Below are positions 1 through 64,000 of a DNA stretch of 64,000 nt, in pieces. The stretch is taken from assembly GCA_016195985.1 (NCBI GenBank), contig JACPYP010000022.1, forward strand, positions 1 to 64,000, read 5' to 3'. The notes under the pieces were generated by a model. That model ran no database searches. It was not told the DNA's origin and saw nothing but the letters and a program-made list of their open reading frames with translations. Every line of letters starts with the position of its first letter. Within the stretch, counting starts at the first letter, position 1. Both the position numbers and the translations under genes were made by a program. This DNA comes from Acidobacteriota bacterium (GTDB lineage: Bacteria; Acidobacteriota; Holophagae; Holophagales; Holophagaceae).

Positions 1-391
1 GACCTGACCCCGATCGTTTCACTCCCGCTCCCTCGCTTCGCTCGATCACGGAGGGGTCATCGTCCCCGCAGTTCGCAATGAGGATCTTGGTCACGGACAT
101 GGGCTATTCCCTCTCATGGGTGGTGAACCGCTGGCCTGCGCGGGGACCTGACCCCGATCGTTCCACTCCCGCTCCCTCGCTTCGCTCGATCACGGAGGGG
201 TCATCGTCCCCGCGGTTCGCAATGAGGATCTTGGTCACGGACATGGACTATTCCCTCTCATGGGTCGTAAACCACTGGCCTGCGCGGGGACCTGACCCCG
301 ATCGTTTCACTCCCGCTCCCTCGCTTCGCTCGATCACGGAGGGGTCATCGTCCCCGCAATTCGCAATGAGGATCTTGGTCACAGGCATGGG
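1..391. repeat. 144-bp tandem direct repeat, about 2.7 copies, running off the left window edge
   Basis: 'gacctgaccccgatcgtt...' begins at 1, 145 and 289 with near-identical following sequence; identity ends at about 391. Confidence 0.95.
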
Positions 392-419
392 TCGACCTCG
401 GATTCAGGCATGATGATGG

Positions 420-866
420 GTGATGAGTGCTCCCAGCCTAGCAAACCCCCTGCTCGCCATCACCCTCTGCTTCCTGGCCGTCCACTGCGGCAGGAAGGGC
501 GATCCCATCCCGCGGCCGAGGGCCGCCGCGCAGGCAATGGAGGTCCGCCTCGACGGCCTGCGCCAGCTCCGCATGGTGCTGCCCGCCGTGGACGTGAAGG
601 GCGAAAGCCTGGCGGGCGTGGAACTGGTGCGGGTCATGTACCTGCCCCTGGGCCTGGCCAAGCCCACGCCCGAAGAGGTCTTCAGCCGCGGCGAGGTGCT
701 CATGGAGCGCCACCGGCCGGACCTGCCAGGGCCCGGTGGCGTGCTCCTCATGGATCTGAAAACCCTCCAGCGCCCGCCGGGCTGGCTGGTGGTGGTGGCG
801 GTGCGACTGGGCAACGTGCCGGGGCGCCCCAGCGAAGTGCTGCCCTGGATGGCCCCGGCGTTCTAG
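420..866 (+). CDS. small putative lipoprotein
   Basis: N-terminal hydrophobic segment with lipobox-like LAVHCGRKGDP. Confidence 0.6.
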   Translation: MMSAPSLANPLLAITLCFLAVHCGRKGDPIPRPRAAAQAMEVRLDGLRQLRMVLPAVDVKGESLAGVELVRVMYLPLGLAKPTPEEVFSRGEVLMERHRPDLPGPGGVLLMDLKTLQRPPGWLVVVAVRLGNVPGRPSEVLPWMAPAF

Positions 867-883
867 TCTCGGTCGCGGCGGTG

Positions 884-2086
884 TCAGTCCTGGCGTAGAT
901 CGAGCCGGTGGCCCCACCACTGGACCACGGCGCGGGCCAGGCGGTCCTTGGAGAGGGGCCCCAGGGAGGGCTGCTCGCCCTGGGCCGTGACCGGGATCAG
1001 GGTGTTGGCCTGGGCGCCGAAGGCCTTCCCATGCTGGACATCATTCACCAGCACCGCGTCCAGGCCCTTCTTTTCCAGCTTGGCCTTGGCGTGTTCCAGA
1101 TGCTTCTCGCTTTCGGCCGCGAAACCCAGGACCCATTGGTCCGCGCGCTTTCTCGCCGAAAGCTGCGCCAGGATGTCAGGAGTGCGCACCAGACTCAGCA
1201 TCTCGGTGCCTTCGCCCTTCTTCACCTTTTCGGGACTGGGGGCCTCAGGCCGCTGGTCCGCCACCGCCGCGGCCGCCACCAGGCCATCCGCCTCGGCCCA
1301 GCGGGCCTCGCAGGCTTCCAGCATCTCCTGGGCGCTGCGGACACGGATCGTTTCCACGCCCCAGGGCGCAGCCAGGTCCCCGCCCAGGACCAGCTGCACC
1401 TGGGCCCCCGCATCCCGGAAGGCCCGGGCCAGCTCGATGCCCATGGCGCCGGTGCTGCGGTTCGTGAGGGTGCGGACCGGATCGAGATCCTCCCGGGTGG
1501 GACCCGCGGTGATGAGCACCCGGCATCGGTTCAGGCTGCGGAGCTTGGGGGTCCCATGCGCCTGGATGGCTTCGGCGATGGAGGCCACCTCGGCCAGCTT
1601 GCCGGTTCCCTCCTCGCCACAGGCCATGATTCCCGCAGCCGGTTCCACGACCGCATGGCCGAAGGACCGCAGCCGCGCGAGGTTGGCCTGCACGGCCGGG
1701 TGTTCCCACATGCCCGTGTTCATGGCCGGCGCCCAGAGCACCGGGGCCCGGGTAGCCAGCAGCAGGGTGCTCAGCAGGTCGCTGGCCAGGCCGTTGGCGG
1801 CCTTGCCCAGGATGTTCGCGGTGGCGGGCACCACGGCCACCAGATCGGCCCAGCGGGCCAGCTCGATGTGCTCGATGCTCGGGGTGGCGCGCCACTCGCC
1901 CTGGTCTGGGTTGGCGCCGTAGCAGGGCTCCCCCGTCAGGCTGGTGAGCGTGAGGGGCGTGATGAACCGGGAGCCAGCCTCCGTGAGGACGCAGCGGACC
2001 CGGTGCCCCTGGTTGGCCAGCAGGCGGGCCAGATCTGCGGATTTGTAGGCGGCCACGCCGCCGGTAATGCCCAGGATGATCTGCAT
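884..2086 (-). CDS. coaBC: phosphopantothenoylcysteine decarboxylase / phosphopantothenate-cysteine ligase
   Basis: MQIILGITGGVAAYKSADLARLL, PAMNTGMW, ITAGPTREDLDPVRTLTNRSTGAMG motifs; internal ATG preferred to the track start. Confidence 0.93.
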   Translation of the reverse strand: MQIILGITGGVAAYKSADLARLLANQGHRVRCVLTEAGSRFITPLTLTSLTGEPCYGANPDQGEWRATPSIEHIELARWADLVAVVPATANILGKAANGLASDLLSTLLLATRAPVLWAPAMNTGMWEHPAVQANLARLRSFGHAVVEPAAGIMACGEEGTGKLAEVASIAEAIQAHGTPKLRSLNRCRVLITAGPTREDLDPVRTLTNRSTGAMGIELARAFRDAGAQVQLVLGGDLAAPWGVETIRVRSAQEMLEACEARWAEADGLVAAAAVADQRPEAPSPEKVKKGEGTEMLSLVRTPDILAQLSARKRADQWVLGFAAESEKHLEHAKAKLEKKGLDAVLVNDVQHGKAFGAQANTLIPVTAQGEQPSLGPLSKDRLARAVVQWWGHRLDLRQD

Positions 2087-2556
2087 CAGATGGCTCCAGG
2101 AAGGCCGTGCAACTTGCGGATAAGGCCGATCTGGCCCAGGTGGTAGCACTCGTGCATGTAGAGGAAGGCCACCACCTGCTCAAGAGACTGTTCCATCCCC
2201 AGGGCCGGGTTCAGGGTGGGACGGTTCCAATCCTGAACACCCAGCAGGGCCCCCTTGAGTTCCTGGTCGATGCCCTGGAAGGCCGCCACCAGGTCGGCCC
2301 ATTCCAGGTGGGCCGTCTCGCCGGGGCCGCCCCGGGCATAGTGCTTCTCCCAGATGGGATCCTCGGCCAAGGTCCCGCCCAGCAGCTTGATGATGCGGCG
2401 GCGGGCCCCCACCAGGTGTCCCAGGATCCAGGAAGCCGAAGCCACGCCAGAGGCCGGGCGGCGGCGCGCCAGCTCCTCGGTCAGTCCTGCCTGGTTGAGC
2501 TCCAGAAGTCGGACATTGCCTCCGAAAGCTGTGCGCCAAAGCTTGCCGCGTTCCAT
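2086..2556 (-). CDS. DinB family protein
   Basis: ILGHLVGARR, FLYMHECYHLGQIGLIRKL typical of DinB/YfiT-like proteins; TGATG overlap with coaBC. Confidence 0.8.
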   Translation of the reverse strand: MERGKLWRTAFGGNVRLLELNQAGLTEELARRRPASGVASASWILGHLVGARRRIIKLLGGTLAEDPIWEKHYARGGPGETAHLEWADLVAAFQGIDQELKGALLGVQDWNRPTLNPALGMEQSLEQVVAFLYMHECYHLGQIGLIRKLHGLPGAI

Positions 2557-2659
2557 GGGGACTCCCGAAGTCGTATCAAAGCACAGGAACCCCTATCCTA
2601 CTCCACGCGCATTGATTGAATGCCTGTTGGGTGTTATGCTTCGTGGTTCGGAGTGCCCC

Positions 2660-2944
2660 ATGACCCAGCGCACCATTGTTCGTGTCCCTGAAGAAATCGC
2701 CAACAAGTACCGCTTCGTCGTCGTGGCGGGCAAGCGTTGCGAGCAGCTTCAGCGCGGCGCCTTCCCCAAGGTGGAAGTGGTGGTGCCCGTGAACAAGCAC
2801 GGCCAGGCCCAGGATGCCCCCAAGCTGGCGTCCTTCTGGGGCCAGGTGGCCGTGGCCGAAGTGGAGGAGAACCGCATCGCCTTCGAGGAAGCGGAGATTC
2901 TGACCATCGAGGACACCACCGTGGTGCCCATCTCCGGCGAATAG
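2660..2944 (+). CDS. rpoZ: DNA-directed RNA polymerase omega subunit
   Basis: MTQRTIVRVPEEIANKYRFVVVAGKRCEQLQRGAFPKVE; size about 94 aa. Confidence 0.8.
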   Translation: MTQRTIVRVPEEIANKYRFVVVAGKRCEQLQRGAFPKVEVVVPVNKHGQAQDAPKLASFWGQVAVAEVEENRIAFEEAEILTIEDTTVVPISGE

Positions 2945-2964
2945 CCCCGCCCGCCTCCCTGAAG

Positions 2965-2989
2965 AGCCCCCGATCCCGGGGGCTTTTTT
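2965..2989 (+). terminator. Rho-independent terminator of rpoZ
   Basis: AGCCCCC GATCCC GGGGGCT followed by TTTTT. Confidence 0.85.
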
Positions 2990-3003
2990 GCGGTCCGGAA
3001 TAT

Positions 3004-3021
3004 TTTCAACGATCGATGAAA
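3004..3021. promoter_or_regulatory. TetR-type operator, site 1
   Basis: TTTCAACGATCGATGAAA, near-perfect palindrome sharing its core with site 2. Confidence 0.75.
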
Positions 3022-3054
3022 TTTTAATTGCACACCCTTGCGCCATGACCCACT

Positions 3055-3072
3055 ATTCAACGATCGTTGAAT
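3055..3072. promoter_or_regulatory. TetR-type operator, site 2
   Basis: ATTCAACGATCGTTGAAT, perfect 18-bp palindrome immediately upstream of the TetR gene. Confidence 0.8.
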
Positions 3073-3081
3073 TGGAGCCTC

Positions 3082-3774
3082 ATGGCCAGTCCTTCCACCC
3101 CCCGCCCTCGGGGGCCCAAGCCCAGCAGGGTCCACCCAGACCACCTGCTCGATGCGGCCCAAACGGTTTTCGCCCACTCCGGACTCCAGGCCGCCAGTCT
3201 GCGAGCCATCGCCCGCCAAGCCGGGTGTGATCCTGCCCTCATCTACTATCACTTCCAGGACAAGGAAGCGATGTTCGAGGCCCTGCTGGATCGCACCCTC
3301 GGCCCGGTGGTCGTCGAACTGTCGGCACTCACCGACCCGCAAGACCCCAGGACCGTGGCCGAGCGCTTCTGGAAGGTGCTGCGCATCTACCACGATCACC
3401 TGGGCCAAAACGTAGGCATGCGGGGCCTGGTGCGCGGCGAGATCGTCCGGGGCAGCGAAGGCATCCGAGAAAACATCGCCAAGCGGGTCCTGCCGGCCTT
3501 GGGCGCCATCGTGCGACTCATCTCCCTGGGCATCGAGCGGGGGGAAATCCGGGAGGACACGTCTCCTCAGCTCACGACCTTCTTCATGGTCCGCATGGAA
3601 TTGGAAATCCTCGATCTGATTCCCGTCATGGCGCGGCACATCACCCAGATTCCCGACGACCAGGCGCTGGCCCTGGCCGAACAGGCCTGGTTCCGCCTCT
3701 TCTGGCGGGGCATCGCCACGCGGCCTGACGAACCCCTCCCCTTCCTTCTGGACGAGGACAAGGCCCGGCCCTGA
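3082..3774 (+). CDS. TetR/AcrR family transcriptional regulator (CecR-like by context)
   Basis: N-terminal HTH LLDAAQTVFAHSGLQAASLRAIARQAGCDPALIYYHFQDKEAMFEALL. Confidence 0.9.
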   Translation: MASPSTPRPRGPKPSRVHPDHLLDAAQTVFAHSGLQAASLRAIARQAGCDPALIYYHFQDKEAMFEALLDRTLGPVVVELSALTDPQDPRTVAERFWKVLRIYHDHLGQNVGMRGLVRGEIVRGSEGIRENIAKRVLPALGAIVRLISLGIERGEIREDTSPQLTTFFMVRMELEILDLIPVMARHITQIPDDQALALAEQAWFRLFWRGIATRPDEPLPFLLDEDKARP

Positions 3775-3853
3775 CCAGACGCTCCAGGCATTCCCAATCC
3801 ACCGGCCATCTCAAGCCCTGACATCCGAGCTTTCCACCTCATCGAGGCACCCC

Positions 3854-4834
3854 ATGAACAAGAAGGCCATCATCCTCCCCGCCATCCTCTTGGTCGGCAG
3901 CCTTGTGACCTATCTGATCTACCGCAACGCCACGGCGGCCGAGCGCAACCTCACCCTTTACGGCAATGTGGACATCCGAGAAGCCAGCCTTGCCTTTCGC
4001 GTCACGGGACGCGTGGCGGCCATCCAGGTGGACGAGGGGGCACTGGTCAAGGAAGGCGAAAGCTTGGCCACCCTGGATCAAGAACCCCTTGTGAATGCCC
4101 TGCACGCCGCGGAGGCCACCGCGGCTTCCCTGGCCGCCCGCAATGCCCTGCTGCACCGCGGCTACCGCTCGGAGGACCTGGAGCAGGCCAAGGCGCGCCT
4201 GGCTGCCGCGCAGGCGGCCCTGGCCGAAACAGAGCGCAACTTCACCCGGCAGGCAACCCTGGCACCGGAGGGCGCGGCGACCCAGCGGGCCCTGGATGCG
4301 GCGCGTTCAGCCCGGGACCAGGCCGCCGCCCAGGTCCAGGTGGCCCAGCAGCAGGTCCACCAGATGGCGACGGGGTACCGGAAAGAGGAAGTCGCCGAAT
4401 CCGACGCGCAGCTGCGCCAGGCCCAGGCCCAGCTCGACAGCGCCAAGCTCGCCCTGAAGGACGCCACCCTCGTCGCCCCCGCCGCCGGCATCATCCTCAC
4501 GCGGGCCATCGAAAAGGGGAACATGGTTCAGGCCGGAGCCCCCGCCTTCAGCCTCTCCCTCACGAACCCCGTCCGGGTCATCGCCTATGTCGGCGAACCC
4601 GCGCTGGGCCGCTTCTCGCCGGGCACCAAGGTCACCCTGGAATCGGACTCCCGGTCGGGTCAGCCCTACCGCGGCGTGGTGGGTTTCGTGTCCCCCACGG
4701 CGGAGTTCACTCCCAAGTCCGTGGAGACGCCGGATCTCAGAACCTCTCTCGTCTACCGCCTGCGCATCGTGGTCGAAAACCCGGACAGTCAGCTGCGCCA
4801 GGGCATGCCCGTCACCGTGAGGCTGGCCCGATGA
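3854..4834 (+). CDS. ybhG: HlyD-family periplasmic adaptor (YbhG-like)
   Basis: N-terminal TM, VTGRVAAIQVDEGALVKEGESLATLD lipoyl half, coiled coil; operon position. Confidence 0.88.
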   Translation: MNKKAIILPAILLVGSLVTYLIYRNATAAERNLTLYGNVDIREASLAFRVTGRVAAIQVDEGALVKEGESLATLDQEPLVNALHAAEATAASLAARNALLHRGYRSEDLEQAKARLAAAQAALAETERNFTRQATLAPEGAATQRALDAARSARDQAAAQVQVAQQQVHQMATGYRKEEVAESDAQLRQAQAQLDSAKLALKDATLVAPAAGIILTRAIEKGNMVQAGAPAFSLSLTNPVRVIAYVGEPALGRFSPGTKVTLESDSRSGQPYRGVVGFVSPTAEFTPKSVETPDLRTSLVYRLRIVVENPDSQLRQGMPVTVRLAR

Positions 4835-6636
4835 CCTCCAGACCTGCGCGGCCGAGGCCCAGGGCCTCCGAGGCGCCCCCTGCCCCAGCCGGAGGCGTGG
4901 CCATCGAGGTCAGAGAGCTCCTGAAGCGCTTCGGTGCGGACGCCCCGCCCGCCCTGGACAGCATCAGCACCTGGATCGCCCCCGGCACCATCACGGGGCT
5001 GGTGGGTCCCGACGGCGCAGGGAAGACCACCCTCCTGCGCACCCTGGCGGGCCTGCTGGCCCCCACCTCGGGCACCGTTCGCGTCCTCGGACAGGATCCC
5101 TTGACGAACGCCGCCCTGCGGGAACAGATCGGCTACATGCCGCAAAAATTCGGCCTCTACGAAGACCTCTCCGTCCAGGAGAACCTGAACCTCTACGCCG
5201 ACCTCCGCGATGTGGTGGGGGAAGCCCGCGTGGAGAGTTTCAAGCAGATGCTGGCCTTCACGGATCTGGCCCGGTTCACCGAACGCCTGGCGGGAAAGCT
5301 GTCGGGGGGCATGAAGCAGAAGCTCGGCCTGGCCTGCAGCCTCCTGGGCTCCCCCAAGGTGCTGCTCCTGGATGAACCCGGCGTGGGCGTGGATCCCATC
5401 TCCCGGCGCGAGTTGTGGCGCATGGTCCGCGAATTGGCCCACGGCGGGATGACCATCGTGTGGAGCACGGCCTACCTGGATGAGGCTGAACTCTGCGACC
5501 ACGTCCGCCTCATGAACGAGGGCAGCCTCCTGGCGGCGGGCACGCCCAAGGATCTCATGGGGGCCATGCAGGGGCGCTCGCTCCACCTGACGAAATTGAC
5601 CGCGCCCCGGCGGGATGTGTTGCAACGGGCCCTGCGGGCCCCCGAAGTCATGGATGGTGTCATCCAAGGCGACCAGGTGCGCCTGGTGCTCCGCGAGGCC
5701 GCGCAGCGGCCTGATCTGGGACCCATCCAGGCCGGCCCCGAGGCCACCCTCGTGGAGGTGGCGCCCCGGCTCGAAGACGCCTTCATCAGCCTCCTGGGCG
5801 GCGGCCCCGGCGGAGATTCCCCGCTGGCGGAGGTGACCCGCGACGTGGAACTCCACGCCGACCAGGATCCGAGCGCGGTCATTGAGGCCCGGGAACTCAC
5901 CAAGCGCTTCGGTGACTTCACGGCCACCGATGCGGTGAGCTTCCGGGTGGCCAAGGGCGAGGTGTTCGGTTTGCTGGGGCCCAACGGCGCGGGGAAATCC
6001 ACCACGTTCAAGATGGAGTGCGGCCTCCTGAAACCCACCGAAGGCCAGGCCCTGGTCATGGGCATCGATCTCAAGAAAAGCCCCTCGGCGGCCCGGCAGC
6101 GCCTGGGCTACATGGCCCAGAAATTCTCCCTCTACACCCAGCTCACGGCCCGGGAGAACCTGGAATTCTTCTCCGGAGTCTACGGCCTTCGCGGAGCCGA
6201 ACAGCGCCTCAAGATCGACGAGATGATCGAGGCCTTCGACCTGAACCCCTGGTTGTCCCAGCGCACGCTCGACCTGCCCTTGGGCCTGAAGCAACGGCTG
6301 GCCCTGGCCTGCGCCGTGATGCACGAGCCGGAGATCCTCTTCCTGGATGAACCCACCTCCGGAGTCGACCCCATCACGCGGCGCGAGTTCTGGACCCACA
6401 TCAATGCCTTGGCTCAGAAGGGCGTGACCATCATGGTCACCACCCACTTCATGGACGAGGCCGAGTACTGCGATCGCATCGGCCTGATCTACCGGGGCAA
6501 GCTCATCGCCCTGGACACGCCCGATCAGCTGAAGCACGGCACCGCCACGCCGGACTGTCCGGACCCCACCATGGAAGAAGCCTTCATCCACCTCATCCAG
6601 GCCTTCCAGGCCCGGCTGGACGAGGTGGCCTCATGA
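4831..6636 (+). CDS. ybhF: duplicated ABC-type ATPase (YbhF-like)
   Basis: two ABC cassettes: GLVGPDGAGKTTLLRTLAGLL / MPQKFGLYEDLSVQENLNLYADLR and GLLGPNGAGKSTTFKM; strong resemblance to E. coli YbhF. Confidence 0.93.
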   Translation: MTSRPARPRPRASEAPPAPAGGVAIEVRELLKRFGADAPPALDSISTWIAPGTITGLVGPDGAGKTTLLRTLAGLLAPTSGTVRVLGQDPLTNAALREQIGYMPQKFGLYEDLSVQENLNLYADLRDVVGEARVESFKQMLAFTDLARFTERLAGKLSGGMKQKLGLACSLLGSPKVLLLDEPGVGVDPISRRELWRMVRELAHGGMTIVWSTAYLDEAELCDHVRLMNEGSLLAAGTPKDLMGAMQGRSLHLTKLTAPRRDVLQRALRAPEVMDGVIQGDQVRLVLREAAQRPDLGPIQAGPEATLVEVAPRLEDAFISLLGGGPGGDSPLAEVTRDVELHADQDPSAVIEARELTKRFGDFTATDAVSFRVAKGEVFGLLGPNGAGKSTTFKMECGLLKPTEGQALVMGIDLKKSPSAARQRLGYMAQKFSLYTQLTARENLEFFSGVYGLRGAEQRLKIDEMIEAFDLNPWLSQRTLDLPLGLKQRLALACAVMHEPEILFLDEPTSGVDPITRREFWTHINALAQKGVTIMVTTHFMDEAEYCDRIGLIYRGKLIALDTPDQLKHGTATPDCPDPTMEEAFIHLIQAFQARLDEVAS

Positions 6637-7760
6637 AGGCCGTGAACCTGCGCCGGCTTCGGGCCCTCTGCCTCAAGGAGTCCTTCCAGATCCTCCGCGA
6701 TCCCAGCAGCATCCTGGTGGCCTTCGTCATGCCCGTGGTGCTGCTGTTCGTGTTCGGCTACGCCCTCAACCTCGACTCCAGCAGCCTGCGCCTGGGCCTT
6801 CTCATGGAGGATCAAGGGCCTGCCGCCATCCAGTTCGAGCAGACCCTCAAGGCCTCCAGCAACTTCGTGGTGGAGGTCGGACATTCGAAAGCGGCCCTCC
6901 TCGAACGGATGGCCCATGGGAAGCTGCGAGGCGTGGTGGTGGTCCGAAGCGATTTCGGCGCGCGCCTCGCCGAAGGCCATGGCGGGGCCGCCATTCAGGT
7001 GCTCACCGACGGCTCCGAGCCCAACACGGCCAGCTTCGTGGGCAGCAACCTCGAAGGGCTCTGGCAGACCTGGCAGCAGCAGCGGGGACAGAACCTGGCC
7101 CTGGACAACCATCCCATGATCGACGTTCGATCCCGGGCCTGGTTCAATCCCAGCACGGTCAGCCGCAATTTCCTGGTGCCCGGCGCCATCGCGGTCGTCA
7201 TGACCATCATCGGCGCCCTGCTCACCTCCCTGGTGGTCGCGCGGGAATGGGAGCGCGGCACCATGGAAGCCCTGCTGGCCACACCCGTGACCAAGGCGGA
7301 AATGCTCCTGTCCAAGATCCTGCCCTATTACGTGCTGGGCCTGGCCGCCATGGCTTTGTGCCTTCTGGTGGCAACCCTGCTCATGGGCGTGCCCTTCCGA
7401 GGCTCCCTCCTCGCCCTCTTCCTGCTCACCACCCTCTTCCTGGGCTGCGCCCTGGGCAACGGACTCTTCCTGTCCACCGTGATGAAGAACCAGTTCAACG
7501 CGGCCTCGGCGGCCCTGGTGAGCGCCTTCCTGCCCTCCATGATGCTCTCGGGGTTCGTCTTCGAAATCTCGAGCATGCCCTGGCCCCTGCGGGCCCTCAC
7601 CCACGTCATCCCCGCCCGCTATTTCGCAGGTTCGCTCCAGACCCTCTTCCAGGCGGGGACGCTGATGCCCATCCTCGTTTCGGATTCCCTGGGGTTGATC
7701 CTGCTCATGGGTTTCTGGCTGGGCCTCACCGCCAAGAACACTGGCCGGACGCTGGAGTAG
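6633..7760 (+). CDS. ybhS: ABC-2 type permease (YbhS-like)
   Basis: ABC-2 topology, REWERGTMEALLATPVTKAEMLLSKILPYY. Confidence 0.9.
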   Translation: MKAVNLRRLRALCLKESFQILRDPSSILVAFVMPVVLLFVFGYALNLDSSSLRLGLLMEDQGPAAIQFEQTLKASSNFVVEVGHSKAALLERMAHGKLRGVVVVRSDFGARLAEGHGGAAIQVLTDGSEPNTASFVGSNLEGLWQTWQQQRGQNLALDNHPMIDVRSRAWFNPSTVSRNFLVPGAIAVVMTIIGALLTSLVVAREWERGTMEALLATPVTKAEMLLSKILPYYVLGLAAMALCLLVATLLMGVPFRGSLLALFLLTTLFLGCALGNGLFLSTVMKNQFNAASAALVSAFLPSMMLSGFVFEISSMPWPLRALTHVIPARYFAGSLQTLFQAGTLMPILVSDSLGLILLMGFWLGLTAKNTGRTLE

Positions 7761-7769
7761 GAGAATCCC

Positions 7770-8864
7770 ATGCTGTATCGCCTGCTCCGCCTCATCCGCA
7801 AGGAACTCCAGGTCATCCTCGGCGACAAGAAGACCCGGATCATGCTGGTCATGCCGGTGCTCCTCCAGACCCTGGTCTTCTCCTTCGCGGCCACCCTGGA
7901 AGTGCGCAACGCCACCCTCGCCATCTTCAACCAGGATGGAGGTGCCGCCTCCGCCGACCTCCAGCAGCGCCTCTCCCGCACGCCCTCCTTCTCCAAGCTC
8001 CTGCCCGTGCGCAGCGAACAGGAGGCCCGGTCGGTCATGGACAACCAGGAAGCCCTGGTGCTCCTTCGAATTCCCGCGGACTTCTCCCGCCGCCTCGCCG
8101 AGCGCCAGACGGCCCCTTTGCAGATCGTCATCGACGGACGGCGCTCCAACAGTGCCCAGATCGCCATGGGCTACGTGTCGCAGGTGATCCAAGCCTACAC
8201 CCTCGAACGCGGCGTCCACCCCAGCAGCCACCTGCTGTCGCGGAACATCTACAATCCCAACCTTGATTCGAAATGGCACGTGCTCCCCAGCCTGGTGGCC
8301 CTCATCACCACCATCGGCTGCCTCACGGTCACGGCCCTTTCCGTGGCCCGGGAACGCGAAGAAGGCACCTTCGACCAGCTGCTGGTGTCGCCCCTCACGC
8401 CGGCCTACATCATGGCGGGCAAGGCGGTGCCGGGCATCCTCGTGGCCCTGGTCCAGGGCGGCATCATCGTCAGTATGGCCATTTTTGGTTTCGGGATTCC
8501 GTTCTCGGGTTCCCTGCCCCTGCTCTTGGCGGGCCTCACCTGCTACGGCCTTGCCCTGGCGGGCGTGGGGCTTTTCATCTCGTCCATCTCTTCGACCCAG
8601 CAGCAGGCTTTCCTGGGCGTGTTTGCCTTCATGGCCCCGGCCGTGAACCTCTCGGGCTACGTGGCGCCCATCGAGAACATGCCGCGCTTCTTCCAGGTCC
8701 TGGCCTACATGAACCCGCTCACCTACTGCATCAACATCGTCAAGGGCGTGTTCCTGAAGGGCTACGGATTCGGGGACGCCCTGCCCGACCTCTGGCCCCT
8801 GCTGCTCATCGCCTTCGGCACCCTGTCCCTTGCGCTCTACATGTTCCGCCGCCACATCGCTTGA
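7770..8864 (+). CDS. ybhR: ABC-2 type permease (YbhR-like)
   Basis: AREREEGTFDQLLVSPLTPAYIMAGKAVPG; paralogous to the preceding gene. Confidence 0.9.
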   Translation: MLYRLLRLIRKELQVILGDKKTRIMLVMPVLLQTLVFSFAATLEVRNATLAIFNQDGGAASADLQQRLSRTPSFSKLLPVRSEQEARSVMDNQEALVLLRIPADFSRRLAERQTAPLQIVIDGRRSNSAQIAMGYVSQVIQAYTLERGVHPSSHLLSRNIYNPNLDSKWHVLPSLVALITTIGCLTVTALSVAREREEGTFDQLLVSPLTPAYIMAGKAVPGILVALVQGGIIVSMAIFGFGIPFSGSLPLLLAGLTCYGLALAGVGLFISSISSTQQQAFLGVFAFMAPAVNLSGYVAPIENMPRFFQVLAYMNPLTYCINIVKGVFLKGYGFGDALPDLWPLLLIAFGTLSLALYMFRRHIA

Positions 8865-8874
8865 TCGAGGCCCC

Positions 8875-10275
8875 ATGAACAAGCTCGTCCCACCCCTGCT
8901 CTTCCTGCTGCTCCAAGGCTGCCGCCCCGTGGGCCCGAACTACACGCCGCAGCCCCAACCTGTCCCCGAGGCCTATGCCACCAAGGGAGGGGCCATTCCG
9001 CTGCCCTTCCGCTGGTGGGAGCCCCTGGGCGACCCCCAGCTCAACGGGCTGATCGACCAGGCCCTGGCCCATAGTCCGGACCTGAAGATCGCCGAGGCGC
9101 GCCTGCGCCAATCCCGGGCCGTTCTGGGCGTTCAGGAAGGCGCGGGCGGGCCCAACTTGGGCGTGGGAGCCCAGGTCAGCCGGGACCACCTGAGCCGAAA
9201 CAGCGAGATGCTGGCCAACCTGCCCCTGAAGACCATCAACACCGATTTCACCAACTTCCAAATCGGATTCGATGCCTCCTGGGAAATCGACCTCTTCGGC
9301 CACAACCGGCGCCTGACGGAGGCCGCCCTGGCCCGCTCCGAAGCCAGTGCCGAGCGCCTCCAGGATGCCGGGCTCGTCCTCTCCTCGGAGGTGGCCCGGA
9401 ACGTCATCGAATACCGCACCGGGCGGCAGCGCCTGGCCTTGGCCCTGGACATCCTGGCGCATCACGACGAGCTGGTCCGGCTGGTCGGCCTGCAGGCCCA
9501 GGCCGGTGAATCCACCCGCCTGGAGGTCCAACGGGCCGAAACCAACCGCGTGGTGTACGAGTCGAGCCTGGCGGACCTCCGCATTGCCCTGCGCCAGAAT
9601 CTGGCGGCCCTTTCCACCCTCACCGACCTTCCCGTCGCCACGCTGGAAGCCCGCCTCGGCGAGCCCGCGAAACCCATGGTGATGCCGGAGGCACCCGCCG
9701 CGGGGCTGCCCTCGGACCTGCTGAAACACAGGCCGGACGTACGGGCGGCGGAACGGGACTGGGCGGCGGCCAATGCCGACCTGGGCGTGGCGGTGGCGGA
9801 CCAGTACCCGCGGTTTTCCCTGGTGGGCACGGGCGGCTGGGCCTCCATCCAATCCGGAACCCTCCTGACCAACGCCAGCCGCCTATGGAGCGTGGGACCG
9901 CAACTCCACCTGCCCCTGTTCCAAAGCGGCCGGTTGAAGAACCAGGTGAAGGCCAATGAGGCCGCCTACGAAGCCGCCGCGGCCACCTATCGGAAGGCGG
10001 TGCTTGGGGCTGTGGGGGACGTGGAGGTCGCTCTGACCCGGCTGAGCCGCAGCGAGGAACGCCGTCAGCAGCTCGTGATGGCTGAAACCCGGCAGCAGAA
10101 CCAAGTGTCGCTGACCGAGCTCCAATGGAAGGCGGGTGAGGTCTCCAAGGCCACCCTGCTGGAAGCCCGGAAGAACCTCCTGAACCAGCAGGACCAGACC
10201 TTGAAGGCCCAGTCCCAAAGCCTTTCGGCTCTGGTGGCGTTGTGCAAGGCGCTGGGGGGCGGCTGGACCGCATAG
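8875..10275 (+). CDS. efflux outer-membrane lipoprotein, NodT/TolC family
   Basis: MNKLVPPLLFLLLQGCRPVGPNYTPQ lipobox; DLFGHNRR, LPSDLLKHRPDVRAAE. Confidence 0.9.
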   Translation: MNKLVPPLLFLLLQGCRPVGPNYTPQPQPVPEAYATKGGAIPLPFRWWEPLGDPQLNGLIDQALAHSPDLKIAEARLRQSRAVLGVQEGAGGPNLGVGAQVSRDHLSRNSEMLANLPLKTINTDFTNFQIGFDASWEIDLFGHNRRLTEAALARSEASAERLQDAGLVLSSEVARNVIEYRTGRQRLALALDILAHHDELVRLVGLQAQAGESTRLEVQRAETNRVVYESSLADLRIALRQNLAALSTLTDLPVATLEARLGEPAKPMVMPEAPAAGLPSDLLKHRPDVRAAERDWAAANADLGVAVADQYPRFSLVGTGGWASIQSGTLLTNASRLWSVGPQLHLPLFQSGRLKNQVKANEAAYEAAAATYRKAVLGAVGDVEVALTRLSRSEERRQQLVMAETRQQNQVSLTELQWKAGEVSKATLLEARKNLLNQQDQTLKAQSQSLSALVALCKALGGGWTA

Positions 10276-10330
10276 CCGAGGCCTCGAACCCGCCCACCCA
10301 ATCCGGCCAGGGCCCGTGGAGGCGAAGTCA

Positions 10331-11116
10331 TCACTGGAAACCGTAACTCGTCAGGCTGAGGCTGCCGAGCTGCCAGCCCTCGAAGATGGGTTCGGATGGG
10401 CCCTCCGCAGCGCCCCTGGCCACAAAGAGAGGATCCAAGTGCTCGGTGGTGGGAACGGATGCCGCCGCTCCAGGGGCCGAAGGCCAGTCCATCAAGGCTC
10501 TGGAGTCACCGGTTGCCAGGCGCTCCCGAACCCAGCCATCAAAGGCCCGGGCCCAAGGCTGCGGCTCCGCAGAGCCACTGCTCCAATCCAGGCGGCCGAG
10601 GTTGTGGACGATGCCGCCGCTGCCGACCAGCAGCACGCCCTGCTCACGGAGGGGGGCCAGAGCCCGGCCGGCGGCGAACAGCTGGGCGGGAGTCCGCGAG
10701 CGCGGAAGGGAGAGCTGAACCACGGGAATGTCCGCTTGCGGCGCCAAATGGCGCAGGGGCCCCCAGGCCCCGTGATCCAAGGGACGCTCGCCGTCCAGCA
10801 CCGCGTCCAATCCTGCCGCCTTGAGCCGGGCCGCCGCTTCCGCGGCCAGGGCGGGCGAACCGGGCGCGGGATAATCCAGGCGGTAGAGGGCCTCGGGGAA
10901 ACCTCCGAAATCGTGCATGACACCAGGCTTTTCCGCCGAAGACAGGCGAAAAGGCCCCGCCGTCTCCCAATGGGCGGAGCAGACAAGAATGGCCTGCAAT
11001 CCCGGCAAACGCCGGCCCAGCGCCGACACGGCCTCGCCCCAGGCACCGCCCTCCAGGGCCAGCATGGGCGATCCGTGGGCCAGGAACAGGGTTGGGAGAG
11101 CCGTCGCATCGGTCAT
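10331..11116 (-). CDS. ygiD: 4,5-DOPA-extradiol-dioxygenase-like protein (YgiD family)
   Basis: TLFLAHGSPMLAL, VCSAHWET, DHGAWGPLRHL, GSGGIVHNLGRLDW. Confidence 0.88.
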   Translation of the reverse strand: MTDATALPTLFLAHGSPMLALEGGAWGEAVSALGRRLPGLQAILVCSAHWETAGPFRLSSAEKPGVMHDFGGFPEALYRLDYPAPGSPALAAEAAARLKAAGLDAVLDGERPLDHGAWGPLRHLAPQADIPVVQLSLPRSRTPAQLFAAGRALAPLREQGVLLVGSGGIVHNLGRLDWSSGSAEPQPWARAFDGWVRERLATGDSRALMDWPSAPGAAASVPTTEHLDPLFVARGAAEGPSEPIFEGWQLGSLSLTSYGFQ

Positions 11117-11174
11117 GAAACCAGGGTCGGGCCCTTCATTACATGTTGCAACTCTTTTTTAGGAAATTCCGCGC

Positions 11175-11208
11175 CAACGGAACCTTCCTGCCGCCCGAGG
11201 TTCCGCTG
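11175..11208. promoter_or_regulatory. inverted repeat in the ygiD-pdxJ intergenic region
   Basis: CAACGGAACCT (11175-11185) / AGGTTCCGCTG (11198-11208): 11-bp arms with one mismatch. Confidence 0.45.
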
Positions 11209-11241
11209 GGGTTAAGCTAAGGCCAATCACTGGAGCGTGCT

Positions 11242-11970
11242 TTGAACCTCAGGCTGGGTGTGAATGTTGATCATGTGGCCACCTTGCGGCAGGCCCGGGG
11301 CGGGCACGAGCCCGAACCGGTGGCGGCGGCCCTGTTGGCCCAAAGCGCCGGCGCTCACGGCATTACCGTCCACATCCGCGGCGACCGCCGGCACATCCAG
11401 GAGCGCGACCTCCGCGTGCTGAAGGAGGTGCTGGCCGTGCCCTTGAACGTGGAATGCGCGGCCACGCCGGATGCGCTGGAAGCGGTCATTCCGGTCAAGC
11501 CGTCCTGGGTCACCCTGGTGCCCGAAAGCCGCGAAGAACTCACGACCCAGGGCGGCCTCGACGCCATTTTCCTCCAGGGCATGCTGAAGCCGGTGGTGCG
11601 GGAACTGCGCAGCGCGGGCGTGCACGTCAGCCTCTTCGTGGATCCCGTGCTCGACCAGGTGAAGATGGCCGCCAAGCTGGAGGCGGACGCGGTGGAGCTG
11701 AACACGGGCATCTACAGCGACCTGCCCATGGATTCCGACGCCACGGCCGAGTTGGGGCGGATCCGGGAGGCCGCCCGCCTGGGCAACCGCCTCGGCATGC
11801 GCGTTCTCGCCGGGCACGGGCTGACACTTCAGAACGTGGGCCCCGTGGCCGCCATCCCTGAAATCGAGGAATTGAACATCGGCCACAGCATCATCGGCCG
11901 CGCCGTGCTGGTGGGCCTGGAGCGGGCCGTGGAAGAAATGCTCGCCGCCATGGACGAGGCCCGCCCATGA
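11242..11970 (+). CDS. pdxJ: pyridoxine 5'-phosphate synthase
   Basis: LRLGVNVDHVATLRQARGGHEPEP, HIRGDRRHIQERDL, AGHGLT; TTG start. Confidence 0.95.
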   Translation: MNLRLGVNVDHVATLRQARGGHEPEPVAAALLAQSAGAHGITVHIRGDRRHIQERDLRVLKEVLAVPLNVECAATPDALEAVIPVKPSWVTLVPESREELTTQGGLDAIFLQGMLKPVVRELRSAGVHVSLFVDPVLDQVKMAAKLEADAVELNTGIYSDLPMDSDATAELGRIREAARLGNRLGMRVLAGHGLTLQNVGPVAAIPEIEELNIGHSIIGRAVLVGLERAVEEMLAAMDEARP

Positions 11971-12344
11971 GCACCGTGCTGGTGGTGGATGACGACCCTG
12001 CGGTGCGGCAGGTCCTGAGGGCCTACATCGAACTGGAAGGCCACCGGGTGCTGGAAGCGGCCGATGCGAGCTTCGCCCGGAAGGCCCTGGCCAAGGAACG
12101 GGTGGACCTCATGTTCCTAGACGTCATGATGCCCGGGGAAAGCGGCATGGCCCTCTGCCATTCCCTCAAGGACGACCCCGAATGCCAGGGCATCAAGGTC
12201 GTCCTCCTGACGGGTTTCGACGGCGAGCGGGCCTGGCAGCAGGGGCTACGCAGCGGGGCCGACATCTTCCTCGTGAAGCCCGCGAACCGGGAGCGCATCA
12301 AGGTCCTGCTGGAAGAGTTGCTTGCGCCTGAGGGCCAGGCATGA
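11967..12344 (+). CDS. single-domain response regulator receiver
   Basis: VLVVDDDPAVRQVLRAYIE, LMFLDVMMPGESG, LVKPANRERI. Confidence 0.93.
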   Translation: MSTVLVVDDDPAVRQVLRAYIELEGHRVLEAADASFARKALAKERVDLMFLDVMMPGESGMALCHSLKDDPECQGIKVVLLTGFDGERAWQQGLRSGADIFLVKPANRERIKVLLEELLAPEGQA

Positions 12345-13159
12345 GCAATCTCCGAGGCACCCTGGAAAGCATCTCCCTCACGGACGTGGTACAGCTGCTC
12401 CACGTCAACCATAAGACGGGCATGCTGCAGGTAAGCTCCGGCAAGACCAGCGGCGTCCTCTACTTCTCCCAGGGAGAGATGATCCAGGCCGAAACCCTGT
12501 CTGCCCGCGGAGAAATGGCCGCCTTCGAGATCCTGGAGTGGTCCACGGGGCACTTCGAGTTCCTGACCACCCAGGTGCAGATTCCCGCCGCCATCCGCCG
12601 CACGGTGCCGGACCTGCTCATGGACTCCGCCCGCCTCCAGGACAGCCGGAAACGGTTGAACACCATTTTTCCCAAGCATACGGCCGTGCCCTGGCCCACC
12701 CTGCCCGCCCCCCAGTTGCTGGAGGGCCTCAAGCTGTTCGCCGAGGAACGGCGGATCCTCCCCTACTTCGACGGCTTCCGCGATTTCCAGGAGGTGATGG
12801 CCGTTTCGGGCCAGCACGACGTGGCGGTGCTGCAGGCGGCGGCCATCCTCAAGGACGCGGGCCGCCTGGAAGTCCTGGAACCGGATGTGGAAGCGGCGGT
12901 GACGCTTCTGAAGACGGGCCTGTTCAAGAAGGGCGACCACCTGGAGCTTCCCAAGTCGATGGAGGACCGCTGGGGCCAGATGGGCCCGTACCGTGCCGCC
13001 ATCCGAAACATCCGGGTGATCTGGCCCAAGGGGCCGGCCGTGGAGCGGGTGGAATTCGTCTCCGGCATGCCGGACAAACAGGTGGCGGTCCCGCGCGAAC
13101 TCATGCAGGCCTGGGGCTTGGCCGAAGGAACCCATGTGAAGGTGAGACCCGCGCCCTGA
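12341..13159 (+). CDS. DUF4388 (PatA N-terminal-like) domain protein
   Basis: LRGTLESISLTDVVQLLHVNHKTGMLQVSSGKTSGVLYFSQGEMIQAE. Confidence 0.85.
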   Translation: MSNLRGTLESISLTDVVQLLHVNHKTGMLQVSSGKTSGVLYFSQGEMIQAETLSARGEMAAFEILEWSTGHFEFLTTQVQIPAAIRRTVPDLLMDSARLQDSRKRLNTIFPKHTAVPWPTLPAPQLLEGLKLFAEERRILPYFDGFRDFQEVMAVSGQHDVAVLQAAAILKDAGRLEVLEPDVEAAVTLLKTGLFKKGDHLELPKSMEDRWGQMGPYRAAIRNIRVIWPKGPAVERVEFVSGMPDKQVAVPRELMQAWGLAEGTHVKVRPAP

Positions 13160-13178
13160 GGGCGCTTCTGGAGTTCCC

Positions 13179-14111
13179 ATGACAGAAGGATCCGAAGAAA
13201 CCCCGCAGGAGAGCACCTCTGACAGCCTGGTGGCCGAATTCCAGGCCCGGCGGGAGCGCCTGGACCAGCGCCTGATCAGCCTGGAACAACTCATTTCGGA
13301 CCTCCGGCAGGAGCTGCAGGGGGATTCCCAGGCCAGCCTGCACCGGCTGGCGGAGGCCGCCCAGGACATGGCCAACGGCCGCGTCTACCAGAAGATCGAC
13401 ATCGAAGCCAAAGGCGAGCTCGGGGCCCTGGTGTCCAGCATCAACCAGACCCTGCTGAACCTCCAGCAGCTGGACGCCTCAGTGAAGCACCAGAGCACCC
13501 AAGTGCCGGAGCTGGCCGCCCAGCTGGACGCCATCACCTCGGATACGGAAGAGGCGACTCAGAGCGTCATGAACCGCCTGGACACCCTCATGGCCGCATC
13601 GGACGACGCCACCCGGGCTGTGCAAGCCTGCCAGGACGGCATCGGCCGTCAGAACGAGCAGCAGGCCAAGCTGCTTGGCGCCATCGCCGGGTTCCTCGAC
13701 CGGGCAGCCTCGGGAGAGGATCAGAACACCCTCGCCCAGGAAGTGTTGGAGTACCTTTTCGCCCACCAGATCGCCAGCCCAGCCGCCGAAGTGGACCTGG
13801 GCCCCACGAAGGTGCACATCCAGAAGGTGAGCGACGAGGCCTTCGAGATCCTGAACATCCTCCAGTTCCAGGACATCACCCGCCAGAAGATCGAGAAGGT
13901 CGTCATCCTCCTCAAGCAGTTCCAGAACGGCCTGAACCGGCTCCTGGTCATATTCAATATCCACACCGAGGCCATGACCGGCGGCCAGGGCTTCTCCGAA
14001 CGGAAGGTCGCCACCCAGGACCGCATCTTCGACACCAGCCTTGAGGCGGACAGCCGTAAAGACAGCGTCGACGACATCATCGCCCAGTTCAAGAAGGCCG
14101 GAACCAACTGA
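13179..14111 (+). CDS. CheZ-like phosphatase with N-terminal HAMP-like/coiled-coil region
   Basis: LQFQDITRQKIEKVVILLKQFQNGLNRL (D-x3-Q CheZ motif). Confidence 0.75.
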   Translation: MTEGSEETPQESTSDSLVAEFQARRERLDQRLISLEQLISDLRQELQGDSQASLHRLAEAAQDMANGRVYQKIDIEAKGELGALVSSINQTLLNLQQLDASVKHQSTQVPELAAQLDAITSDTEEATQSVMNRLDTLMAASDDATRAVQACQDGIGRQNEQQAKLLGAIAGFLDRAASGEDQNTLAQEVLEYLFAHQIASPAAEVDLGPTKVHIQKVSDEAFEILNILQFQDITRQKIEKVVILLKQFQNGLNRLLVIFNIHTEAMTGGQGFSERKVATQDRIFDTSLEADSRKDSVDDIIAQFKKAGTN

Positions 14112-14186
14112 GGCCCTCGCGGACCTGATGGAAAGCCACCGCGGGGCCTCCGTGGCGGATCTTTTAAGCCCGAAGGCGAAGCGGGC

Positions 14187-14873
14187 TCAGAGCAGCACGA
14201 TCTCCAGCTCGCCCAGCCCATCGATGCCGCAGCGAATCCGGTCGCCCCGCACGATGGGGCCGACGCCGGCTGGGGTGCCCGTGAAAATGAGATCGCCGGG
14301 CGCCAGGGCGAAGAGGCCCGACAGGTGCGCGATCACTTCGGCCACGCTCCAGGTCATCTGAGCCAGGTCCCCCCGCTGCTTCTCCACGCCGTTCACGGCC
14401 AGCCAGATGGCCCCGCTGTCGCGCCATCCCCCGCTGGAGATTGGCGTGATGGGGGAAATGGGGGCGGACTGATCGAAGCCCTTGGACGTATCCCAGGGCT
14501 GGCCCTTGTCCTTGGCCTTGGCCTGGAGATCCCGGCGCGTCAAATCGATGCCCACCGCGTACCCAAAGACGCAAGCCGGCGCTTCGGCCACGGGGATGTC
14601 CCGGCCCCCCTTGGCCAGGGCCACCACCAGTTCCACTTCATAATGAAGATTGGACGTGGCCGGGGGGTAGGCGATCTCCCCGCCGCCCGGCACCACCGCA
14701 TCCTGGGGCTTCGAAAAGAAGCAGGGCGTTTCGCGGGTGGGATCGTTGCCCATCTCCCGGGCGTGCTCCGCATAGTTCCGGCCCACACAGTAGATGCGAC
14801 GCACCGGAAAGCCCGAGGAGGAATCCCGCACCGGGATAAAGGGGACGGCGGGAATGGGAAGGACCGATTCCAT
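14187..14873 (-). CDS. fumarylacetoacetate hydrolase family protein
   Basis: IYCVGRNYAEHAREMG, PCFFSKPQDAV, YEVELVVAL, FTGTPAGVGP. Confidence 0.92.
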   Translation of the reverse strand: MESVLPIPAVPFIPVRDSSSGFPVRRIYCVGRNYAEHAREMGNDPTRETPCFFSKPQDAVVPGGGEIAYPPATSNLHYEVELVVALAKGGRDIPVAEAPACVFGYAVGIDLTRRDLQAKAKDKGQPWDTSKGFDQSAPISPITPISSGGWRDSGAIWLAVNGVEKQRGDLAQMTWSVAEVIAHLSGLFALAPGDLIFTGTPAGVGPIVRGDRIRCGIDGLGELEIVLL

Positions 14874-14908
14874 GGGGGCTCCGGCAGCATGAGGGTCAGG
14901 TCTGGGCT

Positions 14909-15877
14909 TCAACTCTTGGCCCGCGGATGGGCCTTCTCATAGGTGCGGGCCAGTTCCTCCAGCCCCAGGTGAGTGTAGCGCTGCGTGGTGCTGAGGCTCG
15001 CGTGGCCCAGGAGCTCCTGGATGGCCCGCAGGTCCATGCCCCGGTTCAGCAGGTGGGTGGCGAAGCTGTGCCGCAGGGCATGGGGGCTCACCCGGCTCCG
15101 CACCGCCGCGGCCTCCAGAGCCGCGCGCAGCAGGGACCGCACGCTGGTGGGGGTCAGGCGCCCGCCCCGTTGATTCAGGAAGATGGCCGCGCTGGGAGGC
15201 AATTCCTTGGCCGCCAGGAAAGCCGACCTGAAGGCCAGGTAGGTTTCCAGGGCCGAAGCCGCCTGAGGGTGGTAGGGCACCAGGCGCTCCTTGCGCCCCT
15301 TGCCCAGCACCCGCAGGGTGCGCTGATCGCCGAACACGTCCTGCAGATCCAGCCCCACCAGTTCGGACACGCGGAGACCCGAGGCGTAGAGCAGTTCCAG
15401 GAGGCAGGTCAGGCGCGCGCTGGGGAAATCCACCATGGGAGGCAGATCCAGCAGGGCCTGGCTCTCTCCCTCGGTGAGAAAGGCCGGCAGGCGCTTCGGC
15501 TGTTTGGGATTCCTCAGGCCCGAAGCGGGGTTCTTGGCCACGCGCCGCGTTTCCCACAGCCACTTGAAAAAGGCGCGGGCGGTGGAGAGGATGCGCGCCT
15601 GGCTGGCCGGATCCAGCCCCCGGTCCCCCAGTTCCAGGGCGAAGCCGCGGAGGGTGCGGGCGCTGATGTCCCAGCTTCCCCAACGCGACCGCAGGGCGTG
15701 ATCCAACAGCTTGTCCAAATCGCCCTTCTGGGCCCGGGCCGTATGGGGCGACACCCCTCTCGCACGCTGCTCGAGATGGAAGCCCTGGATCCCCTCGCCG
15801 AGGTTCCGGCCCGATCCCTCGGCGGGGCTTTCATTGGCTCCCCCCCTGGGCTTGGCCCGGTCCTTCCCTGTTAACAT
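14909..15877 (-). CDS. xerC: tyrosine recombinase XerC
   Basis: R..HALRHSFATHLLNRGMDLRAIQELLGHASLSTTQRYTHL. Confidence 0.9.
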   Translation of the reverse strand: MLTGKDRAKPRGGANESPAEGSGRNLGEGIQGFHLEQRARGVSPHTARAQKGDLDKLLDHALRSRWGSWDISARTLRGFALELGDRGLDPASQARILSTARAFFKWLWETRRVAKNPASGLRNPKQPKRLPAFLTEGESQALLDLPPMVDFPSARLTCLLELLYASGLRVSELVGLDLQDVFGDQRTLRVLGKGRKERLVPYHPQAASALETYLAFRSAFLAAKELPPSAAIFLNQRGGRLTPTSVRSLLRAALEAAAVRSRVSPHALRHSFATHLLNRGMDLRAIQELLGHASLSTTQRYTHLGLEELARTYEKAHPRAKS

Positions 15878-15894
15878 TCCGTCATATCCCCCAA

Positions 15895-17733
15895 GTGTCC
15901 GGAGTCATTGTGGCGCAGCCCATCGAAACCATTGCCCAGCTTTTCTATCAGGCGGTGGAGCGCAACCTGCCGGACGCGCTCGCCTCCAAGCGGAACGGCA
16001 CCTTCGTGCCCGTGTCGCATGCGGAGATGACCGCGCTGATGGAACGGCTGGCGCTGGCCATGGCCGCCCGGGGCCTCAAGATGGGCGACCGCGTGGCGAT
16101 CATGTCCGAGAACCGCCCGGAATGGGCCATCACCGATTTTGCCTGCGCCATCCAGGGCCTGCCCGACGTCACCATCTACTGCACGCTGAACGCGCCACAG
16201 GCTGCCTTCATCCTCAAGGACAGCCAGGCCCGGTGGGTGATTTGCTCCGACCGGGCCCAGCTCGACAAGGTGCTCGCCCACTGGGATGATCTGCCGCATC
16301 TCGAAACGGCCGTGCTCCTGGATGGCGAACTCCCCGAAGGCACGGGACGCACCCTCACCACCTGGGCCATCCTTCAGAGCGAGGGCCTGGCCATGGAGGA
16401 GCGCCGCCCCGACGTGCGCGCCTGGGGCGCCCAGCGCAAGGCCTCGGACATCCTTACCTTGATCTACACCTCGGGCACCACCGCCGATCCCAAGGGCGCC
16501 ATGCTCACCCACGGCAACTTGGTCACCAACGTGCTGGCCGCCGAAGCCACCGTGGATTTCATCGACGACGAACGGGCCCTCAGCTTCCTGCCCCTCACCC
16601 ACATCTTCGAGCGCATGGCAGGGCAGTTCCTCTGGTTCCACATCGGCGCGGCCATCTACTACGCGGAAAGCGTGAACACTGTCGCGGCCGACCTCCTCGA
16701 AGTGCGGCCCACCGTCATGGCTTCAGTGCCGCGCATCTACGAGAAGATCTACGCCAAGATCTACGACACCGTGTCTTCCGGCCCTTTCATCAAGCGGCTC
16801 ATCTTCCACTGGGCCATGCAGGCGGGCCGCCGGGCCCTGCCCTACCTGCTGAAGAACCAGGAACCGCCCACCTGGAAGGGCGCCTGGTACCGCGCCGCCC
16901 GCACCGTGGTGTTCGAGAAGATCCGCCAGCGCACCGGCGGCCGCCTGAAGGTGGCTGTCAGCGGCGGGGCGCCCCTGGGCGGCAAGATCATGGAGTTCTT
17001 CTGGATCCTGGGCATTCCCATCCTGGAGGGCTACGGCCTCACGGAAACCAGCCCCATCATCACCGTGAACCGTTTCGGCGAAGTGCAGCCCGGCAGCGTG
17101 GGGCGGCCCCTCTACAAGGAATGGAACGGACGCCCCTTCGTGAAGATCGCGGTGGACGGCGAGATCCTGTGCCAGGGGCCGAACATCATGCAGGGCTACT
17201 GGAACAACGAGCAGGCCACCCAGGAGGCCATCGACGAGGAGGGCTACTTCCACACCGGCGATATCGGGCATTTCGACGATTCAGGGCGGCTGTACATCAC
17301 CGACCGCAAGAAGGAGCTCATCGTCACCAGCGGCGGCAAGAAGGTGGCGCCCCAGCCCATCGAAAACAAACTGAAAGAGGACAAGTACATTTCCCAGGCC
17401 GTGCTCATCGGAGACAAGCGCAATTTCATCACGGCCCTCATCGTGCCGAACTTCGACAGCCTGGTGCGCTGGGCCGGCTACAAGAAGATCCCCGTGAAGT
17501 CGTTGTCGGCCCTGGTGAAGGATCCGCAGGTCTACGCCAAGGTGGGCAGCCGGGTGGAGCGCGTCAACGAACAGCTCTCGAACTACGAGCGCATCAAGAA
17601 GATCGTCATCCTGGACCAGGAAATGACCCTTGAGGGAGGGCAGCTCACGCCCTCCCTCAAGGTGAAGCGCCGGGTGGTGAACCAGATGTACGCCGCCCAG
17701 ATCGAGGCCATGTACCGCGAAGGCAAAGACTGA
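15895..17733 (+). CDS. long-chain acyl-CoA synthetase (AMP-forming)
   Basis: LIYTSGTTADPKGAMLTHGN, GYGLTETSP, YFHTGDIG, DRKKELIVTSGGKKVAPQPIE. Confidence 0.94.
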   Translation: MSGVIVAQPIETIAQLFYQAVERNLPDALASKRNGTFVPVSHAEMTALMERLALAMAARGLKMGDRVAIMSENRPEWAITDFACAIQGLPDVTIYCTLNAPQAAFILKDSQARWVICSDRAQLDKVLAHWDDLPHLETAVLLDGELPEGTGRTLTTWAILQSEGLAMEERRPDVRAWGAQRKASDILTLIYTSGTTADPKGAMLTHGNLVTNVLAAEATVDFIDDERALSFLPLTHIFERMAGQFLWFHIGAAIYYAESVNTVAADLLEVRPTVMASVPRIYEKIYAKIYDTVSSGPFIKRLIFHWAMQAGRRALPYLLKNQEPPTWKGAWYRAARTVVFEKIRQRTGGRLKVAVSGGAPLGGKIMEFFWILGIPILEGYGLTETSPIITVNRFGEVQPGSVGRPLYKEWNGRPFVKIAVDGEILCQGPNIMQGYWNNEQATQEAIDEEGYFHTGDIGHFDDSGRLYITDRKKELIVTSGGKKVAPQPIENKLKEDKYISQAVLIGDKRNFITALIVPNFDSLVRWAGYKKIPVKSLSALVKDPQVYAKVGSRVERVNEQLSNYERIKKIVILDQEMTLEGGQLTPSLKVKRRVVNQMYAAQIEAMYREGKD

Positions 17734-17736
17734 GTC

Positions 17737-18237
17737 CTAGCCTTTCTTCGCAAGGTAGCGCCGCACCGCCTCCTCGGTCTCCGGCAACTGAAGCCCCGCC
17801 TGCCTGCTGATCCTCAGGGCCTCTTCCAGCGGCATGCCCTTGTCCAGCACCAGCCAGGTGCAGGCGACGGCTGCCGCGCGGTTGCCGTCGCCGCAGTGGA
17901 TGAGCACCTTCGAGCCCCGGGGCAGATCCTTGAGGAAGCTCCGCAGGAAATCGAAATCCCCGGCCGGCGGGCGGGTGTTGACGGCGTAGCGCAGGTACTG
18001 GACGCCCAGATCCTGCAGGCGGCTGGATTCCCACTGGCTGTTCAGGTTGGGATCCCCATCCTGCCGGAGATCGATCACATGCGTGACATGGTGGGCCTTG
18101 ATGGCGGCGCAGGTGCCCTCGTTGGGCGCGCCGCGAAGGACAAAGATGCCGGGGCGCACCTCCGTGGCGCCGGGAATGGCTGAATCCTGGGCCTGGAGCG
18201 CCAGGGCCGGAAGGAGCAACAACAGGGCACGGGACAT
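17737..18237 (-). CDS. secreted tyrosine-phosphatase-like protein
   Basis: signal peptide MSRALLLLLPALALQAQ; VLIHCGDGNRAAAVACTWLV CX4R loop. Confidence 0.75.
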   Translation of the reverse strand: MSRALLLLLPALALQAQDSAIPGATEVRPGIFVLRGAPNEGTCAAIKAHHVTHVIDLRQDGDPNLNSQWESSRLQDLGVQYLRYAVNTRPPAGDFDFLRSFLKDLPRGSKVLIHCGDGNRAAAVACTWLVLDKGMPLEEALRISRQAGLQLPETEEAVRRYLAKKG

Positions 18238-18392
18238 GGAACCCTCCGCGACATCGCCTGGCTCGCCAGACGCGTTCGCAGAGACCACCGGAGGGGCGAC
18301 GCGCTTCGGGGGGGCTCGGAGCCCGGGGCCCCAGCGGGCGGGTCTCCACGCTCCCAAATATAGACTTATGGGTTGGGTATGCAATCCCGGCC

Positions 18393-18418
18393 TAGGGTCT
18401 CTTTGAAAACAGACCCTA
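18393..18418. repeat. T-element (minimal copy): TAGGGTCT CTTTGAAAACAGACCCTA
   Basis: ends match the 21-bp TIRs at 36931 and 54322; 8-bp inverted arms; right TAG is the hemN stop. Confidence 0.8.
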
Positions 18419-19786
18419 CACGGTCCTCGAAAAGGGCGTCTTGGCGCTGAGCTTGGCCAGGTAGGCATCGAAGGGCTGCACCAGGTTGCGCACGAAACGG
18501 CGGCCCAGCTGGGTGATGAAGATGCCCTCGGGGCGCACCTCTACGGTGCCCTGGGACACCTCCTCCCGCAGCTGGCCGACCGCATCCGCGAACAGGACCG
18601 GACCATCCACGCCGAAGCGGGCCCTGAGGTCGTCCCAGCGCAGCTCGAAGTGGCCCATGAGGTGGTGGATCACCCAGCGGCGCAGCTCGTCGTCCTCGGA
18701 CAGGCGGTGCCCCTTGTGGATGGCCAGATGGCCATCGGTGATGCTGCGTTCCCACTTGGCCAGGATCTTCTCGTTCTGGGCGTACACGCCCGCCACGTTG
18801 GAGATGGCGCTGGGGCCGAAGCCCAGGAGGTCCGTGCCCGCGGACACGGCGTAGCCCATGAAGTTGCGGATGAGGCGGCCTTCCTGCACGGCCTTGGCCA
18901 TGGGATCGCCGGGATGGGCGAAGTGATCCATGCCGATGGCCACGTAGCCCGCCTTTTCCAGGATGTCCGAGGCCATGAGCAGCAGGTCCAGGCGCAGTTC
19001 GGGCGTGGGCAGCGTCTCCGCCGGGATGCTGCGCTGGAAGGGCATGATGCTGGGCAGGTAGGCGAAGCCGTAAATGGCCATGCGGTCCGGCGACAGCTCC
19101 AGGGTGGATTCCAGGGTGCGCTTGAAGGTGTCCATGGTCTGGCCCGGCAGGCCGTAGACCAGGTCCAGGTTCACGCCTTCGAAGCCCAGCTCGCGGCACT
19201 GGCGCATGGCCGTGAGGGTGTGATCCCAGGTCTGGCCGCGGGTGATGAGGGCCTGCACGTTCTCGTCCAGATCCTGCACGCCGAAGGACACGCGGTTGAA
19301 GCCCATGTCCCGCAGGGCCGGCAGCTGGTCCGGCTCCAGGAAGGTGGGGTCCACTTCGATGGCGATCTCGGCCTCCGGCAGAAACTCGAAGCGGTCCTTG
19401 AAGAGCTGGAAGGTGCGCCGGAGATCCGCCGCGTTCAGGTAGGTGGGCGTGCCGCCGCCCCAATGCAGCTGGAGGGCCTTGCGGCGTTCCTTCAGATGGC
19501 CGCACACGAGGTCAAGCTCCCTTGTCACGGCCGCGAGGTAGGCCTCGACGGGATCGTACTGGGGGCTCACCACCACGTTGCACCCGCAGTAGGCGCAGCG
19601 GCGCGGGCAGAAGGGGATGTGCAGGTACAGGGACAGCGCCTCGTCCTTCCGGGCATCGGCGCGGCCTAGGGCGGCCAGGACTTCCGTCTCCGGGAAATCG
19701 TCGGACCAGGCCGGCGGCATGGGATAGCCCGTGTAGCGCGGGCCGGGACGGTCGTAGCGGCGAATCAGATCGGCGAGCTGGTTCAT
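18416..19786 (-). CDS. hemN: oxygen-independent coproporphyrinogen III dehydrogenase
   Basis: LYLHIPFCPRRCAYCGCN radical SAM CX3CX2C, LHWGGGTPTYL, RVSFGVQDLDENVQ. Confidence 0.95.
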   Translation of the reverse strand: MNQLADLIRRYDRPGPRYTGYPMPPAWSDDFPETEVLAALGRADARKDEALSLYLHIPFCPRRCAYCGCNVVVSPQYDPVEAYLAAVTRELDLVCGHLKERRKALQLHWGGGTPTYLNAADLRRTFQLFKDRFEFLPEAEIAIEVDPTFLEPDQLPALRDMGFNRVSFGVQDLDENVQALITRGQTWDHTLTAMRQCRELGFEGVNLDLVYGLPGQTMDTFKRTLESTLELSPDRMAIYGFAYLPSIMPFQRSIPAETLPTPELRLDLLLMASDILEKAGYVAIGMDHFAHPGDPMAKAVQEGRLIRNFMGYAVSAGTDLLGFGPSAISNVAGVYAQNEKILAKWERSITDGHLAIHKGHRLSEDDELRRWVIHHLMGHFELRWDDLRARFGVDGPVLFADAVGQLREEVSQGTVEVRPEGIFITQLGRRFVRNLVQPFDAYLAKLSAKTPFSRTV

Positions 19787-19823
19787 GCGGGGTCCGTTCG
19801 AAAACGAGAGGAGAAACTGATTA

Positions 19824-19902
19824 CCACCAAGACACCAAGTCACCAAGAACTGCTCGAGGACCCGTTTGTTTTTCTTTCTTGGTGCCTTTGTGTCTTGGTG
19901 GC
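19824..19902. repeat. CACCAAGA-type palindromic intergenic repeat, copy A1
   Basis: CCACCAAGACACCAAGTCACCAAGAA / TTCTTGGTGCCTTTGTGTCTTGGTGG: 26-bp arms, 2 mismatches. Confidence 0.9.
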
Positions 19903-19914
19903 GGTCTTTTGCTT

Positions 19915-20901
19915 TCAGGCCTTTACTTCATCCAAAACCGCTCCCACCACGGCCGGATCGGTCTCAGGAGTGAGACCGTGGCCCAGGTTGAAGATGTGGG
20001 GATGGCCCTTCATGGCGTCCACGATGGCGCGGGCCTTCCGCTTGGCGGTGTCTGCCCCGGCCAGCAGCATGGTGGGGTCCAGGTTGCCCTGCAGCACCAT
20101 CCTGGGGAAGCGGCGGCGGGCCTCGCCGATGGGCACTTGCCACGGCACCGCCAGCCCCTTGCAGGGCAGGTCGTTGAGGGAATCCGGCAGGTAGCCGGTG
20201 CGGGCGAAGAAGAGCGTGGGGGCTGCCGTCACCTGGGACAGGGTGCGCTTCACGGAGGGCAGCGCGAAGGCCGCGTAGTCGTCGGCATCAAGCTCACCTG
20301 CCCAGGTGTCGAAGAGCTGCACCCCCTGCGCGCCGGCCTGGATGTGGAGGTTCAGCAGGCGGGCGGCGGCGTCCGCCAGCTTGTCCATCCATTTCTGGGC
20401 CAGCACGGGGTTCTGGTGGATGAAGGACTTGGCCTTCGACCAGGTCTTGCTGCCCTTCCCTTCGATGCCGTAGGCCAGCAGGGTCCAGGGCGCGCCGGCG
20501 AAGCCCAGCATGGTCACCTTGGGCGGAAGGGCCGCCTTCACTTTCTTGATGGCCTCGCAGACCGGCTCGAACACCTTTTCGTCCAGGGGGCGGTTGATGT
20601 CGATCTGATCCAGCGTCTTCCCGATGCGCGGCCCTCCCTCGGGAATGGTGACCTCGCAGCCCAACGCATCGAGGATCACCAGGATGTCGCTGAAGATGAT
20701 GGCGCCGTCGATCTGGGGGAAGCGGCGAATGGGCTGCAGGGTGACTTCCGCCGCCAAGTCAGAATCGTTGAGCAGCTGCTCGAAGGTGACCTTGGCCCGC
20801 ACCTCGCGGTACTCCGGCAGGAACCGGCCCGCCTGGCGCATGAACCAGACCGGGGGTTTCTCAAGCGTGTTGCCGTTGAGCACATGAAGAAGGGGCTGCA
20901 T
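19915..20901 (-). CDS. hemE: uroporphyrinogen decarboxylase
   Basis: PPVWFMRQAGRFLPEYREVR, FSDILVILDALGCEV, LGHGLTPETDP. Confidence 0.97.
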   Translation of the reverse strand: MQPLLHVLNGNTLEKPPVWFMRQAGRFLPEYREVRAKVTFEQLLNDSDLAAEVTLQPIRRFPQIDGAIIFSDILVILDALGCEVTIPEGGPRIGKTLDQIDINRPLDEKVFEPVCEAIKKVKAALPPKVTMLGFAGAPWTLLAYGIEGKGSKTWSKAKSFIHQNPVLAQKWMDKLADAAARLLNLHIQAGAQGVQLFDTWAGELDADDYAAFALPSVKRTLSQVTAAPTLFFARTGYLPDSLNDLPCKGLAVPWQVPIGEARRRFPRMVLQGNLDPTMLLAGADTAKRKARAIVDAMKGHPHIFNLGHGLTPETDPAVVGAVLDEVKA

Positions 20902-20926
20902 GAATGACTCCGGATCGCGAAAAGAA

Positions 20927-21015
20927 TGGGTCCACAGATTTCACAGATTAAAAAAAGCGGATTGGTTGGATGCGGCGGGACAGGTCCTGCATTTGCATCT
21001 GTGTGAATCTGTGGA
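20927..21015. repeat. CACAGATT-type palindromic intergenic repeat, copy B1
   Basis: TCCACAGATTTCACAGATT ... CATCTGTGTGAATCTGTGGA. Confidence 0.8.
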
Positions 21016-21024
21016 ATCTGCGGA

Positions 21025-22278
21025 CTAGAAGTCCTTGGCCACGGCGGCTGCGGCCTGCTTGAAGCGCGCCAGCTCGGCGTCGCCGTGGGCGGCGCTGAGG
21101 AAGGCCACTTCGTAGCCGCTGGGAGGCAGGTACACGCCCTGGGCCAGCATGGCCTTGTGCAGGCGGTTGAAGGATCCGATGGCCTCGCCTTTCACCGCGT
21201 CGCTGCGGCGGACGCTGTCCTGGAACAGGGGCCAGAGCAGGCTGCCGTAGCGGGGGCAATGGAGGCCGGGGATGGCCTCGAAAGCCGCCGCCCATTTCTC
21301 CGCATTGGCTTCCAGCCCCGCATAGAAGGCCGGGGTCAGCTTCTCCATGGTGGCCAGGCCCGCGGCCATGGCCACGGGATTGCCCGACAGCGTGCCCGCC
21401 TGGTAGACCGGGCCGTCGGGCGCGACCACGCCCATGATGTCCTTGCGCCCGCCGTAGAGGCCCACGGGCATGCCGCCGCCGATGATCTTGCCGTAGGTGG
21501 CCATGTCCGGCGTGATGCCGAGGCGCTCCGCCGCGCCGCCCGGGGCCACGCGGAAACCGCTGATGACCTCGTCGAAGATGAGGACCACGCCGTGCTGCGT
21601 GCAGAGTTCCCGCAGGCGCTTGAGGAACTCGGGGCGCTGCAGCAGCAGGCCGTTGTTGGCGGGAATGGGCTCGATGATGGCCGCGGCCAGCTGGCCGCCG
21701 ATCTCGGCGAAAGTGCGCTCCAGGGTGTCCATGTCATCGAGGGTCACCACGGAGGTCAGCTCGGCGATGCCCTTGGGCACGCCGGCGCTGGTGGGGGCGC
21801 CGAAGGTGGCGAGGCCCGAGCCCGCCTTCACCAGCAGGCCGTCGCTGTGGCCGTGGTAGCAGCCCTCGAACTTGAGGATGCGGTCGCGCCCGGTGAACCC
21901 GCGAGCCGCGCGGAGCGCCGACATCACGGCCTCCGTGCCCGACGAGACGAAGCGCATCTTCTCGATGAAGGGCACCATCTCCTTGATGCGCCGGGCCAGC
22001 GAAAGCTCGCGGCGGCTGGGAGCACCGAAGGTGAGACCTTCCTGCATGGCCTCGCTCACCGCCGCCAGGATGTCGGCGTGGGCGTGGCCCAGGATCAGCG
22101 GACCCCAGGACATGCAGAGATCCAGGAAGCGTGCGCCATCCTCATCCTCGAACCAGGCCCCGCTGGCCTTCTTGAAGAATTTGGGCGTGCCGCCCACGGC
22201 GCGGAACGCGCGCACAGGGCTGGAGACACCACCGGGAAAGTGGGTCAGGGCTTCTTGGAACAGGGTTTCGTTGCTCAT
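21025..22278 (-). CDS. hemL: glutamate-1-semialdehyde 2,1-aminomutase
   Basis: FPGGVSSPVRAFRAVGGTPKF, VSSGTEAVMSALRAARGFTGRDRILKFEGCYHGH. Confidence 0.97.
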   Translation of the reverse strand: MSNETLFQEALTHFPGGVSSPVRAFRAVGGTPKFFKKASGAWFEDEDGARFLDLCMSWGPLILGHAHADILAAVSEAMQEGLTFGAPSRRELSLARRIKEMVPFIEKMRFVSSGTEAVMSALRAARGFTGRDRILKFEGCYHGHSDGLLVKAGSGLATFGAPTSAGVPKGIAELTSVVTLDDMDTLERTFAEIGGQLAAAIIEPIPANNGLLLQRPEFLKRLRELCTQHGVVLIFDEVISGFRVAPGGAAERLGITPDMATYGKIIGGGMPVGLYGGRKDIMGVVAPDGPVYQAGTLSGNPVAMAAGLATMEKLTPAFYAGLEANAEKWAAAFEAIPGLHCPRYGSLLWPLFQDSVRRSDAVKGEAIGSFNRLHKAMLAQGVYLPPSGYEVAFLSAAHGDAELARFKQAAAAVAKDF

Positions 22279-22296
22279 GAAAACCTCAAAAGATTT

Positions 22297-22392
22297 GGGT
22301 CCACAGATTTCACAGATTCAAAAGAAGCGGGGACGAAGGCAACATCGAAGATTTCATCAGTTCAATCGGTGTGAATCTGTGAAACCTGTGGA
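22297..22392. repeat. CACAGATT-type palindromic intergenic repeat, copy B2
   Basis: TGGGTCCACAGATTTCACAGATT shared with copy B1; opposing GGTGTGAATCTGTGAAACCTGTGGA. Confidence 0.8.
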
Positions 22393-22403
22393 TGATTCCT
22401 TTC

Positions 22404-23381
22404 CTAGGAGATCCAGCCCTTCTCCACGGCCTCGCGGCCGGCGTAGGTGACGATCATATCGGCGCCGGCGCGGCGGATGGCGATGAGGTGCTCGTACATC
22501 AACTGGTCGCCGTTCACCCAGCCCAGGCGGTCCGCAGCCTTCACGCTGCTGAACTCGCTGCTGACGTGATAAGCGCAAATGGGCGCCAGCTGGGCCTCGC
22601 GCAGGCGCCAGATGAGGTCGAGGTTCGGCAGGGCCGGCTTGACCATGAGCATGTCCGCGCCCTCGTCGACATCGAGCAGGGCATCGTTCAGTCCTTCGCG
22701 GGCGTTGCGGGGATCCATCTGGTAGCTGCGGCGGTCACCGAACTTGGGACTGCTGTCCGCGGCATCGCGGAAGGGGCCGTAGTAGGCGCCCGCATGCTTG
22801 ATGGCGTAGCTGAGGATGGCGGTCTGGGTGAACCCGTTCGCGTCCAGCACGTCGCGGATGGCCGACACGCGGCCATCCATCATGTCGCTGGGAGCCGCCA
22901 CATCCGCGCCGGCCTCGGCGTGCCGGAGGGCCATCTCCGCCAGGATGGGCAAGGTCTCGTCGTTGCGCACCACGCCTTCCTCGTCGACGAGGCCGCAATG
23001 CCCGTGGCTGGTGTAGCCGCAAAGGCACACGTCGGTCATGACGATGAGATCGGAACCGAAAGCCTTTTTCAGGGCCTTCACGGCCTGGGGCACCACGCCA
23101 TCGTGATCGCAACTGTAGGAGGCGTCCGGGCTCTTGGCGTCCGCATCAGGCACCCCGAAAAGCAGCACGCTGGCCAGGCCCTTCTTGAGATCCTTCTCCA
23201 CCTGGCGGACCGTGTCTTCCACCCCGGCGCGCACGATGCCGGGCAGGCTGGCGATGTCGCTGCTGCCCGCATGGGGCTGCACGAAGTGGGGCTGGATGAG
23301 GTGGCGCGGCCTGAGATCGGTTTCCGCCACGAGGTTGCGCATGGCGAGCGTCGTGCGGAGACGGCGGGAGCGGTTCAGCAT
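22404..23381 (-). CDS. hemB: delta-aminolevulinic acid dehydratase (porphobilinogen synthase)
   Basis: DVCLCGYTSHGHCG, AAPSDMMDGRV, SYAIKHAGAYYGPFRDA, MVKPALPNLD. Confidence 0.97.
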   Translation of the reverse strand: MLNRSRRLRTTLAMRNLVAETDLRPRHLIQPHFVQPHAGSSDIASLPGIVRAGVEDTVRQVEKDLKKGLASVLLFGVPDADAKSPDASYSCDHDGVVPQAVKALKKAFGSDLIVMTDVCLCGYTSHGHCGLVDEEGVVRNDETLPILAEMALRHAEAGADVAAPSDMMDGRVSAIRDVLDANGFTQTAILSYAIKHAGAYYGPFRDAADSSPKFGDRRSYQMDPRNAREGLNDALLDVDEGADMLMVKPALPNLDLIWRLREAQLAPICAYHVSSEFSSVKAADRLGWVNGDQLMYEHLIAIRRAGADMIVTYAGREAVEKGWIS

Positions 23382-24079
23382 GGAGACTCCTCCTTCGGGT
23401 TTTCTTCAGAGGCCAGCTGCTGGGCCAGCATGGCCCAGAGCAGGCTCGGCTTGGGTTCGCACCGGGCGTCGGCCGGAACGCCCGCCCGCGCGAACGCTTC
23501 GGCGGTGGCTTCACCCCAGGCGAAGCGCAGCACCTTCCCGGCGAGGGGGGCCAGGATTTCCGCCTGAAGCGGGCTCAGGGCCAGGACCCCCTCCACGTCC
23601 GGCAGGGGCGGAAAGGGCACCCGGGGCGATTCCCGGTGGGTGATCCAGGGGTAGATGCGCCAGGCGCTGTTGCGGGCCGCCACTTCCAGGTATTCGCGGC
23701 TGCGCTCCCCCCGGGCCAGCAGGAAATCCCCACCGTCGGGAAAACGCTTCTGGACCAGGTCCCACAGGGCCTCGGCCCGGGCCTCGGCGGGAAGGTGGAC
23801 GTCCAGATCCTCCCGCTCCAGAGCATCGGCGGTGCCCGCCCCCTGAACCAGGCAGGTCATTCCGGCCGGTAGAGCGGAGGAGACCACTTTGGCCCCGGAG
23901 GGGCTCAACAGAAGCAGCGCTTTGGTTTTCTCGAAGGAGACGGGCGGCCTGGAGCCGGTCAGTTTCAGGGAGGTGAAGGAATAGGGGACCGGCGCCCACC
24001 CGGCCTTGCGCACGATGTCCGCCAACGGGTGGTGGGCGGGTCTGGCCAGGGCCAGGCGCGGGGGCGCGGCGGCGCTCAT
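23375..24079 (-). CDS. hemD: uroporphyrinogen-III synthase
   Basis: position between hemC and hemB; weakly conserved HemD-like sequence. Confidence 0.72.
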   Translation of the reverse strand: MSAAAPPRLALARPAHHPLADIVRKAGWAPVPYSFTSLKLTGSRPPVSFEKTKALLLLSPSGAKVVSSALPAGMTCLVQGAGTADALEREDLDVHLPAEARAEALWDLVQKRFPDGGDFLLARGERSREYLEVAARNSAWRIYPWITHRESPRVPFPPLPDVEGVLALSPLQAEILAPLAGKVLRFAWGEATAEAFARAGVPADARCEPKPSLLWAMLAQQLASEENPKEESPC

Positions 24080-24954
24080 GAGAGGCCGATGCCCTTGAGC
24101 GCGGAAGCCAGCAGGGCCGTGTCGTCGGTGCCCCGGGCCTCGGCGCGGCGCAGCTGGCCCTCGGGCGCGTAGACCACCTGCAACACGAGAGACCCGTCCG
24201 GCTGGGGCGTGGCCAGGGCGCCCAGAGGCTGCTGACAGCCGCCGCCGATGCCCGCCAGCACTTGGCGTTCGAGGGCGACGCAGCGGGCCGTCATGGCGTC
24301 GTGGATCTCGGCCAGGGCCTCCATGAGATCGGGCCGGTCCGCCCGGGCCTCCGCCAGCAGGGCCCCCTGCCCTGGCGCCGGGGGAAGCTCCTCCGGCGAA
24401 AGGGGACGCACCCTGAGGCCGGAGAGATCCAGACCGAGGCGCTTCAGGCCCGCTGCCGCCAGCAGGGTGGCGTGCAAGGGCTCATCCCGGAGGACGCCAT
24501 CCCGCACGCGCTGAAGCCGGGTCTGCACGTTGCCGCGGATCCAGGTGAACCGGGCCCTGGGAAAGAGCTGGCCGAGCACCCGCTCCCGGCGCACGGCGCT
24601 GGTGCCGATGACCAGATCCTCCGGCGCATCGGGCCGCATCACCATCCAATCCGCGGGGTCCTCGCGAAGGGGGATGCAGGCGGGCACGATGCCGGCCGGA
24701 CGTTCCAGGGACACATCCTTGAGGCTGTGGATGAGCAGGTCTGCCTGGCCTGCGGCCATGGCGTCTTCCAGCTCCTTGGTGAAGAAGCCTCCCCCCACCT
24801 GCTTGTCGAGGGGACCCTGCAGCCACTGGTCGCCCGAGGTGGAGAACTTGCGCCAGGACACCTCATAGCCCCTGGATTCGAGAAACCGCACCATGGGCTC
24901 GGCCTGGCCCACGGCCAGCGCGGATCCCCGGGTGGCGACTGTGACGTGTCTCAT
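24076..24954 (-). CDS. hemC: hydroxymethylbilane synthase
   Basis: TVATRGSALAVGQAEPM, DLLIHSLKDVSLE, GNVQTRLQRVRDG, APGQGALLAE. Confidence 0.95.
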   Translation of the reverse strand: MRHVTVATRGSALAVGQAEPMVRFLESRGYEVSWRKFSTSGDQWLQGPLDKQVGGGFFTKELEDAMAAGQADLLIHSLKDVSLERPAGIVPACIPLREDPADWMVMRPDAPEDLVIGTSAVRRERVLGQLFPRARFTWIRGNVQTRLQRVRDGVLRDEPLHATLLAAAGLKRLGLDLSGLRVRPLSPEELPPAPGQGALLAEARADRPDLMEALAEIHDAMTARCVALERQVLAGIGGGCQQPLGALATPQPDGSLVLQVVYAPEGQLRRAEARGTDDTALLASALKGIGLS

Positions 24955-26156
24955 GGCTGAACCGCCTCTCCGTCTGCGTTGGGCTTGGGTTGGGTCTGGA
25001 TCAAGGCGCGGAAGGCCAGGGTCCGGCCCCGGGAAAGGATCTCCTTGAGGGCTTCGCGCTGAGCATCATCCAGGCCGGCCATGGAGTCCTCCAGTGCCTG
25101 CGCCTCGGCCTCCAGGGCCCCCCAGGCCGCATCCAGGCGCTCCTGGGCGGACTGCATCTGGCGCTTCCGGTCCCGGGCCATGGCCCGGTGGCGCAGGCGG
25201 GCGGCGGCGCCGATGAGGTAGGGCTCGGCCTTGAGCGCCGCCTCGGCCCGCTGGGCCCGGGCCGTGGTGGTTTGGGCCAGGAAGGCGTTCAGATCGATGC
25301 GATGCACCCAGGGCAGCTGTTCCAGGCCGGGCTCGGAATCCGGCGGCAGGGCCAGATCGAGAATCCGGAGGATGGGCCGCTTGAGGGACTGCCAGGCGTC
25401 CAGGGTGAAGATGGGTTCCGGCGCCGCGGTGGCGCTCACGATGGCGTCGAAGCCTTCCGGATCGTGCTGCAGCCCCGCCAGGTCCACCACGGGCAAATTC
25501 AGAGGATCGGCCAGATCATGGGCGCGGCTCCGGGTGCGATTGGCCACGGACACATTGAAACCCCGCTCCGGCAGGCGCTCCGCCAAGTACTGCGTCATGG
25601 GCCCCACGCCCACCAGCACGATGGAGGAACCCTGGGGAAGGCCCTCGGACAGGTGCTTGAGGGCCACCGTGGCCACGCTCACGTTGCCGTCGGCGAGACC
25701 CAGGCGGGCCCGGAGACGCTGGCCTTCGCGGATGACGTCCTCGATGGCGGTCTGGGCTTCGTCCCCGGCCACGCCCACCTGGCGGGCCTGCACCAGGGCG
25801 TCCTTCAGCTGGCCCGGAATCTCGCGGTCGCCGAGGTTGGCGGATTCCAGCCCGGCGGACATGGCCAGAAGGTGGGCCCAGGCCTCTTCGCCCTGATAGC
25901 GTCGCACGCCGGGCCCCGGGTCGAGGGCCCCCGCCTCGCCCCCCCACACCATCCAAAGCACCCGCTGGCAGGTGGCCAGGTAGACCAGTTCCCGCGCTCC
26001 GCTGCAGCGCTGCCAGTCCCGCAGGTGGGCGGGCAGTCCATCGCGGACGACATAGTGCGCCACTTGGTCCAAGTCGTGAACCGGGGCGTGGAAGCTGATG
26101 AGGACGGGTTCCATATCGAATGTCATGATCGAGAAGTCAGGCTTCGGCTCAGTCAT
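24951..26156 (-). CDS. hemA: glutamyl-tRNA reductase
   Basis: VYLATCQRVLW, VANRTRSRAHDLA, ILDLALPPDSEP; operon position (start codon uncertain). Confidence 0.88.
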   Translation of the reverse strand: MTEPKPDFSIMTFDMEPVLISFHAPVHDLDQVAHYVVRDGLPAHLRDWQRCSGARELVYLATCQRVLWMVWGGEAGALDPGPGVRRYQGEEAWAHLLAMSAGLESANLGDREIPGQLKDALVQARQVGVAGDEAQTAIEDVIREGQRLRARLGLADGNVSVATVALKHLSEGLPQGSSIVLVGVGPMTQYLAERLPERGFNVSVANRTRSRAHDLADPLNLPVVDLAGLQHDPEGFDAIVSATAAPEPIFTLDAWQSLKRPILRILDLALPPDSEPGLEQLPWVHRIDLNAFLAQTTTARAQRAEAALKAEPYLIGAAARLRHRAMARDRKRQMQSAQERLDAAWGALEAEAQALEDSMAGLDDAQREALKEILSRGRTLAFRALIQTQPKPNADGEAVQP

Positions 26157-26189
26157 CGCTTCGTCATGCCGCCGCGAAAGTGGCGGTCA

Positions 26190-27332
26190 TCACAGCCGTT
26201 GGATCGCGCGGTCCGGAAAGGAGGCTTCCAGCGCCGCCCAATCCCATTCCGCCACGGACGGGACGGAACCCTCCCGCAGATCCTGCTGGGTGAGCCAGGC
26301 GTCGTAGATCACCAAGGCGCACATGGCCTCCGCCACGGGCACGATGCGGGGCGCGATGCAGGGATCGTGGCGGCCGTGGGTGGCGATGTCCGCGGCCTGC
26401 CCTTCGCGGTTGATGGTGCGCTGCGTTTTCGAAATGGAACTGGTGGGCTTCACCGCCAGCCGCACCACCACGGGGGCGCCGGTGCTGATGCCGCCCAGGG
26501 TGCCGCCGGCGTCGTTCTTCTCAGGGCCGGAAGGCCCCAAAGGATCGTTGTTCTCACTGCCCCGGCGCCGGGCGCTCTCGAAGCCCGAGCCCAGCTCCAC
26601 GCCCTTCACCGCCCCGATGGACATGCAGGCCAGGGCCAGCATTCCATCCAGTTTCCCGAAGGCCGGATCGCCCAGGCCGATAGGCAGTCCTTCGATCCAC
26701 ACCTCGCAGACGCCGCCCACGCTGTCCCCTTCGGCCTTGGCCGCTTCCACGGCGACCTTCTGGGCCTCGAAGGCAGAGGGGTCCGCCACCCGCAGGGCGT
26801 TCTGTTCCACGAAGGCCCAATCCACCTCACCCCCGGCGATGCCGGCGATCTCGCGGTTGAAGCCGCGCACCGACACGCCCAGGGCGGCCAGCTGCTGCTT
26901 GGCCCAAGCTCCGGCGGCCACCCGCGCCAGGGTTTCCCGGCCGCTGCTGCGCCCTCCCCCGCGGGGATCGCGGATGCCGTATTTCCGGTCATAGGTGAGA
27001 TCCGCGTGGCCGGGCCTGAATAGGTCGGAAATGGCCTTGTAGTCGCCGCTCTTCTGGTTTTCGTTGAACACCACCAGGGCGATGGGGTGGCCCGTGGTCC
27101 TTCCCTCGAAGACACCGCTCAGCACCTGCACGCGGTCCGCTTCGCTGCGAGGCGTCACCAGATCCGACTGGCCGGGGCGGCGGCGATCCATTTCCTTCTG
27201 GATGGCCGCCAGGTCGAAGGGCAAGCCGGGTTTCGCGCCGTCGATGACCACGCCCACGGCCGCGCCATGGCTCTCGCCGAAGGTCACAATGCGGAAGGCG
27301 CGACCAAAACTGGAGGGAGAATCGAAGAGCAT
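26190..27332 (-). CDS. aroC: chorismate synthase
   Basis: FRIVTFGESHGAAVGVVIDG, RRPGQS, GGGRSSGRETLARVAAGA; internal ATG at 27332. Confidence 0.96.
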   Translation of the reverse strand: MLFDSPSSFGRAFRIVTFGESHGAAVGVVIDGAKPGLPFDLAAIQKEMDRRRPGQSDLVTPRSEADRVQVLSGVFEGRTTGHPIALVVFNENQKSGDYKAISDLFRPGHADLTYDRKYGIRDPRGGGRSSGRETLARVAAGAWAKQQLAALGVSVRGFNREIAGIAGGEVDWAFVEQNALRVADPSAFEAQKVAVEAAKAEGDSVGGVCEVWIEGLPIGLGDPAFGKLDGMLALACMSIGAVKGVELGSGFESARRRGSENNDPLGPSGPEKNDAGGTLGGISTGAPVVVRLAVKPTSSISKTQRTINREGQAADIATHGRHDPCIAPRIVPVAEAMCALVIYDAWLTQQDLREGSVPSVAEWDWAALEASFPDRAIQRL

Positions 27333-27390
27333 CGGTCCATTGTGACCCCGAGCGGCGGCTTCGTCACGGGAAGGGTTCGGTCCGGTCACC

Positions 27391-27414
27391 CTTGGCACAG
27401 AACTTGGCACGGAA
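27391..27414. repeat. tandem 12-bp direct repeat upstream of the Wzi-like gene
   Basis: CTTGGCACAGAA CTTGGCACGGAA. Confidence 0.7.
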
Positions 27415-27467
27415 CCGTTCAGGAAAGGTTCAGGAAGGGCTGGTAGGCTTGGTCTTTTGGATATCCG

Positions 27468-29096
27468 ATGCCCCTGGATTCCCCCTCTGGCCTCCTCCGC
27501 CACGGCCTCTGCTGGGCCCTTCTTTGCGGTCCCCTGGCCGCCCAGGCTCCCGTCCTCCAGGATGAGGCCGAGCGCCTGCGGCAAGCTTTCGCGCATTGGG
27601 GCGAGGGGGACCCTGCCCCGTTGGACAAGGCCGCCGGCCAAGCTCCGGCCTTTACGGGCACCGCGGCCCTCGTGGCCATCGCGCCAGGCGGCACGGCACG
27701 CACCCCGCTGCTGGACGGCGGGGGCTTGGGCACGGTCCTGAACGGGCCTGGCCTGGCCTGGCAGCTGGGCTGGTCCCGCGGCGGCTTCGAGATGGACACC
27801 ACGTTCCTCGCCGTCCATGGCAGCGGAGGGCAGGCCGACCGGCTGCGCCTCTTCCAGGGGCGCCTCGGATACCGATCCCAGGGCGGGTGGCGCTTCGCCC
27901 TGGAACGCATGCCCTTCCAATGGGGGTACGGCATCACCGGCGGGTACCTGTACGGAACTTCCGCCCGGGCCTTTCCCAGGGCCGTGGTGGAAACGCCCGC
28001 CGTGGATGTTTCCGTCTTCGGCGTTCCCCTGGGCAATTGGGGCTTCGAGGCTTTTCTGGGGAAGCTGGGAGCCGATCAGCAGGTGCCGGATTGGGCGGCC
28101 GACCGGGAGCAGAGCCTGGCGGTCGCACGGACCCAGGGCGGAATCATCCAGGGCGCCTTCCAGGGCGGCTACCGCCTGAAGGCCCGCTTCGGATCGAGCA
28201 TGGAGATGAATTTCGCCATCTCCTCGCAGTGGGGCGGCATCGGGGCCGATGGGCGCAAGATCACGGATGGATACCGCTTCAGGGACTACCTAGGCGCCTT
28301 TTTCGGTGGCCAGAACATCGCCGTCAGCGAGGCCTCGGGCGACCCCGCCAACCCCAGCGGCGGACTGACCAAGAGCCAGAGCAACGGCATCGCCAATGTC
28401 GAGATGCGCTTCCGCCCCGCCTGGCTGGCGGAACTGGCCGGCGCCAAGGGCGCCTTCGCCTACATCAGCCGCGGAGGCGAGAACGTGAACTGGCAGTGGA
28501 AGGACTTCCTCCACCACCCCCTGCGGTCGATCTGGCACGACGTGAAGGCGGACGCGACCACCTCGCCACGCGCCGTCTGGCACAAGGATCGCCGCGAGGC
28601 CTCGCCCAACCTGCAATGGCCCAACGAAGCTGTGGGCTTGCAGTTCAGCTGGGAGCACGCCGACCTGGGCCTCGAGTATCTGGACAACCGCACCGGCGAA
28701 AGGCCCGGCACCGGCTACCAGACCTACTCGCACTGGTTCTTCCTGGCGGGGCATTCCAATGGCGGCGACCCCATGGGCGACGCCTTCGGCGGCAGCATCA
28801 TCAGCCGCAGCGTGTCCTGGGGCTGGAAGGAGCGTGACTGGTCCATCCGCGGCATCTTCACGGATGGCCTCCGGGTCTTCCGGGACGACCTCGCCCAATG
28901 GCAGGCGGTCCACCCAGGCTTCTCCCCCATGCCGAACCATTTCCAGCATGTGGAGCTGCAGGGCAGATTCACCTTCGCCGAGAAGTGGAGCGCGGGTGCC
29001 AGCCTCGCCTACCAGCGCGAGCAGAAGCTGCACTTCGAGCCGGGTCTCAACGCCCGCGGCACCAATGCCGTGGTGGCCCTCGCCCGGCGGTTCTGA
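27468..29096 (+). CDS. Wzi-like capsule-assembly outer-membrane beta-barrel protein
   Basis: signal peptide; FALERMPFQWGYGITGGYLYGTSARAFPR; paralog at 41064. Confidence 0.7.
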   Translation: MPLDSPSGLLRHGLCWALLCGPLAAQAPVLQDEAERLRQAFAHWGEGDPAPLDKAAGQAPAFTGTAALVAIAPGGTARTPLLDGGGLGTVLNGPGLAWQLGWSRGGFEMDTTFLAVHGSGGQADRLRLFQGRLGYRSQGGWRFALERMPFQWGYGITGGYLYGTSARAFPRAVVETPAVDVSVFGVPLGNWGFEAFLGKLGADQQVPDWAADREQSLAVARTQGGIIQGAFQGGYRLKARFGSSMEMNFAISSQWGGIGADGRKITDGYRFRDYLGAFFGGQNIAVSEASGDPANPSGGLTKSQSNGIANVEMRFRPAWLAELAGAKGAFAYISRGGENVNWQWKDFLHHPLRSIWHDVKADATTSPRAVWHKDRREASPNLQWPNEAVGLQFSWEHADLGLEYLDNRTGERPGTGYQTYSHWFFLAGHSNGGDPMGDAFGGSIISRSVSWGWKERDWSIRGIFTDGLRVFRDDLAQWQAVHPGFSPMPNHFQHVELQGRFTFAEKWSAGASLAYQREQKLHFEPGLNARGTNAVVALARRF

Positions 29097-29100
29097 TGCC

Positions 29101-29631
29101 GATTTGAATTCAAAAGATAAGGAACACCACCAAGACGCCAAGACACCAAGAAAAACAAGAGCCACTGTTCATGCCGTTCTTGGTGCCTTGGCGTCTTGGT
29201 GGTGAAAGTCCTTTTTCGATTGGACTGAACCCAACTTGGCATGAATCCGTGCCCATTCGTTGAATCCGTGGTTTCACTTGGTCCTGTGAACACGGATCCA
29301 CACGAATAAAAGAAAGGCGCCCGCTCCATCCCCTTCATCCCGGATAAACATCTTTTTTTCTTTTGCCAGGATGGAGGGGATGAAGGGGATAAGGATAAAG
29401 GCCGCTTGGGGCCCAGGAACCTTTGTCTGTGGTTCTCACGGCTTTTCAAAAAGCGGGTTGGCCACGGATGACACGGATTCACACGGATTCACACGGATTT
29501 GAATTCAAAAGATAAGGAACACCACCAAGACGCCAAGACACTAAGAAAAACAAGAGCCGCTGTTCATGCCGTTCTTGATGCCTTGGTGGTGAAAATCCTT
29601 TTCTATTGGATTGAACGCAGCTTGGTATATG
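29101..29631. repeat. composite intergenic repeat island: two about 130-bp direct copies (A2, A3) of a CACCAAGA palindrome plus CACGGATT- and GGGGATGAA-type palindromes
   Basis: A2 arms 29125-29152/29177-29204 (28 bp, 1 mismatch); A3 29520-29547/29572-29591; C-type arms 29328-29340/29378-29390; CACGGATTCA tandem at about 29464-29500. Confidence 0.9.
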
Positions 29632-30558
29632 TCAGTCGTCGACGGTGAGGATGGGCACGATTCCCAACTCCGAGGCCAAGCCCACCTTCGCCTCGTCCTT
29701 CACCCAGGGGAAGTAGTCCTTGAGCGCCAGGGGGAACCGCTCCTGGGCCAGCATGGCCCGCCAGCGTTCCGGCGCGCCCTGGTAGCCGTAATAGGTTTCC
29801 TTGAACCTGAGCTGGGCCTCGATGACGTAGGCCAGGTGCTGGAACACCAGGCCCGCCTCCTCGGTCTCCCGGTGGGAAAAGACGGATGGGTCCGTGGGTT
29901 TGAAGGGAGGCCGGAGGCGCTTGCCGCGGAGCATCCGCGGCCATTGCCGCCACTGTTCGAAGCGGTGGAAGAGGCCCGGTGGCTCGTGGGATTCCCAGTG
30001 GTCGCCAGGCTCGAAGCGCCAGGTGCGCAGCCACTCGTAGGAACTGTTGTTGCCGTAGGTGTCGCGGCTGGTCAGCACGTGGTTGGGGCCCACGAAGAAC
30101 TGGCACCAGTAGTAGGCGGCCCGCTTGGCGGGATGGGCGATGAAGAGCTCGCGGGTGCGGATGATCTGCTCCGCAGTCCACAGCTCGTCCGCATCTACCT
30201 GCCAGAGCAGGCATTCTTCCTGGATGTTCGCCAGGGGCGCGCGGACCATGGCCAGCTTGCCGTCCCAGAAGGTTCCGGGGGGACGGCGGTAGACCGTCAC
30301 TTGGCCCGGGTGGGCCGCAGCGATCTCGTCCAGGTAGGCGCTGGTGCCGTCGTTGCTGCGGCCCTGGTCGTGGAAGGCCCCCTCGATGCGGCCACCGGCG
30401 GCCACGCTCCACGCGGTGTCGTGCTTAAGTTCGGCCACGCCCTCGACCACATGCCAATGCCAGCGGAACGGCAGCTGCTTGAAAAGTTCCAGATGGTAAC
30501 GGATGAAGGGCTCGCCGTTGAGGACGATGGTGAAGAAGTGGATGGGCAGCGCGCTCAT
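29632..30558 (-). CDS. glycosyltransferase-like protein (GT-A fold, family uncertain)
   Basis: [40 protein letters not shown]. Confidence 0.6.
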
Positions 30559-31490
30559 GCCAGCCGTTTCCGGAAATAGGCGATGGTCTCCTTGAGACCG
30601 TCCTCCAGGTTCACCTTGGGCTCCCAACCCAACAGGGCCTTGGCCTTGGAGATGTCCGGGCGACGCTGCTGGGGATCGTCCGGCGGCAGGGGCTGGAAGA
30701 TGAGCTTCGATTTGCTCCCCGCGAGCCGGATCACGGTCTCCGCCAGCTGCAGCATGGTGAATTCGCCGGGATTGCCCAGGTTCACGGGCCCTGTGGTGGC
30801 GTTCTGCTCCATGAAGGCGGTCATGCCGGAAATGAGATCGTCCACATAGCAGAAGGAGCGGGTCTGCTGGCCCTCGCCGTAGATGGTGACGTCCTGCCCC
30901 TGCAGAGCCTGCACGATGAAGTTGCTCACCACGCGGCCGTCGTTGGGATGCATGCGGGGGCCGTAGGTATTGAAGATGCGGATGACGCGGATGTCTGTGG
31001 CGTACTGCCGGTGGTAGCTGAAGAACAGGCTCTCGGCGCAGCGCTTGCCCTCGTCGTAGCAGCTGCGGATGCCCAGGGGATTCACGTTGCCCCAGTAATC
31101 CTCGGTCTGGGGCTGCACCTTGGGATCGCCGTAGACCTCGGAGGTGGAGGCCTGCAGGATGCGGGCGCCGGTGCGCCGCGCCAAGCCCAGCATGTTGATG
31201 GAGCCGTGCACGCAGGTCTTGATGGTCTCCACCGGGTCCTTCTGGTAGTGCACGGGCGAGGCGGGGCAGGCCAGGTTGTAGACTTCGTCGGCTTCCAGGT
31301 GGATGGGCACCATGACGTCGTGGCGGATCACTTCGAAGTAGGGATTGCCCATGAGGTGCAGGACGTTCTGCTTGCTGCCCGTGAAGAAATTGTCCAGGCA
31401 CATGACCTCGTGCCCCTGGGCGAGCAGCCGCTCGCAGAGGTGCGATCCGAGGAAGCCCGCGCCGCCGGTGACCAGAATGCGTTTCGTCAT
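30555..31490 (-). CDS. UDP-glucuronate decarboxylase-like NAD-dependent epimerase (UXS)
   Basis: [69 protein letters not shown]. Confidence 0.92.
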
Positions 31491-32860
31491 GATTGCTCCG
31501 CGGGGAGGGGGGCCTTGGAATCGATGGGGGCGCGCATGCGCCAGGAAAGGCCCTGGGCCCCGAAAGCGCCGCCGGGCACGTTCCAGAGAGCGCCCCCGGC
31601 CTCCCCCGCAATCTGGGCGAGACCCAGGACGCCGGGCGCGTTGGAAAATCCGAGCACTGGCAGCTGCGCGATGGTTTCGAGGCCGTAGGCGAGGTAGGCG
31701 GCCAAGGGGCCCTGCCCCTGGATGCGGACCGCGCCGCCCGGATGCTGGTGGTGGAAGGGGACCAGCAGGCTGCACATGACCGACGCGGGGTACCGCTTCA
31801 GGGCCTGGTCCGTGGGCGGAAGCCCCCGCAGCAGCCAGCGGAAGGGCTGGGCCCAGTCCTGCCCCAGGCTCGACGGATCCCCGCCCTTGCGGCGAGGACG
31901 AAGGCTCTGCGCTCCGGATTCCAGAGGCTCCGCCAGGGCGCGAACGGGAAGGCCCAGCAGGGTGCCCGGCCTGGCCGCGCGAAACCCCTTCGGACAGCGG
32001 CCCAGCTCCTCGCAGGCCAGGGCCAGCCAGAAGGAGGCGGGGCCGGTATCGTCGATCCAGAGGGGGGCGCCCTGGGGCACCTTCGCCAACAGGGCGCCCG
32101 CGAGACACCGGGCCTGGGCGTGGGCGCGCGCCACATGGCGCTGGATGGCCGGGAGCATGCCTTCAAAGGGATCCGGAAGGTGGGCGGCGCGCGCGCCGTA
32201 CACCTTCAGCACGCTGCGGTAGATGGCCTGGGCCACGGCGTGGTAGCCCAGCGACTCGGCCCGGGAACCTCCGTGGCTGCGGTACTCCACCAGGGCCTTG
32301 GGGACGTGGACCCGGGGGCCCAGGCCATCGGATTTCAGGGCGAAGTAGACATCGTCCGCGAGATCGTCGGCGCTGAAACCGCCCACGGCCTCGGCCAGCT
32401 GGGTGGTGGCCGCGAAGGGCGCGCCCAGGGAATCCCAGGAGAAAAGCCGGGCCGAGCTGAACACGGGAGGACGCTTCCGGTACTTCCGGCCGCGCCCGTC
32501 TTCATCGATGTCGTACTGATCGCAATAGGCCAAGGCCATGGGGTGCTGGCGGAGGGCCTCGCGGAAGGCGGAAACGTAGTTGGGGCCCAGGCGGTTGTCC
32601 GTGTGGATGTAACTGAAGAACTCCCCGGTGGCCAAGCGCAGCATCTCGTTGAGGCAGAGGCCGGGGTCCATGCGCCGGGGCTCATGGATGAAGTGGATGC
32701 GGGGATCCGCGTAGGCCGCCATGACCTGGGGCGTGGCGTCGGTGCTGTTGTCGAGGATCCACAGCTCCCAGTCCGGATCGTCCTGGGCCAGCACGGAATC
32801 CACCGCCTCGCGGATGAAGTGGGCCTGATTGTAGGAGGGCATCAGCAGAAGAAACGGCAT
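31487..32860 (-). CDS. family 2 glycosyltransferase
   Basis: [35 protein letters not shown]. Confidence 0.88.
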
Positions 32861-32868
32861 GGAGGATC

Positions 32869-34101
32869 CTATCGATTCGCTGGAGCCTGGCCAAGCGCGG
32901 CCTCGTACACGCCAAGGTAGGCCTCCGCCGTCTTCGCCCAGGTCCGCAGGGAGATCCGGGCCTTGCCCCGGGCCGCCAGCTCCCGGGCGAACCCCTCATC
33001 CATCCAGAGCTTCCGGAGCGCGGCAGCCATATCCGCCGGATTGAACGGATCGAACACCAGGGCGTCCTCGCCCACGGCTTCGGGAATGCCACAGACGGCC
33101 GCCGCCGCCAGCGGCTTCTGGAGGGCCATCGCTTCCAGCACGGGAATGCCCGGCCCCCCCTCGAACAGGGTCGGCACCACCACCAGCTGGGAGGCCACGT
33201 AGAGGGACCGGACTTCGGCTTCGGAGCGCAGGCCGAGCCAGTGGATCTGGCCTTCCAGCCCCAGTTCGGCGCTCCGCTCCAGCAGTCGCGGGTGGTGCTC
33301 GTTCAAGTGGCCGCAGCAGGCCAAGGGGATCACGATTCCCTGCTCCTTCAGCGCGGCCAGCGCCTCGAAAAGCCGGGCGTGGTTCTTGTGGGCCCAGGTC
33401 TGGGCCGGATAGAAGGCGAACCGCTCGGGCAGGCCCAGGGCGGCGCAGCAGGCCGCCGCATCCCCTGGGCTGGGAACCTGGCTGAGGTCCCAGGTGGGGG
33501 CCAGTGGAATGGCGTGCACCTTGTCTGCGGACACCGGCAGGTGGGCCAGGATGTCCCTGCGGGTCCACTCGTCGGCCACGCAGATGGCCGCGGCGGCCTG
33601 GGCGGATTCGCCGAAGCGCTGGCGGCGCTTGGCGAGGTCCCTCGGAGAAAAGAACTCCGGGAAATGCTCGTGCTGGATATCCGCCAGGTTCATGACGTAG
33701 GGCAGATTCCAGTGCTTCGGCGGCCGCGGGTGGATGACCTGGGTGGGCACATGGACGATGGTGTCCGCGGCCCAGCTTTCCGGAAACCGGAATCCACGCT
33801 GGAAGGGCCGCGCCAGGGCCAGGGAAACCCGCCTGCCGGGGCCTGGAGGATCCAGAGCCCGTTCGATGGCCTGGCCGGAGCCCCACTTGCCCAGGCCTGA
33901 GGCATCCAGGGTTTCGAAGGCGCCGGCCAAGGGGAAGTGCTGCTCCCAGGCGGCGTGTCCCACCGCCACCAGGGTCTGGAGCGGAAACCCGGCGTGGGCG
34001 GGCACGTGCTGCGCCAGACACTGGGCCAGGCGGGCGGCGCCGCCGACCCGCAGGGGGTCCATGTCTATGAAGTTGAAGACCAGTCGTTTTAATCGAGGCA
34101 T
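32869..34101 (-). CDS. family 1/4 glycosyltransferase
   Basis: [49 protein letters not shown]. Confidence 0.9.
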
Positions 34102-34184
34102 CCGTTCCAGTTTGGCACAGCGTCCGGGGAGTTGCATGGAAGAGGATCCGCCGGTCGCATGGAACCGGCTCGGCCGCAGATCCG

Positions 34185-35264
34185 GTGATATCCTGGCTCC
34201 AATCCCTCGGAGGCTTCTTGTCACAGCAGGTTGCACTGATCACCGGCATCACCGGCCAGGACGGCAGCTATCTGGCGGAATTCCTGCTCAAGAAAGGCTA
34301 CGAGGTCCACGGGGTGGTGCGCCGCGCCTCCAACTTCAACACCGACCGCATCGACCACATCTACGTGGATCCCCATCAGCAGGGCCGCCTGCAGCTCCAC
34401 TACGGCGACCTGGCGGATTCCGGCGCCCTCCGGAACCTGCTGGAGGAAGTGCGCCCCGCGGAGATCTACAACCTGGGCGCGCAAAGCCATGTCCGGGTGA
34501 GCTTCGACCAGCCCGAATTCACGGTGGATGTGGTGGGGATGGGGGTGATCCGCCTCCTGGAGGCCGTGCGTGGCCACCAGAAGCACACGGGGCGGCAGGT
34601 GAAGCTCTACCAGGCGGGCAGTTCCGAAATGTTCGGTTCCGCCAAGCCCCGCCAGCATGAGCTGACCCGCTTCGAGCCCCGCAGCCCCTACGCTTGCGCC
34701 AAGGCCTATGGCCACTACCAGATGGTGAACCACCGCGAGAGCTACGGATTGTTCGCCGCCAACGGCATCCTCTTCAACCACGAAAGCCCGCGCCGGGGCG
34801 AGACCTTCGTCACCCGGAAGATCACCCGAGCCGCCACCCGCATCAAGCTCGGCCTCCAGGACAAGGTCTACCTGGGCAACCTCGACGCCCGGCGGGACTG
34901 GGGCTTCGCCGGCGACTACGTGGAGGCCATGTGGCTCATGCTCCAGCAGGAGCGGCCCGATGATTTCGTGATCGCCACCGGCGAGAGCATCACCATCCGC
35001 GATTTTCTCGGCCTGGTGTTCGAAGCGCTGGACCTGGACTGGAAGCAGCACGTGGAAATCGACCCCCGGTACTTCCGCCCCGCCGAAGTGGACCACCTGG
35101 AAGGCGATGCAGGCAAGGCTTCCCGCCTGATGGGATGGGAGCCCAAAACCGACGTCAAGACCCTCGCGAAGATGATGGTGGATGCGGATCTGAGGCTGGC
35201 CGAACGGGAACTGGTGCTCCGGGATGCCGGGCACGAAGGGGCTCCCCGCGGCGGATACCGCTAA
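34185..35264 (+). CDS. gmd: GDP-mannose 4,6-dehydratase (start codon uncertain)
   Basis: [65 protein letters not shown]. Confidence 0.95.
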
Positions 35265-35266
35265 CC

Positions 35267-35976
35267 ATGGCCTCCCTGCGATCCTTCCTCCGGGCCCTCC
35301 GCTCCGGCCAAAAGGCCTCCGGCATCGAGTCGATCATTCCGCCCGAGATCAAGAACGATGGATTCTACGCGGCCATCCTCGAACTGGCTTCGACGGTGGA
35401 GGCCCGCCACATCCTGGAGATCGGATCCTCCTCCGGCCAGGGCAGCACCGATGCTTTCGCCCGAGGCATCGCGCTCAATCCCGCCAGGCCCCAGCTGCAT
35501 TGCATGGAGATCTCCAAGACGCGCTTCGCGGCGCTGCGGGACCACTACGCCGGCAACCCCCAGGTCAAGGTCTACAACGCATCCTCCGTTCCCGCCGAGG
35601 AACTGCCCAGCGCCGAGGAGGTGGCCGCCTTCTACCGGGCCCACACCACCAAGCTGAACGAATACCCCCTTGAACAGGTCCTCGCCTGGCTGGAGGCGGA
35701 TCGCGCCTACATGAGCGGCTCCGCCATTCCGGACGGCATCCGCCACATCCAGTCCCAGGCCGGGGTGGGACAGTTCGACCTCGTGTTGATCGACGGTTCG
35801 GAATTCACCGGCGAGCCCGAACTGGAGCGGGTGCACGGTGCGGCGTGGATCCTTCTCGACGACGTGAACGCCCACAAGAATTTCCGCAACTACCGCCGCC
35901 TCCGCGAGGATCCCGCCTACCGGCTGGTCCGCGAGGACTGGCAGGTGCGCAACGGCTTCGCCATTTTCCAGCGGGT

Positions 35977-35980
<4 letters not shown>
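35267..35980 (+). CDS. class I SAM-dependent methyltransferase-like protein
   Basis: ARHILEIGSSSGQGSTDAF, FDLVLIDGSEFTGEPEL. Confidence 0.75.
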
Positions 35981-36930
<950 letters not shown>

Positions 36931-36933
<3 letters not shown>

Positions 36934-37023
36934 GGCCTGTTTTCAAAGTGGATGCGAGCCGCGACGCCGGGCAAAGGGCGGCGTCCTTTGCCCGGCCGCA
37001 CCCCACTTTGAAAACAGGCCCTA
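36931..37023. repeat. T-element (93 bp): TAGGGCCTGTTTTCAAAGTGG...CCACTTTGAAAACAGGCCCTA
   Basis: perfect 21-bp TIRs (36931-36951, 37003-37023) and internal hairpin CCGGGCAAAGG/CCTTTGCCCGG (36967-36977/36985-36995). Confidence 0.95.
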
Positions 37024-38031
37024 GTAGGAGGTCCCCTCCAGCAATCCCTCCAGGGCTTGACTCACAGCACCGGCATCCATGGCGTCCATGCACGGATGGC
37101 CGGGAACGGGGCAACCCAGCCGCAGGCAGCCCAGGCACGGCACCGGGTCGTTCCGGAGGATGACCACCCTGGGTCCCTGGGGCGCCGTCAGAGTGGGCCG
37201 CGTGGGGCCAAACACCGCCACCAGCGGAACGTGGCTGGCCGCCACGATGTGCGACAGGCCCGAATCGTTGCCCGCCACGGCGGCGGCGCGGGCCACCAGC
37301 GCCGCGGAAACCGCGAGGCTGGTCTTTCCGCACAGATCGGGAATGCCGGGGAAGACGCCCCTCAGGGCTTCTGCCTGTTCCAGATCCTCGTGATGGTTGC
37401 CGCCCAGCATCACGTGGGGAACGCCCTGGGCCCGGAGCCGCCCGATGACCTCCACCCAGATGCCGGTGCCCAGGCGCTTCACGGCCGCAGCGGCGCTGAG
37501 CCCCAGACCCACGAAGGGGCCTTCCACTCCCAGCCCGCGCAGCAGGAGATCCGCCTGGTCCATGGCCGCCGCGCGGGGGCGGAAAGGCTCGGGATCCGAT
37601 GCGGAAACCGCCGGAAAGGCCCGGCGCAGAACGTCCCGGTAGCGGTCCAGCTGGTGATCCTCCCGGCCCTTGAAGGGGATCGAATGGGAGGCCAGGAAGC
37701 GCCCCCCGCTCTCGGACCAGCCCGCGCGGATGGGCGTCCTGGCGAGGGCTCCGGCCAGCAGCCCGCGGGTGCTGCGGGGCAGGTTGATGACACCTCCGGC
37801 CCGGTGGGTCCGGAGCAGCCGGGCCATCGGCAGGGCGCCAGGCTTTCCGGCGTCAGGCACCGCCGCGGCGAAGGTGGCGGAGCCCTCGAACAAATCCATG
37901 ATGGGGGGTGGCCCCCAAGCCACCAGGCTGTGTCCCAGGGCCCTCAAGGGCGACACCGCCTGGGTGATCATCATCGCGTCGCCAATGAACCGGGGCATGC
38001 GCACCCACAGCGCGCCCTCAGGAATGGACAT
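37021..38031 (-). CDS. family 9 glycosyltransferase (ADP-heptose:LPS heptosyltransferase-like)
   Basis: VRMPRFIGDAMMI, VAGNDSGLSHIVAASHVPLVAVFGPTRP. Confidence 0.88.
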   Translation of the reverse strand: MSIPEGALWVRMPRFIGDAMMITQAVSPLRALGHSLVAWGPPPIMDLFEGSATFAAAVPDAGKPGALPMARLLRTHRAGGVINLPRSTRGLLAGALARTPIRAGWSESGGRFLASHSIPFKGREDHQLDRYRDVLRRAFPAVSASDPEPFRPRAAAMDQADLLLRGLGVEGPFVGLGLSAAAAVKRLGTGIWVEVIGRLRAQGVPHVMLGGNHHEDLEQAEALRGVFPGIPDLCGKTSLAVSAALVARAAAVAGNDSGLSHIVAASHVPLVAVFGPTRPTLTAPQGPRVVILRNDPVPCLGCLRLGCPVPGHPCMDAMDAGAVSQALEGLLEGTSY

Positions 38032-39166
38032 GGGGCTCCCCTGGAGCCGTGGCCCCCAGCAGGCGCCCTTCGGACTCCATGACCAGCCCCTCGAGCAGGT
38101 TCCAGACCCGCAGGGGCGTCACCCGGTGGGCCGTGCCCTGGATCTCTTCCGGCCCCAGCGGGGTGGGATCGTCGGACACGTCGATGCACGGCCCACGGAC
38201 GGAGAGGGCGAAGGGCCCCAAGGGATTGATGAGCTGCTCTGGAGAAACGCCGTTCACCGTCACCGTGGGGCGGCCCGTGCCCGCCGCCGTGTGGGCCAGG
38301 CCCGTGTCCACCGCCACATTGCCCCAGGCCCGGCTCTGGATGGCGCAGGCCTCGGGCATGGTGGTCTGGCCCGTCAGGTTCCAGGAACCGGGCACGTCCT
38401 GGGCCAGCCGATCCCCCAGCTCGACTTCGTCGGGCCCGCCCAGCCACACCACGCCGAAGCCCTTCTCCCTGGCGATCCGCGCGATGCCGGTCCACTGGGC
38501 GATTTCCGGAAACCAGCGCTTGTTGAAGCCCCGGGTGCCGAAGGCCAGGGTGATGAAAGGAGCCCCCTGCCATCCGGCCTGGCGCAGCTTTGCGAAACCG
38601 CCCTCGCCCCCCAGCCGCTCCGGCCGCATGGGCATCCACTCCAGCCGCGAGCTGCCCGTGAGCTGCTCCAGCAGAGGCTCGTAGCGGCGCACCAGGTGGA
38701 TGGGCAGGTCCCGGTAGATGAAGGGGTAGTGGTAGAGGAGGGACAGGCTGTTGTCCGCGATGCCGGCCCGGATGGGGACCCCGGCGGTCCAGGCCGCGAA
38801 GGCCAGGCGGGCCGACTGGCTGAGGTTGATGAAGGCCACGGGCGGCTGCTTCCGCCAGCGGCGGATCAGGCCCCAGGGATCCGGTTTCTGATCCTTCCCG
38901 GCCTCGATGACGCTTTCGGCGATGAATTCCGGATGGGCCTCGCTGAAGATGGCAGCGCCGATGGCATGGCCCACGGCCACCCAGCGGATGGTTTTACCCT
39001 GGGCGGCCGCCACGGCGTTCCAGGATTGCTGCAGGCCGTGCAGGAAGGGGATGGAGAAGATGACATCGCCCAGCTGCCGGGGGAAGCGGATCCAGACTTC
39101 GGGCTGATCGAAGGATGGGAGCAACTCCCGCAGCCGCTCCTGCCCCGGTTTGACCTTGCCCACCAC
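38018..39166 (-). CDS. family 9 glycosyltransferase
   Basis: WIRFPRQLGDVIFSIPFL, NVAVDTGLAHTAAGTGRPTVTVNG. Confidence 0.85.
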   Translation of the reverse strand: MVGKVKPGQERLRELLPSFDQPEVWIRFPRQLGDVIFSIPFLHGLQQSWNAVAAAQGKTIRWVAVGHAIGAAIFSEAHPEFIAESVIEAGKDQKPDPWGLIRRWRKQPPVAFINLSQSARLAFAAWTAGVPIRAGIADNSLSLLYHYPFIYRDLPIHLVRRYEPLLEQLTGSSRLEWMPMRPERLGGEGGFAKLRQAGWQGAPFITLAFGTRGFNKRWFPEIAQWTGIARIAREKGFGVVWLGGPDEVELGDRLAQDVPGSWNLTGQTTMPEACAIQSRAWGNVAVDTGLAHTAAGTGRPTVTVNGVSPEQLINPLGPFALSVRGPCIDVSDDPTPLGPEEIQGTAHRVTPLRVWNLLEGLVMESEGRLLGATAPGEPHVHS

Positions 39167-39249
39167 ACCACCTCCAGTGGTTCATTGTGCCCGAAGGGCC
39201 GCTCCGGCACGGAGCGGAACCGGTAGCATGGGACATCCCCGAGGTCCCC

Positions 39250-41067
39250 ATGCGCCCCCTGCTCAGCCCCCTTTCGCTGTTGCTGCTCGCTTCCCAGGCT
39301 GCCCTCGCGCTGGCCGGACCGCAGGCCAAAGCGCTCCGGTTCACAACCCGCGAAGCCATCCAAGCCGAGTGGTCGCGCCAGCCTCTCGCCTTCACGGACT
39401 CCGAGAAAGCCGCCCTGTCACCCGCGGAGCGGGCGCTGCTGGAGCGGGCCCAGCAGCGCATCGGCGCGCCAGGCGCTTCACCTCTGCTGCCGCCCGAACT
39501 GGAAAAGCCCACCCTTGAAGTCTGGGAGGCCAAGGCCCAGGCGGCCCGCACGCCGCAGGACCGCTTCACGGCACTGTTCTTCCTCAACCGCCTGAGAAGC
39601 CCCAAGGCCCTGGACACCCTCGATGGCCTGGGCCCCTCCGATGCCGCCGCCTGGCCCCGCCACCTGCACCTGGAAGCGGCCATCGCCTCGGCCCGGCTGA
39701 ACGGCGCCGTGGTTTCGCCTGGCCTCCAGGCCTTCCTCGACGCCCTGCACAAGGCGGGCAAGGTGGAGCCCGTGCGGGCCCAGGCCGCCCGGCTGCGCCT
39801 GGTCATGGCGGGCAAGGAGAAGGAGCTGCTGCCCCCGGTGAAGGCCACGCCGGGCAGCCTGATCGCCCTGCTGGATGCCTGGAACCGCGCCCCGTGGGCG
39901 CAGCGGCGGGAACTGGCCCTGAGCGCCTTCAAGACCCTCAGCCCCGAATCGCCCATCTGGCCCAGGCTGGGCGTGCAGCGGCCCACGCAGGCTGCGCTGG
40001 ACCAGGCCTGCGTCGGCATCCTTTCCCGCCTGTCCGAAGGGGTGCCGAACCCCGCCCCGGCGGAAGCCTTCCAGGCCCAGGGCGCCCCCTGGGCCTGCGC
40101 CGCCAGCCCCCTGGCCACCTGGTACGGCTACCAGGCCCTGGCGAAGCTGGAGACGTCCCTGCCCTCCATCCAAAAGGCCCTGGCGCAGGAGCCGCCCATG
40201 GGCGCCACGACGCCGCTCATGCTGGGCACCCTGCTCCCCGCCCTGAGGAAGCAGAGCCCCGCCCAGGCGGACCGGGTGCGCGACAGCCTCCTGGCGGGCA
40301 GGGATCCCCTGGGCCGGGCGGCCGCCATCGAGGACCTTCCGGCGGCCCCTGCGGATCTGGCCGCGCTCACCCAGCGGACCTGGGCGGACGGACAGTTCGA
40401 ATCCCAGCAGACCCTCATCCAGAGCTACGGCCGCTGGAAGATGGCGCCGGAAGAACAAAAAAACCAGCTGCGCCCCTGGCTACAGCATCCCGACTGGACC
40501 TGCCGCTGGGAGGCCTACCAGGCCCTGGCGAAGCTGGATCCCGCCACAGCCTGGCCCGCCGCGCCGAAGCCCACCAGCACCCACGAGGCCATTCTGAAAG
40601 AAGCCGCCCGCCTGGCTGAGCGCGGCCGCCCCGTGCGGCTCCGCATCACCTTCTCCGGGAAACGCAGCGTCACGCTCCGCCTCGATCCCGCGGTGGCCCC
40701 CATGAACATCGCCAACCTGGTGCTGCTGGCACGGGCCGGGTATTTCAACGGGCGGCTGGTCCCCCGGGTGGTGCCGGACTTCGTGGTGCAGATGGGCTCG
40801 CCCTTCGACACCATGGACGGAGGCCCCGGCTACAACGTGCGCTGCGAGGACAGCCTCGCCTGGTACGGACCCGGCAGCGTGGGCATGGCCCTTTCCGGCA
40901 AGGACACCGGGGGCAGCCAGTTCTTCATCACCACCAACGGCACGCCCCATCTCACGGGCAAGTACACCCGCCTGGGCGAGGTGGAACACCCCGACCAGGC
41001 CCTGCCTCTGCTCGATGACCTGGAGCTGGGCGCGCGCATCCTCGCCGTCGAAGCGCTGGAACCGTGA
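39250..41067 (+). CDS. secreted protein with C-terminal cyclophilin-type PPIase domain
   Basis: signal peptide; C-terminal APMNIANLVLLARAGYFNGRLVPRVVPDFVVQMGSP, GGSQFFITTN. Confidence 0.88.
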   Translation: MRPLLSPLSLLLLASQAALALAGPQAKALRFTTREAIQAEWSRQPLAFTDSEKAALSPAERALLERAQQRIGAPGASPLLPPELEKPTLEVWEAKAQAARTPQDRFTALFFLNRLRSPKALDTLDGLGPSDAAAWPRHLHLEAAIASARLNGAVVSPGLQAFLDALHKAGKVEPVRAQAARLRLVMAGKEKELLPPVKATPGSLIALLDAWNRAPWAQRRELALSAFKTLSPESPIWPRLGVQRPTQAALDQACVGILSRLSEGVPNPAPAEAFQAQGAPWACAASPLATWYGYQALAKLETSLPSIQKALAQEPPMGATTPLMLGTLLPALRKQSPAQADRVRDSLLAGRDPLGRAAAIEDLPAAPADLAALTQRTWADGQFESQQTLIQSYGRWKMAPEEQKNQLRPWLQHPDWTCRWEAYQALAKLDPATAWPAAPKPTSTHEAILKEAARLAERGRPVRLRITFSGKRSVTLRLDPAVAPMNIANLVLLARAGYFNGRLVPRVVPDFVVQMGSPFDTMDGGPGYNVRCEDSLAWYGPGSVGMALSGKDTGGSQFFITTNGTPHLTGKYTRLGEVEHPDQALPLLDDLELGARILAVEALEP

Positions 41068-42377
41068 ACGGGCGGGACCGGCCGCTCCTTTTTCGCGTCC
41101 ATTCGCGTTTTTCGCGGCTGTCCTTCCTGCTTCTGTCCGCGGGTTCCGGAGCCTTCGCCCAGGCGCCCATGCTTCAGGATGGGACCTCGGCCCTGCGGCA
41201 GGCCCGGCTGGATTGGGCCCAAGGCCAACCTCCCCTGGAGCCCTCGCCCCTGCCTTCCTTCGAGGTGGGCTGGGGCGGCGCGGGCGCGGACGGGATCTAC
41301 ACGCCGCTGCCACAGGGGGAGGGCCTGGGATCCGCCCTCCAGGGCTGGGGCCTGGGCCTCCAGGGCCGTTACGTGCATGGTGGCTGGTCCGTTTCCGTCA
41401 CCCTGCTGGGCCTGCGGGACCATGCCTCCACCCGCGGCCTCCTGCATCGCGCGGCCCTGGCCTACCAAGGGGAGTCCGGCTGGCGCCTGGCCCTGGAGCA
41501 GACCCCCTTCGATTGGGGCGGCGGGCTCCTGGGCGGCGGATTGCTGGATGGCTCGTCCCGGTCCTTTCCGCGGCTCAGCCTGAGCACGCCCGAGACCGGA
41601 ATCCTCGGCGTCCGATGGCGCGTGGAAACCTTCGCGGGCCGCCTGGAAACCACCCCGGCCGTTCCCGAATGGATCTCCGACCGCCAGGCGCGCCTGGCCG
41701 CCCGCGCGGCCGGGCAGGACCCGGGCCGTCCGCGCCTGGATGGCGCCCTTCTGCGCGGACGCCTCGGCGACTGGGCCGAGCTCGGGTTGGGCGCCCTGAG
41801 CCTGGGCGGGCCGGGCGGGCCATCCAGGCGCTCCCAGTCCCTGGTGGAAGCCAAGATCCGGATTCCCGCTCTGGCCCGGGCCCTGGGAGCCCAGGGCGCC
41901 TCGCTCCAGGTGAGCCGCAGCGCCGCCGCCGAAGGTTCCGCCCTGGCCTGGACTCCGGCCCGGAACCTGGCGAACCTGCTGATCGTCTGGGACGGCTGGG
42001 ATCTCGGCGCAGAGTATGCGGCGGCCGCGCCGGCCCCGGCCGGCCCTTCCCCTGAAGCCAGGCTCCTCGCCGGCTTCTCCAGCCATGGTGATCCCCTGGG
42101 CGACGGCTACTGGCGGCAGTGGACCACCCGGTCCCTCGCCCTGGGGATGCCCCTTTTCCTGGAAGGCCAGGGCCGCATCCGGCTGACGCGGGCCACTGCC
42201 CCCCCGGAGGACCGGCCCGGCGGCTCCGCCGCCTGGTTTCTCCAGGCCGAGGCCCAGTGGCGCACGTCCACCGGGCGCCTGGGGGCATCCCTGGCCTCGC
42301 TGCGCCAGGAGCCCGGCGCCCAAGGCCCCCATTGGGGCTGGAGCTTCAGCGTCTTCCAGTCGTTCCGGGTGTTCTGA
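41064..42377 (+). CDS. Wzi-like outer-membrane beta-barrel protein, paralog of 27468-29096
   Basis: AFAQAPMLQDGTSALRQARLDWAQGQ and LALEQTPFDWGGGLLGGGLLDGSSRSFPRLSLSTPE. Confidence 0.65.
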   Translation: MNGRDRPLLFRVHSRFSRLSFLLLSAGSGAFAQAPMLQDGTSALRQARLDWAQGQPPLEPSPLPSFEVGWGGAGADGIYTPLPQGEGLGSALQGWGLGLQGRYVHGGWSVSVTLLGLRDHASTRGLLHRAALAYQGESGWRLALEQTPFDWGGGLLGGGLLDGSSRSFPRLSLSTPETGILGVRWRVETFAGRLETTPAVPEWISDRQARLAARAAGQDPGRPRLDGALLRGRLGDWAELGLGALSLGGPGGPSRRSQSLVEAKIRIPALARALGAQGASLQVSRSAAAEGSALAWTPARNLANLLIVWDGWDLGAEYAAAAPAPAGPSPEARLLAGFSSHGDPLGDGYWRQWTTRSLALGMPLFLEGQGRIRLTRATAPPEDRPGGSAAWFLQAEAQWRTSTGRLGASLASLRQEPGAQGPHWGWSFSVFQSFRVF

Positions 42378-42426
42378 ACTGATCGCCCCGGCTGCGCTAT
42401 CCTGGTGACTACCGCTCGAGGTCCGA

Positions 42427-43089
42427 ATGGCGCTGTCCCGCGATCAACTTGTCCGCCGTGCCGCGCAGGAACTGCGCGACGGCTACTACGTGAACCTCGG
42501 CATCGGCATTCCCACCATGGTGGCCAACGTCATCCCCGAGGGCATGGAGGTGATCCTGCAGAGCGAGAACGGGCTGCTGGGCATCGGCCCCTTCCCCACG
42601 CCCGAAGAGGTGGATGCCGATCTCATCAACGCGGGCAAGCAGACCGTCACCAGCGCTCCCGGCGCCAGCTTCTTCAGCAGCGCGGACAGCTTCGGCATGA
42701 TCCGCGGCGGCAAGATCGACCTCAGCATCCTCGGCGCCATGCAGGTGGACATGGAGGGCAACCTGGCCAACTGGATGATCCCCGGCAAGATGGTCAAGGG
42801 CATGGGCGGCGCCATGGATCTCGTCGCCGCCGCCAAGCGCGTGGTGGTGGTGATGGAACACACCAACAAGAACGGCGAGTTCAAGATCCTCCGCAAGTGC
42901 AACCTGCCCCTTACGGGCCAGCGCTGCGTGCACCGCATCATCACGGATCTGGCTGTCATCGACGTGGTGCCCGGCCGCGAGGGCCTGCGCCTGGTGGAAG
43001 TGGCCCCCGGGGTCACCCGCGAGGAAGTGCAGGCGAAGACCGAACCCCCGCTGGTCATGGACCAGGCCACGGTGATGACCGGCATCTGA
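42427..43089 (+). CDS. 3-oxoacid CoA-transferase subunit B
   Basis: [67 protein letters not shown]. Confidence 0.94.
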
Positions 43090-43099
43090 AGGCCTGACC

Positions 43100-43489
43100 A
43101 TGCTTCGATCCCTCTCCCTCGCCACCCTCGCCCTGACCTTCGCCTGCAGCGCCCCGGAAACCACCTGGCCTCCCACGCCCGGCGCGCCATCCCCAGCGCC
43201 CGAGGCCGCCAAGCGGGCCGAAGCCTTCGTCCCTGTCCTGAATCTGCGCCCCAGGGGCATCAGCCTGTCCGCGGGCGCCACCCAAGTCTTCCAGGCGGAA
43301 ATCAACTACCCCGAAGGCATGCGCTACCTGAGACAGCCCGTGAAATGGGAAGTCGTGGAGGCAGGCGGAGGCACCGTCAGCGGCGGCGGTCTCTACACCG
43401 CGCCGGCAGCGGCTGGCGTCTACCACGTGAAGGTCACCCGCGAGGATTTCCCAGAAGTCACCGCCACGGCGACCGTCACGGTGAAGTGA
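43100..43489 (+). CDS. small putative lipoprotein
   Basis: MLRSLSLATLALTFACSAPE lipobox-like; Ig-like GGGTVSGGGLYTAPAAAGVYHV. Confidence 0.65.
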   Translation: MLRSLSLATLALTFACSAPETTWPPTPGAPSPAPEAAKRAEAFVPVLNLRPRGISLSAGATQVFQAEINYPEGMRYLRQPVKWEVVEAGGGTVSGGGLYTAPAAAGVYHVKVTREDFPEVTATATVTVK

Positions 43490-44523
43490 TGGATCCATAC
43501 GGCGTCTTGCGCCCCCTGATCTTCCGCCTGGACCCCGAAACCGCGCACAACCTGGCCTTCTGGATGGGAGCCCGCGCCTGTTCCTGGCCCTGGCTCCCCA
43601 AACCCGCCCCGCCGGCCGCCCTCCAGTGCCAAGCCTTCGGCCTCTCTTTCCCCACGCCCCTGGGTCTCGCGGCGGGCCTGGACAAGGGCGCCACCCTGCT
43701 GCCCCTTTGGAAGTCCCTGGGATTCGGCCACGTGGAAGTCGGCACGGTCACGCCGCGGCCCCAGCCCGGCAATCCCAAGCCCCGGATCTTCCGCTTTCCT
43801 GAAGCGGCGTTGATCCTCAACCGCATGGGCTTCAACAGCGAGGGCGCGGAAGTGGTGGCCAAGCGGCTGCGTCGCCGCCCCGCGGGCCTCGTGGTGGGCG
43901 GCAACCTGGGCAAGAACAAGGAGACGCCGGAGGCGGAGGCTCTCAACGACTACCGGGCCGCCTACCGCCTCATCGCCCCCCAGGTGGACTACGTCGCCCT
44001 GAACGTGAGCAGTCCGAACACGCCGGGGCTGAGGAACCTTCAGGCCCCCGAGGCCCTGAAGCCCCTGCTCGCCGGCATGCTCGACCTGCGCAAGGAGATG
44101 GGCCTGGAGCGCCAGCCTCTGCTGCTGAAGCTGGCGCCGGATCTGGCGCCGGAGGACCTGGACGCCATCGTGGAGGTGGCCGCGGCTTCAGGCATCTCCG
44201 GCCTCATCGCCACCAACACCACGCTGGATCGCGGCGTGGTGCCGGAACCCCTGCGGCCCCTGGTGGAAAGCAAGGGCCCGGGCGGCCTGAGCGGCGCCCC
44301 CCTCAAAGCCAAGGCCCGGCAAGTCCGCCAGCGCATCCTCGCGGCGCTGGCAGGACGGCTGCCCCTGGTGGCCTGCGGAGGCCTGGGGTCCGCGGCGGAG
44401 GTGGGGGACGCCCTGGACGATGGCGCGGCCCTGGCGCAGGTCTACAGTGCTTTGATCTTCGAAGGGCCCAGCCTGGTGGGGCGCATCCACCGCGGCCTCG
44501 CGGAACGCCAGAGGCCATGTTGA
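43489..44523 (+). CDS. pyrD: dihydroorotate dehydrogenase (quinone), class 2
   Basis: GLAAGLDKGATLLPLWKSLGFGHVEVGTVTPRPQPGNPKPRIFR, NVSSPNTPGLRNLQ. Confidence 0.96.
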   Translation: MDPYGVLRPLIFRLDPETAHNLAFWMGARACSWPWLPKPAPPAALQCQAFGLSFPTPLGLAAGLDKGATLLPLWKSLGFGHVEVGTVTPRPQPGNPKPRIFRFPEAALILNRMGFNSEGAEVVAKRLRRRPAGLVVGGNLGKNKETPEAEALNDYRAAYRLIAPQVDYVALNVSSPNTPGLRNLQAPEALKPLLAGMLDLRKEMGLERQPLLLKLAPDLAPEDLDAIVEVAAASGISGLIATNTTLDRGVVPEPLRPLVESKGPGGLSGAPLKAKARQVRQRILAALAGRLPLVACGGLGSAAEVGDALDDGAALAQVYSALIFEGPSLVGRIHRGLAERQRPC

Positions 44524-46262
44524 ATCCATCCCGCCAGACCCGGTCCCCTGCCTCGACCACCACGCGCCATGCGGTCCTCGCCTCCACCGCCGGACTGGCC
44601 CTCCTGACCGGCCTGCTGGCCCACCTCGTCCTGGGGGGCCTGGCCCAGGCCCGGCTGATCCAGTTCGGGCTGGTGGCGATCACCCTGGCGGCCCTGGCCG
44701 CTTCCGCGGCCCGGGCGAAGCAGCAGGACCCCGAAGCCCCGGGCTGGATCCTCCTGGGCTGCGCCCTGCTCATCAATGTCCTCATGCAGGCCATGTGGAT
44801 CCCCGGGTTCTACGGCCTCTCCGTTCCGGGCTATCTGACGCGGCTGACCATCCTGCTCCAAGTGTTGGGCCCATGCCTCCTCGCGGGGACGCTGCTGAGC
44901 TGGGATCTGGCCCCCTCCACCCGGTTCGCCCGCGTCCGGCACGGCCTGGATGGCCTGCTCTTCGCCCTGGCCGCCTTCTTCATCCTGTGGGGCCTGGTGC
45001 TGGGTCCCGCCTTCCTCAGCGACCGCTTCCCCCTCCTGGACCGCTGCGTCTGGCTGGGGACCTTCCTGGTCTACGACCTGCTGCTGGGCCTGGTGGTCTT
45101 CTTCGTCCTTCCGGAGCCGGGCCGCCTGCGAGGGCCCGTGGGCTGGCTGGCGGCGGCCTTCCTGCTGGCGAGCCTGCATAATTTCAAGTGGCTCCTGGAT
45201 GTCCTTTCCGGAAACCCCGTCTTCCACTTCCCCGCCGGCGCCCTCATCTACGCCATCCCCCTGGCCTACCTCGGCGCGGCCCTTTCGCCCCGGCCCGTGC
45301 GGTCCCAGACCAGAACCGAAGCCCCCGTCCGGATCATCCACCTGCTGCCCTACGTGCCGGTCCTGGGAGCCGCAGTGCTCGCGGGGTGGCTGCTGGCCAC
45401 CGGAGCCATGCCCGGGCACCGCGTCATCCTGATCTGGCTGGCCCTGAGCCTCGTCCTGGTGCTGCTGCTGCGGCAGTACCTGGCCCTGCGGGATTTCGCC
45501 GCCCTGTCCCAGCACCTCGAATCCCGGGTGGCGGAGCGCACCCAGGCTCTGGAGAGGGTGCAGGCCATCCTGCTGCGCACCGAGCGCATCAATGCGATGG
45601 CCACCATGGGCGCGGGCCTGGCCCACGACATGAACAATGTGCTGAATGCCATCCAGAACCGCGCCGAGCTGGTGGTCATGGATCTCGACGAAGGCCGGCT
45701 GCCCAACCGGGAGGACATGGTCCGCGTCCAGGAGGCCACCCAGCACGCGGCGAAGTTGAGCGGCCGGCTCATGGCCATGGGCCGCCAGGACGCCGAAACG
45801 CCCCAGGCCATGGATCTGACGGCGGAACTGCATTCGATCCAACCGCTGCTGCAGGTGCTGCTGCCGCGAAACCAGAAGCTGCGCCTGGCCAGCACCGGCG
45901 AGCCCATGCCCTTCCGCGGCACCCGGGGCCTGCTGGAACAGACCCTCGTGAACCTGGTGAGCAATGCCCGGGACGCCATGCCCGATGGAGGCACCATCAC
46001 CCTGCGCGCCCGGGGAGCCCAGCCTCACGAGGCGGAAACCGGCCCCTTGCTCGAAGTGGAGGATACCGGCCTGGGCATTCCCGAGGACATGCAAGCCCAG
46101 GTGTTCCAGCCCTTCTTCACCACCAAGGCCTCTGGCTCGGGCACGGGCCTGGGCCTGGTGTGCGTGAAGAGCCTGCTGGAACAGGCCGGAGGCTCCATCC
46201 GCTTCGTGTCGGTGCCCCACCAGGGAACCACCTTCCAGATCCGCCTGCCCGGCCTTTCCTGA
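44517..46262 (+). CDS. membrane sensor histidine kinase
   Basis: multiple TM N-terminus; H-box MGAGLAHDMNNVLNAI; LVNLVSNARDAMPDGG; DTGLGIPED; GTGLGLVCVKSLLEQAGG. Confidence 0.93.
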   Translation: MLNPSRQTRSPASTTTRHAVLASTAGLALLTGLLAHLVLGGLAQARLIQFGLVAITLAALAASAARAKQQDPEAPGWILLGCALLINVLMQAMWIPGFYGLSVPGYLTRLTILLQVLGPCLLAGTLLSWDLAPSTRFARVRHGLDGLLFALAAFFILWGLVLGPAFLSDRFPLLDRCVWLGTFLVYDLLLGLVVFFVLPEPGRLRGPVGWLAAAFLLASLHNFKWLLDVLSGNPVFHFPAGALIYAIPLAYLGAALSPRPVRSQTRTEAPVRIIHLLPYVPVLGAAVLAGWLLATGAMPGHRVILIWLALSLVLVLLLRQYLALRDFAALSQHLESRVAERTQALERVQAILLRTERINAMATMGAGLAHDMNNVLNAIQNRAELVVMDLDEGRLPNREDMVRVQEATQHAAKLSGRLMAMGRQDAETPQAMDLTAELHSIQPLLQVLLPRNQKLRLASTGEPMPFRGTRGLLEQTLVNLVSNARDAMPDGGTITLRARGAQPHEAETGPLLEVEDTGLGIPEDMQAQVFQPFFTTKASGSGTGLGLVCVKSLLEQAGGSIRFVSVPHQGTTFQIRLPGLS

Positions 46263-46315
46263 ACGCCGCTTCGGACGGAATCCCGCCGGCGTTACACTGG
46301 TGGACCGAGGTATCG

Positions 46316-47443
46316 ATGTTGTCACTCCATTCGAGGATCCGCGACCCCCGCCTGCTCCCCCTGGCGGACAAGGTGCTGCGCGGGGAACGCCTGAGCGCCG
46401 AGGACGGCCTGCTGCTCTACGCCACGCCGGATCTCAACGGCGTGGGCGCCATGGCCCACCATGTGCGCCTGCAGAAGCATGGCCGCGCGGCCTACTACGT
46501 GGTGAGCCGCCGCCTCTCCTACACCAACGTCTGCTACACCCACTGCCAGTTCTGCGCCTTCCAGGCCAAGCCCGGCGATCCCCGGGCCTACGCCCTTTCC
46601 GCCGAGGACATCATCCGCGAGCTGGAGCAGCCCGAGAACGCCGGCGTGCGCGAACTGCACATGACCTCGGGCCACAATCCGAAACTGAAGATCGACTATT
46701 TCGAGGATCTGTTCGGCAGGATCAAGGCCCGCTTCCCCGGCATCCATCTCAAGGTCTTCACCATGATCGAGATGGACTACTACGCCCGCATTTCGGGCCT
46801 GAGCACGGACGCCTTCCTGGACCGCTGCATGGCCGCTGGCCTGGAAAGCTGTCCCGGCGGCGGCGCGGAAATCTTCGATGAGGAGATCCGCGAGAAGATC
46901 TGCATCGGCAAGAAGGACGCCCAGGTCTGGCTGGATACGGCCGCCATCTGCCACCGCAAGGGCCTTCCCACCAACTGCACCATGCTCTACGGCCACATCG
47001 AAGAGCCCAAGCACCGCGTCGACCACCTGCTGCGTCTGCGCAAGCTACAGGACGAGTCCCTGGCCGCGGGCTACACGGGCTTCCTGGCTTACATCCCCCT
47101 GGCCTACCAGAACGAGGACAACGAGCTGAGCGCCACGCACGTGATCCACGAGACCACGGGCACGCAGGATCTGCGCGAGATCGCCGTGGCCCGCCTGCTG
47201 CTCGACAACATCCCGCACATCAAGGCCTACTGGGTGATGATCTCGCCGGGACTGGCCCAGGCCGGCCTCAGCTACGGCGCCGACGACCTGGACGGCACCG
47301 TCATCGCCGAAGAAATCGCCCACCTGGCCGGCGCGAAAAGCCCCCAGGGCCTGCAGCAGAATGAGCTCGTGCGCCTCATCCGCGAAGCCGGCTTCGAGGC
47401 CCTGGAGCGGGACAACCTCTACAACGTCTACGCTACGGCCTAA
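46316..47443 (+). CDS. mqnE: aminodeoxyfutalosine synthase
   Basis: CYTHCQFCAF radical SAM motif; ELHMTSGHNPKLKIDYFEDLF; GLPTNCTMLYGHIEEPKHRVDHLLRLRKLQDE. Confidence 0.9.
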   Translation: MLSLHSRIRDPRLLPLADKVLRGERLSAEDGLLLYATPDLNGVGAMAHHVRLQKHGRAAYYVVSRRLSYTNVCYTHCQFCAFQAKPGDPRAYALSAEDIIRELEQPENAGVRELHMTSGHNPKLKIDYFEDLFGRIKARFPGIHLKVFTMIEMDYYARISGLSTDAFLDRCMAAGLESCPGGGAEIFDEEIREKICIGKKDAQVWLDTAAICHRKGLPTNCTMLYGHIEEPKHRVDHLLRLRKLQDESLAAGYTGFLAYIPLAYQNEDNELSATHVIHETTGTQDLREIAVARLLLDNIPHIKAYWVMISPGLAQAGLSYGADDLDGTVIAEEIAHLAGAKSPQGLQQNELVRLIREAGFEALERDNLYNVYATA

Positions 47444-47447
47444 AAAG

Positions 47448-47527
47448 ATCCACCACGAAGGCACCTGGATGCGAAGTCAAAAACGAAGAAACGCTTTTCT
47501 TCGTGTCTTGGGGCCTTCGTGGTGATC
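47448..47527. repeat. CACGAAGG-type palindromic repeat between convergent genes
   Basis: GATCCACCACGAAGGCACC ... CGAAGAA ... TTCTTCGTG ... GGGGCCTTCGTGGTGATC. Confidence 0.75.
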
Positions 47528-47545
47528 CGTTCGTCTTTGTCTTTT

Positions 47546-48736
47546 TCAATCGACCTTGCGCTTCGCGTAGGCCTTCGCAGGATCCAGCGGGAAGGCGTAG
47601 GGGCTGCTCCAGAGGCGGTCGTGGATGCGGACGGCCTGGGTCGCCAGAGGCGAGTCACGGAAGATCAGTTCGATGTTCCGGGAACCGCTGAAGTAGCTCT
47701 CCTCCCAGTTGCTGGTGCCCAGGGCCAGGTGCGTGCCGTCCACCACCAGGTACTTGCTGTGGACGGTGCGGGAGAAGGGAATGTGGCCCTCCTTGGCTTC
47801 GGGGATGGAGACCACCTTCACTTCGAGGTTCGGGATCAGGCCGAGGGCTTTCAGGTGAGGCAGGGCCCGTCCCCCGAGCACCCAGTCCGACACCATGAGC
47901 CGCACCTTCACGCCCCGCACCGCCGCCGCCCGGAGGGCGTTGTCCAGCACGGGCCAGAAGCGGTCCTGGCCCAAGATGGGCGAGTAGGTCAGCAGCTGCA
48001 CGCGGACGCTCTCCCGCGACTGGTCGATCAGATCCACCAGCGCGTCGATGGAGGGCCGGATGTCCTTCGGCGTCAGGAAAGGCGGGCTGGCCGCCAGTTC
48101 CACCTGGGAACGCGCGGACATGCCCGGCGCCTCCGGAAACCGGGGCAGTTTCCCGTCTCCGGCGAAGGCCCAGTCGATGGCGAAGAGCCGTTCGAGCCGC
48201 GAGGTGATGACCGGTTCGGCCGTGCGCACGCCCAGCTCGTGGATGTGCTCCAGGGCGCGCCAGTCGAAGTTCTGGCTGCCCACATAGGCCTCTTTCCCGT
48301 CCACCACGAAGTACTTCGCGTGAAGGATGCCCTTGGAGACGCCCGCCAGATCGAAGCTCCGCACCTCGGCGCCGGGGATCCGCCGGATCCGCGCCACCGA
48401 GGCCGTGTCCTGATCCAGCATCTTGGACGACAGCAGGAAGCGGATCTTCACGCCCCGGGCTCCGGCCCTTTCCAGTTCCGCCAGAACCGGTTCCAGGGCG
48501 CTGCCGGGCCGATTGGTCACGTAGAATTCCGCCGCGTCGATGCTGGCGGCGGCCTTGCGGACCATGTCCACCCACACGTCCTTGGCGAAGGGCAGCGCCG
48601 GATCCGCCAGGCCCGTCTCGGCGGGAACGGACTGGACCAGCTCGCTGGCTGGCCGCGTGGCCGCAGGCTGGGCCACCAGGGGCCCCCACAGCAGCGCAGC
48701 GCCCAGAAGGCGGGGAAGGATGGAACGGCTGGTCAT
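47546..48736 (-). CDS. secreted phospholipase D-like protein
   Basis: two HKD motifs HAKYFVVDGKEAYVGSQNF and HSKYLVVDGTHLALGTSNW; signal peptide. Confidence 0.92.
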   Translation of the reverse strand: MTSRSILPRLLGAALLWGPLVAQPAATRPASELVQSVPAETGLADPALPFAKDVWVDMVRKAAASIDAAEFYVTNRPGSALEPVLAELERAGARGVKIRFLLSSKMLDQDTASVARIRRIPGAEVRSFDLAGVSKGILHAKYFVVDGKEAYVGSQNFDWRALEHIHELGVRTAEPVITSRLERLFAIDWAFAGDGKLPRFPEAPGMSARSQVELAASPPFLTPKDIRPSIDALVDLIDQSRESVRVQLLTYSPILGQDRFWPVLDNALRAAAVRGVKVRLMVSDWVLGGRALPHLKALGLIPNLEVKVVSIPEAKEGHIPFSRTVHSKYLVVDGTHLALGTSNWEESYFSGSRNIELIFRDSPLATQAVRIHDRLWSSPYAFPLDPAKAYAKRKVD

Positions 48737-48801
48737 GGCTTCACTCCACCGCAGAGCATACTCCGTTGACGCGGGGCCTCCGCCCCTGTTGATCTGAAGC
48801 C

Positions 48802-49347
48802 ATGGACACGAAAGCCGAGTTCCGCGCTCACCTGAAGGCCCGCCGGGACGCGATTCCCGCGGAATCCCGCGCGGCCTGGTCCCAGGCCGTCTGCGGCCAC
48901 GTCACAGAGGTTTTACGGCGCCGCCGCATCACTCGCATCGGCGCCTTCTGGCCCTACGGCTCGGAGATCGACCTCCGGCCCGCCGTGGCCGCCCACCCGG
49001 AGGCCCTGTGGTTTTTCCCGCGGGTGGCCTCCACCCAGCCCCCCCGCCTGGCCTGGGGCACCGAACCCCTGGAGAAAGGACAGTGGGGGCTCCAGGAACC
49101 GGTCCTGGCCCAGCACTTCCTGCCACCTGTCCAGCTGCTGCTGGTGCCGGGCCTGGCCTTCGACGCGAACGGCTACCGCATCGGCTACGGCCGCGGCTTC
49201 TACGACGCCCTCCTGGCCCAGCTGCCGGAGGATGTGCTCACCGTAGGCGTGGGCTTCGAGACCCAAATGGACCTGCCCGTTCCCGTGGACCCCCACGATC
49301 TGCCCGTGAACGCCCTGCTCAGCGAAATCGGCTTCCGGGCGATTTAG
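48802..49347 (+). CDS. 5-formyltetrahydrofolate cyclo-ligase
   Basis: KAEFRAHLKARRDAIP, LLVPGLAFDANGYRIGYGRGFYDALL. Confidence 0.94.
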   Translation: MDTKAEFRAHLKARRDAIPAESRAAWSQAVCGHVTEVLRRRRITRIGAFWPYGSEIDLRPAVAAHPEALWFFPRVASTQPPRLAWGTEPLEKGQWGLQEPVLAQHFLPPVQLLLVPGLAFDANGYRIGYGRGFYDALLAQLPEDVLTVGVGFETQMDLPVPVDPHDLPVNALLSEIGFRAI

Positions 49348-51446
49348 CCCAGCTTCAGAATGCTCGATCCGTCCGCGTAGCCTTCGGTGGGGGTTTCCCG
49401 CATCTTCTGGAGCACCTGCACCAGGGCCCGGATGCGGTCCACCATCTCGCCGATCTTGCCCAGCTTTACTTCCTCGGGGTATTTCCGCTGCAGCATCTCC
49501 ACCTGCATGGAGATGATGGCCAGCGGGTTGTTGATCTCGTGCTTGAGGGTGCCCGCCATCTGCCGGAAGGAGTCCAGGCGCTCCGCCGCCAGGGCCCGTT
49601 GCTGAAGCTCGGTATGCCCCCGCAGGACCTGGAGGCGGTGGTGGAGGGCCTCCCAGCGGAACCCTTCGGCCAGCCAATCCGTGGCGCCGGCCTCGATGAG
49701 CTTGGGAGTCTCATCTTCGTTGCACCGCACCACCAGGATGGGCGTGGTGGCGAAGGAGGGGTGATGGCGGTAGGCGCGGATGCAGCCTTCCAGATCCCGG
49801 GCGCCCCGGGCGTCGATGACCAGGAACCGGAATTTGGGCAGGGGCGGCGGGGGCGGCTCCTGCTCCAGAGGATTCAGCCAAAGGTTGCCGGCCTCCGCCA
49901 CGGTCTGGAAAAGGCCCAGCAGGTTCAGCTCCTCGCTCACCAGGCCCAGCAGCGGCCGGGCGGGCTCCTCGGGCATGGCGTCCGGGCCCTCGGGCAGCAG
50001 CAGGTCCAGGGCCTGGTCGGCCCAGCGCCAGCGCACCCCGGCGTCCTGCAGCACCCGCTGAGTCCAGGCATCGGGGATGGGGCCGTGGAGACCGCTGGGC
50101 AGGCTCATGCGGAGAACCTGGAAACCCCGCTCCTGGTCCCACCGGCCCGTGGCGACGGCTCCGTCGACCAGTTGCATGAGCATGGGCTCCACCAGGCCCG
50201 CGAGGGCCGCCACGAGGGGCCCCCCTGCCATCCACACGGAGGCGGCGGGCGCTTCGGCGATCTCGATCCGGGCCTTCCGCAGGCGCAGCAGGGAGTCCCA
50301 CCGGCGGACCAGATCCTCCTGCAGCGAAGCCATGGGCAGGGGATGTCCTGTCACGGGGGCCGCATTCGGGCCCTCATCGCGGCTCCCGTGCTCCAGCAGG
50401 GCCAGGACCTGTTCCAGCTGACTGCGGATGGCCTCCCCGGCAGTGTCGGGAAGCTGCTCGGCCCAGCTGCTGACGCGGCGGAGGTGGGTGGCCATGGCCG
50501 CGAGGAGTTCGCCGTGCCGGTCGGCCTCGCGCTGGGATTCCGTGCGCAGCCTCAGCAGCTCGCCCTGCTGCTCGGCCTGGCTCAGGGCCCGGCGGTTCAG
50601 CATGGCTTGCCTCAGGGCCATGGAGCCAAGCCGCACGAAGGCCTGGAGGATGGCCAGATCGAAGCGGCTGAAGGGTCGCCCTTCGGCCTCCCGGTCCAGG
50701 TAGAGCGCGCCGTGGATTTCCCCCTCGTCCACGATGGGGGCGCATAGCAGCGACCCCCGGTGGAGTTCCACCAGGCTGAGGCCGCCGAAACGGGGATCCG
50801 CCAGGGGCTGGTTGGACAGCACCGCCGTAAGCTCCGCCGCCACGTAATCCAGCACGGACCGCGACAGGCCGATGCCTTCCTGCACATTGCCCACCCGGTG
50901 GGCGGTGCGCCAGCTGCCGTCCTTCTGCTTCAGCACCAGGAATCCGCGGTCGCTGCTGAGGAGGCGCAGGGATTCGTCCAGAAGCCCCTTCACCATGGCG
51001 TCGGGGTCCACCTGGGCCAGCAGCTTTTCCGTGGAGCGCTGCATGAGCTCGATGCCCCGGATGAGGACCATGGCCTGGGCCGGTTCGGGGCGCACCTCGT
51101 GGAAGAGGTCGCCCACCCGCTCGGCGAAGGTGGTGCCGTCCAGGCCCGGGAAGCCTTCCGTGAAGGTCAGGCGCCAGTCGCCCATCCCCAGCACGTCGCC
51201 GTCCTGCAGAGCATTGCCCTGGTTCCCCAGGAGGGGCGCGCCGTTGAGGAAGGTGCCGTTGGCGGATTCCAGGTCCCGCACCCACCAGATGGCCCCGATG
51301 CGGTCGATGGCCGCATGCACCCGCGACAGGCGCGCCTCGCTGGGCCGGGCCACGGCGCAGGCCATGGGATCACGCCCGATCTGACATGCCTTGTGAATGG
51401 CATGCCACATCAACTGATTCCCCTCCGGCCAGGACAGGTAGGGCAT
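49344..51446 (-). CDS. FHA-GAF multidomain signalling protein with C-terminal HisKA-like helix region
   Basis: FHA: GRDPMACAV...RVHAAI...DLESANGTFLNG; GAF-like; degenerate receiver; MAGTLKHEINNPLAIISMQVEML near the C-terminus. Confidence 0.8.
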   Translation of the reverse strand: MPYLSWPEGNQLMWHAIHKACQIGRDPMACAVARPSEARLSRVHAAIDRIGAIWWVRDLESANGTFLNGAPLLGNQGNALQDGDVLGMGDWRLTFTEGFPGLDGTTFAERVGDLFHEVRPEPAQAMVLIRGIELMQRSTEKLLAQVDPDAMVKGLLDESLRLLSSDRGFLVLKQKDGSWRTAHRVGNVQEGIGLSRSVLDYVAAELTAVLSNQPLADPRFGGLSLVELHRGSLLCAPIVDEGEIHGALYLDREAEGRPFSRFDLAILQAFVRLGSMALRQAMLNRRALSQAEQQGELLRLRTESQREADRHGELLAAMATHLRRVSSWAEQLPDTAGEAIRSQLEQVLALLEHGSRDEGPNAAPVTGHPLPMASLQEDLVRRWDSLLRLRKARIEIAEAPAASVWMAGGPLVAALAGLVEPMLMQLVDGAVATGRWDQERGFQVLRMSLPSGLHGPIPDAWTQRVLQDAGVRWRWADQALDLLLPEGPDAMPEEPARPLLGLVSEELNLLGLFQTVAEAGNLWLNPLEQEPPPPPLPKFRFLVIDARGARDLEGCIRAYRHHPSFATTPILVVRCNEDETPKLIEAGATDWLAEGFRWEALHHRLQVLRGHTELQQRALAAERLDSFRQMAGTLKHEINNPLAIISMQVEMLQRKYPEEVKLGKIGEMVDRIRALVQVLQKMRETPTEGYADGSSILKLG

Positions 51447-51491
51447 CGAACCTCCACCCGACCTTTCGGATTGGGCCGGGGCCAACCTGAA

Positions 51492-51791
51492 TTAAGCGTT
51501 CAGCGGATACCGCGTGTCGTGAGTGCGGCTGGGGCGGAAGAAAAGCATGGTGTGGCCGATGGTCCAAACATGCTGAAGACCCGGCACCGCGGCGCAAAGG
51601 GCCTTCGCCGCCGAGTCTTCATCCTCGAAGCTGTTGGGATTGATTTTGACCTTCACGAGCTCAAGACTGTCCACCATCACGTCCAATTCCGCGGCCTGGG
51701 CCGGAGTCACACCGCCCTTTCCCACATGCATGACGGGTTTGAGCTTGTGGGCCTGGGCCTTGAGGAACTGGCGCTGTCGAGAGGTGAGCAT
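51492..51791 (-). CDS. yhbY: YhbY/CRM-domain RNA-binding protein
   Basis: MLTSRQRQFLKAQAHKLKPVMHVGKGGVTPAQAAELDVMVDSLELVKVKI. Confidence 0.9.
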   Translation of the reverse strand: MLTSRQRQFLKAQAHKLKPVMHVGKGGVTPAQAAELDVMVDSLELVKVKINPNSFEDEDSAAKALCAAVPGLQHVWTIGHTMLFFRPSRTHDTRYPLNA

Positions 51792-51836
51792 CGGGACTCC
51801 GGCCAATCAGTCTATCTTGGATGGCGAGGTGCTCCC

Positions 51837-53231
51837 ATGCGATGGCCCATGCTCCGTCCTTTCATGCTTTCCCTGGCCTCCCTGGCCTGCCTGGCGGCTC
51901 CGCCGCGCACGCTGCGCGTGGACTACGGCCACACGGGCGACGCGGCGGCGGAGCGCTTCGGCATCGACCGCGTGGTGCTCGAGCCCCTGCCCTGGCCCGG
52001 CGACCTCGCCAAGGCCGTGGACCACAGCAACCTCGGGAAGTACTGCTTCGAGGTGACGGACAAGGCCACGGGCAAGCTGCTCTATTCCCGCGGCTTCGCC
52101 AGCATCTACGGCGAATGGGAAACCACGGACGAGGCCAAGAGCCTGAGCCGCAGCTTCCATGAATCCCTGCGCTTTCCGCGGCCCGAGGCGCCAGTGCGCA
52201 TCCAGGTGAAGAAGCGCGATGCCCAGAACGCCTTCAGGACCTGCTGGACCTTTGAGCTCGACCCCAAGGATCCCCTCATCGAGCAGGCGCCGGCCCCTGA
52301 GGCGGGCGGCCTCATCGCCCTGCAGAAGAGCGGCGACCCCGCGGACAAGGTGGACTTCCTCATCCTGGGCGACGGTTACACGGCCGCGGAACGCGGGAAG
52401 TTCGAGCAGCAGGCCCGCAAGGTCATGGAGCTGCTCTTCCAGCAGACCCCCTTCAAGGAGCATCGCAAGGGTTTCAACGTGTGGGCCCTCTGCCCGCCCT
52501 CGAAGGAGAGCGGCATCTCGAGGCCTTCCACGGGCACGCACAAGCGCACGCCCCTGGGCACCACCTACGACGCCTTCGGCAGCGAGCGCTACGTCCTCAC
52601 CTTCGATAACCGCGTCTGGCGCGACATCGCCGCCCAGGCGCCCTATGAGTTCGTGGAGATCCTCACCAACTCCGAAACCTACGGCGGCGGCGGCATCCAC
52701 AACCTCTACAGCACGGCCTCGGCCGGCAACAGCACCATCGGCTACCTCTTCGTCCACGAATTCGGCCACCATTTCGCGGGCCTGGCGGACGAGTACTACA
52801 CGTCGGACGTGGCCGTCACCAACGACGCCGCCCGGCCCGAACCTTGGGAACCCAACGTCACCGTGGATCCCAAGCATCCCAAGTGGGGCAGCCTGCTGAG
52901 CCCCGGCGTGCCCCTTCCCACGCCCTGGAAGAAGGATGAATTCGAAGCCCACAGCCACGATTACCAGAAGGAGCGCCGCGCCATCCGCGCCAACAACCGG
53001 CCCGAATCCGAGATGGACGCCCTCTTCGCCAAAGAGAAGATCTACGAAATGAACCTGCTGGGCAAGGATGCCCACGCTGGGAAGGTGGGCGCCTTCGAGG
53101 GCGCGAACTACGAGGCCAAGGGCTACTTCCGCAGCCAGGAGGACTGCCTCATGTTCACCCGAGACGACGTGGGTTTCTGCGCCGCCTGCCGCGCCGCCAT
53201 CGAGCGGGTGATCGGACAGTACTCGAAGTAG
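51837..53231 (+). CDS. M64 family metallopeptidase
   Basis: FLILGDGYTAAERGKFEQQA; zinc motif LFVHEFGHHFAGLADEYY. Confidence 0.9.
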   Translation: MRWPMLRPFMLSLASLACLAAPPRTLRVDYGHTGDAAAERFGIDRVVLEPLPWPGDLAKAVDHSNLGKYCFEVTDKATGKLLYSRGFASIYGEWETTDEAKSLSRSFHESLRFPRPEAPVRIQVKKRDAQNAFRTCWTFELDPKDPLIEQAPAPEAGGLIALQKSGDPADKVDFLILGDGYTAAERGKFEQQARKVMELLFQQTPFKEHRKGFNVWALCPPSKESGISRPSTGTHKRTPLGTTYDAFGSERYVLTFDNRVWRDIAAQAPYEFVEILTNSETYGGGGIHNLYSTASAGNSTIGYLFVHEFGHHFAGLADEYYTSDVAVTNDAARPEPWEPNVTVDPKHPKWGSLLSPGVPLPTPWKKDEFEAHSHDYQKERRAIRANNRPESEMDALFAKEKIYEMNLLGKDAHAGKVGAFEGANYEAKGYFRSQEDCLMFTRDDVGFCAACRAAIERVIGQYSK

Positions 53232-53240
53232 CGGCGGCCG

Positions 53241-54236
53241 CTACTTTTTGGGATCCGCCAGGGCCTTGGCCCGGAGGTCCCACAAGAACCCAGCATCCGC
53301 CCACCAGAGGGTGGTCATGCCGTTGCCGCCCCGGGTGCGTTCCTCCAGCACCTCGGCCAGGCGCAGCGGGTGGCCGTCCAGGCGGGGAAGAAGCCTGTCG
53401 CTGCCGAAAAACACCACCTTGCCGTCGGGGCTGAGGGTGATGGAGAACTCGTCCCGGGCCGGACTGTTCACCGCTGGTCCCAGGTGGACCGGCCCGGTCC
53501 ATCCGCCGTCCTCCCTCCGGAAATAGGCGTAGTAGTCGGCTCCACCCAGGGAATCCGGCCGGCCCAGGAGCGGCACCAGGAGGAAGCGTTCATCGGGATC
53601 CACCCGGGGATTGGCCTGCTTGGGATCCTGGTTGAAGGGGAGCGGCAGTTTCTCCGCCCCGCCCCAGGCCCCATCCTTCCACCGGGAGCGCAGGATCCAG
53701 CCGCCCTGCCCCTCCTCCTTCAGGAAGTACAGCGTGCCCTCGCGCGTCGCCGAGGGATAGAAGGTGTTGCCTCCGCCGTTGACCGCCTCCGGCAGCCGGC
53801 GGGCCTCCGACCAGCCTCGGCCTTCCCGTTCCATGACCCAGATGCCGAAGGGGCCAGGCTTGTCGGCCTTGGGGTCCCCCGGCCGGTCCGAGGAGAAAAA
53901 GAAGCGCCGCCCATCGGGGCTGATGGCGGGCTCCAGGCAGCGCCACCGGGGATCCCGGGAGAAGGGAGCCACCTCAGGGGGCGTCCAGCGGCCGCCTTCC
54001 TGGTGGGTCTCCAGGATCAGGGCCTTGTGGAAACCCGGAAGGAAGAGGCCCACATAGATCTCCGAACCGTCGGGCATCAGCGCGATGTCGCGGGTGGGGA
54101 GGCCCGTATTCAGCAGCCCCTGGGCGAAAGGAACGGCTTCGCGGCCCGGAAGCCGCTGGCCCAAGTACGGCGCCTGGGCCGGCATGCCGGAGGCCAGGAG
54201 GAAGCTGAAGGCGAAACGGATCTTTCGCGAAGGCAT
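53241..54236 (-). CDS. secreted PD40/TolB-like beta-propeller protein
   Basis: repeated ISPDGRRFFFSSDRPG / LSPDGKVVFFGSDR motifs; signal peptide. Confidence 0.8.
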   Translation of the reverse strand: MPSRKIRFAFSFLLASGMPAQAPYLGQRLPGREAVPFAQGLLNTGLPTRDIALMPDGSEIYVGLFLPGFHKALILETHQEGGRWTPPEVAPFSRDPRWRCLEPAISPDGRRFFFSSDRPGDPKADKPGPFGIWVMEREGRGWSEARRLPEAVNGGGNTFYPSATREGTLYFLKEEGQGGWILRSRWKDGAWGGAEKLPLPFNQDPKQANPRVDPDERFLLVPLLGRPDSLGGADYYAYFRREDGGWTGPVHLGPAVNSPARDEFSITLSPDGKVVFFGSDRLLPRLDGHPLRLAEVLEERTRGGNGMTTLWWADAGFLWDLRAKALADPKK

Positions 54237-54321
54237 GGAAGCTCCCGGCAGGTGATCCAGGGTGCCACTGGCGCCAATCCGCGGACATCCGGATTGGGGC
54301 GAGCCGTGCGGGTTCCGGGGT

Positions 54322-54662
54322 TAGGGTCTGTTTTCAAAGTGGGGTGTGGCCGCGCGGGGGGCGCCGCCCAAGGGAGGCAAGGAAAGTGACGAAGGCGATA
54401 GAGGTGCTATCGCCGAGGAACTTGACGCAGCATCGCGCCGGGCGCCGCCTCCCGCCCGGATCCGCCCTCTGCCCGGCGTTCCGCCGGGCAGGAGCAGGCC
54501 CCATGCGGGGCCTGCGATAGGGAGAGGGGGACGTCGCCCAGCCGCACCCCTGGCTGCGTTGGGAGCCTCGAACGATGTCCCGCATCGCCCTTCGGCCCCC
54601 GCCTTCCCATGGGCGCGGCTGGGCGGCGTCGCGGCTCGCATCCACTTTGAAAACAGACCCTA
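54322..54662. mobile_element. T-element (341 bp), putative non-autonomous MITE-like element
   Basis: perfect 21-bp TIRs TAGGGTCTGTTTTCAAAGTGG (54322-54342) / CCACTTTGAAAACAGACCCTA (54642-54662); internal hairpins; no transposase. Confidence 0.85.
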
Positions 54663-56699
54663 GAGACTCGGCCCCGTGGCCGCCACGCCGTTCACGTCCA
54701 GCAGCCGCTCGCGGCGGGCATGCTGGACGCGGTCGCGCAGTTCGGCCGCTTCTTCGAATTTCATCTGGGAGGCCAGCTCCTTCATGCGCTTTTCGAGCTT
54801 GGCCACTTCCTTCTCGAAGTGTTTGTCCTCCAGGTAGAGCAGCGGCTCCTCTGCGGCCTTCTCCTCCTTGGCGACGTTGATGAATTCCCGGGCCAGGGCC
54901 TCGCCCATGACATCGTCCAGGTTGCGCTTGACAGTCTCCGGCGTGATGCCGTGGGCTGCGTTGTGGGCCAGCTGCTTCTGGCGGCGTCGCTCGGTTTCGC
55001 CGATGGCCTGCTTCATGGAGCCCGTCATCACGTCCGCGTACAGGATGGCCTTGCCGCTGACGTTGCGGGCCGCGCGGCCGATGGTCTGGATGAGGCTGCG
55101 GGTGTTGCGGAGGAAGCCCTCCTTGTCGGCGTCGAGGATGGCCACCAGGCTCACCTCCGGCAGGTCCAGCCCCTCGCGGAGGAGGTTGATCCCCACGAGC
55201 ACGTCGAAGACGCCCCGGCGCAGGTTCTTCAGCAGCTCCACCCGCTCCAGCGTGTCGATCTCGCTGTGGAGGTACTCGGCCTTGATGCCCAGCTCCTGGT
55301 AGTAGGCCGTGAGCTGCTCCGCCAGCTTCTTGGTGAGCACGGTCACCAGCACCCGCTCGTCCCGCGCCACCACCTTGCGGATCTCCTCCAGGAGATCGTC
55401 CACCTGGGTGCCCACGGGACGCACTTCCACGAGCGGATCCACCAGCCCCGTGGGCCGCACCACCTGCTCCACGAAGGCGCCGCCGCTCTGCTTCAGCTCG
55501 TAGTCGCCGGGGGTGGCGGAGACGTAGACGACCTGTTTGACCCGGCTCTCGAATTCTTCGAATTTGAGCGGACGGTTGTCGAGGGCGGAGGGAAGCCTGA
55601 ACCCGTAATCCACCAAGGTCGTCTTGCGGGCCCGGTCGCCGTTGTACATGCCGTGAAGCTGGCCCGTGGCCACATGGCTCTCATCCATGAAGACGATGAA
55701 ATCCTCCGGGAAGTAGTCCAGCAGGGTGTGGGGCGGCTGGCCGGGCTGGCGGCCGTCCAGGAAGCGGCTGTAGTTCTCGATGCCGCTGCAGTGGCCCATT
55801 TCCTTCATCATCTCCACGTCGTAGATGACCCGCTGATGCAGGCGCTGCAGCTCCACGATCTTGCCGTCCGCCCGCAGCTGGTTTTCCCGCGCATCCAGCT
55901 CTTCCTTGATGTCGCGGATGGCGGTCTTGAGCTTCTCTTCGGGGGTCACGTAGTGGGTCTTGGGCCAGATGGTGAGGTCGTTCAGTTTCTCGATGACCAC
56001 GCCCCGCAGGGGATCCACCTTCGATAGCCGCTCCACCTCGTCGCCCCAGAGTTCGATGCGGTAGGCCACGTCCTCGTAGGCCGGGTAGACCTCCACCACG
56101 TCGCCGCGCACGCGGAAGATGCCGGGTTCGAAACTGAGGTGGTTGCGCTGGTACTGGATGGCCACGAGGTTGCGCAACAGCAGCGCGCGATCGATGCTCT
56201 GGCCCACCTTCAGCGTCACGGAAAGGTTCAGGTAGGAGGAGGGATCGCCCAGGCCGTAGATGCAGCTTACGGAGGCGATGACGATGGTGTCGCGGCGCTC
56301 CAGCAGGCACCGGGTGGCGCTGAGGCGCAGCTTCTCCAGTTCCTCGTTGACCTTGGCGTCCTTGTCGATGAAGAGATCCCGCTCGGGCACGTAGGCTTCG
56401 GGCTGGTAGTAGTCGTAGTAGCTGACGAAGTACTCGACGGCGTTCTCGGGGAAGAACTGCTTGAACTCGCTGAACAGCTGGGCGGCCAGGGTCTTGTTCG
56501 GCGCGAAGATGAGCGCCGGCCGCGCCGCCCGGGCGATGGTGCTGGCCATGGTGTAGGTTTTCCCCGAACCGGTGACGCCCAGCAGGGTCTGGCAGCGGTC
56601 GCCCCGCTCCAGGCCTTCCACCAGTTGGGCGATGGCCTCGGGCTGGTCCCCCGCGGGGGAGTAGGGCGCGACGAGCTTGAAGGGGATCACTTTGGACAT
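54660..56699 (-). CDS. uvrB: excinuclease ABC subunit B
   Basis: [71 protein letters not shown]. Confidence 0.98.
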
Positions 56700-56765
56700 G
56701 AAAGAAAGAAAACCACCAAGTCGGGCCCACGGGAAGGGTTGTTTTTCGCCTTTCCTTCGTGTTCG

Positions 56766-57914
56766 CTAGACGCAGTCCAGGGCGAGCACCTGCCCCTTCG
56801 CCGCCTTCCAGTCCGCCCAGGCCGCCCGCAATTCCTGGCGGCAGCGGCTCTGCTCGGATTTCCACTGATCCCGCAGGGCCTGCCAGGCCGATCCCCGGGC
56901 CTGTCCCTTGGCCGTCCATTCGGCCCGAAGGGCCTCCCAGGCCTCGCGGCGGGACTGGAAGGCCCCCAAGGCCTCCTCGATCCGAGCCTTGGCCAGGCCC
57001 AGGCGGTCCCGCAGCCCCTCCTGGAGGACCGGCGCCGTGGCCAGCACCGCGGTCAGCCGCTTGGCCTCCATGTCCAGCCGGGCGTGGTGGATCTGGGTTT
57101 CCGGCACACGCCTCAGGTCCCGGGCCAAGCCGGTCCAGGCGAAGAGGGTGATGAGCCACTTGCCCGGATCCCATTGGTACCACCTGGCCGAGTTGCGGTA
57201 GTCCCACTGCCACTTGTGGTGGAAATTGTGGTAACCCTCGCCGAAGGTGAGGGGGGCCAGGAGGGCGTTGTCCCGCGAGCTGTTCGCATCCGAATAGGGC
57301 TGGCTGCCCCAACGGTGGGCGGCGGAGTTGATGAGGAAGGTGCTGTGGTGGGTCACCACGATTCGCAGCAGGAGGCCAATGACTGCATGGCCCCAGATAT
57401 TGCCCGTGGCGATTCCGACGTAGACCGGAATAAGGGCCACCGCCGCGCCGATCCAGAAGTGGTAGCGGTGCTGCCAGCGCACCAGGGGATCTTTCTGGAG
57501 ATCCTCCACCGCCTCCAGGGGGCGCACCACGCCTTCCATCACCCAGACCCAGTGCGCGTACCAGAACCCCTTGGAGATGGCGTAGGGATCGCCTTTCGGA
57601 TCATCCACGAAGCGGTGGTGCTGGCGGTGGTCGCTGGACCACCACAGGGCCGAGTTCTCGAAGGCAGCGGCGCCGAACACCAGGAAGGCCAGGCGCAGCT
57701 GCCAGGCGGCCCGGTAGGCCCGGTGGCTGAAGAGCCGGTGGTAGCCCACCGTGATAGAAAGGCCGATGAGCACGTACATCAGCCCGAACATCCCCGCCTC
57801 GCTCCAGCTCAGGCCCTGCCGCGCGAGCTTGAGGGGCACCAGGATGAGGGCGAGGACCAGGGTCCCCCACAGGAACAGGGTGTTGAGGAGGGAGCGCTGC
57901 GGTTGTTGGGCCAT
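56766..57914 (-). CDS. acyl-CoA desaturase with C-terminal coiled-coil extension
   Basis: histidine boxes HRLFSH, HRQHHR, HNFHHKW; Lys/Arg/Glu/Trp-rich C-terminal extension of about 100 aa. Confidence 0.93.
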   Translation of the reverse strand: MAQQPQRSLLNTLFLWGTLVLALILVPLKLARQGLSWSEAGMFGLMYVLIGLSITVGYHRLFSHRAYRAAWQLRLAFLVFGAAAFENSALWWSSDHRQHHRFVDDPKGDPYAISKGFWYAHWVWVMEGVVRPLEAVEDLQKDPLVRWQHRYHFWIGAAVALIPVYVGIATGNIWGHAVIGLLLRIVVTHHSTFLINSAAHRWGSQPYSDANSSRDNALLAPLTFGEGYHNFHHKWQWDYRNSARWYQWDPGKWLITLFAWTGLARDLRRVPETQIHHARLDMEAKRLTAVLATAPVLQEGLRDRLGLAKARIEEALGAFQSRREAWEALRAEWTAKGQARGSAWQALRDQWKSEQSRCRQELRAAWADWKAAKGQVLALDCV

Positions 57915-57970
57915 GGAAAAAGGGTACGCCCAGGGTCCAGCCGTGCGCCTCAATTCACTGTAAATTCTTG

Positions 57971-60643
57971 CTACCGCCGCCAACTCAGGCGGGCGCGGAG
58001 CCCCGTCTCCTCGAAGCGCATCTCCACCTTGGGCTCGCGGACGCCCTCCAGCAGCCCGAAATCCCGCGCGGGATCCCGCAGGGGCGTGGCGGGCCTGGTG
58101 GGACGGCCGTAGTCCTTGTGCTCCAGCCATCGGCCCGGGGCCAGGGCGTCCGCTGCCAGCAGGGGCGCCACCCCGAGAATCCGATGGCTTTCGGCCTGGG
58201 CGGCCTTCACGTCGCCACCCGGGTGAAGCCAGGGACCCAGCCAGGCCATGGCCGCGAAGGCGCTACGGGACTCCCCTTCCACTGCCGCCTGGAAGGCCGC
58301 GGGAAGGCCGCGGTCCAGGGCCTCCGGACGCAGCTGCAGGCTGGCCGCGTAGGCGCCGCCCTCATCTGTTCCCGTCAGGAGGCTGGCGGGCAGGCTGGCA
58401 TCGTTGGACAGGAGCAGCCAGCGGTCCTCCACCCGGAACGTGAAGCGCATGCTGGCCAGGCGGAGGAATCCCAGCCTCAGCATCAGGCTGCCGTCCGGTT
58501 CGGCGCTCAGCAGGCCGTCCAGTTCGCCTCCCTGCCACAGGCTCGAAGGCAGCATGCGGGTGATGACGTCCCGCAGGGATTTCCGGGTGCCTTCCGGATC
58601 CTTCAGCTCCACGGCGATCACCACGGGGCGCGTGAAGATGCCCAGGGCCAGGGCGCCCATGCCCACCAGGCCGTTGCGCTGGTTGAAGGGATCGGATTCC
58701 AGGATGGTGGCGGGGCTGCCGTTGCCCGTGGCGAGGACGGGGGCGCCATCCGGAAAGGCTGCCACCACAACGCCCGTGCTGGCCTGCATAAGGCCTTGGG
58801 CCATCTCCGAGAAAGGGCGGGGCAGCGAGCTTTCTTCAGTGCGCAGACGCAGGCCCAGCTCCGCCACCATGGGTTGGCGCCAGCGCGGCCGGGGCAGCGG
58901 GCCTTCATGGGAGAGAAGGGCCCGCATGGGCAGGTAGATGCTGCTGTCCAGCAGGGGCAGCACGAAGGTTTCCAGTTCCTGCCGGCCGTCCGCCCTGGCA
59001 TCCAGGCGGAAGGCGATGGGGTCGAAATAGCGGCTCCAGTAGCGGCTGTAGCCTTCCTTGAACGCCTCGTAGGCCGCCGCTTCCTCGGCGCTCGCCTCCT
59101 TCAGCGGGACCCTGGCCAGGGGCTGCAGCCGCTCCAGGGGGCCGAAGGCCGAGTGGCGGACCTGGCCAGTGGCGGTGAGCGTCAGGGGCCCCAGATCCAC
59201 ACCCTGGGGGATGTAGCCCCGGGCCTTCAGATCGGCCAGGTTCGAGGGTTCGCCCGGCGCGTCCAGGCGGCGCAGCAGGGCCGCCGCCGCCAGGACCTCC
59301 ATGTCCGCGCGGGCCGCGGCCTGGCGGGCTTGCAGGATGCGCTGCCGGGGGCCCACCAGGGCGCGGATGAAGGCATCCGAAAGGTAGGCGAACACCTCGG
59401 TATCCGCATCGGGCGCGAGCTTCTCCAGCACCACGGCGAATTCGTCGGAGCGGCCCAGGCTGTTCCTTCCTCCGGCGGCGTGCAACGCCAGGGCCAGTTC
59501 CAGCTCCTGCTTGGAGGTGGACAGGAAGATGCGCGCGCCTTTCCGGGCGGCGAAGGCCTTCCCTCCCGCGGTCTTGTATCCGTGCACGGAGCCTTCGGGT
59601 ATGAAGCTGGCGGCTTCGGGCTGGGCCAGGTCAGCCACCACGGTGGCCTCGGTGCCCGCCATGAAGGCCAGATCCGGAAAGAAGATGGCGGCTTCGCGGA
59701 CCGCGCCGGACTCGATCAGCCGGCGGCCCCGGCCATCCCCCAGGCCCAGGTCTTCCAGTGTCCGGCTGATGATGCTCGTGTCCAGGCCGCCGCTGCCGGA
59801 GAAGCTGGAGACCCGCTGCAGGAAAGCCGCACCGGCTCCCTCCAGGGAAGCCAAAGCCGCCTTGGGCTTGGGTAGGTACAGCAGGGCGCGGTCCAGGGGC
59901 ACACAGTCCGCCAGCGCCAGGCGCGCGGCGGACCGGGGCATCTCCGCCCAGGGGTGCGATGGCGTGGCGATGCCCGTCATCGAAGCGAGCGGAACCGGGC
60001 GTTCCGCGGCGGCCCTTTTTCCCCCGGGCGCCAAGGGGCGATCCAGCTGCAGGGTTTCATCCACGGCGGCCCGGCCGCCCAGGAGGGCCAGCAGCGAAGG
60101 GCCGCCCGGCTCTTCCCTCTGGCGCCGGCGGGGGCGGTCAGGCGCCTCGAAGCCATAGGCCGAGGCCGCCGCGCTTCGAAGGGGCAGGCGCAGCGGCGAT
60201 GGCACGTCGGACCACAACTCCCAATCCTGGAGTCGCCGCGTGAGCCAAAGCTGCAGGGGCTTGGCGTCGCCCACGCGGCTGGGCATGGGAAAGCGCAGCT
60301 CCGCGGCCTTCACGCCGCGCTCATCCATCAAGTCGAGGCGGGCTTCAGAAGCCTGGCCGCGCCGCAGCGCGACCACCTGGAAGGGAATGGCCTCCCGCCG
60401 GTCCGCGGGATCCAGGGGCACCGCACGCAGAAGCTGAGGCGACACCAGACCCGTCTCTCCAGGGGCCGGCCGCAGGTAACCCCGGAGGAAGGCCTTGGGC
60501 AGCAGCACTTCGCCACTGACCACTTCGAGGCCGGTCTTCGCATGGAGGTGCCGCGCCGAGGGCGTCACCTGGTCCGGAAGCCCCGCAGCCATCAGTTGCA
60601 GGGGGATCGCAAGGGCCCACAGACGTACGATGCCGAAGGACAT
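57971..60643 (-). CDS. large secreted protein of unknown function (890 aa)
   Basis: long ORF with signal peptide; no family recognised by eye. Confidence 0.7.
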   Translation of the reverse strand: MSFGIVRLWALAIPLQLMAAGLPDQVTPSARHLHAKTGLEVVSGEVLLPKAFLRGYLRPAPGETGLVSPQLLRAVPLDPADRREAIPFQVVALRRGQASEARLDLMDERGVKAAELRFPMPSRVGDAKPLQLWLTRRLQDWELWSDVPSPLRLPLRSAAASAYGFEAPDRPRRRQREEPGGPSLLALLGGRAAVDETLQLDRPLAPGGKRAAAERPVPLASMTGIATPSHPWAEMPRSAARLALADCVPLDRALLYLPKPKAALASLEGAGAAFLQRVSSFSGSGGLDTSIISRTLEDLGLGDGRGRRLIESGAVREAAIFFPDLAFMAGTEATVVADLAQPEAASFIPEGSVHGYKTAGGKAFAARKGARIFLSTSKQELELALALHAAGGRNSLGRSDEFAVVLEKLAPDADTEVFAYLSDAFIRALVGPRQRILQARQAAARADMEVLAAAALLRRLDAPGEPSNLADLKARGYIPQGVDLGPLTLTATGQVRHSAFGPLERLQPLARVPLKEASAEEAAAYEAFKEGYSRYWSRYFDPIAFRLDARADGRQELETFVLPLLDSSIYLPMRALLSHEGPLPRPRWRQPMVAELGLRLRTEESSLPRPFSEMAQGLMQASTGVVVAAFPDGAPVLATGNGSPATILESDPFNQRNGLVGMGALALGIFTRPVVIAVELKDPEGTRKSLRDVITRMLPSSLWQGGELDGLLSAEPDGSLMLRLGFLRLASMRFTFRVEDRWLLLSNDASLPASLLTGTDEGGAYAASLQLRPEALDRGLPAAFQAAVEGESRSAFAAMAWLGPWLHPGGDVKAAQAESHRILGVAPLLAADALAPGRWLEHKDYGRPTRPATPLRDPARDFGLLEGVREPKVEMRFEETGLRARLSWRR

Positions 60644-60682
60644 GGTGCCTCCTCTGCTTTCTCTATTGTTTTCCGGGGGCCT

Positions 60683-61936
60683 CTAGACCTTGCGCAGCAC
60701 CAGGCAGCCGTTGGTCCCGCCGAAGCCGAAGCCGTTGTTCATGGCGTACTCGGCGTCGAAGGTTCCGGCCACGTTCGCCGTGACATCCAGGGCGCACTCT
60801 GGATCCTGGTTGTCCACGTTGATGGTGGGAGGGATCTTGCCAGTCTTGACGGCCAGAACCGCCACGATGGTCTCCAGGCCGCCGGCGGCGCCCAGAAGGT
60901 GGCCGTGCATGGACTTGGAGCTGCTCACCTTGATCTTCTTCGAGTGCTCGCCGAAGACCTTCTGGATGGCCAGGCATTCCAGCTTGTCGCCCACAGGCGT
61001 GGCCGTGCCGTGCATGTTCACGTAGCCGACCTCTTCGGGGGCGATTCCCGCGTCCTTCATGGCGGCGCGCATGACGCGCTGGCCGCCTTCGCCTTCGGGG
61101 GCGGGGCTGGTGATGTGGTTGGCGTCGCCGCTCATGCCGTAGCCCGCCACCTCGGCGTAGATCTTCGCGCCCCGGGCCACGGCCAGTTCGTATTCCTCGA
61201 GGATGACGATGCCGGCGCCTTCGCCCATCACGAAGCCGTCGCGATCCATGTCGAAGGGCCGGGAGGCGCGTTCAGGCTCGTCGTTGCGCGTGCTGAGGGC
61301 GCGCATGGCGGCGAAGCCGCCCACGCCCAGCTGGTTCACCACCGAATCGCTGCCTCCGGCCAGCATGCGGTCGGCGTAGCCGAAGGCGATGAGGCGGGCC
61401 GCGTCGCCGATGGCGTGGGCGCCCGTGGCGCAGGCGGTGGCCACGGCGCTGTTGGGCCCCTGGAGGCCGTACTTGATGCTGACCTGGCCGCTGGCCAGGT
61501 TCACGATGAGACTGGGGATGAAGAAGGGGCTGGTGCGGCGGGGGCCGCGGTAGCCGTTGGCCTCCTCCCAGATGGTGCTGAGGCCGCCGATGCCGCTGCC
61601 AATGTAGGTGCCGAATACCTCGCGCTCAGCCTTGGACAGCTCCACCTGGTCGAAGCCCGCGTCCACCCAAGCCTCGTGGGCCGCGCCCATCGCGTATTGG
61701 ATGAAGATGTCCATCTTCTTCTGTTCCTTCTTGTCGATGAACAGATCCGGATTGAAGCCCTTCACCTGGCCCGCGATCTTGCAGGCGAAATCGGTGACAT
61801 CGAAGCGGTCGATGGTGCCGATGCCGCTCTTGCCGGCCAGCAGGTTGTCCCAGGTCTCGGGCACGGTGAGGCCGCAGGGGTTGATGGTCCCCATGCCGGT
61901 GATGACGACGCGACGACGCTGCATGGTCCTGTTCAT
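60683..61936 (-). CDS. fabF: beta-ketoacyl-ACP synthase II
   Basis: RRVVITGMGTINPCGLTVPETW, ATACATGAHAIGDA, NMHGTATPVGDKLE, NNGFGFGGTNGCLVL. Confidence 0.97.
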   Translation of the reverse strand: MNRTMQRRRVVITGMGTINPCGLTVPETWDNLLAGKSGIGTIDRFDVTDFACKIAGQVKGFNPDLFIDKKEQKKMDIFIQYAMGAAHEAWVDAGFDQVELSKAEREVFGTYIGSGIGGLSTIWEEANGYRGPRRTSPFFIPSLIVNLASGQVSIKYGLQGPNSAVATACATGAHAIGDAARLIAFGYADRMLAGGSDSVVNQLGVGGFAAMRALSTRNDEPERASRPFDMDRDGFVMGEGAGIVILEEYELAVARGAKIYAEVAGYGMSGDANHITSPAPEGEGGQRVMRAAMKDAGIAPEEVGYVNMHGTATPVGDKLECLAIQKVFGEHSKKIKVSSSKSMHGHLLGAAGGLETIVAVLAVKTGKIPPTINVDNQDPECALDVTANVAGTFDAEYAMNNGFGFGGTNGCLVLRKV

Positions 61937-62016
61937 GGGTTCACCTCGGATGAGATCGGAAAACAAACGTGCCGCAGGGCCATGGGGGCGCTGCGGCACG
62001 TCACTGCGCGTAAAGA

Positions 62017-62256
62017 TCAGGCCTTCGAGTGCTTCTCGATGTAGGCGATCGCGTCGCCGACGGTGCGGATCTTCTCCTGCTCGCTCTCAGGGATCTCAAG
62101 GCTGAAGGCCTCCTCGATCGCCATGATGATCTCGACGGTGTCGAGGCTGTCGGCACCGAGATCGTCGACGAAGTGGCTGGACTCGGAGATGGAATCTTCG
62201 GGCTTGGCCAGCTGCTCAGCAATGATCGCAATAACCTTCTTACGGACATCAGCCAT
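62017..62256 (-). CDS. acpP: acyl carrier protein
   Basis: MADVRKKVIAIIAEQL...FVDDLGADSLDTVEIIMAIEEAF. Confidence 0.98.
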   Translation of the reverse strand: MADVRKKVIAIIAEQLAKPEDSISESSHFVDDLGADSLDTVEIIMAIEEAFSLEIPESEQEKIRTVGDAIAYIEKHSKA

Positions 62257-62392
62257 CGGGGGCTCCTCCAAATCGAACCTGGAAACCCTAACACATCCCG
62301 CGCCGATTTTCCAAACCTCAGGTAAAGCGCCCCCCGCAAACCCGCAAGAACAGAGGGATTGCACCGTTCAAGCAGCTGTGGAGGATGGAGAC

Positions 62393-63328
62393 ATGCCCCG
62401 CCCGAAAACCATCGAGGAACCCGAGCACGGCTGGCCCCTGGGCTGGGGGGCCAGCCTGAGGGAATTCCGCACCCACCTGGCCGTGGAGCGAGGGCTGTCC
62501 GGCAACACTTCGGCCGGCTACCTGTCGGACCTGAACCACCTCGCCGCCTGGGCCTGCGGACAGGACATCTCCGCGGAGGACCTTGGCCGCGACCACCTGA
62601 CGGCCTTCATCGTGTCGCAGCAGGCCGCGGGAAAAGCCCCGCGCAGCCTCGCCCGCATGAGCTCCAGCCTGCGTGCCTTCCTCGGCTTCCTCCGCATGGA
62701 GGGCGGCGGCGGCGCGGGCCCCGAAGCCGTCGTGAAGCCCCCGCGCCCGCCCCGCATCCTCCCGCGCACGCTGAGCGAGAGCCAGGTGGAAGCCCTGCTC
62801 AACGCGCCGGATACCGCGACGCCGCTTGGCGTGCGGGACCGCGCCTGGCTGGAGCTGATCTACGCATCGGGGCTGCGCGTCTCCGAGCTGGCGAACCTGC
62901 CTGCCCTATCGGTCTACCTGGACGAGGGCTTCCTCAAGGTCATGGGCAAGGGCAGCAAGGAGCGCCTCATCCCCTTTGGCACCGGAGCCGAGCGCTGGAT
63001 CCGGGCCTGGCTGGCCCTGCGGCCCGGGTTCAAACCCGCCGGCGGGGAACTCTTCGTGGGGCAGCGCGGCGAGAGCCTCAGCCGCCAGCATCTTTGGCGC
63101 CTGCTGAAGGGCTATGCGCGGATGGCGGGGCTGCGGGCCGAGGCCATCAGCCCGCATGTGCTGCGCCACGCCTTCGCCACCCACTTGCTGGACCACGGCG
63201 CCGATCTGCGCGCCGTGCAGGCCATGCTGGGCCACGCCGACATCAGCACCACCCAGATCTACACCCACGTCCACCAGGCCCGGCTCCGGGCGCTCTACGA
63301 CCAGATGCATCCCCGCTCCGGCCCCTGA
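62393..63328 (+). CDS. xerD: tyrosine recombinase XerD
   Basis: [39 protein letters not shown]. Confidence 0.9.
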
Positions 63329-63414
63329 CCGCCGCAGCCGGATCCGGGACGTTCAACTGCGCGATGGACCATTCCCGCGTCTTTGGTGGATGATGGGCCA
63401 GGAGCCTCGAACCC

Positions 63415-64000
63415 ATGGCCGTGACCAAAACCCCTCGCAAGAAGCCCGCATCCGCCGTCGCCGCGGAGGAGAAGCCCGCCAAAGCCAAAGCCGAGGCCAA
63501 GGCCAAGGCCGCGCCTGCCAAGAAGGCCGTCGAGACCATCGCGGCAAAACCCGCCGCTGAACCAGTCGCGGCCAAGATCAAGGGCGCCGCCAGAGGCAAG
63601 GGCGCCAAGACCGCGGTGGCCGTGCCTGAGCCCCTCGCGCCTCAGGCTCCCGAGCCTGGAATCCCCGCGCCGGGACCCGAGAAAAAGGCCGCCGCCGCGA
63701 CCGCTGCCCCGGCCACCATTCCGGAACTGGCCCAGGCCATCCTTTCTGCCATCTGCGAAGGCCGGGCGGTGGAATTCCTCTTCGCCGACGCCGAGGCCAA
63801 CGCGCCCCGCACCTTCGAGCCCCGCCACCTCACTTTCGACGCCCTGAGCCAGGCCTGGTACGTCTGGGGCTGGGACCGCCGCTACAACGCCGAGCGGCAC
63901 CACCGCGTGGACCTGCTGGCCGAAGTCAATGCCGTGGAAGGCGCCGGCCGCGCCGCGCAGGGACCCTACGCGGAGGGCACTCCGGCGAACCTCATCGGCG
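63415..64000 (+). CDS. Lys/Ala-rich protein with WYL-like C-terminal segment, truncated by the window end
   Basis: manual translation MAVTKTPRKKPASAVAAEEKPAKAKAEAKAKAAPAKKA...FEPRHLTFDALSQAWYVWGWDRRYNAERHHRVDLL; open to the window end, absent from the ORF track. Confidence 0.7.
   Translation, partial: MAVTKTPRKKPASAVAAEEKPAKAKAEAKAKAAPAKKAVETIAAKPAAEPVAAKIKGAARGKGAKTAVAVPEPLAPQAPEPGIPAPGPEKKAAAATAAPATIPELAQAILSAICEGRAVEFLFADAEANAPRTFEPRHLTFDALSQAWYVWGWDRRYNAERHHRVDLLAEVNAVEGAGRAAQGPYAEGTPANLIG

Follow-up and report, generated by a model that had tools for sequence, protein, structure and literature searches.

The window, a stretch of 64,000 nucleotides of Acidobacteriota DNA, contains an island of about 560 bp (29095-29658) that was inserted recently and is made of small mobile DNA palindromes, and the search for its relatives suggests a class of mobile element that has received little notice. 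Two convergent genes face the island with their 3' ends, on one side a Wzi-like ORF of 542 aa that ends at 29096, on the other a minus-strand ORF whose last codon is at about 29632. In G020, the nearest congener with 87% identity of protein, homology of 84-89% ends at 29094 and restarts at 29658, while in another (G061) it ends at 29096 and restarts at 29672. The same pair of genes is separated by 44 bp in the first genome and 27 bp in the second, with the island absent from both. Given the break in homology and the short junctions in the sisters, the whole island is an insertion, private to the window's genome.

The island has the plan A-B-A, in which two copies of a CACCAAGA palindrome (A) enclose one CACGGATT/ATCCCCTTC unit (B). 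The first A, on the plus strand at 29101-29244, reads GATTTGAATTCAAAAGATAAGGAACACC...CTTGGTGGTGAAAGTCCTTTT...AACTTGGCATGA. Its 28-nt arms are 96% complementary, the left one (29125-29152) made of the words CACCAAGA/CGCCAAGA and the right one (29177-29204) of their reverse complements, and about 24 and 40 nt outside the arms are conserved as the element's outer ends. The second A (29496-29628, plus strand) lacks part of the right arm. An earlier note had described two direct copies of about 130 bp, and so they are, with 97% identity over a 91-nt core (29101-29191 and 29496-29586), except that the unit measures about 144 bp. Element B (29241-29490, plus strand) carries CACGGATT words at both ends: on the left a block of inverted words, GAATCCGTG...CACGGATCC (29243-29312), on the right the tandem CACGGATTCA words (29463-29499). 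Opposing AATCCGTG words stand at 29244 and 29263. Within B is an ATCCCC hairpin, ATCCCCTTCATCCC/GGGATGAAGGGGAT (29328-29390), whose 14-nt arms (29328-29341 and 29377-29390) are 100% complementary. The tandem and opposing words, the hairpin, and the design common to all of them, short words in tandem followed by their reverse complement, are thus as the note had them. Fold z-scores at the island are -9.9 (at the arms of the first A), -4.6, -3.8, and -4.7, values that none of the dinucleotide shuffles matched.

The note had also asked whether the words recur, and they do. BLAST with element A returns 105 pieces from its own, Geothrix-like genome, which merge by eye into about 40 palindrome sites, and it is matched in 36 of 60 relatives. 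The 22-mer ACCAAGACACCAAGACACCAAG, three words long, has exact matches in at least 117 stretches of DNA from other genomes, which cover more than 15 phyla and include Geothrix records; among the matches listed, most are palindromes, AACCACCAAGACACCAAG...CTTGGTGTCTTGGTGGT, at gene junctions. The order A-B-A itself recurs elsewhere in the genome, where the B between A copies is 70-89% identical to that of the island, and a composite, B placed between two direct copies of A, is the best explanation of the arrangement. One might suppose instead that the island is chance low-complexity sequence, the product of replication slippage only, or an artefact of assembly. Slippage can indeed give rise to tandem words, but it is too much to ask that it produce one 22-mer and one palindrome plan in many unrelated genomes, copies 97% identical at a distance of some 400 bp, in an order that recurs in the genome, and orthologous sites that are empty. 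Recurrence refutes this idea, which I give next to no weight.

Palindromes of the same style are found elsewhere in the window. In a minus-strand haem cluster (hemN, hemE, hemL, and hemB, assigned by eye) a word palindrome stands at three consecutive junctions: a bare CACCAAGA palindrome that lacks the outer ends of A between the hemN-like and hemE-like genes (19823-19902), and palindromes of the word CACAGATT between hemE and hemL (20930-21025) and between hemL and hemB (22300-22392). The start of the contig, window positions 1-390, holds a 144-bp tandem repeat of 2.7 copies with 95% matches. In many copies of A, the loop contains a nested hairpin, CTCGGTATCGCCTGCGGCGATACACGAGACAAAAAGAAA (e.g. 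L005, L008, and L022; also L128 and L151); it is seen as well in Geothrix fuzhouensis and other Holophagaceae, and is absent from the copies in the window.

Some word palindromes enclose a gene. The own genome has six PF13366/GxxExxY genes, all within or beside word palindromes. Five sit between two inverted word arms, each gene with its own word, while the sixth (L197, G000:C30:305686-306024) lies just downstream of three tandem word palindromes and has no right arm; the CACGGATT palindrome upstream of it is in tandem triplicate with a period of 128 bp. In the full unit the GxxExxY gene stands between an arm and its inverted counterpart, the arm comprising 2-4 words in tandem, each 8-10 nt long and beginning (A)ACC(A/G)C, and in the cross-phylum loci read, GxxExxY-type ORFs begin inside palindrome loops. 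One of the own-genome genes, L198, bears exactly the A word CACCAAGA (present also at L217). The words CACGGATG/CACGGATT are found at L202 and L197, ATCCCCTTC, the word of the hairpin in B, flanks a GxxExxY gene at L229 in a congener, and L199 has the CACAGATT of the haem cluster. The remark in the note that no protein explains the island therefore holds for the island itself and fails beyond it: all three of its word families have a gene-bearing counterpart around a GxxExxY gene.

How general is this architecture? The upstream flank of a gene was locally aligned with the reverse complement of its downstream flank, and inverted arms were scored as present at 31 or above, a threshold to be compared with the scores of control genes (median 19, 95th percentile 26). 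Arms were found at 80 of 91 GxxExxY loci pooled, as against 5 of 276 control genes (Fisher p ~7e-62). The separate sets, each taking the best-scoring PF13366 locus per genome, gave 34 of 35 in the genus (where some orthologous sites are counted repeatedly), 24 of 30 in other phyla, and 22 of 26 in a sample of Acidobacteriota not picked by their words. Inverted word arms are a general attribute of these genes.

The GxxExxY protein is small and has strong matches to TIGR04256 and PF13366. A set of motifs, GxxE...D...ExK...QxxxY, is nearly invariant in 63 aligned proteins (the catalytic D in 62, ExK and QxxxY in all 63), and these are the motifs of RecB/Cas4-type PD-(D/E)XK nucleases. The ratio dN/dS among orthologues of the nuclease is 0.06-0.18, so that purifying selection maintains the protein. 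No solved structure of the family was found, and an AlphaFold model (pLDDT 52) was too poor for use. A phage or plasmid vehicle was rejected, there being no match to the family in 50,697 phage records, no relative found in IMG/VR, and only 7 distant matches on plasmids; so was a defence system, as judged by the lack of a PADLOC match.

Nuclease and word are related to each other. Across 40 independent insertion sites, the similarity of the words rises with the identity of the proteins (Mantel r = 0.41, reached in 0 of 5000 permutations), and the correlation is 0.49 when only cross-phylum pairs are considered. The clades of the nuclease fall into groups with words of the types CACCAAG/CACAAAG, CGGAGA/CAGAGA, and GATGAAC. 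Between argS and pyrG, in several species, CACC has changed to CGCC in concert, through the tandem words and in both arms. Judged by these comparisons the nuclease and its word travel together, although correlation alone is no proof that the one reads the other.

There is then the evidence of sites occupied and sites empty. At the ftsA-ftsZ junction, 24 of 30 congeners have an empty junction of 40-61 nt and 5 have a GxxExxY unit of 415-558 nt with CACGGAG words (the marker for the end of ftsA was not found in the one remaining). The argS-pyrG junction measures 39-62 nt where it is empty, and where occupied it holds a unit of 397-582 nt whose words are CACCAAGA or CGCCAAGA; in G029 and G061, gene-less palindromes or remnants stand at the junction where others have the gene-bearing element. 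The elements L205 and L207 match the ftsA-ftsZ elements from arm to arm at 75-83% identity with flanks that are unrelated. Identity so confined implies that the arm-bounded block has moved. The intergenic flanks at empty sites are too diverged to fix the exact ends of an element, and hence to reveal a target-site duplication.

The gene-less palindromes are connected to the gene-bearing elements by more than their words. An inner motif that is not a word, TTTTGCAG|TTCTTGGTG, is common to gene-less palindromes in Geothrix and to gene-bearing elements, and by a looser test allowing 4 mismatches it is found at 46 of 176 word arms and in 21 of 243 background sequences. Sharing of inner sequence gives the gene-less palindromes the look of derivatives by internal deletion. 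Among 36 congeners the number of A-like matches rises with the count of PF13366 genes (rho = 0.41, p = 0.014), yet in some of them (G002, G007, and G012) no PF13366 gene was detected and there are 4-10 A-like matches nonetheless.

I propose that the island is made of non-autonomous, MITE-like members of a class of mobile element whose full members bear a GxxExxY gene, an interpretation that seems to me probable, including its inferred element, movement of the palindromes by the nuclease. In the mechanism envisioned, the nuclease would bind the arms at its own words, with one word for each subunit or each helical turn, and would cut at or near the hairpin or arm. The cut would provoke recombination or replicative repair, in the course of which the arm-bounded DNA would be copied into the 3' ends of genes. 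Palindromes lacking a gene, A and B of the window among them, would be moved in trans. Slippage and template switching would keep the tandem words of the inverted arms alike, so that a change in a word could reach every copy simultaneously and the nuclease could drift along with its word. One observation sits awkwardly with this account of A: its conserved outer ends are absent from L198, the gene-bearing copy with the same word, and A may therefore be mobilised by something else or have been put together later as a composite.

It is possible to imagine that the hairpins matter as RNA, as bidirectional terminators, stabilisers of mRNA, or IVS-like hairpins excised by RNase III, retained at the 3' ends of genes for that reason. 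The predicted hairpins are very stable, and copies of A lie at convergent junctions in 8 cases and at divergent junctions in none (p = 0.008). There is moreover the precedent of the intervening sequences of 23S rRNA, in which an ORF of PF05635 lies between inverted repeats and the whole is excised by RNase III (PMC4990558). However, avoidance of promoters is expected also if insertions there are purged by purifying selection, so the distribution of A can be read as selection against insertions that do harm or as use as terminators. Were the pairing of RNA under selection, mismatched arm positions in gene-bearing elements ought to favour G.T over A.C on the gene-sense strand, and the counts are 62 and 54 (p = 0.52), no sign of such selection. 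Insertions are absent from the same junctions in sister genomes. A known structured RNA was rejected outright, since no family of Rfam 15 attains its gathering cut-off; the best match has 26.7 bits where 87 are required. A role in RNA as the reason for the palindromes thus strikes me as quite unlikely, and the sequences suggest that the palindrome more likely matters as DNA.

The MITE-like reading has a stronger competitor in a view that reverses the order of events: the palindromes are older and spread by some other means, and the GxxExxY gene came second, as a parasite able to recognise the words and insert in the loops, much as homing genes do in introns. Some free-standing homing endonucleases are PD-(D/E)XK enzymes, and such genes often run in the direction of their neighbours. 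GxxExxY genes do as well, at 13 of the 15 independent sites in the genus that could be classified. Like them, too, free-standing homing endonucleases are small nuclease genes lodged between genes of an operon, present in one relative and absent in another, but they come without word-built inverted arms and without dozens of gene-less palindromes. That gene-less palindromes here far outnumber those with genes, and that G029 and G061 keep gene-less remnants at argS-pyrG, are both as this view would have them.

It draws most from a second family. Genes of PF05635 (four-helix IVP), a family unrelated to the GxxExxY nuclease, also lie inside word-built inverted arms, at 11 of 16 loci in the genus and 20 of 29 in other phyla. 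Such arms may therefore not need the GxxExxY nuclease. The words differ in length, 7 (or 8) nt around PF05635 and 8, 9, or 10 nt around GxxExxY, and two unrelated proteins that follow one plan with words of different length are the strongest reason to retain the homing view. The same difference cuts the other way, since it makes the arms specific to the protein that they enclose. Against a late arrival of the gene it may further be said that gene and palindrome are missing together in most sister genomes, and that in one case arms and gene form a single block shared between unrelated sites. On balance I consider the homing view improbable, though less so than a role in RNA. As to PF05635 itself, the genes outside rRNA (L396-L425 and L232-L249) have arms of 7-nt words such as AGCTATC, AGTCTTC, TAGACAG, and GGAAACT, among others, and one WOR-3 genome (G111) has 31 PF05635 matches.

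Of the systems already described, the island and its relatives most resemble, in function, the REP/REPIN palindromes moved by RAYT. REPtrons and the related TIRtrons/TIRYT (Di Nocera et al. 2013, PMC3733652) are likewise dispersed, extragenic, and palindromic; some copies flank a catalytic gene, those without the gene outnumber those with it, and relatives of the enzyme pair with their own type of palindrome. Could the palindromes here simply be REPs, moved by RAYT or another IS200-type (Y1, HUH) transposase? The note had suggested a search for such a partner, and none is present: PF01797 has no match in the own genome (5 of 14 control genomes were matched). The enclosed enzyme is a RecB-like PD-(D/E)XK nuclease, not an HUH enzyme. 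REPs are defined by an unpaired tetranucleotide, GTAG (or CGTC), at the foot of the stem (PMC3733652), but no such tag, in either form, stands at the stem feet of A, where the stem begins at CACCACCAAG, and the arms are built of hypervariable tandem words of 8-10 nt. Movement by a RAYT-like transposase is accordingly a very remote prospect.

By tests of membership the island and its relatives are neither REP/RAYT systems, nor TIRtrons, nor intervening sequences of rRNA. The 23S rRNA intervening sequences share with it a small ORF between terminal inverted repeats, a sporadic distribution, and a proposal of mobility (PMC4990558), but they reside in helices of rRNA, from which RNase III removes them, while the elements described here are at junctions of protein genes, consist of tandem words, and in most cases have a nuclease inside. 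The protein family of their ORF, PF05635, is itself found here in word-built inverted repeats outside rRNA. MITEs of IS elements are also gene-less derivatives that retain a parent's ends and some of its inner sequence. Their parents, however, have DDE or HUH transposases, whereas the elements here have no such parent, and a fixed terminal inverted repeat takes the place of tandem-word palindromes; no target-site duplication has been demonstrated for the latter. A CRISPR array was rejected because the words are contiguous and have inverted arms, in place of regular repeats with unique spacers of similar length.

A broader idea, held tentatively and at somewhat under even odds, is that there exists a cross-phylum class of mobile element whose own inverted ends consist of hypervariable tandem words, recognised by a minimal RecB-like nuclease (GxxExxY), and that clade and word are tied by a code that can be read. 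PF05635 would follow the same plan with 7-nt words, and concerted rewriting of all the words and of both arms would be part of movement. If this is true, it would explain widespread intergenic repeats that lack an explanation (CACCAAGA, CACGGATT, CACGGAGA, ATCCCC, AGCTATC, and the like, in more than 15 phyla), and two common families of hypothetical proteins, GxxExxY and the non-ribosomal four-helix IVP, would gain a role. It would also constitute a new natural code between nuclease and target, in which the element's own ends carry the target word and sequence suffices to predict it, and the three kinds of palindrome in the island would be one phenomenon. In the open-access papers searched no description was found of an association between nuclease and palindrome, no relevant paper on the exact words (CACGGATT is present in PMC4060949 only as an example string), and none on PDDEXK_3 plus a repeat; nor did a paper on GxxExxY among them appear to deal with repeats.

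The enclosed proteins may not be confined to two families. At L098 (2443-2600), in a member of the Holophagaceae, an ORF that by eye resembles an HNH nuclease adjoins a CACCAAGA arm in reversed orientation, possibly a third type of protein carried in word palindromes.
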